Shown here one piece after another: positions 1 through 64,000 of a stretch of DNA of 64,000 nt; position 1 is the stretch's first letter, and each line of letters starts with the position of its first letter. The stretch is from the IMG/VR virus record IMGVR_UViG_3300028024_000077, positions 39,481 to 103,480 of that record, one strand, 5' to 3'. A program made the position numbers and the translations under genes. The notes beneath the pieces were generated by a model. The model was not told the DNA's origin, did not search any database, and saw nothing but the letters and a program-made list of their open reading frames with translations. The stretch comes from a virus.

Positions 1-180
1 GACCAGACCAGAGGAGCGACCTACTTCTACGCGCCCAAGAAAGTCCACCCGAAATGGGCAAAGCAGATGACCCGCATCACGCGGATTGGCGACCACCTCT
101 TCCTGAAAGAAGATCCCGCCAAGAAGGCGACCAAGCAATCGACTGCTAAGCACAAGAGCAAAGCCCCGGCCAAGCCGTAG
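1..180 (+). CDS. Cell wall hydrolase, SleB/Hydrolase_2 type (C-terminal part)
   Basis: Frame 1 is open from the first base to a TAG stop, so only the last 59 codons are present and the start lies upstream of the window. Residues 5-36 (GATYFYAPK, PKWAKQM, TRIGDHLFL) fit the C-terminal part of the SleB catalytic fold, which cuts peptidoglycan. A Lys/Ala/Pro-rich tail of about 20 residues follows. Such hydrolases are common in alphaproteobacterial phages, where they may help lysis or DNA entry. It is separate from the GH108 endolysin at 53290. The family call is recognition from a short fragment. Confidence 0.8.
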   Translation, partial: DQTRGATYFYAPKKVHPKWAKQMTRITRIGDHLFLKEDPAKKATKQSTAKHKSKAPAKP

Positions 181-200
181 GGAAGCTCATTAGAACGCGC

Positions 201-260
201 TAGAGCGCCGTCTAACTTTCAGCCGTCACAATGACGCGCCGTTAGCTAGACGGCGCTCTA
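201..260. repeat. Inverted repeat with 14-bp perfect arms
   Basis: TAGAGCGCCGTCTA (201-214) is exactly complementary to TAGACGGCGCTCTA (247-260). The 32-base spacer holds a smaller hairpin, CGTCA-CAA-TGACG. It follows the hydrolase gene and may act as a terminator or protein-binding dyad. The right arm is also the start of a duplicated cassette (248-359). Confidence 0.7.
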
Positions 261-359
261 GACGCTTTAAAAACGGCCCTCCAGGGGCCTTTCATTTCTC
301 CTCGCTCCCACTCAAAGCCCAACCCGCATATCCACAAGCGGGCCGTCACTCTGATTTCA
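248..359 (+). repeat. Duplicated leader cassette, copy A
   Basis: Two conserved boxes start exactly 96 bases apart: AGACGGCGCTCTAG followed by a TTAAAAACGGC block (248-277), and CGTCACTCTGATTTCA (344-359). Copy B at 9408-9519 has the same two boxes at the same 96-base spacing. Both copies lie upstream of a small gene (380 and 9551). This suggests a duplicated promoter or untranslated leader; the function is not known. Confidence 0.6.
275..299 (+). terminator. Rho-independent terminator-like hairpin
   Basis: GGCCCT pairs with the GGGGCC segment across a 3-base loop (275-289) and is followed by TTTCATTTC. It lies inside cassette copy A and would end transcription from the hydrolase gene or attenuate transcription into the gene at 380. 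Confidence 0.5.
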
Positions 360-379
360 GAGACAAGACGGAGGCGGCT

Positions 380-772
380 ATGACCGACTGGAACAAAGAG
401 CGCATCCAAGAGCTGATCGTGACCAACGATGCCGCCGTGAAGAAGGCGCTGTTGGTGATCTTCAACAATCAGACGGCCGATGAGCGGAGCGCGGAAGCGA
501 CCCACGACCGCAACAATATCGGCTTCACCGGCGTCGATGCCAAGATCATGACGAGCTTCGCCAAGCAGCTCATTGGGCGGGGCTTCCTCTCGTCGAAGCA
601 ACTCGCGATCGCTCGCCGGAAGCTGCCGAAATACTGGCGCCAACTTAAGCAGGAGATTATCCGCCGGGAGGAGACCGGAGTCGTGGTCGCGCCCAAGCCG
701 GTCGCGCAGCCTACGCCCGTCCCGATGCCTGTCGAGCCCCTGCAGGGCGAGATCTTTGGCTCGTTTTCGTGA
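380..772 (+). CDS. Conserved-looking phage protein, unknown function (130 aa)
   Basis: A GGAGG ribosome site sits 7 bases before the ATG. The middle of the protein (DRNNIGFTGVDAKIMTSFA, then SSKQLAIARRKLPKYWRQL) is basic, helical and well ordered, of a kind I associate with a domain found in phage and plasmid proteins near nucleic-acid enzymes. The tail is Pro/Val-rich. No catalytic motif is visible. The gene stands alone between cassette copy A and a hairpin at 785-815. Function unassigned. Confidence 0.75.
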   Translation: MTDWNKERIQELIVTNDAAVKKALLVIFNNQTADERSAEATHDRNNIGFTGVDAKIMTSFAKQLIGRGFLSSKQLAIARRKLPKYWRQLKQEIIRREETGVVVAPKPVAQPTPVPMPVEPLQGEIFGSFS

Positions 773-784
773 CAATCCGCGGAC

Positions 785-815
785 TGCCAATATTAACGTA
801 ACCTTAATATCGGCA
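785..815. repeat. AT-rich hairpin after the gene at 380
   Basis: TGCCAATATTAA (785-796) pairs with TTAATATCGGCA (804-815) with one mismatch and a 7-base loop. There is no following T-run, so it is either a weak terminator or a binding dyad. ATTAACGTAAC, which makes up part of the hairpin, recurs near 859. Confidence 0.5.
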
Positions 816-963
816 GCGGCATGACATTGAGATATATCAATGGCTTAGCGTCGATAGCATTAACGTAACACTAACAAAATGTCCCCCAATGTTGTGGCTT
901 TTTCCATGGAAAAAATTTTGGGTGTGACATCGGCAAAGCAGGCGTCAGTGGGTTGGCAAAATT

Positions 964-979
964 AAGTAACCGATGACTT
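964..979 (+). promoter_or_regulatory. Dispersed palindromic operator-like site (N8)
   Basis: AAGT-aaccgatg-ACTT, an exact match to the phage-wide AAGT-N8-ACTT palindrome. It precedes the operon that starts at 1042. An in-frame ATG at 973 lies inside the site and was not chosen as a start. Confidence 0.65.
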
Positions 980-1001
980 CCTATTTCGCTTGCCAAAAGA
1001 T

Positions 1002-1013
1002 AAGCAGTAACTT
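1002..1013 (+). promoter_or_regulatory. Operator-like site, short-spacer (N4) variant
   Basis: AAGC-agta-ACTT followed by ACTAGT. It has the same layout as the N4 sites at 22415 and 56143, with one base changed in the left half. It lies 29 bases before the ATG at 1042, so this operon has two adjacent sites. Confidence 0.45.
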
Positions 1014-1041
1014 ACTAGTCAGCGCAAACGAGGAGGTCGTT

Positions 1042-1365
1042 ATGAGCACAGGCTACCAAGTGGCCTACCGGATCGGAGGGCATATGAGCTTCATCTGGCA
1101 TCTCAGTGAGGTGCTGGAGACCGAGGAGAAGGCCCAGAAGCGGCGCGACCGCCACTGCAAAGAGGGCTTCTTCGCCACCTACGATGAGGCGAGCTTCTTC
1201 GAGCGGTTTGGCAAGCCGGACAGCTTCTTCTACTGCGTCTGGCAGGAGAAGCTGGACATGCGCCTGCGCGAGACCGAGGCGGTGGAGCGCAAGAGCAAGA
1301 TCCTCAAGGTGCTCAACCTGGCTGGCATCGATCTGACCAACGTCAGTATCGAGGTGGCAGCATGA
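1042..1365 (+). CDS. Phage protein of unknown function (107 aa), first gene of small-gene operon
   Basis: The start at 1042 follows a strong GAGGAGG ribosome site. An earlier in-frame ATG at 973 lies within an operator and lacks such a site. The sequence is charged, with a helical C-terminal half (LRETEAVERKSKILKVL). No known domain was recognised. It overlaps the next gene by four bases (ATGA), typical of translational coupling in an operon running to about 5652. Confidence 0.75.
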   Translation: MSTGYQVAYRIGGHMSFIWHLSEVLETEEKAQKRRDRHCKEGFFATYDEASFFERFGKPDSFFYCVWQEKLDMRLRETEAVERKSKILKVLNLAGIDLTNVSIEVAA

Positions 1366-1568
1366 TGACTGTCCGCGAGCTGATGCGCGCTCTGGCGCAG
1401 TATCCCTATCCCGATAGCCCCGTGGTCTTCAACAACGAGAAGGGTCAGCGCGTGCCCGTGGCCGTCAGCTCGGACGAGCGCGGCATCGTTCTGTATGAGC
1501 CATTCAACGGCTATCAACAGCCGCATAACGTCACGCCATTTGGCCATCGGGTCGAGAGGCAGCGCTGA
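1362..1568 (+). CDS. Small phage protein, unknown function (68 aa)
   Basis: The start overlaps the previous stop (ATGATGA), with a second possible ATG at 1365. The N-terminus (TVRELMRALAQYPYPDSPVVF) is of a type common in small phage early proteins, in which a short helix leads into a small beta domain. No enzyme motif is seen. Co-transcribed with its neighbours. Confidence 0.7.
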   Translation: MMTVRELMRALAQYPYPDSPVVFNNEKGQRVPVAVSSDERGIVLYEPFNGYQQPHNVTPFGHRVERQR

Positions 1569-1569
1569 C

Positions 1570-1785
1570 ATGAAGTCGGGTTGGCTCACATTCGAGAGGC
1601 GCCTCGCGATCAAGGGCATCCCGTTGCCGGAATGGATGGCTGGCATCGAGTTTCGTGACGCTGCCGGCCAGGTGGTTGGTAAGCTCGAAGGCTTGAAGAT
1701 CCGAGCCGGCGAGGGTCTGATCGAAGCCATCAAGCGCGCGACGCCGGTAGGCTGCTACGCGGTCATGGATGGATCGAAGATCTGA
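1570..1785 (+). CDS. Small phage protein, unknown function (71 aa)
   Basis: ATG at 1570 follows the previous stop by one base. The open frame extends upstream to 1495, but that part overlaps the preceding gene and has a different residue character. The protein looks like a compact beta-rich domain (EFRDAAGQVVGKLEGLKI). Function unknown. Its stop overlaps the next start (TGATG). Confidence 0.7.
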   Translation: MKSGWLTFERRLAIKGIPLPEWMAGIEFRDAAGQVVGKLEGLKIRAGEGLIEAIKRATPVGCYAVMDGSKI

Positions 1786-2054
1786 TGAAGCTCGACCACA
1801 TCGACTGGAGTGGCCCGGAGCCTATTGCCGTGTTCAATCTCGGCTTCGGGCGAGGCTGTGTAGAACCCATGACCCAGAACATGACCGTCAAGGACATGGA
1901 AGGGGAGATCAGGCGCGGTCACTACAGCAGCCGCTACTACAAACAGGCGCTGGCAGAGATCGTCCGAGAGATAGAGCCTAACTCGATAACGTCAAGAGCC
2001 AAGGTTGGCGAGCCGAGTGTGGAAGCACGCAACCTGGATTGGGGAACATGGTGA
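1785..2054 (+). CDS. Small phage protein ending in WGTW (89 aa)
   Basis: ATG at 1785 overlaps the previous stop. No domain was recognised. The C-terminus LDWGTW is encoded by TGGGGAACATGGTGA, which also holds the ribosome site (GGGGA) and start codon of the next gene. The shared ending with 2048-2323 and 59192-59662 therefore probably reflects this overlap rather than a protein motif. Confidence 0.7.
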   Translation: MKLDHIDWSGPEPIAVFNLGFGRGCVEPMTQNMTVKDMEGEIRRGHYSSRYYKQALAEIVREIEPNSITSRAKVGEPSVEARNLDWGTW

Positions 2055-2323
2055 AGGCGCGCTCGACTTGGCTCAAATGGAAGTACTCGCACCTCGAATT
2101 GATCGAGGGCACCAAAGACCAGGAGGCCGTCTTTGTCCAGGGCACGCTCCGAACGCCCGTGAGTAGAGACGAGGTCGAACAGGTGCTCGCCATGTACAGC
2201 GAGAAGAAGTTGCCGGAGTTCGCACGGGCCTTGGCTGCCTTCAATGGTGAGCGCGACCCGGACGAGATCAAGGCAGAAAGAGTCGAAAAGCGGAAACCGC
2301 CAGAGGAGTGGGGAACATGGTGA
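2048..2323 (+). CDS. Small phage protein ending in EEWGTW (91 aa)
   Basis: The start is ATG 2048, seven bases before the previous gene ends. A TTG nine bases upstream is less likely because the GGGGA ribosome site sits between the two. Basic N-terminus, helical middle (SRDEVEQVLAMYSEKKLPEF), charged C-terminus. Function unknown. It ends in the same stop/ribosome-site/start overlap as the gene before. Confidence 0.7.
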   Translation: MVKARSTWLKWKYSHLELIEGTKDQEAVFVQGTLRTPVSRDEVEQVLAMYSEKKLPEFARALAAFNGERDPDEIKAERVEKRKPPEEWGTW

Positions 2324-2988
2324 TGGATCTCGATAAGCCGTTGAACGCCGACAAGGGCCACTACAATGGCTCTTGCAATCGCCGAGCCTGTCAGAAACCA
2401 GGCGCCCGCTTCTACAACAAGGGCACGAACGCCTATTACTGCGCTGAGTGCGCCAGGCTGATCAATGATGCCTGCCGTGACATGCACCCGGAAGGGCTCT
2501 GTGTCATCCACCGCCAGCAGCCGGAGGCGTTCCAGGACTGGGACGGCGGCTACTCCAAGGCTTGGTATGACGTAGAGACGCCGATGGGCGAAGTCATCAC
2601 TCATTGCTGGCCCAATGCCGGCTTCATGACCGCTACGGATGGCTCCGGCCGGCAGTGGGCCGTCCATAGCGGGATCAAGGTCAGGCTTAGCGCCAATCAC
2701 CCCTTGGATGAGGTGCGGGCCCGTCCCCTGGTGGATGAGCGCAAGCCTGACCGGATCATCATAGATGACCCTCTCGCCATGGCGCACGAACACCACGTTT
2801 CGAACGGGCTTGAGCCCGAGCGGGAATGTTCAGCATGCGCCGCCGGCCACGTCCCAGGGCAACGCCTTCCGGTTAGGCCGGCCGTCGAGCGGCAGGAGAC
2901 AGACCCGCAAAAGATGAGCCGCCGGGAGCGTCGCGCCTATTACAGCAGCATGCGGAAGAAGAAGCTTTTCAAGGGATGGAGGGTTTGA
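2317..2988 (+). CDS. Zinc-ribbon phage protein, unknown function (223 aa)
   Basis: ATG 2317 follows GGGGA with good spacing; ATG 2323 is an alternative. The N-terminal part holds a likely zinc site (CNRRAC, then CAEC about 22 residues on). The middle has an HCWPNAGF block, and there is another CSAC later. The C-terminus is strongly basic (SRRERRAYYSSMRKKKLF), which suggests nucleic acid or ribosome contact. No known family was recognised. Co-transcribed with neighbours; the stop overlaps the next ATG. Confidence 0.7.
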   Translation: MVMDLDKPLNADKGHYNGSCNRRACQKPGARFYNKGTNAYYCAECARLINDACRDMHPEGLCVIHRQQPEAFQDWDGGYSKAWYDVETPMGEVITHCWPNAGFMTATDGSGRQWAVHSGIKVRLSANHPLDEVRARPLVDERKPDRIIIDDPLAMAHEHHVSNGLEPERECSACAAGHVPGQRLPVRPAVERQETDPQKMSRRERRAYYSSMRKKKLFKGWRV

Positions 2989-3425
2989 TGGCCGATTGGC
3001 GGAAGGAACTCGATCTCCGCGTCGAATGGGAGAAGACCCAGGAAGGCGAGATGACCAATAGCGCGCTCTGCAAGGTGATCCATGAGCGCCTGACGAAGCT
3101 CTACCCGGAGCCAAGCCGCGACATGCGGCTGACTGAGCTGATGGAAGAGTTCCAGACGCTGGCCGATTTGCAGGCTATCTGGGAAAGCGAGGGAAGAATG
3201 GCAATCCGTGAAGCCGACACCATCAACACCGTCGAGAAACAGGCGATCGTGGACGCTGCATTGGCCTGGGCTGATGCCGTCAATACGCCAGGGGCAACGG
3301 CCCGCCGCATTGCGCTGCTGGATGCGGTCAAGCGCTACAAGGCCGCCACGGAGAAATACGGGACTTTCACGTCCGAGGGGCGCTGCTGCATGGGCGGCCC
3401 GCGCGGTCGCGGATGCACTTGCTAG
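2988..3425 (+). CDS. Helical phage protein, unknown function (145 aa)
   Basis: TGATG overlap with the previous gene sets the start at 2988; the frame is open a little further upstream. Mostly charged helices. The C-terminus is glycine/cysteine-rich (RCCMGGPRGRGCTC), so a bound metal is possible. Function unknown. Confidence 0.7.
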   Translation: MADWRKELDLRVEWEKTQEGEMTNSALCKVIHERLTKLYPEPSRDMRLTELMEEFQTLADLQAIWESEGRMAIREADTINTVEKQAIVDAALAWADAVNTPGATARRIALLDAVKRYKAATEKYGTFTSEGRCCMGGPRGRGCTC

Positions 3426-3434
3426 GAGGGAAGA

Positions 3435-3827
3435 ATGAGCGAAGACATTAAGCCGATCACTGCTGAGGAGCTGCGCGACGCTGGCTTCGCGCCGGGCAAT
3501 TATTGCTGCAAGTGCGTTCCCTGTGGGGCCTATTTCGACGGTGATAAACGCGCCTCACGTTGCCAGAATTGCGCCACCAAAACCGTGCTGGAGCGCCGGC
3601 GCCTTAGCGCGCTGCTTAAACTTGGCGACAAGGTCAAGGTCAGCCCGACCTATGTCTATGCGGTTGATTGGCGGGAGATCTATTTCATCACCGCCATCAA
3701 AGCCAGGGTGGGCAGTGGCGAGCCCGCCTATGCCATCGGCGATCATTGGCCGCCGCGCCATCTGGGCGACTTTACGGATGGTTGGCATGAGCACGATCTC
3801 GTGCCGGCCGGGGAGTCGGCACGATGA
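3435..3827 (+). CDS. Zinc-ribbon phage protein (130 aa)
   Basis: Preceded by a strong GGAGGG ribosome site. Residues about 25-47 hold CCKCVPC and CQNC, a likely four-cysteine zinc ribbon. The C-terminal part (DKVKVSPTYVYAVDWREIYFI) may form a small beta barrel. Probably a small nucleic-acid- or protein-binding factor; the role is unknown. Overlaps the next gene by ATGA. Confidence 0.7.
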   Translation: MSEDIKPITAEELRDAGFAPGNYCCKCVPCGAYFDGDKRASRCQNCATKTVLERRRLSALLKLGDKVKVSPTYVYAVDWREIYFITAIKARVGSGEPAYAIGDHWPPRHLGDFTDGWHEHDLVPAGESAR

Positions 3828-3958
3828 TCAGATTCTGGGTTGGCTTCATGACGGCGCCCATCACCGACCCGGTCGCTGCCTTTGGCTATCGCATTTGGGC
3901 CGTTGCTGGGGTGATCAGCATGCTGCGGTTCTTTCTTGAGCCTGGTATCTGCTACTGA
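3824..3958 (+). CDS. Small membrane-associated phage peptide (44 aa)
   Basis: ATGA overlap with the preceding stop. The peptide begins MIRFWVGFMTAPITDPVAAF and continues with GYRIWAVAGVISMLRFFL, giving one probable membrane helix. Function unknown; the placement within a coupled operon supports it as a gene. Confidence 0.6.
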   Translation: MIRFWVGFMTAPITDPVAAFGYRIWAVAGVISMLRFFLEPGICY

Positions 3959-4080
3959 AATCCGCCTGATGAGACCTTTTGCCAGGTCGAAACGCCGTCC
4001 CGTGGGCGGCGTCGCGGTAGCTGTTAACTCCGCCCGGTGGCTACGGCTGCCGGCAACCACAAACGAAAAAGGGCCAGACG

Positions 4081-4152
4081 ATGACACGTCTAACCCTCTT
4101 TCTGGTGGTGCTGTTGATCCTGCTCACAGCAATGAGCGGATCGGCATACTAA
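4081..4152 (+). CDS. Candidate 23-residue membrane micro-protein
   Basis: It begins MTRLTLFLVVLLILLTAMSG and ends SAY: almost all hydrophobic with one N-terminal arginine, like a bare signal peptide or a membrane toxin-like peptide. The ribosome site (GGGCCAGACG) is weak. It sits in the 267-base gap between coupled genes. Existence is plausible, not proven. Confidence 0.4.
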   Translation: MTRLTLFLVVLLILLTAMSGSAY

Positions 4153-4225
4153 CCGGAGCCTGGGCGGTGGGCGCAACCTGCCGTCCAGGTCCGGGAATGA
4201 TAGCAGTCAGAGAAAGGAATGCAAG

Positions 4226-4510
4226 ATGGCTGAATTCTACGCCAGTTTCATTTACCACGGCCTGGATTACACGCCCAGCGAGCCGCGCCCGGACGGCAAA
4301 GGGTATCAAGGCAAGCGGATACGGACCGAGAGCGCGGAGGAGGCAGCCAAGGTCGCCAAGCGCGACTTCGTGGCCGAACATGCGGCGCACAAGGCGCTGA
4401 ACGTGCCGTTCATCTCGCCAGAGGGCTGCCACACCATCGTGATCTTCGAAGAAGTGGAAACGGGGATGCGCGGCATCTACCAGTTCAAGTATGACGAGGT
4501 GGCGGCATGA
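4226..4510 (+). CDS. Small phage protein, unknown function (94 aa)
   Basis: AGAAAGGA ribosome site eight bases before ATG 4226. Alternating strands and a helix (SAEEAAKVAKRDFVAEHAAH). No recognised family. Overlaps the next gene by ATGA. Confidence 0.7.
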   Translation: MAEFYASFIYHGLDYTPSEPRPDGKGYQGKRIRTESAEEAAKVAKRDFVAEHAAHKALNVPFISPEGCHTIVIFEEVETGMRGIYQFKYDEVAA

Positions 4511-4725
4511 AGGACAAGTTCAAGACGGAGGTCTGGGCCAAGATCGCTGATCCAGCCACGATCTGCGACCGGCTGCGCGGTATCTACCGGACGCCCATCA
4601 CGGACGGCCTTGAGCTGTGCGAGGACGAGGGCTGCCCGCAGCATGGCACGCCCCATGTCTGTGTCGCCGCCCAACCGGAGCCCGACAGTATGCACGCCAC
4701 TGGCTACGAGGAGGCAGGCGTATGA
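4507..4725 (+). CDS. Small phage protein with Cys/His cluster (72 aa)
   Basis: Coupled to both neighbours by ATGA overlaps. The C-terminal half contains CEDEGCPQHGTPHVC, a possible metal site. Function unknown. Confidence 0.65.
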   Translation: MKDKFKTEVWAKIADPATICDRLRGIYRTPITDGLELCEDEGCPQHGTPHVCVAAQPEPDSMHATGYEEAGV

Positions 4726-4874
4726 GCAAGATCCAACTCGATCTGGCATGGGGTTCCCGCAGCTTCAATCTAGGCATGCTCGCCGGCTTCGCCTGGGCCG
4801 TGGCGTGCCTCATTGGCTCGATTTATTGGGCCTTCCACCTGGCGCATCTGACCTTCTGTTCGGTGGCACCATGA
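4722..4874 (+). CDS. Small single-pass membrane protein (50 aa)
   Basis: ATGA overlap fixes the start at 4722. Residues about 17-43 (GMLAGFAWAVACLIGSIYWA and following) form a probable transmembrane helix with aromatic edges. Function unknown. Confidence 0.65.
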   Translation: MSKIQLDLAWGSRSFNLGMLAGFAWAVACLIGSIYWAFHLAHLTFCSVAP

Positions 4875-5185
4875 AGATTAAAGGCTCAGAACTGATCGAA
4901 TTCATGGTCGCCGGCTGGCCCCAGCCGGAAGAGAACTGGTATTGGGATCACCAGCTTTTCGAGGAGCCGGAGCCCGACCAGACCTACGACACCGATGAAA
5001 TCGGCCCTATCTTCCACCAGGGCATGAGCCCCGACCCCACCAACGGCGACGGCTACGACCTTGCCAAGCTGATCCGTGCATGGCGCAAGGCGCGAGATTA
5101 CGACGTGCTAACCATCACCGTGCTAAAGGCCAAGACCGAGGCGGTCAAAGCGGCGATTGTAGCTCTAGGCGTCAGGGTGACTTGA
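4871..5185 (+). CDS. Small phage protein, unknown function (104 aa)
   Basis: The start at ATG 4871 overlaps the previous stop; the frame is open upstream, but that part overlaps two other genes. Acidic and Trp/Pro-rich N-terminal half (WPQPEENWYWDHQLFEEPE), helical C-terminal half. No family recognised. Confidence 0.65.
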   Translation: MKIKGSELIEFMVAGWPQPEENWYWDHQLFEEPEPDQTYDTDEIGPIFHQGMSPDPTNGDGYDLAKLIRAWRKARDYDVLTITVLKAKTEAVKAAIVALGVRVT

Positions 5186-5652
5186 TGAAACGTCTTCGTA
5201 AGATCTACATGGCCGATATGACCTGCCTGGGGTGCGGGAAGGGCTGGTATGAGGGCTACATGCCGCCTGTCAACGGCGTCCCCACCAATAAGACCCTCCC
5301 CTGCAACGTCTGCGGCCACCAAACGACCGCCGTGATGACCCCCAAAGCCTTCGATCGGGCGGTAGAAGCGCGCAACGTCAAAATGACAAGGGAGATGTCA
5401 TCAAGGAGCGTCGAGCAACTCAAGAAGGCGCTGGGCGAACACTTCCATCAATTGGCCGTGGAAAACCCCAAGGACGGGATCGATCACTTCATCAACGAGC
5501 GCCTTGAGCTGTTCGCCAAGACCCGCACCGGCAGTGGCTGGGATGCGATCCAGACCGTGCACAAGCTGAAGGAGCTGGCGAAGCTCTCACATGACGAGAG
5601 GCGCCTGCATGCCGAAGTTACCATGAGATCTTTGGGGATGACGTGGAAATAG
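5185..5652 (+). CDS. Zinc-ribbon phage protein with helical tail (155 aa)
   Basis: TGATG overlap sets the start. Residues 14-46 hold CLGC and CNVC, a likely four-cysteine zinc ribbon, followed by long charged helices. Possibly a nucleic-acid- or RNA-polymerase-binding factor, by analogy with other small phage zinc proteins. It is the last gene of the operon begun at 1042. Confidence 0.7.
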   Translation: MKRLRKIYMADMTCLGCGKGWYEGYMPPVNGVPTNKTLPCNVCGHQTTAVMTPKAFDRAVEARNVKMTREMSSRSVEQLKKALGEHFHQLAVENPKDGIDHFINERLELFAKTRTGSGWDAIQTVHKLKELAKLSHDERRLHAEVTMRSLGMTWK

Positions 5653-5737
5653 GCCCGGCATTTGTTCCTTCCAAAACGAGTGACTAGCGCGCCGCCAATG
5701 GCTATAAAGTCCTGACAGACACTTTTTGGGGGAAGTC

Positions 5738-5959
5738 ATGAGCCGTAGGGAAAACGAAAAGCGAAACCATATCTTGGCCCAGCAGATCAAGCTGGCCAAG
5801 GCCAGAAGAGACCATGCGGCGGTCCTGGATCTGCTCAAACGAGGCAGCGCCGGTATCACCAAGAAGGACGCCGAAGCCTTGGCCGAACACGTCAAGCATC
5901 GAGAGCGCCAACTGAGAGAAGCGGAGACCGAGCTGGAGGAATTTCTAGCCAAGCGCTAG
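5738..5959 (+). CDS. Small coiled-coil phage protein (73 aa)
   Basis: GGGGGAAG ribosome site before ATG 5738. Almost entirely charged helix (EALAEHVKHRERQLREAETE), so a coiled-coil dimer is likely. Function unknown. Confidence 0.6.
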   Translation: MSRRENEKRNHILAQQIKLAKARRDHAAVLDLLKRGSAGITKKDAEALAEHVKHRERQLREAETELEEFLAKR

Positions 5960-6009
5960 ATGTCACATCACCCCTATGTCGTGACATTTCTGGACGCATG
6001 CGACGCGAT

Positions 6010-6110
6010 TTTAAGCCCGTACAAGCCGTCTGGAGCAAACAAGCGCCGTTCTGACGGTCTAAACCTCCAAGCCGTCTAGCAAGCTCTAAAACGCGTCTGA
6101 AACGCTATCC
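6010..6110. repeat. Cluster of GCCGTCT/CTCTA-type short repeats
   Basis: Within 100 non-coding bases there are two GCCGTCT copies, plus GCGCCGTTCT, GACGGTCTA, GCTCTAAAACGCGTC and related fragments. The same words occur in the dyad at 201-260, near 6642, at 9383-9437 and at 21150-21240. They look like degenerate binding sites. Function unknown. Confidence 0.45.
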
Positions 6111-6115
6111 AAAAC

Positions 6116-6331
6116 ATGATGCAAGCAGCAAACGACAACCCCGGCCTAGAAACCCAGATCGCCCTCGGGAAAGCATATCGAGAAGGCGTAGAAGCCGGCG
6201 CAGCCTGGTGTCAGGATCTCAAGAAAGAGCCTCCTCAAAACCCGTATCCTCCCGGAGAGCTAAACGACCGCTGGGAGGCTGGATACGTAGACGCGCTAGA
6301 CGATTGGCATCACGCGCAATACGCTGACTAG
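6116..6331 (+). CDS. Small acidic phage protein (71 aa)
   Basis: The start is ATG 6116 or 6119, with no clear ribosome site. Composition is acidic with many aromatic residues (RWEAGYVDALDDWHHAQYAD). No family recognised. Confidence 0.5.
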   Translation: MMQAANDNPGLETQIALGKAYREGVEAGAAWCQDLKKEPPQNPYPPGELNDRWEAGYVDALDDWHHAQYAD

Positions 6332-6353
6332 AGCCAACACAAGGGGGAAGAAA

Positions 6354-6614
6354 GTGCAGAAAACCGCCATATACGCAGCAATTATCCTTGGGATCGCCAT
6401 AATCCTTCATGGGGGCATCTATAGCTTCAACATGATGACGACCCAATGGGCGGTCGGCTACAGGCTCAATAAGTTCACAGGACAGATGGCTCTTTGCAGT
6501 CCATCCAACTGCCGTTCGATAGAGGACGTGTCAGTCGGTAGTCCTCAGCTCAATACAAATGACTTAAAGCCCATGACAAAGGAAGAGGCAGAGAAGTTTC
6601 TTGATAAACCATAG
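6354..6614 (+). CDS. Membrane-anchored small phage protein (86 aa)
   Basis: GTG start after GGGGGAAG. Residues 5-26 (AIYAAIILGIAIILHGGIYS) are a membrane anchor or uncleaved signal; the rest is polar, with two cysteines (CSPSNC). Probably exported or periplasmic. Possible roles such as superinfection exclusion or Rz-like lysis are speculation. Confidence 0.6.
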   Translation: MQKTAIYAAIILGIAIILHGGIYSFNMMTTQWAVGYRLNKFTGQMALCSPSNCRSIEDVSVGSPQLNTNDLKPMTKEEAEKFLDKP

Positions 6615-6959
6615 AGGCATAGAGTGTTGGAGAGTGAACGTAGAGCGTTAGACGTTGGGTGTTTAGGGTTAGGGGTTAGGGAGTGGGTGTTTGGAGAGTT
6701 TCTCTATAAGAAATTCCGAATGCGATGCTGACCCAGTAAAAATCACTCCTCCAAACCAGGCCCGCCAAGGCCGTGGCAGGAGTCCTGCCCTATCAGGCCA
6801 CCTACCAACAGCCAACACTCCCACACCAAAACGTCCCTCATTCCACGCGTCTCTGGCAAAATATCAGGCCAGTTAACTCCCAAATTTCAACCCCAGTAAA
6901 CAAACATTAACGTCTCTCTTGTGCAGCGATGACGCACACAATTGACGGAGAGACGAGCG
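6615..6959. other. Non-coding stretch with G-rich tract and 5' leader hairpin
   Basis: No convincing gene. It holds a G-rich tract with five runs of three or more G (6657-6687) containing TTAGGG-like repeats, then a C-rich stretch, then a hairpin that covers the ribosome site of the gene at 6960. Confidence 0.5.
6912..6954 (+). promoter_or_regulatory. 5' leader hairpin that sequesters the ribosome site
   Basis: GTCTCTC (6912-6918) pairs with GAGAGAC (6948-6954), which is part of the GGAGAG ribosome site for the ATG at 6960. An inner TTGTGC/GCACACAA pairing strengthens the stem. Folding would block translation initiation, as in RNA thermometers or attenuated leaders. Confidence 0.5.
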
Positions 6960-7211
6960 ATGACCAATCGCGTTCAGATTGTCGAGATGACGGTGGGAAA
7001 TATTCGGGCGGTTCTTGAACAGATCCAGCCCGGCTTGCGCTATCAGGTCATCGTCTATTGGGATGGGAAGATAGGGTTTCGAGGTGATCCGGTTGACTAT
7101 CAGACCGCGACCACCGCGATGACCAGGATGCTTTCCAGCTCTCTCCAGAAGCTCACGGTCGCCGAGGTAGACATGACCCGGCGAGGTGAGAAAGTGGCTC
7201 ACGCGGCATAG
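6960..7211 (+). CDS. Small phage protein, unknown function (83 aa)
   Basis: The start at 6960 is chosen because GGAGAG lies nine bases upstream; an in-frame start 18 bases earlier lies in the leader hairpin. Mixed alpha/beta (YQVIVYWDGKIGFRGDPVDY). No family recognised. Followed by a clear terminator. Confidence 0.65.
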   Translation: MTNRVQIVEMTVGNIRAVLEQIQPGLRYQVIVYWDGKIGFRGDPVDYQTATTAMTRMLSSSLQKLTVAEVDMTRRGEKVAHAA

Positions 7212-7233
7212 AGTAGCTCCGAACACCCAACTT

Positions 7234-7271
7234 GCCCTGGCGGCTTCCCAATGCTGCCAGGGCATCTTTTT
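7234..7271 (+). terminator. Rho-independent terminator
   Basis: GCCCTGGC (7234-7241) pairs with GCCAGGGC (7256-7263), followed by ATCTTTTT. It ends the transcript of the gene at 6960. Confidence 0.8.
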
Positions 7272-7290
7272 GGTTGCCGTCTATCCGATG

Positions 7291-7471
7291 CCATGGCGAT
7301 CCCTATCAGCCCCGGCCCGGCCAATCCTAGCCATGGGCTTTCCATGGGGAATGAATGGCTGGAAATCCAGACTATTACGAGCCGCCATGGCTCTATCCAT
7401 GGCGCTGCCTATACAGACTTCCATGGCAGATCCTTGGGCCAACCAAGGCGCCCAGCCATGGATTGCCATGG
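7291..7471. repeat. Dense cluster of CCATGG palindromes (8 copies)
   Basis: CCATGG occurs at 7291, 7331, 7342, 7385, 7397, 7431, 7456 and 7466 within 181 bases of non-coding DNA. A given 6-mer is expected about once per 4 kb. Smaller groups lie at 9232-9251 and 9731-9780. No gene is credible here. Function unknown. Confidence 0.65.
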
Positions 7472-7480
7472 TCTTGGCAA

Positions 7481-7496
7481 AAGTAAGCGCCAGCTT
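7481..7496 (+). promoter_or_regulatory. Operator-like site (N8, one mismatch)
   Basis: AAGT-aagcgcca-GCTT followed by ATT, upstream of the gene at 7583. Confidence 0.45.
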
Positions 7497-7582
7497 ATTA
7501 CCAACTTTCAATGCCACAGGGAGCTTGCGACTATCAAATCGTCAGAGGGGATCAACCCTCGACATCTAGAAGGAGCTAGACA

Positions 7583-8122
7583 ATGGATATTGCACAGTTT
7601 CAGGCGTTGATTGGCGAAACCCTCGATAAGCGCGTTGCCGCCTGTCGCGCCGAGGAAAACGAGTCCCAGGCCCGCAAGTGGGAGCGCGAGCGCGCGTTTC
7701 TGACACAGACGGCCTATGCCACCTATCTCATGGAGAGCAAGTTTGACCTCTCGCTCTTCGACACGATGGCGATCTACGTCGCCGAGAAAGTCCGCAAGAT
7801 CGTCGGCATGATGGCGGGCAAGAGCCGCGTGGACAACTATACGCCGGTGATCATTGGGAACGCCAAGGCGTGCGAGAAGAAAAAGATGGAATTCACGAGC
7901 GCGCTTCAAGAGGCATCGCTCTCGAAAGCCAAGGAGGTCGAGAACGCCCACAAGCTCCCCAAGCGCCTTTCCTGCACGGTCGGCACTGCCAACAGCCAGG
8001 CGTCGAGTTCCCGCCTTGCCATGAAGATCATGGGTATGGCTCACGAGGAAAAGGCAGAGGGTGGTGATCGCCACCTGGTCATGAATTGGGAGAGCCCGAT
8101 CCTCCAGAAGATCGCCGCCTAA
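7583..8122 (+). CDS. Phage protein of unknown function (179 aa), paralogue of 10733-11308
   Basis: The leader GGAGCTAGACA-ATG is shared with several other genes of this phage. Helical protein whose C-terminal third (NSQASSSRLAMKIMGMA, then HLVMNWESPI) lines up with the protein at 10733 (ASQASQVRRLLSDLNI, then IVLNMTHPV). Both have similar length, leader and upstream operator. No known fold was recognised. The presence of two divergent copies suggests related roles, perhaps in early takeover. Confidence 0.7.
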   Translation: MDIAQFQALIGETLDKRVAACRAEENESQARKWERERAFLTQTAYATYLMESKFDLSLFDTMAIYVAEKVRKIVGMMAGKSRVDNYTPVIIGNAKACEKKKMEFTSALQEASLSKAKEVENAHKLPKRLSCTVGTANSQASSSRLAMKIMGMAHEEKAEGGDRHLVMNWESPILQKIAA

Positions 8123-8188
8123 CGGGATAGGGGAGGGCCAAGCTCTCCCCAATTCCCACCACCAGGCGCCATGGCGTGCAGGAAAAAT

Positions 8189-8204
8189 AAGCTTCCACTT
8201 ACTT
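8189..8204 (+). promoter_or_regulatory. Operator-like site (AAGC variant)
   Basis: AAGC-ttccactt-ACTT. It has the same left-half change as the site at 22415 and can also be read with an N4 spacer. It precedes the gene at 8266. Confidence 0.5.
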
Positions 8205-8265
8205 TTTCTTTGCAACGCCAACTGGGATCTCGCATTCTGCTCTGACAATAAAAACGGAGCTAGAC

Positions 8266-8823
8266 ATGGCTAACACCCTGCATAAATTCACCCCCGAGCA
8301 ACGCGACGCCCTCCTCGCGGCTCTGCGTTACTACCAACTGGGCTGCCAGCACGATCCCGACCACCGGGGCGATGATATCGCGGATATCGCCACCAATGGC
8401 GGCGCCCATAGCGGCTTGGGCTATGATGAAATAGATGGTCTCTGTGAGGACATCAACTGCACTGGCGGGGCGCAGCTTTTGATCTCGTTGGAAGGCGGGC
8501 TCGTGTCGGCCGTCGTCTCCCGCGACCAAGCGCTCCTTGGGTTGGACGTGCTGGTGGTGGATTACGACGCAACCGCCGAGGAAACCCAGGACGTTTTCGT
8601 CCAGCAGAGCGATGGTGAAGCCCCGGATGTCTACGCGTATTGGACAGGGGTTGAACGCCAAACCATCACCATCCTTGAGGATCACGTCCAGTGCAGGTCT
8701 TGCGTCGCCGTGACGCCAAAGAGCGAAACCATCGAGGATGACGGCCACTATTACTGCCACGAATGCCATGAGGACGTGGTGAAGTTCGAAGCCTCGGAAG
8801 AGGTAAACGTCGCGGCGTCGTAA
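8266..8823 (+). CDS. Phage protein with C-terminal zinc ribbon (185 aa)
   Basis: Leader GGAGCTAGAC-ATG, as at 7583 and 10733. The N-terminal half is helical and acidic with several histidines. The C-terminal region carries CRSC and CHEC about 20 residues apart, a likely zinc ribbon. No family recognised. Under its own operator at 8189. Confidence 0.7.
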   Translation: MANTLHKFTPEQRDALLAALRYYQLGCQHDPDHRGDDIADIATNGGAHSGLGYDEIDGLCEDINCTGGAQLLISLEGGLVSAVVSRDQALLGLDVLVVDYDATAEETQDVFVQQSDGEAPDVYAYWTGVERQTITILEDHVQCRSCVAVTPKSETIEDDGHYYCHECHEDVVKFEASEEVNVAAS

Positions 8824-8910
8824 AGCCCAATGTGCAACGCCTAACATGATCAGCGATCATGATCATGTCGAAACGGAAAACGCGCTTCGGGCGCTAACGC
8901 AATACGAACA

Positions 8911-8938
8911 AAGGAGGTGACCAATGCCCGACAAGTAG
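8911..8938 (+). other. Perfect Shine-Dalgarno plus four-codon ORF (MPDK)
   Basis: AAGGAGGTGA (8911-8920), complementary to the 16S rRNA 3' end, is followed three bases later by ATG CCC GAC AAG TAG (8924-8938). Such a strong signal for a four-residue peptide suggests ribosome recruitment or stalling, or a leader peptide before the adjacent hairpin. Confidence 0.5.
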
Positions 8939-8940
8939 AC

Positions 8941-8974
8941 CCAGCGCCGGGTTACTAGCCTGGCCCGGCGCTGG
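8941..8974 (+). repeat. 11-bp perfect hairpin after the mini-ORF
   Basis: CCAGCGCCGGG (8941-8951) and CCCGGCGCTGG (8964-8974) with a 12-base loop. It starts three bases after the mini-ORF stop, so a terminating ribosome would cover its left arm. Confidence 0.7.
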
Positions 8975-9187
8975 TCCATAGTGGCCCAATCTCATGCCAC
9001 GGCCGAGGGCCTGATTTAAGGCGCACAATGCGCTTAGGGAAAGCATCGAATAATTATCGGACATATGAGCCGGTCTAAGAGCTATCCCAACTGATCCCGT
9101 AAGGGCGCCAGGAAGCAATGGCGTAAACTATGCGAGCGGCTGCCGGCTGAATGGCGCGCGACGGTTGGCGTTATGAAACCGGGACTT

Positions 9188-9216
9188 AAAGGCGGGGCAT
9201 TGATCCCGCCTTTCTC
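9188..9216 (+). terminator. Rho-independent terminator
   Basis: AAAGGCGGG (9188-9196) pairs with CCCGCCTTT (9205-9213), followed by CTCC. It ends the possible RNA from about 8900, since no ordinary gene precedes it. Confidence 0.75.
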
Positions 9217-9382
9217 CTGACATGATCAATTCCATGGAGTCCAGTCCATGGAGGCCAGGCCATAGTCCATGAAGTCCAGGCCAGGGGCACAAGCGAGCTG
9301 AGAAACACTCATTGCAATGATCATCTTGGAACGCACGCGGTAGACGTGATTTTAGCGCGCTCTGAGCCGTTTCCAAGATCGA

Positions 9383-9414
9383 GCCGTCTCTCTGACGCTT
9401 GAACGAGAGACGGC
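9383..9414. repeat. Inverted repeat GCCGTCTCT / AGAGACGGC
   Basis: Nine-bp perfect arms (9383-9391 and 9406-9414) with a 14-base spacer, at the left edge of cassette copy B. It is the counterpart of the dyad before copy A. Confidence 0.55.
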
Positions 9415-9519
9415 GCTCTAGCGCGCTTAAAAACGGCTTTCCACAAACGGATCGGAGAAGAGAGTAGGGGAGAGATCCCCTATTTGTATCCCCTACGATC
9501 GCTCGTCACTGTGATCTCA
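9408..9519 (+). repeat. Duplicated leader cassette, copy B
   Basis: AGACGGCGCTCTAG plus TTAAAAACGGC (9408-9437) and CGTCACTGTGATCTCA (9504-9519), with the same 96-base spacing as copy A. It lies upstream of the micro-protein gene at 9551. Confidence 0.6.
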
Positions 9520-9550
9520 CGAGAGAGACACACAACAAGGGGTCAACAAC

Positions 9551-9649
9551 ATGGGGAAGATCAAGAATGCAGTGAGTAACGGCATCTATGGCACGGCCGG
9601 CGCGGTGGCAGCTTTCATAACTCTTTTCTGCCTGTTCTCACCCACCTGA
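9551..9649 (+). CDS. Candidate 32-residue membrane micro-protein
   Basis: The peptide starts MGKIKNAVSNGIYG and ends AAFITLFCLFSPT: a basic amphipathic N-terminus and one membrane segment. It follows cassette copy B and is followed by a good terminator at 9683, so it is probably a dedicated small transcript. Function unknown; a small membrane toxin or exclusion peptide is possible. Confidence 0.5.
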   Translation: MGKIKNAVSNGIYGTAGAVAAFITLFCLFSPT

Positions 9650-9682
9650 ATTTCAGCAGCCAGATAAGCGCGGCCCAACTTG

Positions 9683-9717
9683 ACCCCGGATGGTGAAAGC
9701 CCTCCGGGGTTTTCTTT
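9683..9717 (+). terminator. Rho-independent terminator
   Basis: ACCCCGGA (9683-9690) pairs with TCCGGGGT (9703-9710), followed by TTTCTTT. It ends the micro-protein transcript. Confidence 0.8.
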
Positions 9718-9960
9718 GGTTGGGCGTGATCCATGGACGCGCCATGGAATGGGTTTGGATCTGCCATGGGTGCGCCATGGTGAATGGCTTGAAATGCAGA
9801 TTGGTTTGGGTAAGGCCCTGGCCCTGTATATGGCTCGATCCGCAGACTAGGAGGTTTTCGTTGGCTCCCGCCATGGGAGGGGTGTGGCATCCATGCCAGG
9901 GGTGTGGTTGGCCCGCCACATGGCGGAAAAGTCACAGGTGGAAAAGTTGCGTGGATCAAC

Positions 9961-10016
9961 GTTGGCACGCAAGAAAATTGGAATGCCAACGTGGGAATTC
10001 CAACTTTCTTTCGCGT
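9961..10016. repeat. Mutually exclusive hairpins
   Basis: GTTGGC (9961-9966) can pair with GCCAAC (9985-9990). Alternatively CGCAAGAAAATTGGAAT (9968-9984) pairs imperfectly with ATTCCAACTTTCTTTCG further right (to about 10014). The two folds compete. It may terminate the leftward operon 10511-10141 or act as a switch. Confidence 0.4.
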
Positions 10017-10123
10017 CAATTCCATGGCGGATGCGGATCATCCTCACCAGCCAAGCCGTGTCCGCCCCGCCACACACCGCCGAGCCATGCGAAAGCGCGA
10101 CGCCTTCCGACGCCGCGCTCAAT

Positions 10124-10139
10124 AAGTCACGCCTGACTT
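10124..10139. promoter_or_regulatory. Best-conserved operator-like palindrome
   Basis: The arms AATAAGTCA and TGACTTATT are perfectly complementary across four bases (10121-10142). It directly adjoins the stop codon of the leftward gene ending at 10141, as at many other sites of this family. Confidence 0.75.
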
Positions 10140-10140
10140 A

Positions 10141-10353
10141 TTAATTCGTCGCCAAGCGACGCAAGCGCGCTTTGTGTTCTGCGCGCCGTTCCTTGTCGCG
10201 CATCCGCTCCCGCTGCCGAGCACGCTTTGCGTTGCGTCGCTGGCGCGCGCTTGTCACGTTGTTCCGATCCTCAAGCGCGACGATGAAAAGCGCCGCGACG
10301 ACAAGAGCGAGACAAGCCCCAGCCAGCAAAGCCTGAATTTCCCCAGCGCTCAT
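10141..10353 (-). CDS. Small membrane protein with basic tail (70 aa)
   Basis: ATG overlaps the stop of the preceding leftward gene (TAATG). Residues 4-26 (GEIQALLAGACLALVVAALF and following) form one membrane helix; the remaining 40 residues are extremely Arg/Lys-rich. It could tether nucleic acid or a partner at the membrane. Function unknown. Its stop abuts the operator at 10124. Confidence 0.65.
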   Translation of the reverse strand: MSAGEIQALLAGACLALVVAALFIVALEDRNNVTSARQRRNAKRARQRERMRDKERRAEHKARLRRLATN

Positions 10354-10511
10354 TATTCGTCACTCCCGTTCTCAAACTTAACGGCTAGTTCCGTCAATTC
10401 CGTTTCGAAAGTATCGCCGTCAAGATCAGCGAAGTCCGCGTAAACCCGAGCCCGCTCCTTCAATTGACGAGCGCGCTTGCGCTGCAATGTCGTTTCTTTG
10501 TTTTCGCTCAT
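10353..10511 (-). CDS. Small charged phage protein (52 aa)
   Basis: Begins MSENKETTLQRKRARQLKER and ends VKFENGSDE. The start has the shared GGAGCTAGACAA-ATG leader on the minus strand. Basic N-terminal helix, acidic C-terminus. First gene of a two-gene leftward operon facing the rightward gene at 10733. Function unknown; a Cro-like or antirepressor role is only a positional guess. Confidence 0.65.
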   Translation of the reverse strand: MSENKETTLQRKRARQLKERARVYADFADLDGDTFETELTELAVKFENGSDE

Positions 10512-10534
10512 TTGTCTAGCTCCGCTTTTCATTT

Positions 10535-10555
10535 CTTACTGTTGAATTCAGTAAG
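10535..10555. promoter_or_regulatory. Dyad CTTACTG / CAGTAAG in divergent region
   Basis: Seven-bp perfect arms around TTGAATT, followed by AAGTGCTTATTT. It resembles degenerate operator half-sites and lies just upstream of the leftward gene starting at 10511. Confidence 0.4.
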
Positions 10556-10663
10556 TGCTTATTTATCTCATGACCGTTAAAACGCGTCAAATAAAAAAGC
10601 AGCAAAACAGAGAAAATAATTTTGCATCTTTTTTAAAAAAGCTGCGATTTAGCCCTTGCATCC

Positions 10664-10679
10664 AAGTAAGTGCTGACTT
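10664..10679 (+). promoter_or_regulatory. Operator-like site (N8)
   Basis: AAGT-aagtgctg-ACTT followed by ATG. Exact match, upstream of the gene at 10733 in the 221-base divergent region. Confidence 0.65.
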
Positions 10680-10732
10680 ATGTTTCTTGTGTCAGCAACG
10701 ATGCTGACTAACAAAAAAGCGGAGCTAGACAA

Positions 10733-11308
10733 ATGACCAACAATCGCGAAATTCTGAAGGCCGAAATCAGCACTGCCATTGATGCTCGCATTGCTGAAAA
10801 GAAAGCGCTTCATGAAGCCGGCGCCATCGCTGACCGCGTCTTTGACGCCAACCGCACCCACTTCACTGATCTTGCTGTGGTGCTCGCCAATGACGCTATG
10901 CTGGACACCTGCGAGCGCTTCACCCTCAACCCCGTGGTGATCGCCAAGACGCTCGCCATGAAGACCCAAGACAAAGCCATCAAGCTGATCCAGCACCTGA
11001 CCAGCGAGCGCCTTTTCTCTGATCCCTACGCGACGCCGATCATTCGCAACGCCATCCCCTTCAGCAAGCGCAACGTTGCTATGTCCAACACTGATCAGTG
11101 CGCGACGCTGTGTGAAGCTGTGGAGACCGAGAACCGCGCCAAGATGAAAGAGAAGCGCGCCTATAGCAATGCGACCGCTGCGAGCCAAGCGTCGCAGGTG
11201 CGTCGCCTGCTTTCTGATCTGAACATTGGGACGGAAACAAAGGACGGCATTGTCCTTAACATGACCCACCCTGTCGTCGTCCACTTTGTCGAAAAGAATA
11301 AGAAGTAA
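10733..11308 (+). CDS. Phage protein of unknown function (191 aa), paralogue of 7583-8122
   Basis: Leader GGAGCTAGACAA-ATG. Helical throughout; the C-terminal third aligns with the protein at 7583. No enzyme motif. Its stop (AAGTAA) lies within the N4 operator at 11303, followed by a perfect hairpin. Divergent to the leftward pair 10511-10141, so this may be a regulatory switch region. Confidence 0.7.
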   Translation: MTNNREILKAEISTAIDARIAEKKALHEAGAIADRVFDANRTHFTDLAVVLANDAMLDTCERFTLNPVVIAKTLAMKTQDKAIKLIQHLTSERLFSDPYATPIIRNAIPFSKRNVAMSNTDQCATLCEAVETENRAKMKEKRAYSNATAASQASQVRRLLSDLNIGTETKDGIVLNMTHPVVVHFVEKNKK

Positions 11309-11314
11309 GGACTT
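11303..11314 (+). promoter_or_regulatory. Operator-like site (N4) containing a stop codon
   Basis: AAGT-aagg-ACTT, then ACCTAT. The TAA stop of the gene at 10733 is inside it. Confidence 0.5.
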
Positions 11315-11320
11315 ACCTAT

Positions 11321-11351
11321 GTGCGATGCAGCAACCAACGCTGCATCGCAC
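11321..11351 (+). terminator. 12-bp perfect hairpin, probable terminator
   Basis: GTGCGATGCAGC (11321-11332) pairs perfectly with GCTGCATCGCAC (11340-11351), with a 7-base loop. No long T-run follows. It lies directly after an operator, as at 35117 and 39684. Confidence 0.6.
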
Positions 11352-11399
11352 CAATCTTAAGAGAAGTTAAAGTCCTAGAGAAAATTCCTCGACCCGAGG

Positions 11400-11482
11400 G
11401 GGATGCCGCCTGTGTCGCCACCCCGGAACGGAAACTCCCTTATATTAGCGGCATCCCTGCCATCTTCCCCTTATATCAGCGG
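11400..11482. repeat. Inverted repeat and CCCTTATAT direct repeats
   Basis: GGGATGCCGC (11400-11409) pairs with GCGGCATCCC (11448-11457). CCCTTATATTAGCGG (11437-11451) recurs with one change at 11468-11482. Possibly binding sites; function unknown. Confidence 0.45.
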
Positions 11483-11590
11483 GCAAAACATCAAATGCAG
11501 GCGGGCGATCGGTATAACCGCTATGGTAGCAAGGCTCTTTCTTATATCGCCATCGCCGGCTAGGATTGTTGGATTAGGGGGAGAGTTCTC

Positions 11591-11980
11591 ATGGGGAAAA
11601 GTCGATTTGTTTTAACGCTCTACGGGATTGTGGCGGCGATAGCTGGCCTCACCTTCATCGCGATCGGGATATCGATGCTCGCGGGCATAGGTGTTCTCGG
11701 TCACGACATGCTTGTATGGGCGCAAACAGGCACTTGGCGTTCGATGACGATCGCCGATGGGTTTGCGGAAATCGGCCCGGTCATTCCCAACTTGCACACC
11801 GGCTGGATCGGTATAGATCAGCTGATCAATGATCAGATCGCGTTGGGCCGTCTCTGGGTCTTTTTCTTTTTCTGGCTACCCATCGGCATAAGTGCAGCCT
11901 CTCTGATGCTCGGCGCTCTCGTCAAAGATTTCGCCAAGGATATAGAGCGGAAACAACAGCGTATAGTGCGAGGTGGTTGA
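11591..11980 (+). CDS. Membrane protein, two predicted helices (129 aa)
   Basis: GGGGGAGAG ribosome site. Helices at about 9-36 (LYGIVAAIAGLTFIAIGISM and on) and 88-112 (LWVFFFFWLPIGISAASLML and on), with a polar loop between. The cytoplasmic tail is basic. No family recognised. First of a three-gene set encoding membrane proteins. Confidence 0.65.
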   Translation: MGKSRFVLTLYGIVAAIAGLTFIAIGISMLAGIGVLGHDMLVWAQTGTWRSMTIADGFAEIGPVIPNLHTGWIGIDQLINDQIALGRLWVFFFFWLPIGISAASLMLGALVKDFAKDIERKQQRIVRGG

Positions 11981-11984
11981 GCAA

Positions 11985-12182
11985 ATGGAAGTCGGCGATC
12001 AGGTCAAATACAATCCGGGCTTACAGCGTTCCGCGTTACCCGAGCGACGCAACAAGCAAGGCACTGTCATTCGCGTATGGAAATATCCCACGAATATCGT
12101 TCGCCTGAACGTGCGCTTTGGCGAGAACGATGTTGATGAGGGCGTCTCCGCGACCGAGTTCATGTCGTGGGGCGACCAATGA
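11985..12182 (+). CDS. Small beta-barrel (SH3/KOW-like) protein (65 aa)
   Basis: ATG 11985 has GAGGTGG about ten bases upstream; a GTG at 11973 is an alternative. GDQVKYNPGL and NKQGTVIRVWKYPTNIVRL resemble a small SH3-like barrel of the kind that binds RNA or protein. Overlaps the next gene. The family is a guess from pattern. Confidence 0.55.
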   Translation: MEVGDQVKYNPGLQRSALPERRNKQGTVIRVWKYPTNIVRLNVRFGENDVDEGVSATEFMSWGDQ

Positions 12183-12637
12183 TGACCGTCAAAGAGACAA
12201 AGTCGGTCGAGACGCTCCTCACTTGGCTTCAGTCAGTGACAGTTGGGCTCGTACCTCTTCTGGTCGCTCTGACCGATTTGCAGCCGCTGACCAAGATAAT
12301 CCTTGCCACCGTATGGCTCAGCTTTCATTGGACGGTGCAATTGATCGCCTGTGCCATTCAGCAAGTATATGTGACCACCTATCAGGCACAGCACTACGAG
12401 CGGATCACGAGCCTAGCACTCCTCTTGAAGTTCGAGAATGAAAAGGAGGTGGGAGAGCAAATGGCGAAGAACGCTAAAACGCAGAAGTTCCAGGACATAG
12501 CCGATCTGACCGACCCGACGCCGTTCTATTTCGCGGTCTACCAGTGCGCCATCTACTTGGTGTTTGCGGTGTTGTTCTTCCTGATCATGGCCTATAGCCA
12601 CGAGATCCTCTTATACCTGCGCGGAACGGAGGGGTGA
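12179..12637 (+). CDS. Membrane protein, about three helices (152 aa)
   Basis: ATGATGA overlap sets the start at 12179 or 12182. Hydrophobic segments near residues 18-35, 39-62 and 122-144, with a charged cytoplasmic loop (FENEKEVGEQMAKNAKTQKF). No family recognised; possibly superinfection exclusion. Confidence 0.6.
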   Translation: MMTVKETKSVETLLTWLQSVTVGLVPLLVALTDLQPLTKIILATVWLSFHWTVQLIACAIQQVYVTTYQAQHYERITSLALLLKFENEKEVGEQMAKNAKTQKFQDIADLTDPTPFYFAVYQCAIYLVFAVLFFLIMAYSHEILLYLRGTEG

Positions 12638-12661
12638 TCATCGCGATCGCCGGCGTCGCTT

Positions 12662-12991
12662 ATGAGTAGCTGGATGAATCTTGACCAGCTCGTAGGCTGT
12701 CCAGGTAAGGTAACGATCGAAGGTGGGATGCCAACGCCCTCCCTCAGCTTCAAAGACGCGATATACCGATCCGCCGGTGGGCAGCTTCATCTTGAGGTTT
12801 ATGCCCCACTTGGCGCGAGCCTCGGCGGGCGTGAGCTTAGTTTTCGTCTCGCCTTAACAGGCGTAGTCATCGGACCCTGCAGATATCCTCAATTGTCAGC
12901 AGTTGCGCTCGCCGATTTACTGGGACAGATTCGCTATTCAGAAGCTGAAGTCGAAGTTCTGCGATCAAAGGTGCCCTATCGAACAGTATAA
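12662..12991 (+). CDS. Hypothetical protein (109 aa)
   Basis: Open frame with reasonable composition but no clear ribosome site at ATG 12662. Mixed alpha/beta. No family recognised. May be a real last gene of the 11591 set. Confidence 0.45.
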   Translation: MSSWMNLDQLVGCPGKVTIEGGMPTPSLSFKDAIYRSAGGQLHLEVYAPLGASLGGRELSFRLALTGVVIGPCRYPQLSAVALADLLGQIRYSEAEVEVLRSKVPYRTV

Positions 12992-13195
12992 GGTTGCAGC
13001 GGAGATTGCCCGAACCGACCAGACAGGAATATGTAGCGCGCAATTGAGCTTTTTTTCTCGTTCTACTCCGAGTCAATGACGACATTCCCCTGATGTTTCG
13101 TCAAAATAGCAAACACTTTGCACATCAGCGCAATAACTTCGTGAGTTAGGGGGGGATGTCGCGAGGCCCAGATGGTCATTCCTTCGGTAGAGCAA

Positions 13196-13215
13196 GTCAA
13201 AGCCCTGGCTTTGAC
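13196..13215. repeat. Near-perfect 20-bp palindrome
   Basis: GTCAAAGCC (13196-13204) and GGCTTTGAC (13207-13215) meet almost at the centre. It differs from the AAGT/ACTT operators and lies upstream of the gene at 13284. Possible second type of regulatory site. Confidence 0.45.
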
Positions 13216-13283
13216 ACGTGCCCATATCACCGAGAGTCGGCCGTACGAATGATTTTGTTCACACCGCCAGTGGAGTGTTCAAG

Positions 13284-13505
13284 ATGCCAGAAAAATCCAA
13301 AGACAACCGGCCGATCGAGGGTGTGACGGCATATGGGGATGTCAAGCTGTTGAAAGCAGGCGATCCCGATTTCGCTGCGTGCCTTTGCCCCTATTCAGAC
13401 GGAACATGCGGCAGTCTCAATGACCGAGGGTGCGATTCATTTCACCAAGAGGTGCAATGCGGCAGCAATGGTTGGTTCAGAACGGGGGGGGTCTGCCCCC
13501 ACTGA
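13284..13505 (+). CDS. Small cysteine-rich phage protein (73 aa)
   Basis: ATG 13284 follows GGAG by nine bases. Seven cysteines, including CLCPYSDGTC and a C-terminal GGVCPH, suggest a metal-binding or disulfide-rich fold. It converges with the leftward gene ending at 13477, overlapping by 29 bases. Function unknown. Confidence 0.5.
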   Translation: MPEKSKDNRPIEGVTAYGDVKLLKAGDPDFAACLCPYSDGTCGSLNDRGCDSFHQEVQCGSNGWFRTGGVCPH

Positions 13506-13710
13506 CGGCGGCTGGCGCCCCCGTATTCTTGCGGGCGATTTCCTGCGCCCTTTGGGCGGCTGCTTGTTCAATCGCTTCGACCCGCTGCCGGGCGCTTTCA
13601 GACGGCACACCGATCATCGCCGCTCCAGCACAGGTGAGGTCGCCGAGCAGCACAGCATGCTCGCCGAGAGCGCCCTTGCGTGGATCGGGAGTGACAGTAG
13701 CGAAACTCAT
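13477..13710 (-). CDS. Small phage protein, unknown function (77 aa)
   Basis: Minus-strand start at 13710 (MSFATVTPDPRKGALGEHAV) with GGAGAAGCT before it and an ATGA overlap with the upstream gene. A helix with Ala/Glu/Arg pattern, then a Gly/Pro tail. Last gene of a four-gene leftward operon. Confidence 0.6.
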   Translation of the reverse strand: MSFATVTPDPRKGALGEHAVLLGDLTCAGAAMIGVPSESARQRVEAIEQAAAQRAQEIARKNTGAPAAVSGGRPPPF

Positions 13711-13910
13711 AGCTTCTCCCATGGTTTGATCTTGGCTTCGTCCTTGACGATGCGCTTGGCCTCGTCCTTGGACTTGTGCTCGACGTGGATCAGGTAGCGC
13801 AGGCGATCTGCCGTCCACCTGATCTCGGATTCGGAAAGACCGCTCAACCACGCCATGAGCTTGACGCCGTTGAAGGTCTTTCCGTCCGGGTTGCGGAAGA
13901 GGTCAGTCAT
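13707..13910 (-). CDS. Small phage protein, unknown function (67 aa)
   Basis: Charged helical protein (DRLRYLIHVEHKSKDEAKRI) with an N-terminal GKTFNGVKLMAWL segment. Coupled by overlap to both neighbours. No family recognised. Confidence 0.65.
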   Translation of the reverse strand: MTDLFRNPDGKTFNGVKLMAWLSGLSESEIRWTADRLRYLIHVEHKSKDEAKRIVKDEAKIKPWEKL

Positions 13911-14367
13911 GCGGCTGAGTGCGTTTCTCGTAGATCACGTAGAGGACGATCACCACGAGAAAGGCCCAGGCGCCGGCCTCGCTAATGATGAGCGCGTGCG
14001 TGAACGTCAGCGGGTTGGGCTGATGCTGCGACCAGAGAAACCCGCAGGCTGCGAGCACGATGCCGCCGCTCGTCGTTGCGAGCAGCGCGCCGAGTAGCGC
14101 CCACCAGTCGATGCCGAGGTTGGTTAGCCGGTCTTCCAGCCAGGTCTGAACCATGTTGCCCACGACATATCCGACAGCCAATGCCCAGACGCCGGCGACC
14201 GACCACCACATGCACTGACTGAAATGCCAGTCGCCGGTTGTGTGGAAGAGGATCAGAGAGAGAACCAGACCGACAAGAGCGCCGGCGGCTGTTACCAGCG
14301 CGCCGATGCCCAAGAAGGCGAGGTAGATGATCGGCTTGATATCGACATCCACCATGACCGGCGTCAC
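13903..14367 (-). CDS. Membrane protein, four predicted helices (154 aa)
   Basis: GTG start at 14367 overlaps the previous stop (GTGA); ATG 14355 is possible. Four hydrophobic segments: about 11-40, 49-72, 84-110 and 124-146. No family recognised. A membrane role such as exclusion or lysis timing is inferred only from topology. Confidence 0.65.
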   Translation of the reverse strand: MTPVMVDVDIKPIIYLAFLGIGALVTAAGALVGLVLSLILFHTTGDWHFSQCMWWSVAGVWALAVGYVVGNMVQTWLEDRLTNLGIDWWALLGALLATTSGGIVLAACGFLWSQHQPNPLTFTHALIISEAGAWAFLVVIVLYVIYEKRTQPHD

Positions 14368-14867
14368 AGACCGGCTTTGTCGAGCTGGCGCTCGATGCGC
14401 TTCGCTAGATCTTCGGCGGCGCTCTTGCTGTAATCGGCTCGCTGACGATCGATCAGAAAGGCATTGATGCGATCGGCGACCGCGCCCGGCGACTTCCTGT
14501 CACGTTCGGAATAGGCATCGCTCATGAACAGATAATAGGCTTCGCGACTAGTCAGGCCGAAGAACTCGGTGACGGCCTCCCAGCCTTCGAAAACCTTGCC
14601 CGAGCTGTTCTTGTAAATGGGATGCCCATCGCCGTCGGAATCGACATCGATCGTGAAGCCACGCTTCGTGAACCAGGGCGTTGTGCCGGCGTAGCCGCAG
14701 GCGCATGCAGTTGTCCCGCAGGACTTTACTTCCTGCCAGTCCGAGAGATCGAACTTGGCAACCTTAACGACGCCGTTCTGAGAAAGCACCATCTGACGGC
14801 GCTTGATGCTCTGCAGCAGTCCGAACATTTGATCGAGCCGCTCGATGTGATGGGAACGTAATTTCAC
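14364..14867 (-). CDS. Conserved-type phage protein with CGTTACACGYAG motif (167 aa)
   Basis: The motif SCGTTACACGYAG (residues about 49-61) is of a kind found in a family of unknown phage and plasmid proteins. The rest holds a WEAVTEFFGL segment and helical C-terminus. First gene of the leftward set, starting about 57 bases from an N4 operator at 14925 that also faces the gene at 15027. Function unknown. Confidence 0.65.
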   Translation of the reverse strand: MKLRSHHIERLDQMFGLLQSIKRRQMVLSQNGVVKVAKFDLSDWQEVKSCGTTACACGYAGTTPWFTKRGFTIDVDSDGDGHPIYKNSSGKVFEGWEAVTEFFGLTSREAYYLFMSDAYSERDRKSPGAVADRINAFLIDRQRADYSKSAAEDLAKRIERQLDKAGL

Positions 14868-14924
14868 TTTGACCTCTCAATGTGTGTGTGCGCGTGATTG
14901 CGCCCGTTGCAAGTGTATTATAGT

Positions 14925-14936
14925 AAGTGATTACTT
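14925..14936. promoter_or_regulatory. Operator-like site (N4) between divergent genes
   Basis: AAGT-gatt-ACTT. It lies between the leftward start at 14867 and the rightward start at 15027, so it can serve both. Confidence 0.6.
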
Positions 14937-15026
14937 ATCTTTCGTGGGAAATGTCAAGATCCCCAAAGCGCCTCATTGCGCTCTCCCAAGATCGCAGGTA
15001 ATGAACGGAGACCAAGGGAGGTTAGC

Positions 15027-15215
15027 ATGTCGAAATTCATCTCCGATCGGCACTTAGAGATCCTATACACGCGCATGCCGCGCGCCGTGCCACTGAGCGA
15101 GTTCCCGCGCCTGATCCGTCATATCCGGGCCCGCCATAACCGCGAGGTGGCCGCCGTGTGCCGGCAAATGTCGCTGCGCCTGGCTGAACGCGCGATACCG
15201 CCGACGGCGCACTAA
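15027..15215 (+). CDS. Small basic phage protein (62 aa)
   Basis: GGGAGG ribosome site ahead of ATG 15027; the frame extends upstream to 14976 without support. Rich in Arg and His (LIRHIRARHNREVAAVCRQM). Converges with the leftward gene ending at 15212. Function unknown. Confidence 0.6.
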   Translation: MSKFISDRHLEILYTRMPRAVPLSEFPRLIRHIRARHNREVAAVCRQMSLRLAERAIPPTAH

Positions 15216-15643
15216 TCGGCCGGCCGCATCCGCTTGGTGAGGCCCTTGCTCATCAGCAGGGTCAGACCATAGTCATGAGCGACGATCCGGCCTTTGTAGC
15301 GCCCGAAATTCTCGGGCTTGAGATCGGTCATATAGGCAGGCACTTTGAAGCCCCTGGGGAAATCCTTTAGGGGTTTCGTTTTGGCCATGATCAAGACCGT
15401 GCCGGTGATCGAGATCGAGTGGACAGGTGCGAACCACTTAGCGTGTTCCGTGAATTGCACCTCTTGCCAGATCTCACTCTCCAGAATGTTCTGGAATGAG
15501 CCAGCCACGTCCTCGACCTTCACCACATAGCGCGGCAGCAGGGCGCAATCATAGACCTGCCGCGCCGACCCGCCGCCGAGCTTGTCGCCTAGCAGGGTAG
15601 CAAACAGATCCTGGGTCGCGACCGTTCCGAATTCGTTTCTCAT
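15212..15643 (-). CDS. Minimal protein-kinase-like protein (143 aa)
   Basis: A glycine-loop-like LGGGSARQVY (22-31), a candidate ATP lysine in VVKVE (K42), a conserved Glu near 55-57, DLKPENFG (107-114) in the place of the catalytic loop and HDYG (123-126) in the place of DFG. This is about half the size of a normal kinase. Phage genomes carry similar small kinase-fold proteins; whether it transfers phosphate is unknown. Just downstream of the nucleotide-kinase-like gene. Confidence 0.6.
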   Translation of the reverse strand: MRNEFGTVATQDLFATLLGDKLGGGSARQVYDCALLPRYVVKVEDVAGSFQNILESEIWQEVQFTEHAKWFAPVHSISITGTVLIMAKTKPLKDFPRGFKVPAYMTDLKPENFGRYKGRIVAHDYGLTLLMSKGLTKRMRPAD

Positions 15644-15646
15644 GGC

Positions 15647-16255
15647 TCAGTCCTTGCTGTAGGTGCAGAGCTTGATGGCCGCCATTGCCGTCAAGATTTC
15701 GTCGCGGAAGGCGATGACGCTGTTTTCGTCAGGCTCGACGCCGAACGGCAGCGGATTGCGAACGGTGAGGCTCACATAGCTGCGATCGTATTGGTCGAAG
15801 TCATAGGGCGAGGGCGCGCAGCCGTCGCGCACGATCTCCATGACGACGCCGCGCGAGTGCTTGCGATAGGTGAGACCCTGAACCTTGCGAACGGAGCCGA
15901 AGCTATAGCCATGCTGCCGGTGGCCGGCCGGCAAGCTCGCCCAATGCTCCTCGGCGATGCGAAGTGCGGCTTCGGGAAGGATCTGCTCGCTGTAACGCTC
16001 CTCGAACAGCTTGCCCGCCGTTCCGAGCAGGTCGCGAACCTGGTAGGTTTCGCCGCAAACGGTCACGTATTCAGCCTTGCCGGCCTGGGTCGTGACCTGT
16101 GCTTCGGTCAGACCATACATGATCTTGCAAACGTCTCGGAGCGGCCGGCCATCGTCGATCGGGGAGATCCCGCAAGCTTCGAGGATCTTCTGGGCAGTCG
16201 ATTTGCCGGAGTTGGGGTTGCCGCAGAGGGCAATCATAATAGGTAAGTCAGTCAT
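15647..16255 (-). CDS. P-loop deoxynucleoside monophosphate kinase-like protein (202 aa)
   Basis: Walker A GNPNSGKS at residues 12-19 right at the N-terminus, and a GETYQVRDLLGTAGK block typical of phage dNMP kinase-like proteins. It would help supply dNTPs for phage DNA. The ATG at 16255 lies inside the operator at 16245; ATG 16237 (MIALCGN) is a plausible alternative. Neither has a clear ribosome site, so a leaderless message is possible. Confidence 0.6.
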   Translation of the reverse strand: MTDLPIMIALCGNPNSGKSTAQKILEACGISPIDDGRPLRDVCKIMYGLTEAQVTTQAGKAEYVTVCGETYQVRDLLGTAGKLFEERYSEQILPEAALRIAEEHWASLPAGHRQHGYSFGSVRKVQGLTYRKHSRGVVMEIVRDGCAPSPYDFDQYDRSYVSLTVRNPLPFGVEPDENSVIAFRDEILTAMAAIKLCTYSKD

Positions 16256-16260
16256 TACTT
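16245..16260 (-). promoter_or_regulatory. Operator-like site (N8), leftward
   Basis: Exact AAGT-N8-ACTT on the plus strand. Read on the minus strand it is followed by a TATTAT-like element and the start of the gene at 16255. Confidence 0.65.
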
Positions 16261-16270
16261 ACTTTTTCCA

Positions 16271-16546
16271 TTAAACGGATAGGTTGTCAAGTAGCTCTTG
16301 AGCGCGTTTCATCGCCTCGGCTGCGATTTCGGGATCATTCATCGCCTCGTTGATCGCCAGCGTCAGCTTGATGGCGCCCTGGCCTGCCGGCGTCCGGTGG
16401 TTAACCGGCAGATGAATGTCCAGGTGCTTCTCATCGGAGATGATGACGACGCCGCTGTCACGCGGGACGGCAAAGAGGGTGATGTCGAAGAGCAGGAAGA
16501 GACGACGCAGGGCGTTCCAAAGCAAATAGGCTATTCTAGCTCGCAC
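16271..16546 (-). CDS. Small phage protein, unknown function (91 aa)
   Basis: GTG start overlapping the previous gene by 11 bases. Hydrophobic/basic N-terminus (AYLLWNALRRLFLLFDITLF), possibly membrane-associated, then a small alpha/beta domain. No family recognised. Confidence 0.6.
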   Translation of the reverse strand: MRARIAYLLWNALRRLFLLFDITLFAVPRDSGVVIISDEKHLDIHLPVNHRTPAGQGAIKLTLAINEAMNDPEIAAEAMKRAQELLDNLSV

Positions 16547-16727
16547 GTTGCGGCGCCCCCTGAGTCTTGCCGCGCAGCTTGTTGATTAGCCGGGCCTGAG
16601 CCTCGACCTTCTCGGACAGCTCGCGGTTCTGCTTCCGCAGATAGTCTGCTTCCGCCAAGGACATGCCATTGGACTGGAAGAGGTGGAGGTGGGCAGGGCA
16701 CTTCTGGCAAAAACGTTCGGTGGTCAT
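16536..16727 (-). CDS. Small zinc-motif coiled-coil protein (63 aa)
   Basis: Starts MTTERFCQKCPAHLHLF, a CxxC...H possible metal site, followed by a heptad-like helix (LRKQNRELSEKVEAQARLI). This frame was chosen over an overlapping 67-residue Pro-rich frame. Coupled to neighbours. Confidence 0.6.
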   Translation of the reverse strand: MTTERFCQKCPAHLHLFQSNGMSLAEADYLRKQNRELSEKVEAQARLINKLRGKTQGAPQRAS

Positions 16728-17011
16728 TCATCACCCTGAAGATCTGCGAGCAGCTTCTGGCGCTCTTCCGGCGACAGGCTGGCGATCTTGGCTTTGAGGT
16801 TGGAAACGGTGCGAACCTGGCGCGGCCGGCCGGCGCGGACTGCTGCCGCGTCTTCCTTTAGCTTCTCCCAGTCCGCCTGCATCACCAACATTTCGATGAT
16901 CTCGTTCTGGGAGATGCGGAGCGTCTTCTTGCCCTCTTTCAGCTTGGCGCGGGCCATGGGGCCGATCACAAGAGAGGAACGTCCCTTTTTGCTGTCTTCT
17001 TCATTCTGCAT
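16724..17011 (-). CDS. Small basic helical protein, possible DNA-binding (95 aa)
   Basis: GRSSLVIGPMARAKLKEGKK and TLRISQNEIIEMLV could form a ribbon-helix-helix-like unit, followed by a charged tail. First gene of a leftward group; a weak operator half-site (AAGT at 17027) lies just upstream. Candidate regulator; the fold assignment is uncertain. Confidence 0.55.
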   Translation of the reverse strand: MQNEEDSKKGRSSLVIGPMARAKLKEGKKTLRISQNEIIEMLVMQADWEKLKEDAAAVRAGRPRQVRTVSNLKAKIASLSPEERQKLLADLQGDE

Positions 17012-17068
17012 CTAAATTACTACTCCAAGTAAGACGCTATCTCGATATGAGATTAAGCATCATTTCTG

Positions 17069-18586
17069 TCAATGCGCTATTTTCTTCAAACCCAGCGCAT
17101 CAAAATTAAAATCGCTGCCAATTGGCAGGACGTTTTCGGCAAAGCCCGGCGTGCCGTCGATAATGGCAAAGCGCGTGAGGGCGTGGTCGCGGAGATGGTT
17201 GTTGAAGGGATCGGTGAAATCGATCACCAGGCAGACGTTCGGCGGGATCACCTTGGCGCGCAGCCCGCGCCCGACCCGCTGCCGGAGCTGGATCTCCGCC
17301 TTGCCGCCGCCGGCGAGGATCACCATACCGACCGCTGGCACGTCCACGCCTACGTCAAGAATGGTTGAGCCGATCAAGACCTGGATATCGCCGCGCTTGA
17401 GCTTCGCCAGCGTTGCCGCGCGCTTGTCCTGACTGGATTCCCCAAAGATGTATTCGACGCGGACGCCAGCCGAGGCGATCATCTGCTTGAGGATGGCGCC
17501 GTGTTCCTTTCGGGAGACCAGGATCATGACCGGCAGGCCGTATTTGGTCGCGCGCACCGCCTCGATCGCGATCTGCTGGTTGCGCCAGGTGTTTTTGACG
17601 ATGCCGAGATCATAGGCACGCTGATAGGATGAGGTGCGCCGGACGCCGGTGGGCGCCTCCGGCTGCTTGATCCGCTTGAAGTAGGGGGTAGCCAAGATCC
17701 CGCGCCCAATCAGCATCTCTTCCGAGATCTCGATGCCGACTGGGCCGAAGGCCGCCATCAGGCGCATATTGCGCTCTTCGTCGGCGGACATGAATGGCGT
17801 CGCAGTCAGCGCCAGGCGGTAATGCGCGTTCCGGCAGTGGCGGGCGATCTCGTAATAGCTGCTGCCGCCGGCCTCGTGCGCTTCCTCGCCGATCAGGAAT
17901 TCCATGTATTCGAGAAGCTTGATGGTCTTGGCGCGCACGATGCGCTGGCGCTCGGCTTGCTCCGCGTTCATGTCGTCGGTGGGTTCGGCCTGGCGAGCAA
18001 CCAGAGTCTGCACCATGCCGACATTGATGCCGCGCCGGGGTTCCCAGACGCTGTCGCCCAGCACGCCGACGTTCAGCCCCATCCCCTCGAACGCTTCTTT
18101 CATCTGATACATGAGAACGGAGCGCGTCGTGAGAAATAGCGTGGGGCGCTTGATGCGCGCATAGGCGAGCTTCGCTATCCGGCTCTTGCCGCCGCCGGTC
18201 GCGATGCGGGCGATCATGCTGCGGTGTTTCAGCAGCTTGCGGACGGTCTCCGGCTGGTAGTCATAGCGCGGATCTTCTTCGAAGGGATCGACGATGGGGT
18301 TTTCGGGCCCGAGAGCTTCCGGCGCCTTGGGGCGGACAAGCTGCACGTTGTAGCCGCGCCGCTTGAGGTCGCTATAGACCAGGTGGACGAAACCCATGGG
18401 GAAGCTGCCCGACCGATAGTCGAAGAAGCTCGATCGACCATCCCAGCTATGGGACTTGTAGGCGTCCGAATACTCAGCGCCCTCGACCTTGTAGGAGAGC
18501 AACTGAGAGACCTTCAGCTTGGTGTCGCGGTCGGCATTCAGCAGCTTTGCGTGAATGGCGTTATGCGCGATCTGTAAAACGCTCAA
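17069..18586 (-). CDS. SF2 DNA helicase, UvsW/RAD25-like (505 aa)
   Basis: Walker A ATGGGKS (129-135), EEAH box (234-237) in place of DEAH, TATP (261-264), and motif VI RQRVGRGLR near residue 450. The N-terminal about 110 residues (SHSWDGR, FPMGFVHLV) resemble the T4 UvsW N-terminal domain. UvsW-type enzymes unwind branched DNA and promote fork regression in phage replication and repair. Starts downstream of two operators at 18624 and 18665; the latter reads into a TATAAT box on the minus strand. Confidence 0.85.
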   Translation of the reverse strand: MSVLQIAHNAIHAKLLNADRDTKLKVSQLLSYKVEGAEYSDAYKSHSWDGRSSFFDYRSGSFPMGFVHLVYSDLKRRGYNVQLVRPKAPEALGPENPIVDPFEEDPRYDYQPETVRKLLKHRSMIARIATGGGKSRIAKLAYARIKRPTLFLTTRSVLMYQMKEAFEGMGLNVGVLGDSVWEPRRGINVGMVQTLVARQAEPTDDMNAEQAERQRIVRAKTIKLLEYMEFLIGEEAHEAGGSSYYEIARHCRNAHYRLALTATPFMSADEERNMRLMAAFGPVGIEISEEMLIGRGILATPYFKRIKQPEAPTGVRRTSSYQRAYDLGIVKNTWRNQQIAIEAVRATKYGLPVMILVSRKEHGAILKQMIASAGVRVEYIFGESSQDKRAATLAKLKRGDIQVLIGSTILDVGVDVPAVGMVILAGGGKAEIQLRQRVGRGLRAKVIPPNVCLVIDFTDPFNNHLRDHALTRFAIIDGTPGFAENVLPIGSDFNFDALGLKKIAH

Positions 18587-18623
18587 AATATCTCCTTGAG
18601 AAAGCGCCTTTTCATGGTAGGAT

Positions 18624-18639
18624 AAGTCACCATTTACTT
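18624..18639. promoter_or_regulatory. Operator-like site (N8) between helicase and ParB genes
   Basis: AAGT-caccattt-ACTT with ATA before and ATT after. It lies 38 bases from the helicase start. Confidence 0.65.
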
Positions 18640-18659
18640 ATTAAACGGCGCGATTTAAG

Positions 18660-18680
18660 ATTATAAGTCAGCGCTTACTT
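18660..18680 (-). promoter_or_regulatory. Operator-like site fused to a -10 box, leftward promoter
   Basis: On the minus strand: AAGT-aagcgctg-ACTTATAAT. The TATAAT box (18665 to 18660) would start transcription toward the helicase. Confidence 0.65.
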
Positions 18681-18709
18681 TGCAACAAGAGCAAAAACGC
18701 ATCAAAACT

Positions 18710-19354
18710 ATGAAAAGCGCAGAAATTGACCCGCGACGTTTGAAGCCAAATCGCTGGAACACGAACGTCGTCAGCCCAGACAACGAGAAGAAGCTGGACG
18801 AAAGCCTCCGGCGCCTCGGCGTCTTCAAGCCCGTCCTCGTGCGGACACTACCCAATGATGATCTGGAGATCATCGGCGGCGCGCACCGCGTCGAAAGCGC
18901 GATCCGCATCGGGCTCAAATCCATCCCAGTCGTCAACCTCGGCGAGATCGACGACCACAAGGCCAAGGAGATCGGCCTGGTCGATAATGGCCGCTACGGC
19001 GCCGATGACGTGGTTAGCCTGGCCGAGCTGATGAGCGAGCTGGGCAGTGCCGCCGACCTCGCCAGCTTCCTGCCCTATACCGACGCCGAGATGACAGCGA
19101 TCTTTTCCTCGACCGACATCGACCTCGACATGCTCGATGGCAGCGATGATGACGAGGCCCCGCTGGCGCCCATTGAGACCGCGCTGAAGACCCACACCAT
19201 CATGCGCTTCAAAGTCCCGCTGGGCGACGCCGAGCGCCTCCAGGAAGCCATTGAGAGCGTCATGAAACGCCAGGGCTTCACCGACAGCGACGATCTGACC
19301 AATGCCGGCGACGCGCTCGTCTGGCTCTTTAATGAATACCTGAAAGGCGAATGA
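18710..19354 (+). CDS. ParB/Srx-domain protein 1 (214 aa)
   Basis: ATG 18710 is preferred over a TTG at 18680 that lies in the operator. GGAHR at residues 56-60 is the ParB/sulfiredoxin nucleotide-site motif, preceded by DIxRLKPNRWN-like sequence. The C-terminal half is acidic and short, without an obvious DNA-binding HTH. Phage ParB-like proteins occur near terminases and DNA-modification genes; plasmid-type partition is unlikely because no ParA is present. First gene of a seven-gene overlapping cluster. Confidence 0.75.
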   Translation: MKSAEIDPRRLKPNRWNTNVVSPDNEKKLDESLRRLGVFKPVLVRTLPNDDLEIIGGAHRVESAIRIGLKSIPVVNLGEIDDHKAKEIGLVDNGRYGADDVVSLAELMSELGSAADLASFLPYTDAEMTAIFSSTDIDLDMLDGSDDDEAPLAPIETALKTHTIMRFKVPLGDAERLQEAIESVMKRQGFTDSDDLTNAGDALVWLFNEYLKGE

Positions 19355-19355
19355 C

Positions 19356-19514
19356 ATGCGCGGCTATCGCGACTGTAAGACCTGCGCTCACCAGCGCACC
19401 GCCAAGTGCCTTCCCTGCACAAGCGGCCAGAACTTCGAACCCAAGGAGATCGAGGAGCTGGATTTCGAGAACGACACCCTGAATTTCGAGGACTTCGATG
19501 GCGACCAAGACTAA
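19356..19514 (+). CDS. Zinc-binding micro-protein (52 aa)
   Basis: ATG one base after the ParB stop. CKTC and CLPC flank a 10-residue linker near the N-terminus, giving a four-cysteine zinc site; the C-terminal half is very acidic (IEELDFENDTLNFEDFDGD). Overlaps the second ParB gene by 17 bases. Probably an adaptor in the same complex or process (inference). Confidence 0.6.
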   Translation: MRGYRDCKTCAHQRTAKCLPCTSGQNFEPKEIEELDFENDTLNFEDFDGDQD

Positions 19515-20199
19515 GAGCGGCGCACGCGACGTGGTGGAGCTGGCCGGCGAGCTGCGGCCGGACTATCCGCTTGAGAAGCTGATCCCCTACGAGAACAACA
19601 CCAAGATCCACGCCGAAGAGCAGGTCGAGCTGTTGGCGAAGCTGATCCTGGAGAATGGCTTCACCGATCCGATCCTGGTCAACAAGAAGGGCGTGATCAT
19701 CGCCGGCCATGGACGGCGTCTGGCCATGCTGAAGCTCGGCTACAAGACGATCCCGGCCTTCGTCGCCACCAACTTGACGCCGACACAGGAGCGGGCTCTC
19801 CGCATCTCCCACAACAAGGCCAGCTCGTCCAAATACGACACCGAGAAAATGGCCTTTGAGATCCGAGGCTTGAGCGACGATGGCTACGACATTTCGGGCC
19901 TTGGCCTGGAAGGTAAGGAAATCGAGTTCATGAGCGGCGATCTCGACGTGATAGACGAGAGCGCCTTTGCCGATGACATCGTCGATGCGGTCGAGCGTCA
20001 GAACGAGGAGAGCCAGGAGAATATCGACCGCGTCGATGCTGGCGAGATCCCGGTTTGGCGTGCCCTCGGCTTCAAAACGATCGCCAAGCACCGCGAGAAG
20101 CTGGTCAACGAGTTCATACGCCGCATCGAGAACGAGACCGGCAAGCAGGGCGGCGAAGCCTTGGCGCATTTCATCAGCCAGGTCACGGAGACAGTATGA
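19498..20199 (+). CDS. ParB/Srx-domain protein 2 (233 aa)
   Basis: AGHGRR at 69-74 is a canonical ParB box; the order PLEKLIPYENNTKIH, VELLAKLI, GFTDPILV is typical of the family. The remainder is helical and acidic. It differs clearly from ParB 1, so this is an old pair rather than a recent duplication. ParB-fold proteins bind or cut nucleotides or DNA; the exact activity is unknown. Confidence 0.75.
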   Translation: MATKTKSGARDVVELAGELRPDYPLEKLIPYENNTKIHAEEQVELLAKLILENGFTDPILVNKKGVIIAGHGRRLAMLKLGYKTIPAFVATNLTPTQERALRISHNKASSSKYDTEKMAFEIRGLSDDGYDISGLGLEGKEIEFMSGDLDVIDESAFADDIVDAVERQNEESQENIDRVDAGEIPVWRALGFKTIAKHREKLVNEFIRRIENETGKQGGEALAHFISQVTETV

Positions 20200-20507
20200 G
20201 CGACGAAAAGAAGATCGTCCGGCTCGTGCCGGTCGCCGAGCGCCTAGAACAAGAGAAGGAAGAGATCGCCGGCGACGACCAGAAGGAGCTGATCGCTTAC
20301 CTAGGGGAGCTGCTGGAGCGGGCCCGCGCCGGCGAGTTCGTCGGCATGGTCGCTATTGTGGATACGAAAGACAATGGCTTCTTCAAAATTAGCACCCAAT
20401 CGATGCTGGATAATGCCAGCCAGACGATCGGCGAGTTGGAGATTGTGAAGACCCAATTCATCCAAGCGATCAGTGATTTGGCGGTCGAAGAGGGGATTGA
20501 CCAGTGA
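20196..20507 (+). CDS. Small protein of ParB-ABC cluster, unknown function (103 aa)
   Basis: ATGA overlap with ParB 2 and with the ABC gene. Acidic N-terminal helix (RLEQEKEEIAGDDQKELIAY) followed by a small beta segment (GMVAIVDTKDNGFFKI). No family recognised; tight coupling suggests a shared role. Confidence 0.65.
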   Translation: MSDEKKIVRLVPVAERLEQEKEEIAGDDQKELIAYLGELLERARAGEFVGMVAIVDTKDNGFFKISTQSMLDNASQTIGELEIVKTQFIQAISDLAVEEGIDQ

Positions 20508-21145
20508 AATACCTGATCAGCAAGTCCTTTTCGACCACCGTCGAGCGCTCGCCGCGCGTGATCGAGGTCGCTGAAGCCTATGGCCTGGGTCTCAGCGATA
20601 AGGAATTCACCATCTACGACAACTTCGAGATCGAGGTGAAGCAAGGCGACGTGGTCTACATCACCGGCCAGAGCGGCTCGGGCAAGTCGCTGCTGCTGCG
20701 CGAGCTGGCCGCCCAGATGAAGGATGACGGCCTGAAGGTGGCCGACATCGAGGGCATCCAGTTCGACGACCGGCCGCTGATCGACCAGGTTGGCAAGAAC
20801 ATGACCGAGGCCAGTAACCTACTGAGCCAAGCCGGCGTGAATGACGCCTATTTGCAGATCCGCCGACCCAAGGAGCTGTCCGACGGCCAGCGCTACCGGC
20901 TACGCCTGGCCAAGCTGATCGAAAGCGGCGCCGAGGTGTGGGTCGCGGACGAATTCGGGGCGATCCTGGATCGCAACACCGCCAAGGTGGTCGCCTTCAA
21001 CATGCAAAAGATGGCGCGCAAGTTGGGCGCGACCCTGATCGTCGCCACCACTCACACCGACATGGAAGCCGAGCTTGGAGCCGACATCATGATCACCAAG
21101 CGCTTCAAAGAGCGGATCGACGTAAAGCGGGTAGAGAACGAATGA
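20504..21145 (+). CDS. Soluble ABC-type ATPase (213 aa), COG2401-like ATPase half
   Basis: Walker A GQSGSGKS (55-62), signature LSDGQ (125-129), Walker B VWVADE (145-150) and a TTH switch at about 176-178. No membrane partner is encoded. This ATPase followed by an acyltransferase matches COG2401, in which the two are fused; here they are adjacent genes overlapping by four bases. The pair probably forms one machine; its substrate is unknown. Confidence 0.75.
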   Translation: MKYLISKSFSTTVERSPRVIEVAEAYGLGLSDKEFTIYDNFEIEVKQGDVVYITGQSGSGKSLLLRELAAQMKDDGLKVADIEGIQFDDRPLIDQVGKNMTEASNLLSQAGVNDAYLQIRRPKELSDGQRYRLRLAKLIESGAEVWVADEFGAILDRNTAKVVAFNMQKMARKLGATLIVATTHTDMEAELGADIMITKRFKERIDVKRVENE

Positions 21146-22086
21146 CGCGATTAGAGCGTGCTGCAAGCCCGTCGCACGATTTGCCGTCTCTGACAACGGG
21201 TTTAGAGCTGGAGACGGTCGTAGAGCGTCGGGAGCGTGCTCGGGGCGTCTTCCCGATGCTTTCTGAGATGATCGTCGAGCGCGGGACGGCTGACGACTGG
21301 GAATTGCTCCACGAGCTGCACTATAAGTCGGAAGGCGGACTGTTTGGGCCGCATTACTGGCGCTGCTCACTCCGGGGCGAGACGATCGGTGTCATGGTCA
21401 TCTCCATGCCGCGCGGACTCCTGAAAGACCGCCATAACGTGTTCCCCAAACTCGCACCTGGCGGCGACACGAAGATGACCAACACCTACCGCTATGTTTT
21501 CGTGAACAAGAACTTCCGCCTGGTCTCGCGCCTGGTGGTGGATACGATGTTCCGGGGCATCGGCGTCGCCTACCGGATGCAGAATCTCGCCGCGCGCATG
21601 GAGGGCGCCAGGTATATCGAGATCCAGTCGTCGATGAGCAAATACAACCTCTTCGCCGAGAAGGCCGGCTTCCGGTTTGCTAAGCCCCGACGGGCCAACA
21701 AATACGAGCTGGGCCTAGAGATGTTCCGCCGGCACTTCCGGTCCTACCCCGGCGATCATCAGGCGATCATGCAGGAGATCAAGGCGCTCGATCCGAAGAT
21801 CCGCGAAAAGAAGATCGAGGAGCTGAAGGCGTTCTATTACCAGCACTCCGCCATGGAGCGCACGGGGTCGAACGGCCAGAAGGGGACAGAGCGGGTTGAA
21901 GCTCTCTCCGACGCTGCCCTGATCCGCAACCTGATCCAGATGTGCTTTTCCAGCCCGCTGTACGGCGTCTACACCAATCCCGACCACGGACGCCAGATCC
22001 CCGACCGGCTGCCGCTCACGGCCTTCGACAACCAGCCTGTGAACGCGCCCTTAGACCTGGAGAAGATCAAATGGCCTACGGTCTGA
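21142..22086 (+). CDS. GNAT-fold acyltransferase-like protein (314 aa)
   Basis: GETIGVMVISMP, then LVSRLVVDTMFRGIGVAYRM, which holds the GNAT acetyl-CoA loop (RGIGVAYRM), and YIEIQSSMSKYNLFAEKAGF. The layout resembles both COG2401 acyltransferases and Mu Mom-type DNA-modifying GNATs. The C-terminal 110 residues are helical. The first 100 bases carry TAGAGCGT/GCCGTCT words like the non-coding repeats. Partnered with the ABC ATPase. Target unknown. Confidence 0.7.
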   Translation: MTRLERAASPSHDLPSLTTGLELETVVERRERARGVFPMLSEMIVERGTADDWELLHELHYKSEGGLFGPHYWRCSLRGETIGVMVISMPRGLLKDRHNVFPKLAPGGDTKMTNTYRYVFVNKNFRLVSRLVVDTMFRGIGVAYRMQNLAARMEGARYIEIQSSMSKYNLFAEKAGFRFAKPRRANKYELGLEMFRRHFRSYPGDHQAIMQEIKALDPKIREKKIEELKAFYYQHSAMERTGSNGQKGTERVEALSDAALIRNLIQMCFSSPLYGVYTNPDHGRQIPDRLPLTAFDNQPVNAPLDLEKIKWPTV

Positions 22087-22352
22087 CCGAGAAGCAGCGG
22101 ATGATCCTGGAGACCATTCACCGGGGCGGGGAGGGCGCGGGCCAGATCCGCCTGGAGACGCTGCTGAAAAAACTGCCCTACCAGACCTCTAAGGACAGCA
22201 TTCAGTTCTCGCTCCGGGCGCTGGATAGGGCCAAGTTCACCCGCAGCACCTATGGGACGTTCGCCGGCCGCCGGCATCGGTTCATTTCACTGACCGAGGA
22301 CGGCTACCGGGTGATCAAGTTCCTCAAGCAAGACTGGGGAGTGGAGCTGTAG
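22071..22352 (+). CDS. Winged-helix-like small protein (93 aa)
   Basis: ATG 22071 overlaps the acyltransferase end by 16 bases. The sequence TEKQRMILETI, IRLETLLKKLP, SLRALDRAKF and FISLTEDGYRVI has the order of a winged helix-turn-helix with its wing. Probably DNA-binding. Last gene before the dyad region, so it could regulate it. Confidence 0.65.
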   Translation: MAYGLTEKQRMILETIHRGGEGAGQIRLETLLKKLPYQTSKDSIQFSLRALDRAKFTRSTYGTFAGRRHRFISLTEDGYRVIKFLKQDWGVEL

Positions 22353-22358
22353 AAGCGC

Positions 22359-22532
22359 GCCGTGGGAGTTTTGGGAGCCCATGCCGCGCCCGCCCGAAAG
22401 TTTTTTAAAGAAATAAGCTTCTACTTACTATAATAGGTTTAAAACCAAGCCAAAGAGTTGTTTTTATATATTATAACACTTTAACATAAAACTTTCGGGC
22501 GGGCGGATTTGGCAACTACCAACTCCCACGGC
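22359..22532. repeat. Concentric inverted repeats, 12-bp and 17-bp arms
   Basis: The outer and inner arm pairs are separated by 17 bases on the left and 16 on the right; the inner loop is 83 bases. An 11-bp palindrome sits at 22436-22446, almost at the centre. Confidence 0.8.
22415..22434 (+). promoter_or_regulatory. Operator-like site with -10 box inside the dyad
   Basis: AAGC-ttct-ACTT followed by ACTATAAT; TATAAT is at 22429-22434. Same form as 56143. Confidence 0.55.
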
Positions 22533-22581
22533 CCCCACTGGGAAACCTCACCGGCGCGGCGATCCATCGCCATCTGAAAAT

Positions 22582-22597
22582 AAGTAATCAGTTACTT
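22582..22597 (+). promoter_or_regulatory. Operator-like site (N8) before terminase
   Basis: AAGT-aatcagtt-ACTT, exact. It lies 107 bases before the small terminase gene. Confidence 0.65.
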
Positions 22598-22703
22598 GAT
22601 TTTCGGCCTCGTATTTGTTAACATTAATACCTTAATGCGCTCCATCCGTTGCGGGGCGCCTGGCTGACCTCCACCGGGCGCCCCACTATTTCCGAGGCAC
22701 GCA

Positions 22704-23315
22704 ATGTCCGAGACCAAGAACAAGAAGATGACGCCGGCAGAATACGAGCAGGCAAAGCAGCTTCGCGTCACCGGACAGAAGACCATCAAAGACATCGCCG
22801 CGCAATTTGGCGTTTCCGAGCAGGCGCTACGCAAGCGCTTCAGCCGGGATGGTGTCGAGGTGCTGGAAGAGGCGGTGGAAGAGCATGTCGCCGGGGTCAC
22901 CGACCTGGCCGCCCAAAAGCTGGCGGAGTCGATTGCCCTTCACCAGAAGCGCGTTCAGGACACCAAGGAGATCCACTATAAGCTGGCCGAACAGTTCACG
23001 GCCCTTGTCGCGCGCAAGACCAAAACGGCGATCGAAGACAAGATATCCCTAGCCACCCTCATCCCCGAATTCAAGGCGATCAAGCTCGCTCTCGAAATCA
23101 GCCAAACGGCCAAACAGATCCGCTACGACGTGCTGGAGATCAACAACGGCGACGTTGATCCCGAGGATATGCCGGAACTGCCGATTGTGGAGATTACCGA
23201 CGAAGAAGCTCACGAGATCGGCCGCAGCAAGGGCCTGAACTTCGAAGAAGACGACGAGTTGGTCGCCGGCGCGGAGTCAGACACTGAAGATGCCGATAGC
23301 GACCCCGCCGATTAG
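22704..23315 (+). CDS. terS: Terminase small subunit (203 aa)
   Basis: The N-terminal helix-turn-helix (TIKDIAAQFGVSEQALRKRF) would bind the packaging site, the middle is long helices for oligomerisation, and the C-terminus is acidic. Position directly before the large subunit, with a 26-base overlap, supports the call. The adjacent dyad is the natural candidate for its target. Confidence 0.75.
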   Translation: MSETKNKKMTPAEYEQAKQLRVTGQKTIKDIAAQFGVSEQALRKRFSRDGVEVLEEAVEEHVAGVTDLAAQKLAESIALHQKRVQDTKEIHYKLAEQFTALVARKTKTAIEDKISLATLIPEFKAIKLALEISQTAKQIRYDVLEINNGDVDPEDMPELPIVEITDEEAHEIGRSKGLNFEEDDELVAGAESDTEDADSDPAD

Positions 23316-24573
23316 TAAGCCTCGGCCGCGCGCCGCCGCGCTCACCCTTCACCGGGGCCAGGCCGAAGTCTTCCGATCTCAAGCTCGTATCAAAGTCGTC
23401 GTCGCCGGCCGCCGCTGGGGCAAGACCCAGCTCGCCAAGATCGCGATTATAAGGGCAGCTCGCATCCCGAAGCGCCTTATCTGGTATGTCGCGCCAACCT
23501 ATGGCATGGCCAAGGGCATCATGTGGCATGAGCTGCTGGAGAGCATTCCCCGGAAGTGGCTGGCCGGCAAGCCGAACGAGACCGCGCTCTGCATCAAGCT
23601 GCGGAACGGGACGCGCATCGAGCTGAAAGGCGCCGACAAGCCGGACACTTTGCGCGGCGTGGGTCTGCATTATCTGGTTCTCGACGAATTCCAGGACATC
23701 AAGGAAGACACTTGGACGAAGATCCTGCGGCCGACGCTAGCCTCCACCGGCGGCCACGCGCTGATCATCGGCACGCCCAAAGCCTTCAACATGCTCCACA
23801 AGCTCTGGGCTAAGGGCCAGAAGGAATACAATCGTATGTACGGGCGCTGGCATAGCTGGCAGTTCCCGACCATTACCAGCCCCTTCATCCCGAAGAGCGA
23901 GATCGAGGAGGCCCGGCGCGACATGGACGCCAGGTCTTTCAAGCAGGAGTTTGAGGCCAGCTTCGAGACCATGAGCGGGCGGGTCTATTATGCCTTCGAC
24001 CGGAAGATCCATGTCGGCAAATACCCGCTCAATCCCGACCTGCCGGTGATGGTGGGGCAGGATTTCAACATTGACCCGATGTCGAGCATTCTGCTGCAAC
24101 GCCAGGACAACGGCGAGCTATGGGCGGTGGGCGAGCTTGTGCTGTTCGGCTCGAATGTCGCCGAGGTGTCGGAAAAGCTGGAGCAGCGTCTGTGGCGCAT
24201 CAATCAGCGCTTCGTCACCATCTACCCCGATCCGGCAGGCGCCGGCCGCCAGCATGCCCGAGGCGAAAGCTCGCTCGATATCTTCCGGGAAAAGGGCTTC
24301 GTGGACATTCGCTATCGCCGCAAGGCGCCGGCGATCGCCGACCGCGTCAACTGCGTCAACCGGCTTCTTATGAGTGCCGACGGCTCCATCAAGCTGAAGA
24401 TCGATGAGAGCTGCCGCTACCTGGTCGATAGCTTGGAGCAGACCATCTACAAGCCGGGCACGCCCGAGATCGACAAGACGAATGGCAAGGAGCACTTCAC
24501 CGACGCTCTCGGCTATCCGATCGAATACGAGTTCCCGCTCAAGAAATTCAAGATCAAGGGCGTCTCTATTTAA
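23290..24573 (+). CDS. terL: Terminase large subunit (427 aa)
   Basis: ATPase: Walker A AGRRWGKT (39-46), Walker B YLVLDEF (128-134), coupling motif GTP (161-163). Nuclease: RNase H-like acidic residues in GQDFN (D258), YPDPAG (D314) and TDALGY (D405). It packages DNA into the prohead and cuts it. Normal length for the family. Confidence 0.93.
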   Translation: MPIATPPISKPRPRAAALTLHRGQAEVFRSQARIKVVVAGRRWGKTQLAKIAIIRAARIPKRLIWYVAPTYGMAKGIMWHELLESIPRKWLAGKPNETALCIKLRNGTRIELKGADKPDTLRGVGLHYLVLDEFQDIKEDTWTKILRPTLASTGGHALIIGTPKAFNMLHKLWAKGQKEYNRMYGRWHSWQFPTITSPFIPKSEIEEARRDMDARSFKQEFEASFETMSGRVYYAFDRKIHVGKYPLNPDLPVMVGQDFNIDPMSSILLQRQDNGELWAVGELVLFGSNVAEVSEKLEQRLWRINQRFVTIYPDPAGAGRQHARGESSLDIFREKGFVDIRYRRKAPAIADRVNCVNRLLMSADGSIKLKIDESCRYLVDSLEQTIYKPGTPEIDKTNGKEHFTDALGYPIEYEFPLKKFKIKGVSI

Positions 24574-24583
24574 CCCGAAAGAT

Positions 24584-24599
24584 AAGTCAGCGATGACCT
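24584..24599 (+). promoter_or_regulatory. Operator-like site (N8, one mismatch)
   Basis: AAGT-cagcgatg-ACCT between the terminase stop (24573) and the gene at 24630. Confidence 0.5.
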
Positions 24600-24629
24600 A
24601 ATTTCTCTAATCTCGTTCGGAGTGATCAA

Positions 24630-24863
24630 ATGAATTGGAAGCCAGTAAAGCGGTATTTCTGGAACATGGCCATCTCGCTCGATCAGCTCGTATCGACCGC
24701 GACTGGCGGCGACCCCGACGAAACCGTTTCTTCGCGCCTCGGCAAAGCCGAGCGTCGCGGCAACAAGTTCGCCTGCTTCTTCTGTCGCGCCCTGGATTTC
24801 ATCCAGAAGGATCATTGCGCCAAGTCGATCGAAGAGGACGAGGGTGACAAGGCTGGAGTCTGA
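24630..24863 (+). CDS. Small alphaproteobacterial-phage-type protein (77 aa)
   Basis: MNWKPVKRYFWNMAISLDQL, GGDPDETVSSRLGKA and CFFCRALDFIQKDHC form a pattern I associate with small proteins of alphaproteobacterial phages near head or lysis genes. Possible metal site (CxxC...C). Function unknown. TGATG overlap with the next gene. Confidence 0.7.
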   Translation: MNWKPVKRYFWNMAISLDQLVSTATGGDPDETVSSRLGKAERRGNKFACFFCRALDFIQKDHCAKSIEEDEGDKAGV

Positions 24864-25147
24864 TGGCATTCATCGATCTCGACGCACACCGGATCGGTGA
24901 GCAGCATTTGCAGCCGCAGGAAAAAGAGATCCTCGGGCTGCTGCTGCGAAACGAGGGCAGGGTGGTCACACACCACGAGATCCGCAATCTTTTGTGGGGA
25001 CATCTCGGCACAAACGGCCCGGCCGATCCGCAAATGACCATCCTTGTTCGGATGGTCTATATCCGAAAAAAGCTCGCTGACACGCCCTATCGCGTCGTCA
25101 ACAAGCGGCGCGTGGGCTATATGCTTTTACGGATGGAAAATAAGTAA
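24863..25147 (+). CDS. Stand-alone OmpR/PhoB-type winged-helix protein (94 aa)
   Basis: LQPQEKEILGLLLRNEGRVV, THHEIRNLLWG, VRMVYIRKKL and YRVVNKRRVGYML follow the trans_reg_C winged-helix order, without any receiver domain. It should bind DNA, likely as a dimer or tandem. Its stop codon (AAG TAA) lies inside the operator at 25142, and another site lies upstream at 24584. Best visible candidate to read the phage-wide operators or activate late genes (inference). Confidence 0.7.
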   Translation: MAFIDLDAHRIGEQHLQPQEKEILGLLLRNEGRVVTHHEIRNLLWGHLGTNGPADPQMTILVRMVYIRKKLADTPYRVVNKRRVGYMLLRMENK

Positions 25148-25162
25148 TCAATGACTTATAAT
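25142..25162 (+). promoter_or_regulatory. Operator-like site fused to TATAAT
   Basis: AAGT-aatcaatg-ACTTATAAT; the -10 box is at 25157-25162. Promoter for the structural genes from 25191. Confidence 0.7.
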
Positions 25163-25190
25163 ATTCGGAACTCAACCTAGGAGCCTACCA

Positions 25191-25592
25191 GTGGCAAACC
25201 AACTCTATCCGAAGTTCAAGGAAGCCCTGCTTAGCGCCGGGTTAAACCTTTCGACCGATACGATCAAGGTCGCCTTGGTCGATACTGGCCTCTACACCTA
25301 CAGCGGCAACGATCAGTATCTGTCGGCCGTATCCTCGGCAATCGTCGGCGCTCCCCAGGCTTTGGCTTCGAAGGCCATTGCCCTCGGCGTTTTTGATGCC
25401 GCCGACGTGACCTTCCCGACCGTGTCTGGCGCCAGCGTCGAGGCGCTCGTGATTTACAAGGACACCGGCAACGCCGCGTCTTCCCCGCTGATCGCCTACA
25501 TGGATAGCGCGACCGGCCTTCCTGTTCAGCCGAACGGCGGCGATATCAACATCGCCTGGTCGAACGGCGCCTCCAAGATTTTCGCCCTCTAA
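25191..25592 (+). CDS. Phage structural-type protein (133 aa)
   Basis: GTG start 11 bases after an AGGAG site. Beta-rich sequence (TDTIKVALVDTGLYTYSGND, VEALVIYKDTGNAASSPLIA) like the small fibre or decoration proteins found beside the 25652 type in other phages. Assigned to the virion by position and composition; exact role unknown. Confidence 0.65.
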   Translation: MANQLYPKFKEALLSAGLNLSTDTIKVALVDTGLYTYSGNDQYLSAVSSAIVGAPQALASKAIALGVFDAADVTFPTVSGASVEALVIYKDTGNAASSPLIAYMDSATGLPVQPNGGDINIAWSNGASKIFAL

Positions 25593-25631
25593 CCCCTGAC
25601 TGAGCCACGCCCTTAGTGCGACAGGCAAAGT

Positions 25632-25647
25632 AAGTAAGGAGTGACTT
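25632..25647 (+). promoter_or_regulatory. Operator-like site (N8), possible leaderless start
   Basis: AAGT-aaggagtg-ACTT, exact, ending only four bases before the ATG at 25652. The site also contains AAGGAG, which could serve as the ribosome site, so binding would block translation signals too. Confidence 0.65.
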
Positions 25648-25651
25648 AGTT

Positions 25652-26122
25652 ATGTCCGCAATGTCAGATTTCCTTGAGAATAAGCTGATCGACTGGCTGA
25701 TGCGTGCCCAGGCGATCGGTATCACTGGCGCGACCGCCGCCGCCGGCACTGGCCCGGCCACGCTCTACGTTGCGCTCTTCACCACCAACCCGACGGACGC
25801 CGCTGGCGGCACGGAAGCCACCGGCGGATCTTATGCGCGCGTTGCTGTGACCAGCTCGCTTGCTAACTGGGCGGGCACGCAGTCGGCGGGTTCGACCACG
25901 GCTTCGACCGGCACTTCCGGCACGACCTCGAACAACAACGCGATCACCTTCCCGGCGCCGACTGCCAACTGGGGCACGATCACTGGCGTTGGGATCTACG
26001 ATGCCTCGACCGCTGGAAACCTGCTGATATGGGGTGCCCTCAGTGCCAGCAAGACGGTCAACAATGGCGACGCGGCCCCAAGCTTCGCGGCCGGCGCCCT
26101 TCAGTTCCAGATCGACAACTAA
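25652..26122 (+). CDS. Phage structural/fibre-like protein (156 aa)
   Basis: ENKLIDWLMRAQ, then LYVALFTTNPTDAAGGTEA and YARVAVTSS, WGTITGVGIYDASTAGNLL: this order is familiar from a widespread family of small phage structural proteins encoded near head or fibre genes. Ser/Thr/Gly-rich beta structure. Likely a virion fibre or decoration component. Confidence 0.7.
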   Translation: MSAMSDFLENKLIDWLMRAQAIGITGATAAAGTGPATLYVALFTTNPTDAAGGTEATGGSYARVAVTSSLANWAGTQSAGSTTASTGTSGTTSNNNAITFPAPTANWGTITGVGIYDASTAGNLLIWGALSASKTVNNGDAAPSFAAGALQFQIDN

Positions 26123-26150
26123 TTCGTATGATTAACCATGGGGGTCAGAG

Positions 26151-26438
26151 ATGGCCGACCTTATCGCCACCTGTGACCCCTATGTCTTCATCGAAGACCA
26201 GCGCGAGGGCTATGTCCGCTACCGTCAGGTAGTAGTAGCCGAAGACCCGACGAGCCAACCCACTCGGTGCTGGGAAGTTTGGGGCGTCTGCGACGGCATG
26301 GGCTCTTGCTGGGCGGGGGCCGTCAATCCAAGGCCCACTCTCGATTGCCCCGTCACGCCCGAACTCACTTGCGAATGCCGCATCAAAGCCACCGATCCCC
26401 TCACGTTCGTTGAGCTGGGGTTGACCGATGGCAACTAG
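26151..26438 (+). CDS. Small cysteine-containing structural-region protein (95 aa)
   Basis: Five cysteines, including CECRIK, and a DPYVFIEDQREGYVRYRQ start. It overlaps the giant fibre gene by 11 bases. Probably a virion accessory; no family recognised. Confidence 0.6.
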   Translation: MADLIATCDPYVFIEDQREGYVRYRQVVVAEDPTSQPTRCWEVWGVCDGMGSCWAGAVNPRPTLDCPVTPELTCECRIKATDPLTFVELGLTDGN

Positions 26439-29400
26439 GCTCTATTTCCACAACGCGACATTCTCCGGGTCCGGCACATATCCGTCTGGGACATACCCGT
26501 CCGTTACCAAAAATTTCAGCTTCACCAATTCTGCTACCCTGAAGCAGATGAACACGACCAAGGGGTCGTCTCAGGCAAGTCAAACGGGCACGACGGTAGC
26601 GTCTACAAGCGCCCAAAATGGCTACGTTGGCATGTGGGTGTCGCCGCCACTTGTTGCCCAGACCATAGATCTTGCGGCGCTCAGTGCGTCGGCTTTGCGC
26701 GTGGGTTGCGCGGAGTCAAACACAAACTCTAACTTCTCTCCGCTTGCCATTTGCGCTTATATCTGGCGTCCTTCTACGGGTGCGCGGATATCAGTATTCT
26801 TTGGCGGTGTTAGCAGTATCTTAGATGCTGGCTGCGCGTCGGGTAAACCGTCTGCGGCGAGCACCGAGCAACAGGCTTTGTCAAACGCACTGGCGTCTGG
26901 CATCAATCCGGTCGTACAGGATGGCGATGTTATCGTCATCGAACTGTGGACGAAGATCACACAGTCGATGGCGACCTCTTATACGGCGACGTTCTACTAT
27001 GACGGCACGGTTGATCCGACTGCCACGAATACCGCAACGAGCAGTGCCGCTTCATATATCGAGTTCCCCGGCAGTATCCAGTTCAAGGATATGGCCGCCT
27101 CTCTCAAGACAGGACGCGGCCGGGACGGCGTCACTACCGCCGATATTTTCAACGGCATTTCTCGTTCGAGCGCGCTCACCGGGGCGATCAACAGCTCGCA
27201 ACTGGTCGTGTCTTTTTGGGCGGCTCCGCAAAGCAACGCGAACTCCCAGTACGTTATCTATGGCAACAACCAACTTCGGATTTACTTCACCAACGGGAAG
27301 CTGTGGGTCATTATTTATGACAGCAGCTCGACGAACAGCTTATGGCTGAACACGACCGCTAATGTCGCCGACGGCGCGCTCCATCATTACGCGATCAGCG
27401 TAGACACAAACTATGCCGCTGGCGCGAAGAAATATCAGATCGCGGTCGATAGCAATTTGCAGACGCTGACGGTGACGGATAGCAATCCGGCCTTCACGAT
27501 CGACCTCACGAATGCCAACTATTATCCGTTTTACGTCGGCAATACGAACAACCAGCTTAGTGGTCTTACCGGTGATCTGGGCGAACTCTACGTTGAGCAG
27601 GGTGTCTACCTCGATTTTTCGGTGGCTGCGAATGTGCAAAAGTTCCGCACCATCGGCGGTTATCCGGCCAATCTGACTGCCAATGACGAAAGCAACAGCT
27701 ACAATGCCAAGCTACCGCTCGGCACCAGCCGCGATGCAAACTACGACACAAATGCGCTCATCTATCTGACGATCGGCGAAGGAAATCTTGTCTCCCAGTG
27801 GTCGGTCAACTACGGCGCTGGTGGCACATTTACCCAGTTTGGGACACTTTATCGTAGTTCAGGCTTGCCGAAGGCCGGCGCGCAACTTCTGGCCAGTTTA
27901 GATCAGACAACACTCTATTTTCATCATGAAGCGCCAACCGGCGCCGCGTCCTATCCTGCGAGCGATCAGAGCTATGCCACAGCAACAAATACCAGCCTCG
28001 CCGCTGGTCAGCTCCGTAGCATGGATCTCACGCCGGGCGACTATGTTGGCACAAGCCAAGTCTTCTATATGGAGGTGCAAACAAGTGCTGCGCTCGGCAT
28101 TCAACAGAACTATTTTGGCAGCTTCGTATCAAAGAAGATTGGCAGTGCCGTCACCATTGGCACATTGCCGATCACGATTGACATTAGCGCCTACGAAAGC
28201 AACGCCGCTGCTAATCTCGAACATCTTGCTGCGGTAATTTATGTTTGGCGCCCGTCTACCAGTTCGGTTGTAGACTATATCCTGGACTATCCGATCGATG
28301 GCGTAGCTTTCAAGGAGCCGTTCGCTGCTGCACTGACGCCGCAAATTTTGACAATTACGGCAGATCAGTTTCCCTACGCGAACAAGGTCGCAGCCCTGCC
28401 GGGCGACGTGATCGTCGTCGAGCTGTGGAATAGGGTCAATCAAGCATCCGCAACAGCGTGCTTCCTCGATTTTTATTTCGAGGGCGATCCGAACATCTAC
28501 GCCGGCATGCCCGGCTCCATCACGTTCAGCGACGCGATCTCGTTTTCAGATGGCCCATCGGCAAATCCGACCTCCAGCTCGACGCTGATCGGATCACTCG
28601 CGACCCAGATTACGCTCGCATCATCGAACTCGGCCGCCGCGTCAATTACGGCCACCTTGAGCAGCCTGCCGGCCCAGCTTGTGGCCAGCTTGGGTGATGC
28701 CGCGACGGTCACCGCGCCGCTGACGACCCAGATCAAGCTGGGCGCATCTCTTGCGGCATCTGCGTCGAATACCGCAGGTCTCACGACGCAGATTAAGGCT
28801 GCCGCAAATTTGGCCGGCCAAGCATCAATCACAGCTACTTTGAGCAGCGTTGCCGCAGCGCTTGCCGCGACGCTAGGTGATGCAGCGACAATTACCGCGC
28901 CGCTGACCACTCAGATCAAGCTTGCGACCGCGCTCGCTGGCTCTACGTCGCTTACCCCAATCATCACGACCAAGATCCAACTCGCCAGCTCGATGACCGC
29001 CGGCGCGTCGATCGCTGCCGTCCTGGGTCCGAATAGCATTTCAGCCTTCCTAAAGGCAAAGGCGACACTTGCCGACTTCCTGCCGTCCAACCTATCTGGC
29101 CTGGTCGGCTGGTATGATGCTGCGGATGAAGGCACGATCTATCTCGATAGCTCCGGCAATGTTCAGGTTTGGTATGACAAATCGCCGAGCCAGATCGACG
29201 TTAGCCAGGTCACCGTAGCTAATCGACCGGCCTATTCAGCAACTGGCTTCAGCGGGGCGCTGCCGGGCATCGTGTTTGATGGCTCTACGGATCGACTGGA
29301 GTCGAGCGTTTCACCCTTCGATACCATTCCGGCGCACTCGTTCTTTGCTGTTTACAAGCTCTCGACTACCTCTGGTGGCTACAACACTGTTTATGGTCTG

Positions 29401-31407
29401 GGCCCCTTCGGTGACGATCTGGATTTCTGGGAAGTCGGAGGCGTCATTGGCACTTACGGTAGCTGGCCGCATGGCGCCTCTTCAACGCTACAGGTCAAGG
29501 CTAACAAGCCTACCCTCGCAACCCATCTGTTCGATGGTTTGCCTGGATCGTATCAAGCCAGCTTTCGGGTCAACGGCAACCCCGACCCGGACAGCGTATG
29601 GTCAACCAACGGCGTTGGCGCAATCAGCGCTCCGAAGACCTTCATTGGTGGTGACGACTCCAATGAGATGTTTCACGGCGCCATCGCCGAGATCGTCTTT
29701 TTCAATCGGTTGCTCTCGGCGGCGGAAATCAACCAGGTCGAAAACTACCTGATCAGGAAGTGGGCCATCCCGGCAGACCTGCGGGCGACGCTCACAGCAG
29801 ATGCCGAGATTGCCGCGAACATCCAGGGGCCGGCCGCACAGTTCGCCACCAATATCACCGGGCAGCCCGCACTGACCTCTGCACTGAGCACGCAAATCAC
29901 GACCGCCAGTTTGATGACGGATGCGGCGGCGATTGCGGCTGGATTGACGACCCAGATTAAGCTTGGCGCGGCTCCGGCCGACGTGGCGATAATCGTGGCA
30001 GGACTGTCCACCCAGATCAAGCTCGGGGCGACCCTGACCGACGCCGCCATCATCTCGGCCGGCTTCACGACAAGCATTAAACTGGCGGCTGCCACCACCG
30101 GCTCCGCGTCGGCATCTGGCGCGCTGACCACCGCGATCCAAATGAACGCGACGCTGGCCGGCGCGTCTGCGATCACCGCAGGTCTCACGGTTGGCGCTCG
30201 CCTGGCGGCATCGTTGTTAGCGAGCACGGCTCTGACGCCGGCCGTTACGGCCCAAATCAAGCTGGCTGCGGCGCCGGCCGCGTCCGCAACGCTGACCGCC
30301 ACCATCACGCCGAACATCTACCCGGTCTCGATCATCTCGGGCGCCGCCGTGGGTGCGCCGATAGTTACGCCTGGCGCTGCCACCGTCTCACCGGCCACGA
30401 TCAGCTCGGGCAACCAGGTCGGCGCCCCGACGGCGACCACTGTCAGCACGATCTCCGGCCCGACGATCCCAGCCGGCAGTGCCGTTGGCAGCCCGACCGC
30501 CACCGGCGGCGCTATCACGATCGGCCCGGCCAGTATTTCTGGGACAACCATTGGTCAGCCGACTGTCTCGCCCCAGCCGGTTACGGTCTCCCCGCCGTCG
30601 ATTGATCCAACCTCGGCCTTTGGTTCGGTCAAGGTCAACCTTAATATCGCGGCCAACTCGATAACCTCGACGGCCCAGGTCGGCTCGCCGGCGGTGTCAG
30701 AGGGCGCGAATACGATCTTCGCCTCGGGCATCGACAGCACGGTCACGTTCGGCCCGTTCACGCTGGCGACCAGCGCGAAGACCATTCAGGCGGTGTCGAT
30801 CGACCCGACCGCGTCCTTTGGCACGGCCGGCGTCACCATTACGCAGAAGGTCACGCTCGACAGCATCAACCCGACTTCGCAGATCGGAGCGCTCTCGGTC
30901 GCGCCCGGCGCGGTCACCCTGCGTATGTCCGAGATCATCCCCGGCACGGTTGTCCCGCAGGCGACGTTATCGGTCGGCCCGGTCACGGTGCAGATGGACA
31001 GCCTTGGTCCCACGGCGACGGTCGGCGGCTTCAGTCTGTTGCCGCAGCAGTTCGTCACATTGGAAGCGGGCATCGACAGTACGGTGCTGGTCGGCGACCC
31101 GGTCATCGTCAAGGGCGCGGCGACGATCAAGGTCAACTCCATCGAGAGCACGGTCAGCTTCTCGCCGGCCACATTGACAAGCGGCCCGGTCTTGATCGAC
31201 CTGCCTGGTATCGCCAGCACGGCGGTAGTTACGGCTGGCTTTTATGTCATTCGCCATTTCCTGGCGCCAGCGGAGCGGACGCTGAAAGTCCTGGCCGATC
31301 TTCGCTATGTGACGGCCGATCCCGAAATTCGCACGATCAAGATTGCACCCGATCCCGAGAACCGCATGATCAATATCGCGCCCGAGGAAAGAACACTAGG
31401 AGCTTGA
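26428..31407 (+). CDS. Giant repeat-rich lectin-like fibre protein (1659 aa)
   Basis: Architecture: a beta domain (about 3-230, with LYFHNATFSG and IELWTKITQSMATSYTATFY) duplicated near 490-710 (TLYFHHEAP, VELWNRVNQASATACFLDFY); a LamG/ConA-like domain between them (about 230-430); then 20-residue repeats of LTTQIKLxA type (about 720-870); a second lectin-like domain (about 880-1110, GLVGWYDAADEGTIYLDSSG onward); more 20-residue repeats (about 1135-1295); 13-14 repeats of about 22 residues (ISSTxxVGxP type, 1296-1605); and a C-terminal segment with DPEIRTIKIAPDPENRMINI. Likely a host- or surface-binding fibre. Its place between terminase and portal suggests a head-attached fibre (inference). 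Confidence 0.8.
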   Translation: MATRLYFHNATFSGSGTYPSGTYPSVTKNFSFTNSATLKQMNTTKGSSQASQTGTTVASTSAQNGYVGMWVSPPLVAQTIDLAALSASALRVGCAESNTNSNFSPLAICAYIWRPSTGARISVFFGGVSSILDAGCASGKPSAASTEQQALSNALASGINPVVQDGDVIVIELWTKITQSMATSYTATFYYDGTVDPTATNTATSSAASYIEFPGSIQFKDMAASLKTGRGRDGVTTADIFNGISRSSALTGAINSSQLVVSFWAAPQSNANSQYVIYGNNQLRIYFTNGKLWVIIYDSSSTNSLWLNTTANVADGALHHYAISVDTNYAAGAKKYQIAVDSNLQTLTVTDSNPAFTIDLTNANYYPFYVGNTNNQLSGLTGDLGELYVEQGVYLDFSVAANVQKFRTIGGYPANLTANDESNSYNAKLPLGTSRDANYDTNALIYLTIGEGNLVSQWSVNYGAGGTFTQFGTLYRSSGLPKAGAQLLASLDQTTLYFHHEAPTGAASYPASDQSYATATNTSLAAGQLRSMDLTPGDYVGTSQVFYMEVQTSAALGIQQNYFGSFVSKKIGSAVTIGTLPITIDISAYESNAAANLEHLAAVIYVWRPSTSSVVDYILDYPIDGVAFKEPFAAALTPQILTITADQFPYANKVAALPGDVIVVELWNRVNQASATACFLDFYFEGDPNIYAGMPGSITFSDAISFSDGPSANPTSSSTLIGSLATQITLASSNSAAASITATLSSLPAQLVASLGDAATVTAPLTTQIKLGASLAASASNTAGLTTQIKAAANLAGQASITATLSSVAAALAATLGDAATITAPLTTQIKLATALAGSTSLTPIITTKIQLASSMTAGASIAAVLGPNSISAFLKAKATLADFLPSNLSGLVGWYDAADEGTIYLDSSGNVQVWYDKSPSQIDVSQVTVANRPAYSATGFSGALPGIVFDGSTDRLESSVSPFDTIPAHSFFAVYKLSTTSGGYNTVYGLGPFGDDLDFWEVGGVIGTYGSWPHGASSTLQVKANKPTLATHLFDGLPGSYQASFRVNGNPDPDSVWSTNGVGAISAPKTFIGGDDSNEMFHGAIAEIVFFNRLLSAAEINQVENYLIRKWAIPADLRATLTADAEIAANIQGPAAQFATNITGQPALTSALSTQITTASLMTDAAAIAAGLTTQIKLGAAPADVAIIVAGLSTQIKLGATLTDAAIISAGFTTSIKLAAATTGSASASGALTTAIQMNATLAGASAITAGLTVGARLAASLLASTALTPAVTAQIKLAAAPAASATLTATITPNIYPVSIISGAAVGAPIVTPGAATVSPATISSGNQVGAPTATTVSTISGPTIPAGSAVGSPTATGGAITIGPASISGTTIGQPTVSPQPVTVSPPSIDPTSAFGSVKVNLNIAANSITSTAQVGSPAVSEGANTIFASGIDSTVTFGPFTLATSAKTIQAVSIDPTASFGTAGVTITQKVTLDSINPTSQIGALSVAPGAVTLRMSEIIPGTVVPQATLSVGPVTVQMDSLGPTATVGGFSLLPQQFVTLEAGIDSTVLVGDPVIVKGAATIKVNSIESTVSFSPATLTSGPVLIDLPGIASTAVVTAGFYVIRHFLAPAERTLKVLADLRYVTADPEIRTIKIAPDPENRMINIAPEERTLGA

Positions 31408-31408
31408 A

Positions 31409-31675
31409 ATGAAGACCATTGAGAAAGACCCGAACGCGACCCTGGATTACTCGGTCGATTGGAGCCAGTGGCTTGGTGACGACAAGATTACGAGCAGCAC
31501 CTGGATTATCCCGACCGGCATCAAGAAGACCATCGATAGTCATGACGATGTCTCGGCGACCGTCTGGTTGAGCGGCGGCCGGATGGGGGAGGAGCACGTC
31601 ATCACCAACCGGATCGTGACTCAGGCCGGCCGCAAGGACGATCGAAGTTTCGTCCTGTCGATCGTCCGCCGCTAA
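31409..31675 (+). CDS. Small virion-type protein (88 aa)
   Basis: IEKDPNATLDYSVDWSQWLG, then TSSTWIIPTGI: this phage protein type is often encoded next to small fibre or head proteins. Beta-rich, probably a tip or joint domain for the giant fibre. One base after its stop codon. Confidence 0.7.
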   Translation: MKTIEKDPNATLDYSVDWSQWLGDDKITSSTWIIPTGIKKTIDSHDDVSATVWLSGGRMGEEHVITNRIVTQAGRKDDRSFVLSIVRR

Positions 31676-31689
31676 TGTGGCTTGATAAT

Positions 31690-31705
31690 AAGTCAGTCAT
31701 GACTT
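31690..31705 (+). promoter_or_regulatory. Operator-like site (N8) before portal operon
   Basis: AAGT-cagtcatg-ACTT with long flanking symmetry (ATAAGTCA / TGACTTAT), followed by ATTATATT. Confidence 0.7.
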
Positions 31706-31730
31706 ATTATATTAGAAAATCGGACGGAAC

Positions 31731-33275
31731 ATGACCGACCAAGCAGAACAGCAACGGCTCAAGGCGTTTCTTGAGCGCCGCCATCCCCGTTATAACGAAT
31801 TCGTATGCCAATGGGACTTTTTGGAGTCCTGCTACGAAGGCGGTCGCGCTTGGTTTGAAGGCAACATCTTCAAATACCTGAAGGAAGGCCCGAAGGAATA
31901 CCAAGACCGCGTCAGCCGCGCCTATCGCTTCAACCACTCCCGCGAAGTGGTCGATCTGGTCAACAAATACATCTTCAAGGGCAAGATCGAGCGCAACGAG
32001 GACGACGCGCCGGACGAGATCAAGCAGTTCTGGGAGCATGCGACCCTGAATGGCGGTTGCATCGACACCTTCATGCGCTACTCGTCCACCAAGGCGTCAA
32101 CCTTTGGCTGCGCCTATATCGTCGTCGATAGCTCGGCCAAGGGCGAGATCCTGACCAAAGCCGATGAGAAGGCGGCCGGTCTGCGTGTTTATGCCTACCT
32201 GGTTAAGCCCCAGGACATGCTCGACATTTCCTTTGACGACAATGGCGAGATTAATTGGTGTCTGATCCGCGAAGTCTACCGCGACGACGGCGATCCGATC
32301 GACTCCAGCGGCGAGTGCGACTACCAGTATCGCCTATGGATGCGCGATCAGTGGCAGCTCTACCGGATCAGGCGCGAAGGTCGCAAGCAGGTTATCTATC
32401 TCGACAGCACCGGCCCGAACCAGATTGGCGTTGTCCCGGTCATCAAGCTCGATCATGTGGATAGCGACGACAAGTGGACGGCGCCCTCGCTGATCGGCGA
32501 GATTGGCTACCTGGATCGCGCCGTCGCCAACTACCTGTCCAACCTGGATGCGATCATCCAGGATCAGACGTTCAGCCAGTTGGCGATGCCCGGCCAGGCG
32601 CTTATGCCCGGCGACGACACGCACAACGCTCTGCTGGAACTCGGCACGAAGCGGATCTTCATCTACAACGGCGAGAGTGGGGCGGCGCCCCAGTTCATTT
32701 CGCCCGACCCGAAACAGGCAACTGTCATCATCGGGGTGATCAACAAGATCATCTCGGAGATCTATCACACCGTCGGTATGGCCGGCGAGCGCACGAAGCA
32801 GGACAACGCCCAAGGCATCGACAACTCGTCCGGTGTTGCTAAGGCGTATGACTTCGAGCGCATGAATGCCCTGCTGACTTCTAAGGCGGATACCTTGAAG
32901 CGGGCTGAGAACGCCATCATCAAGCTGGTCTGCCTGTATCGTGGTGTCCCGGCGCCCGAACTGGATTTGATCGCCTATCCGGCCACATTCGACGTTCGCG
33001 GCATCTATGACGAATTTGAGATCGCCACCCAGCTCGATCTGATCGCCGCGCCCGACGAAGTGCGCCGCGAACAGATGAAGGCGGTGATTGCCAAGCTATT
33101 TCCAGCACTTTCCCAGGATCTGAAAAAGACCTTTGAACAGGCTTTGAAGTCCTGGCCCCCGGCGGCCCCGGAGCCCGCACTGCTTAGCGCTAGTGGTGTG
33201 GGAAAGCCAAAGCTGCCACCGAGCGGTCAAGCGAATGACCAAACCAAACCTGGCCAAGCGACAGGCCAAAACTAG
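31731..33275 (+). CDS. Portal protein (514 aa)
   Basis: Typical portal size and position after terminase. RHPRYNEFVCQWDFLESCYE, FGCAYIVVD, VPVIKLDHVDSDDKW and the late helical TVGMAGERTKQDNAQGID region (the wing-to-crown transition) fit portals of siphophages. The C-terminus is Pro/Gln-rich. It forms the dodecameric DNA channel at one capsid vertex. Confidence 0.85.
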   Translation: MTDQAEQQRLKAFLERRHPRYNEFVCQWDFLESCYEGGRAWFEGNIFKYLKEGPKEYQDRVSRAYRFNHSREVVDLVNKYIFKGKIERNEDDAPDEIKQFWEHATLNGGCIDTFMRYSSTKASTFGCAYIVVDSSAKGEILTKADEKAAGLRVYAYLVKPQDMLDISFDDNGEINWCLIREVYRDDGDPIDSSGECDYQYRLWMRDQWQLYRIRREGRKQVIYLDSTGPNQIGVVPVIKLDHVDSDDKWTAPSLIGEIGYLDRAVANYLSNLDAIIQDQTFSQLAMPGQALMPGDDTHNALLELGTKRIFIYNGESGAAPQFISPDPKQATVIIGVINKIISEIYHTVGMAGERTKQDNAQGIDNSSGVAKAYDFERMNALLTSKADTLKRAENAIIKLVCLYRGVPAPELDLIAYPATFDVRGIYDEFEIATQLDLIAAPDEVRREQMKAVIAKLFPALSQDLKKTFEQALKSWPPAAPEPALLSASGVGKPKLPPSGQANDQTKPGQATGQN

Positions 33276-33285
33276 GAAGTGAAAC

Positions 33286-34056
33286 ATGGACGAAGACGAA
33301 AAGCTCAAGCAGGAGCAATTGGAAGCGGAGAAGAAGGCCGCTGAAGAGGCTGCAGCCAAGGAAGCCGAAGGCAAGGAGTCCAAGAAGGACGAGAAGCCAG
33401 GCGTTAGCGACGCCGAAGCCAAGCTCATGCGCGAGGTGATGCAGAAGAAGGACAAGATCAAGGAACTCGAAACCAAGATCAAGAACTTCGACGGCATCAA
33501 TCCCGAGGAAGTTCGGGCGTTGTTGGCCGAGAAGAAGAAGCAGGAAGAGGAAGCCCTTGAGAAGAAGGGTGAGTACGATCGCCTGCGTCAACGGATGGCT
33601 GATGAGCATCAGGCCGAGCTGAAGGCCGTCAAGAATCAGTTCGCGGAGATCGCGGATCTGAACAAGTCCCTGAAGGCCAATATCGAGGAGCTGACCGTTG
33701 GTCAGGCGTTCGCGAATTCCAATTTCATCTCCCAGGAAACCATTCTGACGCCGGGCAAGGCCCGGATCATCTATGGTAGTCACTTCGATGTCGAGGACGG
33801 CCAGGTCGTTGCGTATGACAAGCCGCGCGGTGCGAGCGAACGCACTAAGCTGGTTGACGCACGCGGCGCGTCGTTGTCGTTCGAAGAATCCTTGAAGCGC
33901 ATCGTGGACACCGACCCCGACAAGGATCGCATGATCCGTTCGAAGGCGAAGTCCGGCGCGGAGAGCAAGACCGAGACTGTGAAGGTGAAGGAGAAGGAGC
34001 CTGATCTTCGCGGTCGCAGTCGTATCGCGGCAGCCTTGGGCGCTGCCAAAAAGTAG
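33286..34056 (+). CDS. Scaffolding protein (256 aa)
   Basis: The N-terminal about 130 residues are Lys/Glu/Ala-rich coiled coil. A short folded part follows (GQAFANSNFISQETILTP, then SHFDVEDGQVVAY), and a basic C-terminus (RGRSRIAAALGAAKK) for capsid contact. Position between portal and major capsid supports an internal scaffold. No protease motif is seen. Confidence 0.8.
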   Translation: MDEDEKLKQEQLEAEKKAAEEAAAKEAEGKESKKDEKPGVSDAEAKLMREVMQKKDKIKELETKIKNFDGINPEEVRALLAEKKKQEEEALEKKGEYDRLRQRMADEHQAELKAVKNQFAEIADLNKSLKANIEELTVGQAFANSNFISQETILTPGKARIIYGSHFDVEDGQVVAYDKPRGASERTKLVDARGASLSFEESLKRIVDTDPDKDRMIRSKAKSGAESKTETVKVKEKEPDLRGRSRIAAALGAAKK

Positions 34057-34086
34057 TAGGGCCATCTGAAATCGGCGTGTTATAAT

Positions 34087-34102
34087 AAGTAAATAATGAC
34101 TT
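34087..34102 (+). promoter_or_regulatory. Operator-like site (N8) before major capsid
   Basis: AAGT-aaataatg-ACTT, exact, with TATAAT immediately upstream and a second imperfect site at 34151. Confidence 0.65.
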
Positions 34103-34150
34103 ACTAATTCGAGCTGTCCGACAGCTTCGTGACCTCGTGTCCTGAAAAGT

Positions 34151-34166
34151 AAGTAACCGCTGATTT
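34151..34166 (+). promoter_or_regulatory. Operator-like site (N8, one mismatch)
   Basis: AAGT-aaccgctg-ATTT; the spacer nearly equals that of the site at 964. It lies 38 bases before the major capsid start. Confidence 0.45.
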
Positions 34167-34203
34167 TGTGGTTGTTTCAATCCAGAGGAAATGGAGAAAT
34201 ACA

Positions 34204-35106
34204 ATGCCTCTTTTGAGGGAAGAAGCTGAGAAGCTGTCGCGAGAGAGCCTCGAAGCGGGCGTGATCGAGGAGATCATCGATCGCGAAGACCTGTTCGCCA
34301 TCCTGCCGTTCATGCCGGTTGTCGGCAAGGCTTACGTCTACGACCGCGAAAACACGCTGTCGGAAGCGGATTTCCTGGACGTGAATGACACTGTGAACGA
34401 AGGCGCCGCCACGTTCGCGGAAGTTGTGTCCAAACTCCGCATCCTGATCGGTGATGTGGACGTGGACAAGTTCCTTCAGTCCACCCAGAGCGACACCAAT
34501 GACCAGAAGGCGACCCAGATCGCCCTCAAGGCCAAGGGTCTCGCCCGCAAGTTCCGCCGCACCCTGGCGATCGGCGACGCCACCGCCAATGCGAAGGAAT
34601 TCGACGGCATCAGCAAGCTGGTCACCGCCGGCCAGACCTTCAACGCTGGCGCCAACGGCGGCGCTCTGACGCTCGGCATGCTGGATCAGCTCCTGGACAC
34701 CGTTCCGAATGGCGCTGACTTCATCATGATGCGTCCGGGCACGATCCGCGCTCACAAGGCTCTGCTGCGCGCCACCGGCGGCACGGACGCTGCAATGGTG
34801 CAGTTGCCGAACTTCGGTCGCCCGGTGCTGACACACTCCGGCGTTCCGATCATCATGAATGAGTTCATGCCGGGCGCCGAAACTGTCGGTACTGGCACGA
34901 ACCTCTGCTCGGTCTACGCTGGCCGTCTGAACGAGCTGGATGGTCTCCATGGCATCTACGGCGGCCCGAACGCCGGTGTGCAGGTCGAGGATATCGGCAC
35001 TGTGCAGAACAAGGATGCGACCCGCACCCGTCTGAAGTGGTATGTCGGCCTCGCGCTGAAGTCCACCAAGTCGCTGGCGCGTCTGGCCGGCGTGTCCAAC
35101 GTCTAA
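34204..35106 (+). CDS. Major capsid protein (300 aa)
   Basis: ATG 34204 follows a GGAG-type site; an upstream in-frame start at 34168 lies next to the operator. DFIMMRPGTIRAHKALL and NFGRPVLTHSGVPIIMNEF are typical of HK97-fold capsid proteins of this length class. Position after the scaffold and a strong terminator behind it fit a highly expressed gene. Confidence 0.85.
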   Translation: MPLLREEAEKLSRESLEAGVIEEIIDREDLFAILPFMPVVGKAYVYDRENTLSEADFLDVNDTVNEGAATFAEVVSKLRILIGDVDVDKFLQSTQSDTNDQKATQIALKAKGLARKFRRTLAIGDATANAKEFDGISKLVTAGQTFNAGANGGALTLGMLDQLLDTVPNGADFIMMRPGTIRAHKALLRATGGTDAAMVQLPNFGRPVLTHSGVPIIMNEFMPGAETVGTGTNLCSVYAGRLNELDGLHGIYGGPNAGVQVEDIGTVQNKDATRTRLKWYVGLALKSTKSLARLAGVSNV

Positions 35107-35116
35107 GCCAGAACAT

Positions 35117-35132
35117 AAGTCAGTAGTGACTT
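35117..35132 (+). promoter_or_regulatory. Operator-like site (N8) followed by terminator
   Basis: AAGT-cagtagtg-ACTT, exact. It sits between the capsid stop and the hairpin at 35139. Confidence 0.65.
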
Positions 35133-35138
35133 AGGGAG

Positions 35139-35166
35139 TGGGCGAGAGGCAACTCTCGCCCATTTT
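35139..35166 (+). terminator. Rho-independent terminator after major capsid
   Basis: TGGGCGAGAG (35139-35148) and CTCTCGCCCA (35153-35162) with a GCAA tetraloop, then TTTTC. Confidence 0.85.
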
Positions 35167-35178
35167 CATAGGAGCATC

Positions 35179-35433
35179 ATGAAAATCACCGTCTATTCAT
35201 CTGACACCTGTCCCTGGTGCGACCGCGCCAAAGAGCTGCTCAAGAGCCAGGATATCGTCTTCGACGAAATCAACGTGAAGGCATCACCCGAGCACTTCGA
35301 ACAGTTCCAGCGCGAGACCAAGAGCGCCAAGACCGTTCCGCAGATCGTCATCAACGGCGAGAACCTCGGCGGCTACGACGCGCTCTACGCCTTGCACAAG
35401 GCGGGACAGCTCAGTCAATTCATCGGGAAGTGA
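35179..35433 (+). CDS. Glutaredoxin-like protein (84 aa)
   Basis: CPWC redox motif (11-14), TVPQI (52-56) and GGYD (64-67) are the three glutaredoxin hallmarks. It is complete in length. Phage glutaredoxins can serve ribonucleotide reductase, but none is encoded here. Being in the head operon, it may act in virion thiol chemistry (inference). AGGAG ribosome site. Confidence 0.85.
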   Translation: MKITVYSSDTCPWCDRAKELLKSQDIVFDEINVKASPEHFEQFQRETKSAKTVPQIVINGENLGGYDALYALHKAGQLSQFIGK

Positions 35434-35439
35434 GGAAAA

Positions 35440-36051
35440 ATGAAGGTTCGCATCACCGAGCCGGGCTGGGAGACATTCACCGGCCAATTTGCTGAAGTGG
35501 AATTTGCCGATGGCGTTTCGACCGTCGAGCTGTCTGGTTTCCAGATCGCGCGCCTCGGCGCCTCGGTCCGCCTGGAAAGCCTGGATGGCTTGCAGCAGAG
35601 CCCATCCGCCGACCTCGTGCGCCATGCCGAAATGAACGCCGACGACGCGGCCGGCTTTGACGCCGTCAACCTCGAAGTCGCGCCGGGCAAGGAGCTGAAG
35701 AAGATCTACACCCGCGCCGAGCTGGAAGAGGTCGCGGACAAGGAGGGCATCGCCGGCCTGCGTCTGATCGGCGACACCCACGGCATCAAGTCGCGCAAGA
35801 TCGTTGAGCTGATGGAGCTGATCCTGAAGGCCCAGAGCGGCGACGAGAAGCCGGCCGAAGAGCCCAAGGTCGAAGCTCCGGTCGAGGAGACCAAGGCGAA
35901 AGAGCCCGTCGAGGAGGTCAAGTCGGACGAAACGGCCAAGGAAGGCGAGGCGGAGCCAGAAGCGGACACGCCGGCCCCGGAAGGCGAGCAGTCGCAGCCC
36001 GAGGGTGAAAGCCAGGCCGAACAGACCGACACCGGCAGCCAGGAAGGCTAA
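35440..36051 (+). CDS. Head-region protein with acidic low-complexity tail (203 aa)
   Basis: A beta-rich N-terminal domain (VRITEPGWETFTGQFAEVEF), a helix-extended-loop-helix-like part (AGLRLIGDTHGIKSRKIVEL), and about 75 residues rich in Glu/Pro/Lys. Probably a head-completion or decoration protein by position. Confidence 0.65.
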   Translation: MKVRITEPGWETFTGQFAEVEFADGVSTVELSGFQIARLGASVRLESLDGLQQSPSADLVRHAEMNADDAAGFDAVNLEVAPGKELKKIYTRAELEEVADKEGIAGLRLIGDTHGIKSRKIVELMELILKAQSGDEKPAEEPKVEAPVEETKAKEPVEEVKSDETAKEGEAEPEADTPAPEGEQSQPEGESQAEQTDTGSQEG

Positions 36052-36053
36052 CC

Positions 36054-36848
36054 ATGCTGACAACCTATCGTCACGCGCAGGAAGTTACGGTCCAGATCCC
36101 CTGTGTGGATCTGGCCGGCGATCCCATCGCGCCAATCTCAGCGTCTTACCGCCTGCTGGATAAGATGTTGCAGGAAATCGCCCCAGCGACCGCTTTGCCG
36201 GACGTGACGGCGGGCACGGAAGTCCTGAGCGTGACGATAGGTGCAGCGGCTAATACGCTCACAAGCGGCCGCCTACGCGATGTTCGCGTGGTCGAAGTCT
36301 CGATCCAGACCGAGGGCGGCACGGTGGTCGCCACGGCCCGCTATGCGATCGAGGCCGACAATACCTTCTCGATCATGGTCAACACGTTCCAGACCTTCGA
36401 AGAGGCGGAACTGAATGCCATGGAGATGAGCGGCCTGGTCTCCTGGGACGGCAAAGCAGAGCCCCAGAAGCGCGCGGCGCTGGCCGACGCCTTCATCAAC
36501 CTCTGCAAGCTGAAATTCCATGTGCCCGGCATGTGGGCCCAGAACCGCATCCACGATTACTGGATCAACCGGATCGGCCATCTGCAATATTACTCAGCCG
36601 CCGAGTTTCAGGCTCTCGATCCGCTGTTCGTGAACGCGGTCAAGAAAGCCCAGGTCGCGGAAGCCGACGTGCTGCTCAATGGCGACCCCAATGGCAAGCT
36701 GCGCCGGGAAGGCGTCATTTCCTATACGATCGGCGAAAGCAGCCAATTCTTCCGGCCGGCCAAGCCGCTGGATCTCCCGATTTCGCCCCAGGCGGTCAAG
36801 TATCTGCAAGGCTACCTGAACTGGTCGAAGACGCTGGTGAGGGGATAG
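36054..36848 (+). CDS. Head-tail connector-region protein (264 aa)
   Basis: The N-terminal beta domain may contact the capsid or portal; the C-terminal half is helical (EEAELNAMEMSGLVSWD, FINLCKLKFHVPGMWAQNRI). Position after capsid genes suggests a connector/adaptor. Overlaps the next gene at TAGTG. Confidence 0.65.
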   Translation: MLTTYRHAQEVTVQIPCVDLAGDPIAPISASYRLLDKMLQEIAPATALPDVTAGTEVLSVTIGAAANTLTSGRLRDVRVVEVSIQTEGGTVVATARYAIEADNTFSIMVNTFQTFEEAELNAMEMSGLVSWDGKAEPQKRAALADAFINLCKLKFHVPGMWAQNRIHDYWINRIGHLQYYSAAEFQALDPLFVNAVKKAQVAEADVLLNGDPNGKLRREGVISYTIGESSQFFRPAKPLDLPISPQAVKYLQGYLNWSKTLVRG

Positions 36849-37606
36849 TGGTCTCGAACAGGATGACCGAGGTCGCCCAGAAGGCGAGCGACCGCTATCT
36901 GATGGTGATCCAGGCCCTCCGGGGCGTCTACCACAGTGCAATCAGCGGCTCGAACCCATTCAAGGAGTTGGTGCGCCGCCGCCTACTCGACGAAGCGCAC
37001 AACATCGGCCGGTCGTTTCTCGAAACAGAAGCGCAGCAAGTCAATTACGAGCTATCGCAGATCGCGCTTGTAGCCGTCAGGGACGCGCGCACAGCCGTCG
37101 GGGCAGGGGTAGGGGCTCAAGAGCTAGACAAGCGCGTCAGCGATCATCTGAGTGAGATCGCGCAGCAGCTCCAACTGGACATCACCCATCAGCTCCAGCG
37201 GGACATCGACACGGTCCAACGCAAATTCCGCTCGATGATGCTCCAGGCCAACCTCAAGGCGACGGCGACCGGCGGGAAGCGACAGTCTCACCTGGTCAAC
37301 TTGCTCGCTCATGACCAAGGCGATCTCAAATTCACGTTCACAGACCGCCTTAACCGCCGCTGGCCCAGCCAGAAGTTCATTCGCACGATCTGGCGTGCGG
37401 CAATGGTGCAGGTCTACAACGAGACCATCATGATCGTCGGGTCAGAGTTTGGCGTCGATCGCTTCAAGGTCACCGGCGAAGACCCGGCCCACAAGTTCTA
37501 TGGCGAGATCCTGACGCTCGACAGCGGCGCGAACAGCTACGCCGGCATGAAGGACGAGATCTTCCATCCCAACACCAACCTGCGGCTGTCAATAGTAAGT
37601 AAGTAA
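36848..37606 (+). CDS. Minor head (MuF-like) protein (252 aa)
   Basis: GTG 36848 overlaps the previous stop and has GAGGGG just upstream; ATG 36863 is possible. The frame is open further left but overlaps the previous gene. Long helices, then a C-terminal domain with DPAHKFYGEILTLDSG and EIFHPN, like MuF-type minor head proteins, but without the usual Cys after HPN. The final TAA belongs to the operator at 37597. Confidence 0.65.
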   Translation: MVSNRMTEVAQKASDRYLMVIQALRGVYHSAISGSNPFKELVRRRLLDEAHNIGRSFLETEAQQVNYELSQIALVAVRDARTAVGAGVGAQELDKRVSDHLSEIAQQLQLDITHQLQRDIDTVQRKFRSMMLQANLKATATGGKRQSHLVNLLAHDQGDLKFTFTDRLNRRWPSQKFIRTIWRAAMVQVYNETIMIVGSEFGVDRFKVTGEDPAHKFYGEILTLDSGANSYAGMKDEIFHPNTNLRLSIVSK

Positions 37607-37639
37607 TGACTTCATTTACCGCAGCCAAAGCGGTATAAT
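37597..37639 (+). promoter_or_regulatory. Operator-like site (N8) plus TATAAT, leaderless promoter
   Basis: AAGT-aagtaatg-ACTT (37597-37612); TTCATT, beginning within its right half, lies 17 bases before TATAAT (37634-37639). The ATG at 37647 is at the expected transcription start, so the message would be leaderless. Confidence 0.6.
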
Positions 37640-37646
37640 TGTCGGT

Positions 37647-37994
37647 ATGGCACTTTTCGCACCGACCGCATGCACGTTGAAGACGATGGACGGCGAGACT
37701 GATGAATTCGGTCAGCCTTCCTTTAGCACAGCACGCCCGGTCCAGTGCGCCGTCGTGAAGTTCCAGCTTGGGCGCGAGAAGACCTCCGTGCGCGCCGATA
37801 GCTCGGGATCACGCGGCAATGCCGAGGAAATTGTCGCTGACGCCCGCCTGCTGTTCCCGCCGGATACCCAGATCACCATCGGCGACCTGGTTAATCTGTT
37901 TGCGACCGACCTGCGGGTGCTGAATTTGATGCCGCGCCTGTCCGTCGCCGGTCAGCTCGATCACTATCAGGTGGATCTCGAACGATGGGCTTGA
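37647..37994 (+). CDS. Head-tail joining (stopper-like) protein (115 aa)
   Basis: Small beta-barrel-type sequence (VQCAVVKFQLGREKTSVRAD, DTQITIGDLVNLFATDLRVL) and position before a gp10-like protein match head-tail stoppers. Overlaps the next gene by 10 bases. Confidence 0.65.
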   Translation: MALFAPTACTLKTMDGETDEFGQPSFSTARPVQCAVVKFQLGREKTSVRADSSGSRGNAEEIVADARLLFPPDTQITIGDLVNLFATDLRVLNLMPRLSVAGQLDHYQVDLERWA

Positions 37995-38407
37995 AAATCA
38001 TCGGCCTAGATGCGGTCGCGGCAATGATCAAGAACGACGCTGACAAAGCGACACAGGCCGCCCGGCGCCGTATGCGCGTCGAGGCGCAGCGGATCATGGA
38101 GTTGTCGCAGAAGAATGCACCTGTCGATGAGGGAAATCTTGAAGCTGCCCACCACATTGTCACCGAACGCGATGACCGTTTCCGCAAAACTGAGACGGTT
38201 GAAGTGGGCGGCACTGTTCATGGCGTGGATGTGGATCGGTACGCCCTCGTTATGCACGAGGCGGAATATCACCTCGGTCCAAAGTCTCTGGCAAAGCAGG
38301 CCGGTAGCGGTCGGATGGTCGGCCGCAAATACCTAGAGCGGGCTTTCAAGGAGCGCGAGCCGTTTCTCAATCCGGCGATCAAGGAAGAGGTGGATAAGTC
38401 GTTATGA
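37985..38407 (+). CDS. HK97 gp10-like tail completion/joining protein (140 aa)
   Basis: KATQAARRRMRVEAQRIME, QKNAPVDEGNLEAAHHIV and YALVMHEAEYHLGPKSLAKQ match the HK97 gp10 pattern (helix, Pro-Val-Asp-x-Gly, then His-Glu). It would join head and tail. Confidence 0.8.
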   Translation: MGLKIIGLDAVAAMIKNDADKATQAARRRMRVEAQRIMELSQKNAPVDEGNLEAAHHIVTERDDRFRKTETVEVGGTVHGVDVDRYALVMHEAEYHLGPKSLAKQAGSGRMVGRKYLERAFKEREPFLNPAIKEEVDKSL

Positions 38408-38817
38408 CCCAGCCTCTTCCGAATGCGGATTTCTTGCCGACCCTCCGGGATTGGCTGGAGACGCAGTTGAACGCCAATAAGATCGCGCTCAAGGCCACGG
38501 TCTACTTTATGTCCGAGGCCGAGAATGAGGGCGTCACCTTGCTGGCCGATCTTAGCGGTGTCCTGGTGGATCATGAACTGCCTGGATACGAGAAAGGCCA
38601 GTTTCAGGTCATCGTGCGAGCCAAAGACTTCAGGCAAGGCGGTGTCCTGGCAAAGCGGGTCATGGCGCTATTGACGTTTCAGAACGTCGATATTGCCCCC
38701 ACGGTCAAGGTCAACTTCGTCCGCCCGCGTCACCAACCGCTGCCCTTCCAGAAATCGAAGGGCGGCTTCCATGAGTTCTCAATCAACTTCAATTACTGCG
38801 CGGTAATTGCACTCTAA
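38404..38817 (+). CDS. Tail terminator-like protein (137 aa)
   Basis: Overlaps the gp10-like gene. DFLPTLRDWLETQL and KGQFQVIVRAKDFRQGG fit minor capsid/tail terminator proteins. It caps the tail tube before joining the head. Family by position and pattern. Confidence 0.7.
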   Translation: MTQPLPNADFLPTLRDWLETQLNANKIALKATVYFMSEAENEGVTLLADLSGVLVDHELPGYEKGQFQVIVRAKDFRQGGVLAKRVMALLTFQNVDIAPTVKVNFVRPRHQPLPFQKSKGGFHEFSINFNYCAVIAL

Positions 38818-38831
38818 GAGGAAGCAGAGAA

Positions 38832-39677
38832 ATGAGTGATACCAAGAACGTGAAACTTGGCGTGTGCCAGGTCACTTTCGGTGGCGTTGACCTTGGCTAC
38901 ACCAAGGGCGGCGTGAGCGTCGAAGTGGCGACCGAGACTCACAAGGTCATGGTCGATCAGTTCGGCAACTCCGAAATCAACGAATACATCATGGGCCGCA
39001 CCGTCAAGGTGACTTGCCCGCTGGCCGAGACCACGCTCGATAACCTGGTCGCGATCATGCCGGGCGCTACCCTCGTGGGCGGCGGCGTGAAGGCGTCCGG
39101 TTTCGTGTCCTTCACCGGCGCCCCGGCCGATGGCGACACGATCACCGTCAATGGCGCAATCTTCACCTTCAAGAACGCGCCCAGCACCTTCTACCATATC
39201 GCTGTCGCGGGCTCGGCGGCCCAGGCGATCATCAACGCCTATGCCGTCATCGCCCAGAGCATCGATCCGGCCCTCGCCAGCTTGTCCTTCAGCTACGATG
39301 CCACCAAGCTGTATGTCAGTGCCAAGTCGGCCGGCACGGCTGGCAACGCCGTCACCCTGGCGAAGTCGGGCACGGCCATGGCCGTCTCCGGCGCGACCCT
39401 CACGGGCGGCACGGGCAGCACTGTGGCTCGTGTTGATGTGGAGCATGGCATCGGCGTGAGTCTGCTGTCGATCGCCAAGCAGCTCGTTCTGCATCCGATC
39501 GCCAACTCGGCCAACGACAAGTCGGACGACTTGATCGTCCCGCTGGCGGCAACCGCCGGCGCGATCAACTTCGCCTACAAGCTCGACGCAGAGCGGATCT
39601 TCAACGTGGCCTTCTCGGGCTACCCCGATCCGGTCACTAAGATCTTGTTCAAGGTTGGCGACCTTGCGGCTGTCTGA
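38832..39677 (+). CDS. Major tail tube protein with inserted beta domain (281 aa)
   Basis: Tail tube halves at 1-88 and 195-281. Between them is an extra beta domain (FTGAPADGDTITVNGAIFTF, GTAGNAVTLAKSGTAMAVSG, LTGGTGS) of a type often inserted in phage tail proteins. It polymerises around the tape measure. Confidence 0.8.
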   Translation: MSDTKNVKLGVCQVTFGGVDLGYTKGGVSVEVATETHKVMVDQFGNSEINEYIMGRTVKVTCPLAETTLDNLVAIMPGATLVGGGVKASGFVSFTGAPADGDTITVNGAIFTFKNAPSTFYHIAVAGSAAQAIINAYAVIAQSIDPALASLSFSYDATKLYVSAKSAGTAGNAVTLAKSGTAMAVSGATLTGGTGSTVARVDVEHGIGVSLLSIAKQLVLHPIANSANDKSDDLIVPLAATAGAINFAYKLDAERIFNVAFSGYPDPVTKILFKVGDLAAV

Positions 39678-39683
39678 TAAAAT

Positions 39684-39699
39684 AAGTAATCACTGACTT
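39684..39699 (+). promoter_or_regulatory. Operator-like site (N8)
   Basis: AAGT-aatcactg-ACTT, identical to the site at 52914, between the tube protein and chaperone genes. Confidence 0.7.
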
Positions 39700-39700
39700 A

Positions 39701-39720
39701 GCCCCGTCCTCGGACGGGGC
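39701..39720. terminator. Perfect 20-bp palindromic hairpin
   Basis: GCCCCGTCC and GGACGGGGC separated by two bases, with no T-run. Probably terminates or attenuates after the tube gene; it lies in the leader of 39751. Confidence 0.55.
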
Positions 39721-39750
39721 TAACCTTCCAACCGGAGACTAGACAAGAAC

Positions 39751-40089
39751 ATGACCCAGTTTCTTAACCTGGACGATTTCGAGACCAAAGTGGAGAAGGT
39801 GCTCAAGCTCAAGGGCAAAGAGCACAAGATGGCGGCGCTGTCCGTTGGCGCTTTCATCGAGCAGATGAAAACCGCAAAGGCGCTCGAAAAGTCCGGCGAG
39901 GCGAATATCGCTGACTTCATCGATCACATGATTACCATGGTTGATAACGTCTTCCCGACCATCGGCCGCGATGAGCTGGAGAAGCTCTCGCTCGATCAGC
40001 TTAACGCCATTCTCGATTTCGCCAAAACCAGCCAGACCGATGGTGCGGAGGCGACCCCGTCAAAAAAGCCGGTGAAAGCCAAGAAATAA
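39751..40089 (+). CDS. Tail assembly chaperone, gpG-like (112 aa)
   Basis: Helical protein before the tape measure gene, with a Lys/Pro tail. Near its end TCA AAA AAG (40060-40068) contains the slippery heptamer A-AAA-AAG, which allows a -1 shift into the next frame. This is the lambda G/GT arrangement. The leader GGAGACTAGACAA resembles that of other genes here. Confidence 0.8.
   Translation: MTQFLNLDDFETKVEKVLKLKGKEHKMAALSVGAFIEQMKTAKALEKSGEANIADFIDHMITMVDNVFPTIGRDELEKLSLDQLNAILDFAKTSQTDGAEATPSKKPVKAKK
40062..40068 (+). other. -1 ribosomal frameshift site A-AAA-AAG
   Basis: In frame with the gene at 39751 the bases read A AAA AAG, the same heptamer used by E. coli dnaX. After the shift the frame stays open to 40391. 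Confidence 0.8.
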
Positions 40090-40391
40090 AGGCCATCGAC
40101 CTTGGCTTCCTGTTCTGCCGCGTCATGCGGCACTACGGGATGGGCTACCAGGAAGTGATGGAACTCCCACTCCAAGCTTTCTGGATGCTCAACCGGAATA
40201 TTGTTCGCCTGATGGCTGAAGAAGACCAGCGCGCAGTCACCACCGGCTTCGTCGCTCAGGTTAATGACTACGAGCATGTCAAGCGCTTCCAGGAAACGCT
40301 GGCTCTCGAAATAGGCCAAGTAACCGTCGTCGAAGACGGCCTCGATCGTGAGGGTCTCGACGCTCTAAAGGCAACAATGAGACCGCTATGA
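40068..40391 (+). CDS. Frameshift extension of tail chaperone (gpT-like part, 107 codons)
   Basis: Reading resumes at GCC 40068 and gives AGESQEIKAIDLGFLFCRVM and on to TGA 40389-40391. An internal ATG at 40125 exists, but the continuous frame from the slip site supports a G-T fusion. The T part is expected to bind tape measure and tube protein. Overlaps the tape measure start (ATGA). Confidence 0.75.
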   Translation, partial: AGESQEIKAIDLGFLFCRVMRHYGMGYQEVMELPLQAFWMLNRNIVRLMAEEDQRAVTTGFVAQVNDYEHVKRFQETLALEIGQVTVVEDGLDREGLDALKATMRPL

Positions 40392-43300
40392 GTGCAGGTA
40401 AGATCCGAGTTGAGTTAGAGCTGGACAACTCCGGTATGATCACCGGAACGATCCAGTCTGTTGCTGCCCTAAAGAACCTGGCCGGCGCCGCCAACTCGGC
40501 GGATAGCTCGGTGAGCGGGCTCAAAGGGCGCTCGTCGGAACTATTCCAGACATTCAAAGATGGCGTCCTGACCGTCGGTCTGCTGCGAGAGGCGCTTAAA
40601 ACCGTCTACGCAGCGACCGGCGAGTGGGCGATGGGCATTGTCAAAACCAATGCCGAATTGCAACGCATGACGCAGCTCATGACTGGCATGTCTACCGCTG
40701 TCTCCACCTTCGGAAAAATGAAGGACGCTAAAGAAAGCGTCCAATGGATTATCGACTTCACCAAGTCGGCGCCGTTCAGCATGCAGACGCTGACCGACGG
40801 CTTCGTGAAGTTCAAGTCAGTCGGTATCGACCCCACCAATGGAAGCCTGCGCGCTCTCAGCGACGCCGTCGCAGCTTTCGGTGGCAACGACGAAATCTTC
40901 AAGCGCGCCACCGTCGCCATCCAGCAGATGGGCGGTAAGGGCGTCATCTCGATGGAAGAGCTTCGCCAGCAGTTGGGCGAGGCGGTGCCGCAGGCAATCA
41001 ACCTGATGGCCCGTTCTGCCGGCATGACCTATGCCGAGCTGGTCAAGCTGATCTCGCAGGGCCGGGTAGAGTCCACCAGCGCCCTGAAGCTGATGTTCGA
41101 TGAGTTCGATCGAACGTTCGGTGGCCGGTCTCAGGAGATGATGCGAACCTGGGACGGCATGATCGCTCAAATGAGCAGTAGCTGGATCGCTCTGCAAAAG
41201 GCAGTGGGCGACGCCGGCTTCTTTGGCGAGGCCCAGAAGCAGCTCAAGGATCTGATCAACCTCATGAACGAGCCCGGTTCGCTGGAGCTGGCGAAGTCGC
41301 TCGGCGAAGGTCTGACCCAGATCATTCAATATGCGCGCCAGGGGATCGACTGGGTTCTGCGCTACCGCACTGAGCTGCTGAAGTTTGGCGAGATCCTGAC
41401 AACCGTGTTTGCGGCAAGAGGTGCTATCGCCAGCGCCAAGGGCCTTTTCGACATTCTAAATGCCTTCGGCCCGACAGTGACGCGGACGGGCGGCTTCTTG
41501 ATAAAGATCAGCGAAGCGGTCTTCGACTTTGGCGGCTCGATGCTCAAGGCCGGCCCGATCGTTTCGGGCTTTGGCTCGGCTGTCGCCACTGTAGGTGTCG
41601 GCTTGAATGGCTTTGGGTCGGTGCTGAATGGACTTGGTGGCCCGATTGGCATTGCCATCATGCTCATCGGTCTGTTGACCGCTGCCTACTTCGCTTTCCG
41701 CACCACGGTAAAAGACACGACCGACGCGCTGAACAACGCGAACTTCTACAACCCGGACATGGTCGATAAGGCTGAGGCGCAACTCGACGAATTCCAGAAG
41801 AAGCTCAAGCAATCGCAAAGTCTATACGATCGCCTCACCGCCAGTGAAGACGAGCGCAATCAGCGCGGGTATGGCCCCGGTGATATGGCCGGGCTCAAGG
41901 CCGAGGTCGAAGGGTACAAGGCTCAGATCGACGACCTGAAGCGCGGGCTGGCGCGTGCCGGCGCGATGAAGGTCGACCAGGACACGCGCCAGGTCCTGTC
42001 TGATCTGAAACAGGCCAGCGAAGAGACGCTCCAGCCGATGCACGCCCAGTACGCGGCGGCTATGGATGATCTCGCGAACCGGGAGAAGGCGGGTGCGGTC
42101 AAGGCGGACGAGGCGCACAAAGAGCGCTTTGCCATTATGGCCAAGTATTACGAGGACAGCGCCAACGCGCTGACCAATCGGATCAACTCGCTCTCGCTGG
42201 AGAAAAAGAACGCGCCCACTGCGGAGAAGAGCGCGATCACCAAGGAGATCATCGATCTCCAGGAGCAAAAGCAAGCCCTCCTGGCACAGCAGGACGCTTC
42301 GTTAAAAGACGCGTTGAACATTCTGCCGGGTAAGGGCGGCAACACTGGGGCTTTGACCAAAGCCGAAAGCATGATCGAGAGCTATAAGGCCAAGATCGCG
42401 GATCTCAAAGCTGAGATGGTCAACACGAGCGGCGAGCTGGCCAAGGTCAACTCGATGATCGCCGGTGGCGTTTTCGGCAACAAGTTCACCCAGGCCGACG
42501 CCGACAGCCTGCGGAAATATGCCGCCGCGTTCGACGCCACTTCGAAGGCAGCTCAGGAATACAAGAAGGCGCAGGATCAGGCGACGGCGGCCAGCGACGG
42601 CATGGACCAGAAGGTGGCTGCGCTTGCCGCCAAGCAGAACGAACTGAGTTCGGCATTCAGCAGCACAGCGGCGGTCTTAAAGAGCAGCGGCTATCTCAAT
42701 CTCATCGCCGACAATCAGAAGAAGTTGGCCGACATCATGGCTGCCGGCAACAGCGAGGAGAACCTCCAGAAGCTCATGGATGCCCGCGAGAAGGCGGCGG
42801 AGTCCGAGCGGTACTATATCCAGAACTCATTCCTCGAATACTCGGCCGGTCTGAAAGAGAAGACCGACGCCCTCAATAACTCGCTCCTGACCGAAGACGA
42901 GCAGCGCCAGGCGGAATACGACGCTGAGGTCGCGCACGTCAAGGAGATGATCGCACTCTATCAGAAGCAGGGCGACGGGAAGAAAGAGGCGCTTCAGCAG
43001 GCCAATGACTATCTGTTGGCGCTCGAAAAGAAGCATGAGCGAGACATGGAAGGTCCGATCCAGGACATGCTTCGCAACTGGTCGAACGTCTCCAAGAACA
43101 TGCAGGAGGCCGGCGCCCGCTGGCTGGATGATCTGAGCAACCGTGTGGTCGAGTTCGCCAAGACGGGCAAGTTCTCCTTCAGTGAATTCGCCCAATCGGT
43201 TCTGAGCGACATTCTCCGTATCATCGAACAGGCGGCTATCGCCAACTCGCTGGGTCAGTCGGGCGGTAGCAACGGTCTTGGCGGCATCCTTGGCGGTCTC

Positions 43301-43774
43301 TTTAGCGGGATCTTCAACGGGATCTTTGGGAGCAACAGTGGGCCGGCGGGATTTGCTGGCATGTCTGGTATCGGCAACGTCAACACCAGCACCGGCATGA
43401 TCGGTCACAATCACAGCGGCGGCGTCGCGGGTAAGAGCGCCAGTTTCCACAGGCCGGTCGATCCCAGCGTCTTCTTTGGTGCGCCGCGCTTCCATGGCGG
43501 CGGCATGCCGGGTCTGCGCTCAGATGAAGTGCCGCTTATCGCTCAGAAGGGCGAGGGCATCTTCACCCGCGATCAAATGGCGGCACTCGGCGGGAGCATC
43601 AACAGTAAGCCGAATGTCCAGGTCAACGTGATCAACCAATCGGGCCAGGCCGTGAATGCCAATCAGAGCCAACAGCGCTTCGACGGCAAGCAATTGGTCC
43701 TCGACGTGGTTCTCAAAGCCGCCAGCCAGCCTGGCGCATTCCGTGATGGCATGAAGACGGTGTTGAAGCAATGA
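40388..43774 (+). CDS. Tape measure protein (1128 aa)
   Basis: The N-terminal domain (STFGKMKDAKESVQWIIDFT, PFSMQTLTDGFVKFKSVGID, MEELRQQLGEAVPQAINLMA) matches the tape-measure N-terminal family. A hydrophobic region near residues 395-435 is followed by long coiled coils, and a lambda gpH-like C-terminus (LRNWSNVSKNMQEAGARWLD, FSFSEFAQSVLSDILRIIEQ). It sets tail length: at about 1.5 angstrom per residue this implies a tail of roughly 150 nm or more. Confidence 0.9.
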   Translation: MSAGKIRVELELDNSGMITGTIQSVAALKNLAGAANSADSSVSGLKGRSSELFQTFKDGVLTVGLLREALKTVYAATGEWAMGIVKTNAELQRMTQLMTGMSTAVSTFGKMKDAKESVQWIIDFTKSAPFSMQTLTDGFVKFKSVGIDPTNGSLRALSDAVAAFGGNDEIFKRATVAIQQMGGKGVISMEELRQQLGEAVPQAINLMARSAGMTYAELVKLISQGRVESTSALKLMFDEFDRTFGGRSQEMMRTWDGMIAQMSSSWIALQKAVGDAGFFGEAQKQLKDLINLMNEPGSLELAKSLGEGLTQIIQYARQGIDWVLRYRTELLKFGEILTTVFAARGAIASAKGLFDILNAFGPTVTRTGGFLIKISEAVFDFGGSMLKAGPIVSGFGSAVATVGVGLNGFGSVLNGLGGPIGIAIMLIGLLTAAYFAFRTTVKDTTDALNNANFYNPDMVDKAEAQLDEFQKKLKQSQSLYDRLTASEDERNQRGYGPGDMAGLKAEVEGYKAQIDDLKRGLARAGAMKVDQDTRQVLSDLKQASEETLQPMHAQYAAAMDDLANREKAGAVKADEAHKERFAIMAKYYEDSANALTNRINSLSLEKKNAPTAEKSAITKEIIDLQEQKQALLAQQDASLKDALNILPGKGGNTGALTKAESMIESYKAKIADLKAEMVNTSGELAKVNSMIAGGVFGNKFTQADADSLRKYAAAFDATSKAAQEYKKAQDQATAASDGMDQKVAALAAKQNELSSAFSSTAAVLKSSGYLNLIADNQKKLADIMAAGNSEENLQKLMDAREKAAESERYYIQNSFLEYSAGLKEKTDALNNSLLTEDEQRQAEYDAEVAHVKEMIALYQKQGDGKKEALQQANDYLLALEKKHERDMEGPIQDMLRNWSNVSKNMQEAGARWLDDLSNRVVEFAKTGKFSFSEFAQSVLSDILRIIEQAAIANSLGQSGGSNGLGGILGGLFSGIFNGIFGSNSGPAGFAGMSGIGNVNTSTGMIGHNHSGGVAGKSASFHRPVDPSVFFGAPRFHGGGMPGLRSDEVPLIAQKGEGIFTRDQMAALGGSINSKPNVQVNVINQSGQAVNANQSQQRFDGKQLVLDVVLKAASQPGAFRDGMKTVLKQ

Positions 43775-44130
43775 GTACGTTCCCCACGCTCTCAAAGGGG
43801 CAGGACGCCAAATATTACAAGGTCACCGAAGAAGATCCCGCGTCGCGCACTGATATGGATGGCGGGATCGTATTCACCCGCGCCAAGTTCACGCGCCGGC
43901 CGCGCCAGACCTTCACCACCGGCTTCACCGACATCTCCGAAGCCGATCGCCAGATCCTGCGGGACTTCTGGAAAGAGGTCATGGGCGGGTCGAAGTCTTT
44001 CTCTTGGACTGATCCCGTCACCGGCGACGTGTGGCAGGTCCGCTTCAAGAAGGCCATCGAATACACCTATACGGGCGCCGGCGGCAATCACCGCTGGGAC
44101 GTGCAGAGCATCGAGCTGGAGGAAGTTTGA
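43771..44130 (+). CDS. Tail tip protein, lambda gpM-like (119 aa)
   Basis: Follows the tape measure with an ATGA overlap, as gpM follows gpH in lambda. KFTRRPRQTFTTGFTDISEA and FWKEVMGGSKSFSWTDPVTG fit small distal-tail proteins. Confidence 0.7.
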   Translation: MSTFPTLSKGQDAKYYKVTEEDPASRTDMDGGIVFTRAKFTRRPRQTFTTGFTDISEADRQILRDFWKEVMGGSKSFSWTDPVTGDVWQVRFKKAIEYTYTGAGGNHRWDVQSIELEEV

Positions 44131-44753
44131 TGCCGCATTTGTCCGTTGCCACGGCCATCGAGAAGAACAAGGTCGCTTCCGAAGTCGCATTCATCGCCAT
44201 GCTGGAAATCACTGTCATCGATCCGACCAACGGATCGATCGTGGAAACCCTGCGGATCGCCAAGAACAGCGAGGATATCACCTTCGAGGGTCACACCTGG
44301 GCGAAGGGTGCCTTCGAGTTTCATATCACCAAGACCGCCGGCGAGGTCAGCGATATGACCGTGACCGCCAAGGATTACACCCGCGACATTCAGGCGCGCA
44401 TGCAGAAATACGGCGGCGGAACTGGCTTCCCGGTGCGCGTCCTGTGCGTCAACTCTGCCAATCTTAGCCAGGGCGCCGAAGTCGAGGAGTTCTTCGAGGT
44501 CGTTAAGGCCAGCACGAAGGGCTTCGATGTCTCGTTCACGCTCGGCGCCGAAAACCCGCTCACGATGCGGTTCCCCCGGCGCATGCAGGCGCGCGATCGT
44601 TGCCCGTGGCGCTACAAGGGCGCTGAGTGCGGCTACGCCGGATCACTGCCGACCTGCGATTACACCCTGCAAGGGGACAATGGCTGCGCTGCTCACAGCA
44701 ACACGCTTCGCTTTGGTGGCTTCCCCGGCATTTCCCCGCTGAACTCGAAATGA
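44130..44753 (+). CDS. Tail tip protein, lambda gpL-like with Cys cluster (207 aa)
   Basis: TGATG start overlap. Four C-terminal cysteines (158, 167, 176, 186) in CPWRYKGAECGY and CDYTLQGDNGC match the gpL region that holds a 4Fe-4S cluster in lambda. The order M-L-K is conserved. Confidence 0.8.
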   Translation: MPHLSVATAIEKNKVASEVAFIAMLEITVIDPTNGSIVETLRIAKNSEDITFEGHTWAKGAFEFHITKTAGEVSDMTVTAKDYTRDIQARMQKYGGGTGFPVRVLCVNSANLSQGAEVEEFFEVVKASTKGFDVSFTLGAENPLTMRFPRRMQARDRCPWRYKGAECGYAGSLPTCDYTLQGDNGCAAHSNTLRFGGFPGISPLNSK

Positions 44754-45118
44754 GAGACGTTTCTCACCTGATCGGCATCCCGTTCAAGTATGGCGGGCGC
44801 GGGCCGGACTACTTGGATTGCTATGGCCTGGTGATGCTATTGAAGCGGGAAGATGGTATAATCCTTCCTGACGCGATCAGCCCCGATAACCCCAAGGCTG
44901 CCGCCGAGTGCTTCGCAGCAGGCATGAGCCATTGGCGACCCTGCGAGATCCGCCCCGGCGCCGTTCTTGGCTTTAAGGTTCTAGGCGCTGTGTCGCATGT
45001 CGGCTACGTCCTCGACAAATTCAGTTTTGTCCACACCTGGGAGCACTCCGGGGGCGTCTGCATAGAACCAATCTCTGAATGGCAACGCCGGATCGCGGGA
45101 AGCTATGATTTCGTCTGA
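44750..45118 (+). CDS. NlpC/P60 tail peptidase, lambda gpK-like (122 aa)
   Basis: Catalytic Cys24 in DCYGLV, His83 in VSHVGYV, and a third polar residue near His95/His99 (HTWEHSGG). It lacks the separate N-terminal JAMM-type domain of lambda gpK. It likely cuts peptidoglycan or the tail tip during entry. ATGA overlaps on the left, 14-base overlap on the right. Confidence 0.85.
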   Translation: MRDVSHLIGIPFKYGGRGPDYLDCYGLVMLLKREDGIILPDAISPDNPKAAAECFAAGMSHWRPCEIRPGAVLGFKVLGAVSHVGYVLDKFSFVHTWEHSGGVCIEPISEWQRRIAGSYDFV

Positions 45119-48100
45119 CCAGGAACATAAGTCATCACTTATTGATTTAATCGCCGAGGCGACCCAAAACGTCCTCACTCCCGCAAAGGAGCCCGAAGAG
45201 ACGGCGCCTGACGTTGTCCATCTGACCATCTTCTACAGCGCTCTTAATCAAGAGAACCGCACGGACACCGAGCTGTACTGGTTTGCGGAAAAGACCATTG
45301 CCGACTACATGGAAGGTCTTCCGCCCAGGCACAACTGGACGGTCGGTCATAACGGCGGGGTGGTTCTCAAGCACCTCTGGGACAAGACCGCGCTTGAGGC
45401 CGGCGATACCCTGGTTGTGACGCTGATGCCTGAGGGCGGCGGCGGTGCGGGCAAGTTGATCATGCGGATTGTCGCAATGATCGGAATTGCCGTGTTGTCG
45501 TATTTCACCGGCGGCGCGGCGGCTGCTGCCTATGGCCCGCTTGCTGGCGCTGCTGCTGGCGCCGCTGTGTCGGTCGTCGGCGGCATCCTGGTGAATACCC
45601 TCATTCCGCCGCCCAAGCCGAAGGAGGCGAAAACTCAGGAGGATAGCCCGAGCTACGGTGTTGATGGTCCGAAAAACACGTCCTCCGAAGACGTGCCCGT
45701 CGCCGTCGTCATGGGCGAATTTCGGGTAGGCGGCAACATCACTAACCTGCGGGTCGATAACGATGGCGACACGCAGATCCTCTATGCCCAATACGCTGTT
45801 TCCGAAGGTCCAATCGAAGGCATCTCGTCGATCGTCGTCAATGATCAGGACGTGACCTATTACGAGGACGTTGACTACCGATATCGGCTTGGCGTGGACA
45901 ACCAGGACATTGTCGCCTGGTTCGACGACAGCTACACGAATTTCAGCAAGGGCGCCAAGCTCACCACCGATTGGCTCGAATATACGACCCAAGGTGTGGT
46001 CGATAAGTTCCGCGTCAATATAGCCTGGCCGGGCGGACTGTTTCGGATCAAGGAAACGACTGGCAAGCGCAAGTCCAGCTCGACCGGCTTGCAGATTGAA
46101 TACAAGCTCCATACCGACACGATCTGGCAACCCTACGGAAACGGCGGCTTTGTGCCGTTCTCCACGTCGCATAGCGTCAGTGGTCTAACCCAGCGCATCC
46201 GCGTCACCGGAACGGTCATAACGCGTGGTCAGACTCCCTCCGAGAAATACGCTTGCCAGATGTACTACCGCAAGGTAGGGACGACTGCCTGGACGAGTAT
46301 GGGCAGCTACAGCGGCACGATCAAAAACAGATTGCAGAAGATCGGTGGTCGCGATGGTGAATTTGTGCCAGCGCCGACCAGCATCAATTTTACCTTCGAG
46401 GCAGACAACCTTCCCTATGAGAGCTACGAGGTCACCTCAAGCGGTCTCGCCTCGTATAGCGGCATGGAGTGGGGCGACAAACCCACGGTTATCTCGACAT
46501 CGACGCGCAATCCTATGCGCCGCGCCTTTGAGAGCGTTCTGCTGCCGCAGGGCATCTATGACATTCGCGTGCGTCGAACCGAGCCTGAGTCCACCGAAGA
46601 CACCGAGCAAAATAGCTGCCAGTGGGATACCACTGACGAGATCATCGCGGACAACGTTGCCTACAACTTCACGGCATTCTACGCACTCAAGATCCGCTTC
46701 ACCGATCAGCTCAACGGCGTCCCCACGGTGTCGGCATTGGTCAAGGGCATCAAGTGCCCGATCTACAACATGGCCGGCGAGCAGATTGACTTCAGGTGGA
46801 CGAACAACCCCGCTTGGCTGACGGCTGCCGCGCTCTGCAACGCTCGCTGGGGTGGCGGGCTCGATCCATCTCGCCTTGATTGGGCGCGCTGGGTGGAATG
46901 GGCCGAATTCTGCGAGGCCAATGACCTCGTCTTCAATGGCATCTTCGACACGGCCAGCAACGTCTGGGACGCGATCCAGAATATCACCCGCATCGGCCGG
47001 GCTCTGGTTGTGCCAGCAGGCACGAAGTATTCGGTCGCTATCGAGCGGCCGGATCAGGCCGTGATGATGTTCAGCGTGGCGAATATCGTTAAGGACAGCT
47101 TTGGCCTCGAATGGTCGAGCCAGACCGACCGCGCGAACGAAATTGAGGTCACGTACTACGATAAGGAAGACGGCTACAAGCGGAAAACCATCCGCGTTGT
47201 GGATTATGAAGCCCTTCGCAGGGGCATGCCGCAGCGCACGGTTAGCGTCACGCTGTTAGGCATCGACAATGCGGATCAGGCATATCGTGAGGGCTGGTTG
47301 CAGCTCATGCAAAACCGCTATGTCCTGCAAAGCTGCTCGTTTGACGCGCCCTTGCAAGCCATCGCCTGCCGCGTTGGCAGCGTCGTCTATGTCCAGCATG
47401 ATGTGCCCGAGTGGGGTGACGCAGGCATGATCGCGGCCGGCTCGACCGACACGGTGATCAACCTTGATCGCCCGGTGACAATGAATGCGGCCAAGACCTA
47501 CATGCTGCTGGTTCATCATTCGGCCGTTAAGATCTACACATTTCAGGTGACTACGGTCGTAGGCATGTCGGTATACATTCCGACCCCCGCTGGCACGTTC
47601 CAGCCGGTGACCCGATTGATCAAGGCAGGCCGCGATATCGACATCGTAGGCTACGAAGTGGCCACGCCGTTTACCGAGTTGGTGCTCGATGACGCGACCG
47701 GCATCAGCGCGGGCGACACGGTCGAGCTATGGGCGACCGACGTGATCGAAGAGCGTTATGTGGTTCTCGATATCGGCGATCAGCAAACCGTGACCGTTAC
47801 CCAGGGGTTCAGCCAGGCACCGGTCGAATTGACCCAGTTCATGTTTGGTGAGGCGACCAAGCTCAAGAAGCCTTTCCGCGTCAGGTCGATCGAAGGGTCG
47901 CACGAATACACCCGCAGCCTAAAGATGCTGGAGTACAACGACAGCATCTATGCCGACCCCGACACAGCCGCCCCGACGCCGAACTACTCGGCGCTGCCGC
48001 TGAAGGTCGCGCCGGTGGTCAATATGGCGGTTTCGGAGCATATCGTCTCGACCATCAACGGCATCAAAGATCGTCTTGAAGTGTCGTGGGAGATCGCGCC

Positions 48101-49667
48101 GGACTCCGCCTATAGCGGCGCCGAGATTTGGGTTTCCACCGATGGTGGCCCGTATGCCCCCATGGGCGATGCCGGCGGCGGCGCGACCTCGTGGGAAGGT
48201 GACTTCGATGATGATGACGAGCTGATCATCAAGATCCGCCCGTATGACAGTGTCGGCAATAAGCTCCGGTTGGAAGAGACCGATGGGCTTGCCTATACCG
48301 TCAAGGGTAAGCTGGCGCCGCCGAGCAATGTGACCAACTTCAAGGCGACCTCGTTTACGGGGCCAATCGAATTCGCCTGGGATAGCGTCACTGATGCGGA
48401 TCTGCGCGGTTACGAGATCCGCGAAGGCTCGTCCTGGGATAGTGGCACCGTCGTCGTCACCAATTATAAGGGCAATCGCTTCGCTTACCTCAAGAACGAA
48501 GGCGGCGTCTTCCAGTTCTGGATCGCCGCACAGGATACCTCGCTCAAGTATTCAGAGACACCGATTACCGTGGCTGTCCAGGTCTTTGGCCCGGCGGCGG
48601 TCGCCGGCTTTGACTGCGTCTCCAACAACAACGCCATCATCTTTACCTGGCTGCCCAACACCGATCAGGCGATCGACAGCTACGAGATCCGCGAGGGCGC
48701 GAGCTGGGCGAACTCCACGCTGCTCAACCGGGCAGCCGGCACGAGCTACATGGTGCCGGTCAACTCGTCCTCAAGCCGGACTTTCTGGATCAAGGCCATT
48801 AACACGCTGGGCATCTACGGCATGACGGCGGCATTTACCACGCCGACGCTCGCCGAGCTGCCCGATCACAACGTCGTGGCGAACTTCGAGCAAGATCCGA
48901 GCTGGAGCGGCAAAAAGCTCAATGTGAGCGTCGCTGACAGCAAGCTGCTCCAGGATCTCGGCAAGCCCTATGGAGAATACATCTTCGACGTGGATCTCGG
49001 CGCGACCTTCCTGGCGCGCAACCAGGTCCAGACCAGCTTCGAGAGCGTCGTCACCAGCACCGAGACCTGGTCGGATGCCCAGTATGCCTGGAACAGCTCG
49101 AAGGCCAATAAGCCTTGGGTGCTGCGCGGCGACGTGAACAACATCACCGTCCAGGGTCAAATCTCGACGTTCACTGGGGCGCTTCAGACGGGCGAATACG
49201 AGACTTGGTCTCTCGACGGCACGCTGACAGGGGTCAACGGCGCGACGCCGTCAGAGAGCGTGGGAGCGACGTATACGGCAGCCCGCTTTGATAACGGATT
49301 GCTGCGAACGGACACGACACAGGTTTCCTATGGCGTCACGCTGGGGTCCACGTTCTTCACCACGAATTGGGTCAAGATCGCCAACACCGGCGGCGCCAAG
49401 ACGGTTCTGCGGCTGAAAAACGGCACGGCTTATCTCCGGGTAGATGTGGATGCGGCCGGCGGGGTGGTCTCGCTAATCGGTTCGGACGGCAATACAATCT
49501 CGATCACGGGCCTGACGCTGCCGCTCAATGAGCTGATCTTCATCGGCATCAACCAGAATGCGACGCGGCGGGATCTTTATGTGGGCATCTTCGACAGCAC
49601 AGTGACCCTCGACGCCTCTGGCGACTATGCGCCGATCAGCTCGTGGACTGCCGTTTCTTTGTACTAA
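45105..49667 (+). CDS. Fused tail tip protein, lambda gpI plus gpJ-like (1520 aa)
   Basis: Residues about 35-115 form a beta-grasp-like part and 120-170 a Gly/Ala-rich hydrophobic hairpin (LIMRIVAMIGIAVLSYFTGG onward), as in gpI. The rest is gpJ-like: SEDVPVAVVMGEFRVGG, EGPIEGISSIVVNDQDV, central hub domains, two FN3 repeats (near 1065 and 1160) and a C-terminal lectin-like domain likely to contact the host. An N4 operator-like palindrome lies in its first codons (45129). Confidence 0.85.
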   Translation: MISSDQEHKSSLIDLIAEATQNVLTPAKEPEETAPDVVHLTIFYSALNQENRTDTELYWFAEKTIADYMEGLPPRHNWTVGHNGGVVLKHLWDKTALEAGDTLVVTLMPEGGGGAGKLIMRIVAMIGIAVLSYFTGGAAAAAYGPLAGAAAGAAVSVVGGILVNTLIPPPKPKEAKTQEDSPSYGVDGPKNTSSEDVPVAVVMGEFRVGGNITNLRVDNDGDTQILYAQYAVSEGPIEGISSIVVNDQDVTYYEDVDYRYRLGVDNQDIVAWFDDSYTNFSKGAKLTTDWLEYTTQGVVDKFRVNIAWPGGLFRIKETTGKRKSSSTGLQIEYKLHTDTIWQPYGNGGFVPFSTSHSVSGLTQRIRVTGTVITRGQTPSEKYACQMYYRKVGTTAWTSMGSYSGTIKNRLQKIGGRDGEFVPAPTSINFTFEADNLPYESYEVTSSGLASYSGMEWGDKPTVISTSTRNPMRRAFESVLLPQGIYDIRVRRTEPESTEDTEQNSCQWDTTDEIIADNVAYNFTAFYALKIRFTDQLNGVPTVSALVKGIKCPIYNMAGEQIDFRWTNNPAWLTAAALCNARWGGGLDPSRLDWARWVEWAEFCEANDLVFNGIFDTASNVWDAIQNITRIGRALVVPAGTKYSVAIERPDQAVMMFSVANIVKDSFGLEWSSQTDRANEIEVTYYDKEDGYKRKTIRVVDYEALRRGMPQRTVSVTLLGIDNADQAYREGWLQLMQNRYVLQSCSFDAPLQAIACRVGSVVYVQHDVPEWGDAGMIAAGSTDTVINLDRPVTMNAAKTYMLLVHHSAVKIYTFQVTTVVGMSVYIPTPAGTFQPVTRLIKAGRDIDIVGYEVATPFTELVLDDATGISAGDTVELWATDVIEERYVVLDIGDQQTVTVTQGFSQAPVELTQFMFGEATKLKKPFRVRSIEGSHEYTRSLKMLEYNDSIYADPDTAAPTPNYSALPLKVAPVVNMAVSEHIVSTINGIKDRLEVSWEIAPDSAYSGAEIWVSTDGGPYAPMGDAGGGATSWEGDFDDDDELIIKIRPYDSVGNKLRLEETDGLAYTVKGKLAPPSNVTNFKATSFTGPIEFAWDSVTDADLRGYEIREGSSWDSGTVVVTNYKGNRFAYLKNEGGVFQFWIAAQDTSLKYSETPITVAVQVFGPAAVAGFDCVSNNNAIIFTWLPNTDQAIDSYEIREGASWANSTLLNRAAGTSYMVPVNSSSSRTFWIKAINTLGIYGMTAAFTTPTLAELPDHNVVANFEQDPSWSGKKLNVSVADSKLLQDLGKPYGEYIFDVDLGATFLARNQVQTSFESVVTSTETWSDAQYAWNSSKANKPWVLRGDVNNITVQGQISTFTGALQTGEYETWSLDGTLTGVNGATPSESVGATYTAARFDNGLLRTDTTQVSYGVTLGSTFFTTNWVKIANTGGAKTVLRLKNGTAYLRVDVDAAGGVVSLIGSDGNTISITGLTLPLNELIFIGINQNATRRDLYVGIFDSTVTLDASGDYAPISSWTAVSLY
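45129..45140. promoter_or_regulatory. Operator-like site (N4) inside coding sequence
   Basis: AAGT-catc-ACTT with extended symmetry ATAAGT...ACTTAT, eight codons into the gpI-J gene. One of only two members inside a gene. Confidence 0.4.
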
Positions 49668-49677
49668 CCTGGAAAAT

Positions 49678-49698
49678 AAGTAAGCGGTGAGTTATAAT
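49678..49698 (+). promoter_or_regulatory. Operator-like site fused to TATAAT, leaderless promoter
   Basis: AAGT-aagcggtg-AGTTATAAT; the -10 box at 49693-49698 is six bases before the ATG at 49704. Confidence 0.6.
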
Positions 49699-49703
49699 TC
49701 GCT

Positions 49704-50159
49704 ATGACAAACGAGTTCGTAATTTCCGACCTTAAGATCGAGACAGATCCCAAAGACTTCTCGACCTTCAAGCAGCGGTTCTTGTTCGGGGCGAAGCCCG
49801 GCTACAGGGACTTTCGGATGCTTGTGCCGGGCGACTACGAATATCAGAAGGCTAAAATCAAGGTCGTTCTGGCATCGCAGACCACGGATCAGGCACGCAT
49901 CCCGAGCCTCAACCTGCTGGTCGATTTGCCTGACATTCTGGATCGCGGCTCACAGGCCGTCGCGGCGGTCAAGACGACCATCAATTTCAATCGGGCGTTC
50001 ACGTTCCCGCCCGAGGTCAAGGCGCAGATGAAGGGAGGTACAGTGTTTGGCGCCACCCGCGTCTCGAATATCACCACGACCGGCTTCGATGTGGAACTGC
50101 TGAATGCCAGCAACGGCCTGATCGCAGGCACGATTAGCTGGTCAGCTCAAGGGTGCTGA
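49704..50159 (+). CDS. Tail fibre-region protein (151 aa)
   Basis: Beta-rich (IPSLNLLVDLPDILDRGSQA, FGATRVSNITTTGFDVELL). The ATG has no ribosome site and sits at the predicted transcription start, so a leaderless message is likely. Position suggests a fibre or receptor-binding accessory. Confidence 0.65.
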   Translation: MTNEFVISDLKIETDPKDFSTFKQRFLFGAKPGYRDFRMLVPGDYEYQKAKIKVVLASQTTDQARIPSLNLLVDLPDILDRGSQAVAAVKTTINFNRAFTFPPEVKAQMKGGTVFGATRVSNITTTGFDVELLNASNGLIAGTISWSAQGC

Positions 50160-50167
50160 GGTAGGTA

Positions 50168-50794
50168 ATGCAGTCATTTACGGATATCGCCGATAGCGAG
50201 ACGATCCAGAACAGCCGCCAGAAGCTGCTGGATAACGACAATACGGCGCGCTCGTGCCATGCCGGCGCGTCTTTCCCCACGACCAATCTTCAGCAAGGCA
50301 TACTCTGCCTTCGGACGGATCAGAGTAAGCTCTACCAGCTCAAGTCGATAGGCCCCGATACCTGGATCTGTATCGCAGATCTGACCAAGACGCTGACCAC
50401 GAAGGAAGACTCCGACACTGCTTATCAGCCGAAGAATGTCGAGCTGACAGGCGTGGCCGCGCTCGCTGCCAATGGCACGATCGAGCGCACAGATGTCGGC
50501 ACATATGCCCCATATACGGTGACTGCGGCGGCGAAGAGCGTTTTGAGCCAGGGCACTCTTCCGCTGATGCGAACGGCGCTCGACTGCGCCAAGACGGCAC
50601 ACACCCATGTTTTTGCCGATATCACCGACAAAAAGACGGCCGATCTGCTGCCGGCCACAATCAGCGCTGCTGACGCAAGCCGCGATCTTGTCGTCAATTC
50701 GGCCGGTACGGCATACGTGGTTGGCCGACTGATCACGATTTCCCACTCGGCGCCGAGCGGCGGCAATGACGGCGATATTTGGCTGGTCTACTAA
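50168..50794 (+). CDS. Tail fibre protein (208 aa)
   Basis: FTDIADSETIQNSRQKLLDN and LTGVAALAANGTIERT, then HTHVFADITDKKTADLL, are typical of phage fibre shafts. Likely trimeric. Followed without a gap by the Gly-rich tip protein. Confidence 0.7.
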   Translation: MQSFTDIADSETIQNSRQKLLDNDNTARSCHAGASFPTTNLQQGILCLRTDQSKLYQLKSIGPDTWICIADLTKTLTTKEDSDTAYQPKNVELTGVAALAANGTIERTDVGTYAPYTVTAAAKSVLSQGTLPLMRTALDCAKTAHTHVFADITDKKTADLLPATISAADASRDLVVNSAGTAYVVGRLITISHSAPSGGNDGDIWLVY

Positions 50795-51652
50795 ATGGGC
50801 GTCCAGATCAACTCGGCGGGCACTTGGAAGAACGTCGGCCAGGCGTGGGTCAAGATGGCTGGCGTCTGGAGCCAGGTGCAATCCATGTATGCCAGGCAGA
50901 GCGGCACCTGGGTTGACGTGACACCCAAGATCACCCTGCTGATCAATGCCAACACCGTCAACTACAGCATCAAGACCGCCGCCCTCGCGACCGGCTGGGA
51001 TGGCGTGACCCCGGTTCGGGTCGAGGTGACGGTCGCTGCCGGCGTGCTGGTCTATTCGAACGACACCTCGATCGCCGCGATGCGGACGGACACCGGCTGG
51101 CCGGCCGGCAGTAAGGTCACGATCATCAACAATGGCGTGATTGTTGGTATGGGCGGCAAGGGCGGCAACGGTATGTCCGGCGCAGCGCCGCAGACCGGCT
51201 ACCCTGGCGGCCCGGCGTTGAGCATTTCGGTCGCGACCTTTCTCTATAACTACGGCACGATTGCCGGTGGCGGTGGAGGTGGCGCCGGCGGTGCTCAATT
51301 TACCCAGACGGTGAGCGGCGGCATCGATGGCACCCCGACCACCACCACCTACGGCGGCGGCGGCGGCAGCGGTGGCCGCACGGGTCTGGTTAATTCGCTT
51401 GGCGGGGCAGGCGGTAGCGGCAACTACTACGGCTATGCGGGCTATCAAGGCACCTACAGCGCAGCCGGTATCGCGCAGGTTGACGGCCAGGCGAACAACT
51501 CGCTCCATCCAGATGGCGGCGCTGGTGGCAATTGGGGGCAACCGGGCGGCAACTCGAACGTCGCCGGTGGCGCGGCAGGTAAGTGGGTTGTTGGTCTGGC
51601 AAACCTAACCATCTCGGCCAACACTGGCTCTTTGCTGGGGCCGACCGCATGA
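50795..51652 (+). CDS. Glycine-rich receptor-binding tip protein (285 aa)
   Basis: The N-terminal repeats (WKNVGQAWVKMAGVWSQVQS) attach to the fibre. The C-terminal half is dominated by Gly runs (GGGGGGAGGA, GGGGGSGG) as in poly-glycine-II adhesin tips of the gp38 kind. Variable tips of this sort set host range. ATGA overlap with the QueC-like gene. The mature N-terminus would be Gly if Met is removed. Confidence 0.75.
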   Translation: MGVQINSAGTWKNVGQAWVKMAGVWSQVQSMYARQSGTWVDVTPKITLLINANTVNYSIKTAALATGWDGVTPVRVEVTVAAGVLVYSNDTSIAAMRTDTGWPAGSKVTIINNGVIVGMGGKGGNGMSGAAPQTGYPGGPALSISVATFLYNYGTIAGGGGGGAGGAQFTQTVSGGIDGTPTTTTYGGGGGSGGRTGLVNSLGGAGGSGNYYGYAGYQGTYSAAGIAQVDGQANNSLHPDGGAGGNWGQPGGNSNVAGGAAGKWVVGLANLTISANTGSLLGPTA

Positions 51653-52233
51653 GGCATCTCATAATGCTGTCGGGCGGGCCGGATAGTGCTTTGGCGCTCA
51701 AGCTTGCTTTGACGACCACGGTAGATCCCGTCCTGGCGCTGCATGTCATTATTGCCGATAGCGGCGGCCGGCATGAGCGGGAAAGCCTAGCTTGCCAGCG
51801 GATTGTCGATTTCTGCCAGCGGACATTTCGCCCCTTTGACTATGACGTGGCGAAAATGACGCCGCAGAAGAATGGCCGCTGGGCAGACGCGCCGGTCCTC
51901 GGCGTCTTTGCCGCCATGAGCTGCCTATATCACGGCGATATCGGCAAGACCTGGCTGGGCGTGGACGATAGGGCGCGGGACGGGAAGGTTGATCAGGCGT
52001 TCCGCGACGTGCTGCGGCACACGGCGTTCCCCGGCTATTTCCCGAATGCGCGGCTACCCGAAGCGCACTATCCGCGCCCGGACGAAAACCTGACCAAGCA
52101 GCAGGTCCGCGAGCAGCTCGGCGAGGATCTATGGGTCCTGACCTGGTCCTGCCGTGCGCCGAAATTCCCTGGTCGCCCCTGCGGCGACTGCCATTCATGT
52201 AAAGCGAGGAGCGCGACTTATGCCGGCGCCTGA
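51649..52233 (+). CDS. QueC-like PP-loop ATPase (194 aa)
   Basis: SGGPDS (8-13) is the PP-loop and CRAPKFPGRPCGDCHSC (cysteines 168, 178, 181, 184) is the QueC-type zinc site. QueC makes preQ0 (7-cyano-7-deazaguanine) from CDG. The QueC motif near PxRN is not evident (KNGRWADAPVLGVFAAMSCL stands in its place). No QueD, QueE, FolE or DpdA gene is seen, so it may use host intermediates or modify another target. Squeezed between fibre tip and fibre-assembly genes. Confidence 0.75.
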   Translation: MRHLIMLSGGPDSALALKLALTTTVDPVLALHVIIADSGGRHERESLACQRIVDFCQRTFRPFDYDVAKMTPQKNGRWADAPVLGVFAAMSCLYHGDIGKTWLGVDDRARDGKVDQAFRDVLRHTAFPGYFPNARLPEAHYPRPDENLTKQQVREQLGEDLWVLTWSCRAPKFPGRPCGDCHSCKARSATYAGA

Positions 52234-52879
52234 TTTTTATGCCAACGTCAACTTCGGCCAGTGGCTGAGCGAGCCCGGCCCGCTGCCGCATATCTGGACG
52301 GCCTCGAACGGCGATCCGATCATTCTTGGCGCGCTGACCGCCAATCAGCTCGCTGGCTTGGCCTGGCGAAAGATCGAGCATCGCCATTGGCGGGAGGTCG
52401 ACCCGCTGATCGAGCAGCAGATGACGCCGGTCAAGAGCCTGGAAGGCAACCAGCCGATCCTGACCTGGGGCTACGAGTTCTTGCCGGGTGCGCGCCAGGT
52501 CATGCAGCAGCGGATTGATGAGCAGGCGGAAGCCATGCGCGCCCAACTGATTACGGCGGCGCCCGGCCAGGTCATGGAATATGACGAAGCCTACCGCCAG
52601 GCGGTGATGGCTCTGGAGCGCTATGAGGCGGGCACGCCGGTCGCCGCCGGCGACTTTCCCTTCCTGGACACGGACATCGGCGTGACGACCTATGGCGACC
52701 GCAAGTGCGAGACCATCCATGAGGTGGCCGAGGTCGTTGTCGGTGCGCGCAATCTCTGGCACACCGCCGGCGCGAAGATCCGAGGCGCCCGGTTGAAGGC
52801 GAAGCAGATGATTGCCGATGCCGCAACCGACGATGACGCATTCACGGCTTACACCCACGCATGGGACGCTCTGGCCTAA
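52220..52879 (+). CDS. Tail fibre assembly-like protein (219 aa)
   Basis: GAGGAGCG ribosome site. The N-terminal half is compact (PDFYANVNFGQWLSEPGPLP). The C-terminal half is helical (HEVAEVVVGARNLWHTAGAK), similar to C-terminal helical domains of fibre-assembly proteins. Role inferred mainly from position after fibre genes. Confidence 0.6.
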   Translation: MPAPDFYANVNFGQWLSEPGPLPHIWTASNGDPIILGALTANQLAGLAWRKIEHRHWREVDPLIEQQMTPVKSLEGNQPILTWGYEFLPGARQVMQQRIDEQAEAMRAQLITAAPGQVMEYDEAYRQAVMALERYEAGTPVAAGDFPFLDTDIGVTTYGDRKCETIHEVAEVVVGARNLWHTAGAKIRGARLKAKQMIADAATDDDAFTAYTHAWDALA

Positions 52880-52913
52880 CCAGCTTGTAAGTCAGACCCT
52901 ATTCCTTTAAAAT

Positions 52914-52929
52914 AAGTAATCACTGACTT
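52914..52929 (+). promoter_or_regulatory. Operator-like site (N8) before lysis genes
   Basis: AAGT-aatcactg-ACTT, identical to 39684; a weak second half-site lies at 52889. Confidence 0.7.
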
Positions 52930-52953
52930 ATTGGATCGAAAGAGACATCGACA

Positions 52954-53289
52954 ATGAGCGACCAACCCATCAATGACGCGGGTGCGACCGTGAACAACCA
53001 GGTTCTTCTCGCTCTTGGCGAACTCAAAGGTCAGATGCTCTCGATCTCTGCCTTTTTGCAGGGTCATTCCGAGCGCATGGATCGTCAGGATAAGCGCCAG
53101 GATGATATCGAAGAGACCGTCGAGGGCAACCGCACGGCTGCGAGCGCTGCGCTCAAGGAAGCCACGGATAAGCACGAAGAGCGCATCCGTAAGGTCGAGC
53201 TGAAGATGGCGTACTGGGCCGGCGCGCTCGCGCTCGCGGTCTTCCTCATCGAAATCGTGTCCCATTTGGACATCATCAAGGTTCACTAA
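52954..53289 (+). CDS. XhlA-like membrane lysis/holin-associated protein (111 aa)
   Basis: An amphipathic coiled coil (DRQDKRQDDIEETVEGN onward) leads into one C-terminal membrane helix (YWAGALALAVFLIEIVSHL). This is the layout of haemolysin XhlA-type proteins that aid lysis. First of three lysis genes. Confidence 0.7.
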   Translation: MSDQPINDAGATVNNQVLLALGELKGQMLSISAFLQGHSERMDRQDKRQDDIEETVEGNRTAASAALKEATDKHEERIRKVELKMAYWAGALALAVFLIEIVSHLDIIKVH

Positions 53290-53868
53290 ATGCCGACAAT
53301 TCAGGAACTCCTCGATGACGTTGTCGTCAAGGAGGGTGGGTATAACGACATCGCCGAAGACGCCGGCGGTGCGACCAATTATGGCATCAGCCTGAAGTAC
53401 GCTCAAACGGTAGGCGACCGGGATCATGATGGTCAGCTCGATCTCGACATCAATCACGATGGCAAGGTCGATAAGGAAGACATCAAGATCCTGCCGAAAG
53501 ACGTTGCGGAGAAGCTCTATCTCCGCGACTTCTTCGTTGGGCCGCACATCGACAAGATGCCGATCTCGGTTCAGCCGATCCTCTTCGACTGCGCGATCAA
53601 CCACGGCCCGAGCCGTGGCATCGAGTTCGTTCAAGAGGTCGTGAACCTGGCCGGCTTCGGCCCGATCAAGGAAGACGGCGTCATTGGCCCGACCACTATT
53701 CGGATGGCGATGCTTTGCGACCGCGAAATGGGTCCGTTCTTCGTCAATGCGGTGGTGGATCAGCGCCTGGCCTTCTATGACGCTATCGTCAAGGCCAATC
53801 CATCGCAGGCGAAATTCATCAATGGTTGGCGTAATCGCGCCAATAGCTTCAAGGTTGCCGTGCAATGA
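53290..53868 (+). CDS. GH108-type endolysin with EF-hand-like insert (192 aa)
   Basis: VKEGGYND (Glu15 in EGG, the presumed catalytic acid) and GGATNYGIS are GH108 hallmarks; a C-terminal peptidoglycan-binding-like half follows. Between Gly42 and Asp64 are two overlapping calcium-loop-like segments (DRDHDGQLDLD, DINHDGKVDKED), suggesting calcium binding. No signal peptide; release would depend on the holin. Confidence 0.85.
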   Translation: MPTIQELLDDVVVKEGGYNDIAEDAGGATNYGISLKYAQTVGDRDHDGQLDLDINHDGKVDKEDIKILPKDVAEKLYLRDFFVGPHIDKMPISVQPILFDCAINHGPSRGIEFVQEVVNLAGFGPIKEDGVIGPTTIRMAMLCDREMGPFFVNAVVDQRLAFYDAIVKANPSQAKFINGWRNRANSFKVAVQ

Positions 53869-54536
53869 ACTGGCTCATTAAGCTCCTCGGCGGAGGTATC
53901 CTCCAGCCCATTCGCGAAATGCTCGGCATGTTCTTTGGCAATCGGGAGTCCGTCGAGGGCGCCATCGCCAACGAGCAGCGGGACGCGTCAGAAGCCTACC
54001 AGTCCGAATTCCAGTTCCGAGGTCAGCGGTTCTGGTTCGACAGTCTTGTGGACGGCCTAAACCGGCTGCCGCGCCCGGTCATTGCCATTGGCGTCTTCGC
54101 GCTCATGGTCTATGCGCCGCTCGACCCTGTGCGGTTCTCGATCATTATGCAGGCGTACACCCTCGTCCCGGAATGGCTGGCGCTGGTCTTCGCGCAGATC
54201 CTGCTGCTCTACTTCGGCGGACGGATGCTTGATAAGTGGCCCGGTAAGATGACCTCTGTCTCGCCGGCGGACGTTAAGAACGTGCTCTCCAACATCAACG
54301 CCCTACATCAGATGGTGCAGGGTGGCGGCGGCCAGCTACCGGCCCCGGCCGCGCCGCCAGTGGATATGCGACCCGACAGCGAGGCCGGCCGCACGACCTT
54401 GCCGCAGGATATGTCCAAGCCAGTTGAGCCCGACGCCGCTTATCAGGCTGATATGGCCGACACCTCGACGCCGCTGACGAACGCCAGCATTGCCGAGTGG
54501 AACCGACGGCGCCAATACAACCAGGCCCAGCAGTAA
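53865..54536 (+). CDS. Holin of the GTA 3TM type (223 aa)
   Basis: ANEQRDASEAYQSEFQF, PRPVIAIGVFALMVYAPLDP and WLALVFAQILLLYFGGR match the GTA_holin_3TM family of alphaproteobacterial phages. It has a long disordered tail. Overlaps the endolysin gene by ATGA. Followed by a strong terminator. Confidence 0.8.
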   Translation: MNWLIKLLGGGILQPIREMLGMFFGNRESVEGAIANEQRDASEAYQSEFQFRGQRFWFDSLVDGLNRLPRPVIAIGVFALMVYAPLDPVRFSIIMQAYTLVPEWLALVFAQILLLYFGGRMLDKWPGKMTSVSPADVKNVLSNINALHQMVQGGGGQLPAPAAPPVDMRPDSEAGRTTLPQDMSKPVEPDAAYQADMADTSTPLTNASIAEWNRRRQYNQAQQ

Positions 54537-54537
54537 C

Positions 54538-54580
54538 GACAAGAACGCCCAGGTAGCCCCTGTGGCGTTCTTGTCACATT
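54538..54580 (+). terminator. 12-bp perfect hairpin terminator after lysis genes
   Basis: GACAAGAACGCC (54538-54549) and GGCGTTCTTGTC (54564-54575) with a 14-base loop, then ACATT. It separates the lysis and replication operons. Confidence 0.75.
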
Positions 54581-54632
54581 AGGGCAGATTATCAGGGAGA
54601 CCCGAACGACGCATCTTTTCCCATCGAAAGAT

Positions 54633-54653
54633 AACTAAACGCTGACTTATAAT
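54633..54653 (+). promoter_or_regulatory. Operator-like site fused to TATAAT (replication operon)
   Basis: AACT-aaacgctg-ACTTATAAT; -10 box 54648-54653. One mismatch in the left half. Confidence 0.6.
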
Positions 54654-54688
54654 AGAGCATCATCAACACGCGTTTCGGGAGCCCCGTT

Positions 54689-55477
54689 GTGGCCAAGCGT
54701 ATCAAGCAAACCAAGACATCTCGCCGTCATCAAAGCCCCTCCCTGATCGATAACCACCTCACTCGCACTGCCCCGACGCCGGCCGCCAAGAAGCCCATAT
54801 CGGCGCTGAATGACGCGCAACGGAAATATATCCGCGCTATCGCGTCCAACACCCTCACGTTCGGCACTGGCCCGGCGGGCACTGGCAAGACGTTCGTTTG
54901 CGGCGCGCTGGCGGCAGCGGCGCTGGCCGAGGGTTTGACGGAGCGAATCATCATCACGCGGCCCGCCGTCGAAGCCGGGCGCGGCCTGGGCTTCCTGCCC
55001 GGCGAGCTGGAAGAGAAGTTCGATCCCTATTTCGAGCCGTTCAAGGACGTGCTGGAGGAGCGGCTGGGGTCCGGCATGGTCGAATACAGCATCAAGGCCG
55101 GGAAGATCCAGGCCAAGCCGCTGGAATACATGCGCGGCAAGACCTTCAAGGACGCGTGGGTCATCCTCGACGAAGCCCAAAACACAACCCCAATTCAGAT
55201 GAAGCTTTTTCTGACTAGAATAGGGGAGAGCTGCACAGTCATCGTCAACGGCGACTTGGCCCAGAAAGACATTCGTGGTCGATCGGGTCTCGAAGACGCC
55301 ATCAAGCGTCTCTATGACATGCCTGACGTAGCCTTCGTGGAATTCACGAAGGCCGACATCGTGCGCTCCGGTTTAGTTCAGGAGATCGTTGAGCGATATG
55401 AAGACATGGGAACAGCGGAGGATGATGGCGGGGAAGGTCTTCGGGAACTTCCCGCTTTCATTCACGGCGGACGCTGA
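54689..55477 (+). CDS. phoH: PhoH-family ATPase (262 aa)
   Basis: GTG start. Walker A GPAGTGKT (61-68), Walker B VILDEAQ (158-164), then GDLAQKDIRG, all typical of PhoH. PhoH proteins are common in phages and are thought to act on RNA, with uncertain role. First gene of the replication operon. Basic N-terminal extension of about 35 residues. Confidence 0.88.
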   Translation: MAKRIKQTKTSRRHQSPSLIDNHLTRTAPTPAAKKPISALNDAQRKYIRAIASNTLTFGTGPAGTGKTFVCGALAAAALAEGLTERIIITRPAVEAGRGLGFLPGELEEKFDPYFEPFKDVLEERLGSGMVEYSIKAGKIQAKPLEYMRGKTFKDAWVILDEAQNTTPIQMKLFLTRIGESCTVIVNGDLAQKDIRGRSGLEDAIKRLYDMPDVAFVEFTKADIVRSGLVQEIVERYEDMGTAEDDGGEGLRELPAFIHGGR

Positions 55478-56144
55478 ATTAGAGATCGAGGCTGCCAAGG
55501 TTTTCCTCGGCAAGAAGCGGGGAAATCTGGCGGTCTTCGAATGTGAGGCTGGTCTTTTCAAGACCAAGTGGTATGACTACCGGCATATTCATTACCTGGC
55601 TGCGACCGCCTGGTATATGGAATGCTTCAAGCGCGAATACGGCAAGGCCGTCTGGCGCTGGATCGATCACACGGCAGGGACGCGGACGGGCCTCACCGCG
55701 CATTCCCTGTTCGATCTGAATTCCACCGACATCACCGGGCTGGTTCGCGGTCGGCAGGCGGCCGACGAGATGGGCATCCCCTACGAGGTCTATATCCGGG
55801 CGGCGCTCGATCGCGGGTTGCTCAATGGCAACGCCCGGATGCCGCGCCCGTCTCAGCTCTATAGCGCCGAAATGCGGCAAGCTGCGGCAGCTCATTGGCT
55901 GGAAGAGACCGATGGTCGGCTGTTCCTGGCTAGAGACCCATTCTACAATGCGGTCAATTACAAGGGCCATCCAGACCAGAACGACTATTACGCCTGGCTG
56001 GGCTCCAAGATCCGCCAACGGGCGACGCCACAGTTCGCCATCGGCCGCCTCGTGTTTGACGAGCAGGTTTTGCCACAGCACCTCGCTCAGCGTGACTTCC
56101 CCGATCAATTCGTAAGAGCCCAAGAGATTTGGGCTAAAAAATAA
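55389..56144 (+). CDS. Phage protein of unknown function (251 aa)
   Basis: TTG 55389 has AGGAG five bases upstream; ATG 55398 or ATG 55422 are alternatives that reduce the overlap with phoH. Rich in Trp/Tyr/His (TKWYDYRHIHYLAATAWYM). No motif recognised. Its TAA stop lies in the operator at 56143. Probably a replication-module accessory. Confidence 0.65.
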   Translation: MSDMKTWEQRRMMAGKVFGNFPLSFTADAELEIEAAKVFLGKKRGNLAVFECEAGLFKTKWYDYRHIHYLAATAWYMECFKREYGKAVWRWIDHTAGTRTGLTAHSLFDLNSTDITGLVRGRQAADEMGIPYEVYIRAALDRGLLNGNARMPRPSQLYSAEMRQAAAAHWLEETDGRLFLARDPFYNAVNYKGHPDQNDYYAWLGSKIRQRATPQFAIGRLVFDEQVLPQHLAQRDFPDQFVRAQEIWAKK

Positions 56145-56162
56145 GTAATCACTTACTATAAT
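56143..56162 (+). promoter_or_regulatory. Operator-like site (N4) fused to TATAAT
   Basis: AAGT-aatc-ACTT then ACTATAAT; -10 box 56157-56162. It drives the Sm-like and helicase genes. Confidence 0.65.
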
Positions 56163-56192
56163 ATCGATGCGAGCATTCATTTTGGAGGTATC

Positions 56193-56513
56193 ATGCAAGC
56201 AACGATGAAGTTGAGCGCCCAGGCCACTCAGAAGGTCAAGCTGTCGATGGCCCGCTGGGGTCATCACGATTTCCTGCAAACGCTGGTCGGCAAGGAAGTG
56301 GTGCTGATTATCGACGCCGGGATCAATCCGGTGTTCAAGCGAGCCAAGCTGCTCACCTATGACAATTACACGGTCGGCATCGCCGGTGACAATGGCGAGA
56401 TCGGCGCAGTGATCTTCAAGAGCAAAATCGTCGTGGTCGAGCCCTACGACCCCGCCCAGCACGACCGCTACTTTCAGCAGCCCGCCCAGGCAACGCAGGG
56501 CGCGGCGAGCTAA
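56193..56513 (+). CDS. Sm/Hfq-like small protein (106 aa)
   Basis: DFLQTLVGKEVVLIIDAGIN, KLLTYDNYTVGI and IFKSKIVVVEP follow the Sm1-Sm2 order of Hfq, where the last part corresponds to the YKHA region. A short helix precedes it and an Ala/Gln-rich tail follows. It would form a ring that binds RNA or single-stranded nucleic acid. Placed just before the replicative helicase. The fold is an inference from pattern. Confidence 0.55.
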   Translation: MQATMKLSAQATQKVKLSMARWGHHDFLQTLVGKEVVLIIDAGINPVFKRAKLLTYDNYTVGIAGDNGEIGAVIFKSKIVVVEPYDPAQHDRYFQQPAQATQGAAS

Positions 56514-56515
56514 CC

Positions 56516-57832
56516 ATGACCGCACCCAGCACCTACGAATTTGACGCTGACTTCCAGGCCAAGATCGCGGCCATGGTCCTGCGTGATCCGCTGTTCAATC
56601 AGCGCACCGCCGGCCTGGTCAATCCGGCCTATTTCGAGAACGTCATTGACGGGGCGTTGGTCAATCTCGGTCTCAGCTACTTCAACCGCTACAAGCGCTG
56701 CGCCGATCTGACGATCCTCAAAAAGCTGTTCAGGGCCCTCTTCGAAAAGAAGATCTTGCGGGAGGATCTGAAAGGCGAGGCCAAGGATCGGCTGGGTCGC
56801 CTGCTGAAAGAGGATATCGGGGATCGCGACTTCGTCGTCGATGAGGTCGCGACCTTCGCTCAACACCAGGCGCTCGAACAAGCCATTATCGAGGCGGTTG
56901 ATCACCTCAAGCGGCGGGACTTTGGCAAGATCTCCATTGGCATTAAGAAGGCCATGGAAGTTGGCGTCACGGCCGGCCTCGGCGAATATGACTATTTCGG
57001 CGAGATCGAAAACCGGACGCGCATCCGCAAGGATAAGGCCGCCGGCCTGCTGAAGCCCGAAGGTATCACCACCGGCATCCACGCGCTCGATGCCGAGCTA
57101 CTGCACAAAGGCTGGGGTCGGAAAGAGCTGACTGTACTCTTGGGCGGTGCGAAAGCGGGTAAAACGACTGCCCTGTCGGATTTTGCGAAGTATGCCAGTT
57201 TCGCTGGCTTCAACGTGCTCTATCTGACACTTGAAGTCTCTGCGAAGATCATCGCGGAGCGTCTCGACGCCAACGTGTCGGATACGGTCATCTCGAAGTT
57301 GGGTGACCATATCATTGGCGTTCGCGACAAGGTCAAGGAAGCGGAAGCGAGGAGCGGCAAGCTCATCATCCGCGAGTTCCCGACCGGCAGTCTGCATCCG
57401 AGCGATCTGCGCCGGTTGATCTCCCACTATCAGGCCAAGGGGACAACCTTTGATCTGATAGTGCTCGACTACGCGGATCTGATGGCGCCGGACTTCCGCA
57501 CGCAAGATCCGATCGAGAACAGCAAGCAGATTTACATCGATCTGCGCGCCATCGCCCAGGAAGAGAACGTCGCCATGCTGACGGCGACCCAGTCTAACCG
57601 CGAAGGCTTCAAGGCAGCGACCGTGAAAGCAGAACATGTCGCTGAGGACTTCAATAAGATCCGCATCGCTGACCTGGTGATCTCGATCAACAGAACGGAA
57701 GAGGAGAAGGGTCTCGGCGAGGCCCGGCTGTATTTCGCGGCCAGCCGTAATCAGCAGGGCGGTTTCACCTTGCGGATTAAGCAGGATCTCGAAAAGATGA
57801 AATTCCTGATCAGGGTGTTGTCCAAAGAATGA
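56516..57832 (+). CDS. DnaB-type replicative helicase (438 aa)
   Basis: The N-terminal helical domain (1-150) is followed by a RecA-fold core: Walker A GGAKAGKT (210-217), LIVLDYADLM Walker B near 315, and a Gln/Ser motif in TATQSNREGF. It unwinds DNA at phage forks. Overlaps the next gene by ATGA. Confidence 0.88.
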   Translation: MTAPSTYEFDADFQAKIAAMVLRDPLFNQRTAGLVNPAYFENVIDGALVNLGLSYFNRYKRCADLTILKKLFRALFEKKILREDLKGEAKDRLGRLLKEDIGDRDFVVDEVATFAQHQALEQAIIEAVDHLKRRDFGKISIGIKKAMEVGVTAGLGEYDYFGEIENRTRIRKDKAAGLLKPEGITTGIHALDAELLHKGWGRKELTVLLGGAKAGKTTALSDFAKYASFAGFNVLYLTLEVSAKIIAERLDANVSDTVISKLGDHIIGVRDKVKEAEARSGKLIIREFPTGSLHPSDLRRLISHYQAKGTTFDLIVLDYADLMAPDFRTQDPIENSKQIYIDLRAIAQEENVAMLTATQSNREGFKAATVKAEHVAEDFNKIRIADLVISINRTEEEKGLGEARLYFAASRNQQGGFTLRIKQDLEKMKFLIRVLSKE

Positions 57833-58050
57833 GATTGCACGTCCATACCAAGTTCGGCCATTTCGTGGCCTCGGGCAAGAAGGGCAATTATCGGGTGGCG
57901 ATCAAGGACAGAGTCTACCTGTTCTGGTCACACACCGGCACATTGTCTTGGAGCTGCCGGCGGGAAGACCAGTCGGAACTGGTCACGCTCATTCAGGGGC
58001 TAAGCCTCAAGGACTGCATCGAGCAGCTTATCGAGGTCTACTATGGCTGA
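57829..58050 (+). CDS. Small protein between helicase and primase (73 aa)
   Basis: Compact beta-sheet pattern (KKGNYRVAIKDRVYLFWS, TGTLSWSCRR) then a helix. Overlaps both neighbours. Could be an accessory to the helicase-primase; no family recognised. Confidence 0.65.
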   Translation: MRLHVHTKFGHFVASGKKGNYRVAIKDRVYLFWSHTGTLSWSCRREDQSELVTLIQGLSLKDCIEQLIEVYYG

Positions 58051-59128
58051 TCTCCAGGAGCTGCTCGAAGCGATTGACGTGGAGTGGTATCTCGATCGCG
58101 AAGGTATCGATTATAAATCCACCCACGGCAGTCGCGGCCGGCAATTGAACATCAAGGAATGCCCGACCTGCCACGGCGACACCTACAAGGTCTATATGAA
58201 CGCCGACAGCGGCCTGGGGAACTGCTTCCACGGCAGTTGCGGCGCAACCTTCAACAAATACAAGTTCATTCGGGCCCACCTCGGCGAGCCCTCAAACCAT
58301 GACGTGATCGCGCATATCAAGGAAGTCGCCCGCGAGATGGGCTGGCGGCCAAAGCGCATGTCAGTGGTCGAGGTCGAAGAGACGGCCTCGGCCGGCTGGA
58401 AGCTGCCGGACAGCTTCCCGATCCCGATAGAAGGTCAGAACCTCGTCTATCTGGAAAGCCGAGGGGTCAACACCGAGATCGCCCAATACTTCCATCTGCG
58501 CTACTGCCATTCAGGCTGGTTCAATTACAAGAACGCCGAGGGCGAGCAGAAAGGCCAAAATCACTCTGGCCGGATCATCATCCCCGTCTACGACCTTGAA
58601 GGGACGCTGGTCACGTTCCAAGGGCGCGACATCACCAACACGTCGCAGCGGAAATATCTCTTCCCGCCCGGTCTGCCAGGTACTGGCCGGTTCCTCTACA
58701 ATGGGCATAACGCCGTCGGCGCGAAGCGGGCGGTCATGGGTGAAGGCGCCTTTGACGTGATCGCCACCAAGGTCGCCCTCGACGGTGAGGTCGATCTCCG
58801 CGACGTTGTCCCGATCGGCTCATTCGGCAAGCATCTGAGCCACAAAGACGAAGGCGCCGACCAGTTGAACGCCTTCTTGAAGCTGCGGGAGCGGGGGCTT
58901 CAGGAGATCACCATCATGTGGGATGGCGAGCCGGATGCGCTGGAAGCGGCCCTTCGCGCCGCCGAGATCCTGGCCGGCGTCGGCTTCAAGATGCGGATCG
59001 CTCTGCTTCCAAAAGAGAAAGATCCCAACGAAGTTCCGGCTCAGATGGTGCGCCAGGCGTTCTGGAAAGCCGAGCCCTATAGCCGGGCCCTGGCCACCAA
59101 ATGGCGGCTTCGCAACCCCTATAAATAA
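58043..59128 (+). CDS. DnaG-type primase (361 aa)
   Basis: Zinc-binding domain with CPTCHGD (40-46) and CFHGSCG (61-67); TOPRIM core with AVMGEGAFDVIAT (first acid) and MWDGEPDA (DxD-like). Lacks a C-terminal helicase-binding domain, so it is short. It makes primers with the DnaB-type helicase. The stop TAA adjoins an operator. Confidence 0.85.
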   Translation: MADLQELLEAIDVEWYLDREGIDYKSTHGSRGRQLNIKECPTCHGDTYKVYMNADSGLGNCFHGSCGATFNKYKFIRAHLGEPSNHDVIAHIKEVAREMGWRPKRMSVVEVEETASAGWKLPDSFPIPIEGQNLVYLESRGVNTEIAQYFHLRYCHSGWFNYKNAEGEQKGQNHSGRIIIPVYDLEGTLVTFQGRDITNTSQRKYLFPPGLPGTGRFLYNGHNAVGAKRAVMGEGAFDVIATKVALDGEVDLRDVVPIGSFGKHLSHKDEGADQLNAFLKLRERGLQEITIMWDGEPDALEAALRAAEILAGVGFKMRIALLPKEKDPNEVPAQMVRQAFWKAEPYSRALATKWRLRNPYK

Positions 59129-59142
59129 GTCACGATTTACTT
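59127..59142. promoter_or_regulatory. Operator-like site (N8) after primase
   Basis: AAGT-cacgattt-ACTT, exact, starting in the primase stop codon. Confidence 0.6.
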
Positions 59143-59191
59143 CCCTTACTTCGCGCGCTAGAAAGAAACATCAGCGCAACACGGAGCTGTT

Positions 59192-59662
59192 ATGGCCGAC
59201 TTTCGAGTAACTGACGCGTATGGCCGCCACGAGAGCGGCACGAAATTCTATCAGGTGATCACGATCACCAATAGCGCCACAAATGACGCGGTGATGATCA
59301 GTCGCTGGGGCAAGCTCGAAGCCCTTGGTCAGCTTGACATTGAGGTCGGTAAAGTAACGGCGATAAACGCGATGGCCGACAGGAAGGTTCGTCAGAAATC
59401 AGGGCGAGGCTACGGTTTCGCGGGTCTCGGCCGGAACATGGTAATGGCCGTGAACGACTCAGACGGCGCCGAGAATTTCTTGGCCCGCAATGGTTTCATG
59501 GCGAAATCGCAATGGCAGCGGGTCGTCGAGGTCTATAAAGGCCGGTTGGAGACGATCGGCTTCTTTGGATCGGATCACACCGCAGATCCTATTGCAGCAA
59601 TCATCGAGAGTGTCGCGCCCGAGGTCGAAGGGCCGGGGCATGAAGAATGGGGGACATGGTAA
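59192..59662 (+). CDS. WGR-domain protein (156 aa)
   Basis: FYQVITITN and ISRWGKLEALGQLDIE (RWG at 38-40) mark a WGR-like domain, a module that binds nucleic acid in PARPs and in some bacterial DNA-repair proteins. The C-terminal part is basic then acidic. It ends EEWGTW through the same TGGGGRACATGG overlap as the genes at 1785 and 2048. Encoded near DNA ligase, so a nick-sensing helper is plausible. Confidence 0.65.
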   Translation: MADFRVTDAYGRHESGTKFYQVITITNSATNDAVMISRWGKLEALGQLDIEVGKVTAINAMADRKVRQKSGRGYGFAGLGRNMVMAVNDSDGAENFLARNGFMAKSQWQRVVEVYKGRLETIGFFGSDHTADPIAAIIESVAPEVEGPGHEEWGTW

Positions 59663-60273
59663 TGGCCGAGACAAGCTACGGCGGCAAGAACGCCTATCAG
59701 ATGGATTGCGAAGTCACCGGTGAGGTCGTGCCTTACGGCATTTGCCAGATCATCGTCGAGAATGTCCGCAATCGGGTGATGATCCCAAAGAGCTACGAGC
59801 GGTGCGTCGAGAGCATCAAGGCGGAGACGTGCCCGGCGGTCAGAATGCAGAAGGAAGAGGCCGAGGCCAAGAAGGTGCTCTATTTCGAGCCCTGGAAGCC
59901 GGCCGACTGCTTTAAGCACACGCCGCCGGTCGAAGTCCAACCAGAGCACCGGCCGCTGGTCTTGAAGTTCAAGGACGGACCGACGGTGGACTCGGCCAAT
60001 GTGCAGCCGAAGCGGGGCGGCGTGGCCCCGGTCGATGCTATTCGCGGCCAGAAAGATAAATCACCGCTTACTTTCGACACACCAAGTTATGCCGACGTGA
60101 TCAACGCTGCGATCGCCGAGGCGAAGAAACCCGCTCAGACGGTCGAGGAGCCCGTCCAGGAGCAGAAGGGTAGCGAGACGACGCAGCCGGCGCCAAAGCC
60201 GGCCAGTGCGCCCCAAACGGGCGCCCGCTCGCTCGCTGACATAGCGCGCAGCATGATGGGAGCAAAACAGTGA
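59656..60273 (+). CDS. Phage protein of unknown function (205 aa)
   Basis: ATG 59656 follows GGGGGA; ATG 59662 is possible. The N-terminal domain has three cysteines (VPYGICQIIVENV and others); the C-terminal half is disordered (Pro/Glu/Gln-rich) and ends in a basic amphipathic helix (ARSLADIARSMMGAK). Perhaps a hub with a peptide that binds a replication partner. An imperfect operator-like site lies inside (60058). Confidence 0.6.
   Translation: MVMAETSYGGKNAYQMDCEVTGEVVPYGICQIIVENVRNRVMIPKSYERCVESIKAETCPAVRMQKEEAEAKKVLYFEPWKPADCFKHTPPVEVQPEHRPLVLKFKDGPTVDSANVQPKRGGVAPVDAIRGQKDKSPLTFDTPSYADVINAAIAEAKKPAQTVEEPVQEQKGSETTQPAPKPASAPQTGARSLADIARSMMGAKQ
60058..60073. promoter_or_regulatory. Operator-like site in coding sequence (one mismatch)
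   Basis: AAAT-caccgctt-ACTT within the gene at 59656. May be chance or an internal control site. Confidence 0.3.
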
Positions 60274-61658
60274 CCTGCCAGGTCTTTGAACGCATTGAGA
60301 CTATCGCCGCCCACGGCGGCAAGAACGACAAGATCCGCCTGATCGCCGAGGGAAAGGATGATCCGAATTTCATCTACGTTCTGAAGGCGGCTCTAGACGG
60401 CTTCACCACCTACGGAATGGCCAAGATCCCCAACGTGAAGACGTTTGGCACGGTCGCGCTGTTCTCGGATGAGGGCAAATTCGCCATTGAAGGGCTGGCG
60501 CAGATGGCCCGCCGTGACCTGACCGGCGGCGAGGCCAAAAACTTCGTGACCAATGCCCTTCAGACCCTGGACGAGCCGGGCGGCATCCTGCTGCGGCGGA
60601 TCATCACCCGCGATCTGCGGGCCGGCTTCACCTCCGGCTCGGTCAATAAGGCGATCCCTGGACTGATCCGCGAATTCGACTGCGCCTTGGCGAAGCCATT
60701 CGAGGAGAAGCGGGTCAAGACCTATCCCGTCCCGGTCGAGCCCAAGCTCGATGGTTGGCGCGTGCTGGTCGCCGTGGATCTCGGCAACAACTCGGTCAGG
60801 TTTCTGTCGCGCACCGGCAAGGAATACACGTCAATGGATCACCTGGTCGAGCCGGTTCTGGCACATAGCCGGCGGCGGATCGAGGAGCTTTCTCTCCCGT
60901 CCGACACCTTGAGTATCCAGCTCCTCAATTACCTCCACGGCGTCGAGGTGATCGGCGACCAGTCCAAGGCAGCGGCCCAATTCATCCTGGAAGCCGAGGT
61001 CGTGTCCGGCACGTTCAACGAGACCGCCAGCTCGATCGGCAAGAAGGACGGGAACGCGACCGACGCCGTCCTGAACATCTTCGACATCATCCCGGCCCAT
61101 ATCCTGGAAGTCGGCAAGGGCAAGATCAACTATACCCAGCGGCGGCGCTATCTGGAGCACTTCCTCAAGGGCGCCGATACGCACTTGAAACCGATCGAGC
61201 GATACCTAGCCGGCAGCGTGGATGACATAATGGAATATTATGCCAAGTTCCGCGCTCGTGGCCTGGAAGGTGTCATCGTCAAAGACCCTGCGGCGGTCTA
61301 TGAAGCCAAGCGCGGCTGGTTCTGGATGAAGATCAAGGCCGAAGAGACGATCGACCTGCGGATCACCGGCGCGGTTGAGGGCGAGGGCAAGTATATCGGC
61401 ATGCTTGGCAAGATCCTTGTCGATCACAAGGGCGTCGAGGTAGGCATCGGCACGGGGTTGAGCGACAAGCAGCGGGCGGACTTCTGGGAAGCCTGCTGGC
61501 GCGACCAGGCGGCCGGTATCGATCCGATGACGGAAGAAGGCGAGTTCCTGGGTAGGATATCCGAGCTGGAATATCACGAGGTCACGCCCGATGGCAGTTT
61601 ACGCCACGGACGCTTTGTGCGTTTCCGAGACGACAAACGGCTGGACGAAGCCGCGTAA
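60270..61658 (+). CDS. ATP-dependent DNA ligase (462 aa)
   Basis: GTG start in a GTGA overlap. Motif I KLDGWR (159-164, Lys159 adenylated), LEAEVVSG (240-247), IFDIIP (270-275), motif IV EGVIVK (333-338), motif V WFWMKIK (350-356) and an OB-fold after. Seals nicks in phage DNA. Followed by a strong terminator, so it ends the replication operon. Confidence 0.92.
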   Translation: MTCQVFERIETIAAHGGKNDKIRLIAEGKDDPNFIYVLKAALDGFTTYGMAKIPNVKTFGTVALFSDEGKFAIEGLAQMARRDLTGGEAKNFVTNALQTLDEPGGILLRRIITRDLRAGFTSGSVNKAIPGLIREFDCALAKPFEEKRVKTYPVPVEPKLDGWRVLVAVDLGNNSVRFLSRTGKEYTSMDHLVEPVLAHSRRRIEELSLPSDTLSIQLLNYLHGVEVIGDQSKAAAQFILEAEVVSGTFNETASSIGKKDGNATDAVLNIFDIIPAHILEVGKGKINYTQRRRYLEHFLKGADTHLKPIERYLAGSVDDIMEYYAKFRARGLEGVIVKDPAAVYEAKRGWFWMKIKAEETIDLRITGAVEGEGKYIGMLGKILVDHKGVEVGIGTGLSDKQRADFWEACWRDQAAGIDPMTEEGEFLGRISELEYHEVTPDGSLRHGRFVRFRDDKRLDEAA

Positions 61659-61661
61659 GTG

Positions 61662-61690
61662 AAGGGGCCGAAAGGCCCCTTTTCTTTTCT
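61662..61690 (+). terminator. Rho-independent terminator after ligase
   Basis: AAGGGGCC (61662-61669), GAAA loop, GGCCCCTT (61674-61681), then TTCTTTTCT. Confidence 0.9.
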
Positions 61691-61719
61691 GTTTGACTCT
61701 CCTGGTTCCAGCGGATAAT

Positions 61720-61731
61720 AAGTAATCACTT
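61720..61731 (+). promoter_or_regulatory. Operator-like site (N4) before excisionase
   Basis: AAGT-aatc-ACTT followed by ACCTAT, in the short region before the excisionase-like and integrase genes. Confidence 0.6.
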
Positions 61732-61753
61732 ACCTATCTCTGGAGCTAGACAA

Positions 61754-62020
61754 ATGCTGGAGCAGCAAACTGCCGACAAGCCGACAAACGTCTTGAAGGA
61801 AGAATATTTGACGATCGATGAGTGCGTTTCCGAGATCGAAACAATGGGCTTTAAGGGCGTCAGACTGCGCCAAATTCAGCGTTGGGCGAACGAAAAGAAG
61901 CTGCCCTTCTTCCGCTTCGGCAAGCGCATGTATATCGATCGCCATCAGCTTCGCGAGAGCTTCCGAAAGCTCCAAAGGGGAGCTGTAAAAGAAGTCGAAA
62001 ATCCGAGACGACCTCACTAG
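61754..62020 (+). CDS. Excisionase-like DNA-binding protein (88 aa)
   Basis: Shared GGAGCTAGACAA-ATG leader. EYLTIDECVSEIE, VRLRQIQRWANEKKLPFFRF and RMYIDRHQLRESF form a MerR/Xis-type winged helix. Directly before the integrase, so it probably steers excision and may also regulate. Confidence 0.75.
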   Translation: MLEQQTADKPTNVLKEEYLTIDECVSEIETMGFKGVRLRQIQRWANEKKLPFFRFGKRMYIDRHQLRESFRKLQRGAVKEVENPRRPH

Positions 62021-62052
62021 AAACTTATCTTAGCCCAAGCTAAGTTTCGAGC

Positions 62053-63234
62053 ATGACGATCTTCAAAAGAACGTGGACGCACGATGGCGCGGAGAAGGAA
62101 GCTTTCCGCGCCATTTATTACGTCGATGGTAAGAAAAAGTTTAAGCAAATGGCCAAGCGGAAAGACTTGGTCGAATGGCTTAAAAATCACGGCGTCCAGA
62201 TCCAGGACGAGGCTGAACGGGAAGCCTCGCCGGCGGGTTACAAGACCGTCGCGGACGCGGCGCAAGACTGGATCGATCGGTGTGAAAAAGGGCTGGGTGA
62301 TCACCACACACTTGAGCACTCGTCATTGGAGCAATATCGGGGGCATGTGGCTAACCACATTTCTCGGCGTATCGGCTCCAAACTTTTGACCGATGTGGAT
62401 ACCAAATTCTGCAAAAATTTCCGCGACGATCTGCTGAAGGATTTGTCGCGCTCGCAAGCCAAAAAAGTGCTGACCAGTTTCAAGTCTATTCTGAATGAGA
62501 TGGTTGACCTGGAAATTCTGGCGAACAATCCCGCCCAAAAGGTCATCATTAAGATCGACAAACGCGAGAAAGAAGAAGTCCAAATCCCCGAGCCGAGCGA
62601 GATGAAAAAAATCCTCGAAGGAGCGCTCGCTCTCCGCGACGGGAAAAACAAGCACATGGGAAAGGCGTGGAGCCGCTATTATCCGATGTTTTTGCTTGCC
62701 ACTTTGACCGGCCTCCGGCCCTCAGAATATCGCGGCTTGATCTGGGAGAATTTGGATCTCGAAGCCAAGACCCTCAAAGTTACGCAGCGCGCGGACAACT
62801 ACAACGTCATTGGATTGCCCAAGTCTCGGGCCGGTTATCGCACGCTGTTCATGCCGCAGATCCTGGTCGATGAGTTGAAGCGTTGGCAGAAGCTTTGCCC
62901 GGTCGGCGAGCTGGGCCTAGTCTTCCCCAACTGGGAAGGTAAGGTTGAGAACCTCTCCAACATTCACAATCGCGGCTGGAACCCGTTGCTTGGGCGCGTT
63001 GGCGTGACGGTCATCGAGGACGGCAAAGCCGTGGCAAAATACCATCCCTACGCCATGCGCCACTTCCGGGCGTCGGTGCTGATCCAGGCCGGCGCAAACG
63101 CAAAGCGCGTCCAGATGCAGATGGGTCATGGCTCGATCACCATGACTTATGATACCTATGGGCATCTCTTTAAGGAGGGCGAAGCCGAAGACCGAGCGCT
63201 GACCGAGACCATTGCCGACAGCCTAATGGCATGA
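62053..63234 (+). CDS. int: Tyrosine recombinase (integrase, 393 aa)
   Basis: N-terminal arm-binding and core-binding domains; catalytic Arg222 (TGLRPSE), Arg336 in YAMRHF (a Tyr stands where HxxR usually has His), His359 (MGHGS) and nucleophile Tyr369 (DTYGHLF). It integrates the phage at the tRNA-Met site 100 bases downstream. Confidence 0.92.
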   Translation: MTIFKRTWTHDGAEKEAFRAIYYVDGKKKFKQMAKRKDLVEWLKNHGVQIQDEAEREASPAGYKTVADAAQDWIDRCEKGLGDHHTLEHSSLEQYRGHVANHISRRIGSKLLTDVDTKFCKNFRDDLLKDLSRSQAKKVLTSFKSILNEMVDLEILANNPAQKVIIKIDKREKEEVQIPEPSEMKKILEGALALRDGKNKHMGKAWSRYYPMFLLATLTGLRPSEYRGLIWENLDLEAKTLKVTQRADNYNVIGLPKSRAGYRTLFMPQILVDELKRWQKLCPVGELGLVFPNWEGKVENLSNIHNRGWNPLLGRVGVTVIEDGKAVAKYHPYAMRHFRASVLIQAGANAKRVQMQMGHGSITMTYDTYGHLFKEGEAEDRALTETIADSLMA

Positions 63235-63248
63235 CACGGAGACCAGCG

Positions 63249-63301
63249 GGGATACACGGCAAACATTGGTTTCGAGAAAAGGATACATACGGGATACATG
63301 G
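63249..63301 (+). repeat. GGGATACAYGG direct repeats, candidate integrase arm sites
   Basis: GGGATACACGG (63249), GGATACATAC (63281) and GGGATACATGG (63291) lie between the integrase stop and the att core. Confidence 0.5.
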
Positions 63302-63338
63302 CGAGCTAAGTCATTGAAAAGGTTATCCCGCCATGAAT

Positions 63339-63383
63339 ATCATAATCCCTTGGTCGGGGGTTCAAATCCCTCCGCTGCTACCA
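63339..63383 (+). other. Attachment site: 3' half of elongator tRNA-Met (CAU)
   Basis: From the anticodon loop (TCATAA), through variable loop TGGTC and T-arm GGGGG-TTCAAAT-CCCTC, to acceptor strand CGCTGCT and ACCA. The sequence to the left does not pair as an anticodon stem and no tRNA 5' half is present, so this is the displaced att copy left by integration (or attP in a free phage). Confidence 0.75.
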
Positions 63384-63935
63384 TCCTAACCTACGACCCC
63401 AAAATAGAAATTTTGCTTTTCTACCCTCAGCGGTGTCGCTTTGCATGTTTCCATTGCAACGCTAGGAAAACCGCCGTTTTCCCACCTATTCCGAACGGCT
63501 CCGCGCGCGCTTTGGCCAAATCTTGGCCAAAAAAGTTCAGGCGATGTTCACGCCTCGCCGCGTGATAGATTCTTGAGCCATTGATCCATCGCCGCCATGT
63601 CCTGGCTGTCGCGCTCGCGGTCGTTCCAATTGCCAGCCACCAACACTGACGGCGCATCTGATCTCGAACGATGTGCGGCCCAATCGGTCGGTATCTTTTC
63701 GTCCGCTCTGGCGCAGTCATGCTCAGGAAGGAGTTCCACCGATTGGTGCTCCAGGCAGTCCGACCATAACTAACTGAAAAAATGGATATTCTGTAGCTGC
63801 TGGGGCGCAGTTCTTGCTGCGTTGCGGCATAACTATTTGATTTTACCTTGTTGACGAGTAGCAAGTCGACATATCATACCACTTCGACCTCGAAACGAGG
63901 GGACGGCGGAAAGACGCCATAACGGGGAGGACCAG
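63384..63935. other. Sequence beyond the att site, probably host chromosome
   Basis: Composition and gene density differ from the phage. No operator palindromes. Contains only weak open frames; see 63548-63739. Confidence 0.4.
63548..63739 (-). pseudogene. Possible remnant or small host gene (63 codons, minus strand)
   Basis: GTG start; the frame stays open upstream for about 12 more codons (WSDCLEHQS) without a start. Sensible composition (MDQWLKNLSRGEA end), but no family recognised. Could be the tail of a disrupted host gene. Confidence 0.25.
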
Positions 63936-64000
63936 ATGCTAGACAGATTTCGATTCCACCAAAGCCAGGCGAAGGTGGCCCTTCGAGGCCGGCGGCGATG
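63936..64000 (+). CDS. Start of a gene running out of the window
   Basis: GGGGAGG six bases before the ATG; 21 codons visible (MLDRFRFHQSQAKVALRGRR), strongly basic. Too short to identify. Confidence 0.35.
   Translation, partial: MLDRFRFHQSQAKVALRGRRR

Follow-up and report, generated by a model that had tools for sequence, protein, structure and literature searches.

We analyzed a 64,000-nucleotide stretch of viral DNA (hereafter the window), corresponding to bases 39,481–103,480 of the IMG/VR record IMGVR_UViG_3300028024_000077, which is 103,480 bp long. At 51649–52233 on the plus strand, an intact open reading frame (ORF) with an ATG start encodes a 194-amino acid QueC-like PP-loop ATPase. 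A first-pass annotation made from the sequence had described a PP-loop SGGPDS and a four-cysteine C-terminal site in this protein, and both are present. The PP-loop occupies residues 8–13 (51670–51687, plus strand), and the cysteines C168, C178, C181, and C184, assigned to a Zn site, lie in a stretch of the form W166-x-C-R-x-P followed by C178-x2-C-x2-C (52144–52200, plus strand). Their C(x)9CxxCxxC spacing is a variant of the C(x)8CxxCxxC arrangement of QueC. The protein matched Pfam QueC (PF06508) above the gathering score (E=1.1e-8) and, over its whole length, PHROG 1550, named ‘QueC-like’ (E=4.7e-15).

The start of the QueC-like ORF overlaps by 4 nt the stop of the upstream gene (50795–51652, plus strand), which encodes a Gly-rich GP38-like tail-tip adhesin (Pfam GP38, E=4.8e-8; PHROG 10745, 11439, and 2056), the proposed substrate or partner of the QueC-like protein. 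We called a protein strictly Gly-rich when Gly accounted for at least 40% of 60 residues or for 8 of the last 30. The tip protein, in which Gly reaches 43% across 60 residues, was the only strictly Gly-rich product among the 130 genes called in the record. Its Gly-rich segment covers about residues 114–260 (51134–51574, plus strand), where the structure model had low confidence and was too poor for use. A fibre protein is encoded upstream of the tip (50168–50794, plus strand), and the 3′ end of the QueC-like ORF overlaps the start of a further gene (52220–52879, plus strand) matching PHROG 8983 and 32459, whose product may help to assemble the fibre tip.

This cassette recurs in another phage contig, which contains our loci L020 and L040. 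The fibre end, the tip, the QueC-like gene, and the homologue of 52220–52879 occur there in the same order, at 34–46% identity. The C-terminal part of the fibre protein is 34% identical (E=1.3e-4), the product of 52220–52879 is 40% identical over 210 amino acids (E=2e-40), and the QueC-like proteins are 46–48% identical, with the same 4-nt overlap. Because it is conserved with the same overlap and neighbours, the window gene is not a chance ORF, and the tip and the enzyme form a co-conserved pair. The J protein, lysis genes, and PhoH of the window had no match in 15.6 kb of the L040 contig. For the J-like tail protein, the nearest known relatives were Pseudomonas nickie-like phages (36–38% identity); the annotated tail-to-lysis region of nickie contains no such QueC-like gene. 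Outside the window, the same phage has a large gene (L002 2462–4732) with matches to PHROG 1576 and to CobT-like families of cobaltochelatase.

The Pfam and PHROG labels would favor a role in preQ0 synthesis and thus 7-deazaguanine modification of DNA or tRNA. However, the window protein scored 20.4 bits against the NCBIfam QueC equivalog TIGR00364, whose cutoff is 150.3 bits. Libby et al. reported that Y35, R99, Y131, and Y189 are essential in E. coli QueC (PMC13329287); the aligned residues of the window protein are S38, V83, D111, and R169, the R99–V83 pairing being approximate and taken from our own alignment. The QueC motifs YxQxHxxE, VPxRN, and YPDC and the Y189 position are accordingly altered at S38/G40, V83, D111/K113, and R169. 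Gao et al. found that, in Cap9 and QueC, a Tyr stacks on the deazaguanine and an Asp reads the base (PMC13279940). These positions are D111 and K113 in the window protein, and the latter is Ala in L020. When all fetched loci were searched with an HMM, YPDCR was absent from every member scoring above 50 bits and present in canonical QueCs, which scored 28–46 bits.

The first-pass annotation had found neither the other preQ0 pathway genes nor DpdA, and our profile searches of the 103,480-bp record agree: PTPS/QueD, GTP cyclohydrolase I (FolE), TGT, and Radical_SAM (QueE) gave no match at E≤1, and controls were positive. In these searches DpdA was sought through the TGT model, the record is possibly incomplete, and the host may supply intermediates. 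By contrast, phages known to modify their DNA, such as StAugustine, carry the QueC-type gene inside a whole dpdA-queC-queD-queE-folE cluster. The first-pass annotation had also considered the placement odd for DNA modification, and this QueC/Cap9-like enzyme is indeed not sited for that role. With its low equivalog score and replaced essential residues, the window protein is not a preQ0 synthase; preQ0-based modification of DNA or tRNA is scarcely credible here, and we rejected the DNA-modification reading on the failed equivalog cutoff, the pathway genes not found, and the contrast with the StAugustine cluster. The automatic annotation of such genes as queuosine or DNA-modification genes is thereby corrected.

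We utilized AlphaFold2 to predict the structure of the QueC-like protein from an alignment of 25 window and locus sequences (pLDDT 85, pTM 0.85). In a Foldseek search of the PDB, the sole match at E≤0.001 was Cap9 of the Cap9-CdnD complex (9nto_B, E=5e-6, TM 0.60–0.64), which is thus the closest solved structure. Among viral models, Muddy gp16 ranked first (E=2e-10, TM 0.80–0.84). In a search with our profile A5, QueC 3bl5 (E=6e-11) slightly outscored Cap9 (E=6e-9), and sequence alone therefore does not place the family nearer to Cap9.

Cap9, the protein deazaguanylase of type IV CBASS, resembles the phage proteins in its minimal QueC fold of about 185–190 amino acids, its SGGxDS motif, and its C-terminal four-Cys site, and, like the window protein, it is encoded by a standalone gene adjoining its proposed protein partner. 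Unlike the phage family, which carries WxCRxP instead, it retains the YxDC, RN, and YxQ motifs (PMC13329287). The window protein thus shows the minimal fold of Cap9, but neither the H(x)4YxDCxxxF pocket nor Y/FxQ(x)5E, and the phage partners do not share the N-terminal MGG of the Cap9 system. Of the gene products that accompany Cap9, a CD-NTase and Cap10, the latter is TGT-like, and the TGT-family search of the record was empty; the neighbours of the window gene are fibre, tip, and lysis genes (Pfam, PHROG). QueC (TIGR00364) shares the fold family, PP-loop, and Cys site; the window protein differs from it in failing the equivalog cutoff, in the four replaced essential residues, and in having no pathway neighbours. 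QatC of the qatABCD defense system is a QueC-family enzyme in which the pair of residues recognizing deazaguanine is no longer present, and a partner protein is its presumed target (PMC13279940). It differs from the 194-amino acid, C(x)9CxxCxxC window protein in its length (about 400 amino acids or more), its N- and C-terminal extensions, and its C(x)19CGxCxxRR pattern, and it scored only 11.7 bits against the A5 profile. Hutinet et al. described in 2019 singleton QueC-like proteins in Mycobacterium phage Muddy and Escherichia phage ECML-4 and considered the Muddy protein likely to be another subfamily of N-type ATP pyrophosphatases, its neighbours and function not being given (PMC6884629). 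Muddy gp16 belongs to the phage family described here. The name of PHROG 1550 spans proteins of differing type (Vi01, SP-15, and Muddy) and is misleading for the window protein.

The first-pass annotation had called the gene a lone one. Instead, it belongs to a widespread family, of which scans of viral and genome contigs yielded about 25 distinct phage or prophage members, including Muddy gp16. PIS136, Vibrio 1.188, and Muddy-type phages were first obtained by tblastn with a permissive threshold, and the productive scans used a DNA pattern for WxCRxP-CxxCxxC and an alignment of PIS136 and Muddy. Single-sequence scans of viral contigs with the window protein (P0001), Vibrio 1.188, and VCPH proteins as queries gave no matches, a five-sequence alignment (A1) was too diverse for scanning, and a scan of plasmids gave no family match. 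Weak matches of 16–44 bits (L043–L050) were left out of the counts. The family signature consists of SGGxDS, H32, R41, E45, D80, and WxCRxP followed by CxxCxxC, all of which the window protein contains. Across 25 relatives, SGGxDS, W166, C168, C178, C181, and C184 were invariant, and R169 and P171 nearly so; the invariance of SGGxDS and the four Cys over such diverse sequences suggests selection for catalysis. The family tree was too deep and long-branched to order groups or count gains.

Many of these genes lie among structural genes. Muddy gp16 is encoded between the major tail protein and the tail assembly chaperones, Vibrio 1.188 gp63 after a DUF1983 gene, and the VCPH QueC-like gene after a pb4 tail protein. 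In Saccharomonospora phage PIS136, two genes separate the QueC-like gene from an upstream major head protein, assigned from the relative L026. Several further arrangements were observed. In PIS136 and L026, a RimK-like ATP-grasp gene directly follows the QueC-like gene (L006 12699–13448 and L026 6161–6913) near virion proteins with GEGEGE-type stretches, and its product is a second candidate tail-modifying ligase; we sought such a partner in the window record and did not find one. In L035 (IMGVR_UViG_3300025122_000440, 4519–12346), three divergent QueC-like genes are interspersed with other genes, two of which are Gly-rich and tip-like. In L037 (2283–3994) and L039 (1410–3094), three tandem 2OG-Fe(II)-oxygenase-like genes, one of them confirmed by Pfam, stand directly upstream of the QueC-like gene. 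Distant standalone QueC-like proteins without YPDC were seen in Ackermannviridae and jumbo phages (L009 9899–10561, from Vi01; L010 7998–8735; L013 7986–8984), and those of Vi01, PS119XW, and FLC6 sit in non-structural regions.

Of 22 loci, 9 had a strictly Gly-rich gene directly upstream, compared with 4 of 241 background genes (Fisher p=2e-8), as did 7 of 18 when near relatives were collapsed (p=6e-7); these p-values are only indicative, because we set the rule after seeing the pattern and used a simple ORF rule to select the upstream genes. The background comprised the 130 gene calls of the record and the annotated genes of six phages, with known partners removed. GP38-like tips stand upstream in the window, L020, and L035; in L033 and L036, the upstream product is very Gly-rich and matched no PHROG. 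Upstream major head proteins bear Gly-rich C-terminal tails in L027 (...GSGGGGENGGENGGENGGEV), L029 (...GGGSGEGEGEGEEI), and L024 (...GDGDGTPGDGVGDGV), and the Muddy partner is a major tail protein ending in ...GGGGEGEGEGE. The partner families are mutually unrelated (GP38-like tips; major head phrog_247, 10, and 29; major tail phrog_117), and a fourth head family, phrog_777, lies two genes apart from the QueC-like gene. The L027 capsid has 11 Gly in its last 25 residues, compared with 0–4 in homologues from phages without the enzyme, which stop at or soon past the conserved domain beyond which the tails extend. The capsid of PIS136 and L026 has 8, compared with 2–3 in such homologues. What the partners have in common is a segment or C-terminal tail rich in Gly. 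Since the GP38-type tips contain few acidic residues, tips and GE tails share Gly-richness and not one motif. In over half of the loci of this family, among them Vibrio 1.188, VCPH, L030, L032, and L037, no direct neighbour is strictly Gly-rich.

In L021, no Gly-rich gene neighbours the QueC-like gene, which adjoins a terminase gene. For an enzyme that serves Gly-rich virion proteins, one would expect Gly-rich tails elsewhere in this phage. Of 21 records scanned for GEGEG-coding DNA, three gave matches, namely the L021 phage with 9 that overlap, Muddy, and the phage of L036 with one stray match on the minus strand. As predicted, the L021 phage has long GEGEGE tails on both its major head protein (...GNGGEGEGEGEGEGEGE) and its major tail protein (...PPGGGEGEGEGEGEGE). 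The Muddy major head protein likewise ends in ...GGGSGEGEGESE, and GE tails are thus found on head and tail proteins alike. The same prediction failed for L028 and L072. In the reverse direction, starting from GEGEGEG proteins, no QueC-like gene was found among the 120 viral loci listed and 8 whole records. A GE tag by itself therefore does not indicate that the enzyme is present, as GEGEGEG proteins occur without a QueC-like gene. Two such records contain a structural-region protein ending in GEGEGEG (L186 3–1640 and L288 7645–9696).

On balance, we favor the reading that the product of the window gene is a phage-specific PP-loop enzyme of the QueC family that probably uses ATP to modify a virion protein covalently within its Gly-rich segment, the protein in this case being the upstream tail-tip adhesin. 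The neighbouring protein would be the substrate and its Gly-rich part the site, and the modification would affect the surface properties or stability of the virion. More tentatively, PP-loop ligases on a QueC scaffold may decorate encoded Gly-rich or Gly-Glu tags of capsids, tail tubes, and fibre tips across the family, in some phages with several proteins served by one enzyme. In QueC-type enzymes (QueC and Cap9), ATP activates a carboxylate, which an amine then attacks, and QueC performs a second round on the amide to give a nitrile (PMC13329287, PMC13279940). By analogy, the phage enzyme would use ATP to adenylate a carbonyl or carboxylate. GE tails offer carboxylates and backbone amides and no amine; in the capsid and tail partners, it would therefore be the protein tail that is activated (acyl side), the reverse of Cap9, where the protein supplies the amine. 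The Arg of WxCRxP at the position of an essential QueC Tyr, together with the loss of the base pocket, would fit a different co-substrate, and the adjoining ATP-grasp ligase of PIS136 and L026 would fit carboxylate-amine ligation on acidic tails. The acid-poor GP38-like tips would need backbone chemistry or chemistry on sparse Asp/Glu residues, which is the weakest point of this mechanism.

The first-pass annotation had raised protein modification of the fibre by analogy with type IV CBASS; in a Cap9-type version of this idea, host CDG would be joined to the N-terminal Gly of the tip. Modification of a virion protein gains from the family-wide adjacency and from Cap9 being the best structural match, but the deazaguanine group and the N-terminal Gly acceptor are not supported. 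The window tip does begin with MGVQ, and the QatB and CdnD substrates start with MGT or MGG (PMC13279940). However, the closest homologous tip, in L040, starts with MFVK, and the other partners begin with MR, ML, MS, MT, or MA, MG recurring only in L033; with partner N-termini so different, we rejected an N-terminal Gly as common acceptor. The residues that stack on and read the base (PMC13279940) have been replaced, as described above, and YPDC is lost family-wide. Because neither the Gly nor the deazaguanine pocket is conserved, N-terminal deazaguanylation is disfavored, and we regard it as very unlikely. Lower still is the chance that the Cap9-like fold serves counter-defense, as a decoy or inhibitor of QueC-type immunity (type IV CBASS, Qat): the catalytic site is intact, the location in structural operons and the Gly-rich pairing would go unexplained, and PADLOC returned only a generic QueC model.

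A metabolic moron acting on small molecules or nucleotides (amidation, tRNA), placed in a structural operon by chance or for late expression, is unlikely but the least so of the alternatives. PP-loop families act mostly on small molecules or RNA, weak similarity to TilS, ThiI, MnmA, and LarE was seen, the distant Vi01, PS119XW, and FLC6 relatives lie outside structural regions, and half of the loci have no Gly-rich neighbours. Such a role would nevertheless leave unexplained both why virion proteins that are Gly-rich but unrelated recur as partners and why two phages have the tails on capsid and tail proteins alike. GP38-like tips need assembly factors, and the PP-loop fold could aid folding or attachment of the Gly-rich tip with no covalent change, consistent with a gene directly after the tip and before the co-conserved 52220–52879. 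We consider this chaperone-like or structural role distinctly improbable, as the catalytic SGGxDS and Cys are invariant and the gene also adjoins genes for capsids and tail tubes, the homologues of which have no neighbour of this kind.

Our literature search, with subscription papers mostly outside its scope, returned no phage QueC with a role in capsid, tail, or protein modification. To our knowledge, QueC-family enzymes acting on proteins have so far come only from bacterial immunity (Cap9, and QatC as a proposed case). That the Muddy protein probably forms a separate subfamily had already been suggested (PMC6884629); what we newly propose is a QueC-scaffold enzyme for phage virion proteins. 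The family takes in a phage in therapeutic use, as Muddy has been used in the treatment of Mycobacterium abscessus infections. Overall, the family context suggests that these viruses carry out a chemical modification, not yet described, on the proteins of their own particles. If this is true, the phage branch would represent an unrecognized post-translational chemistry on virions, with possible effects on adsorption, stability, and immune recognition.
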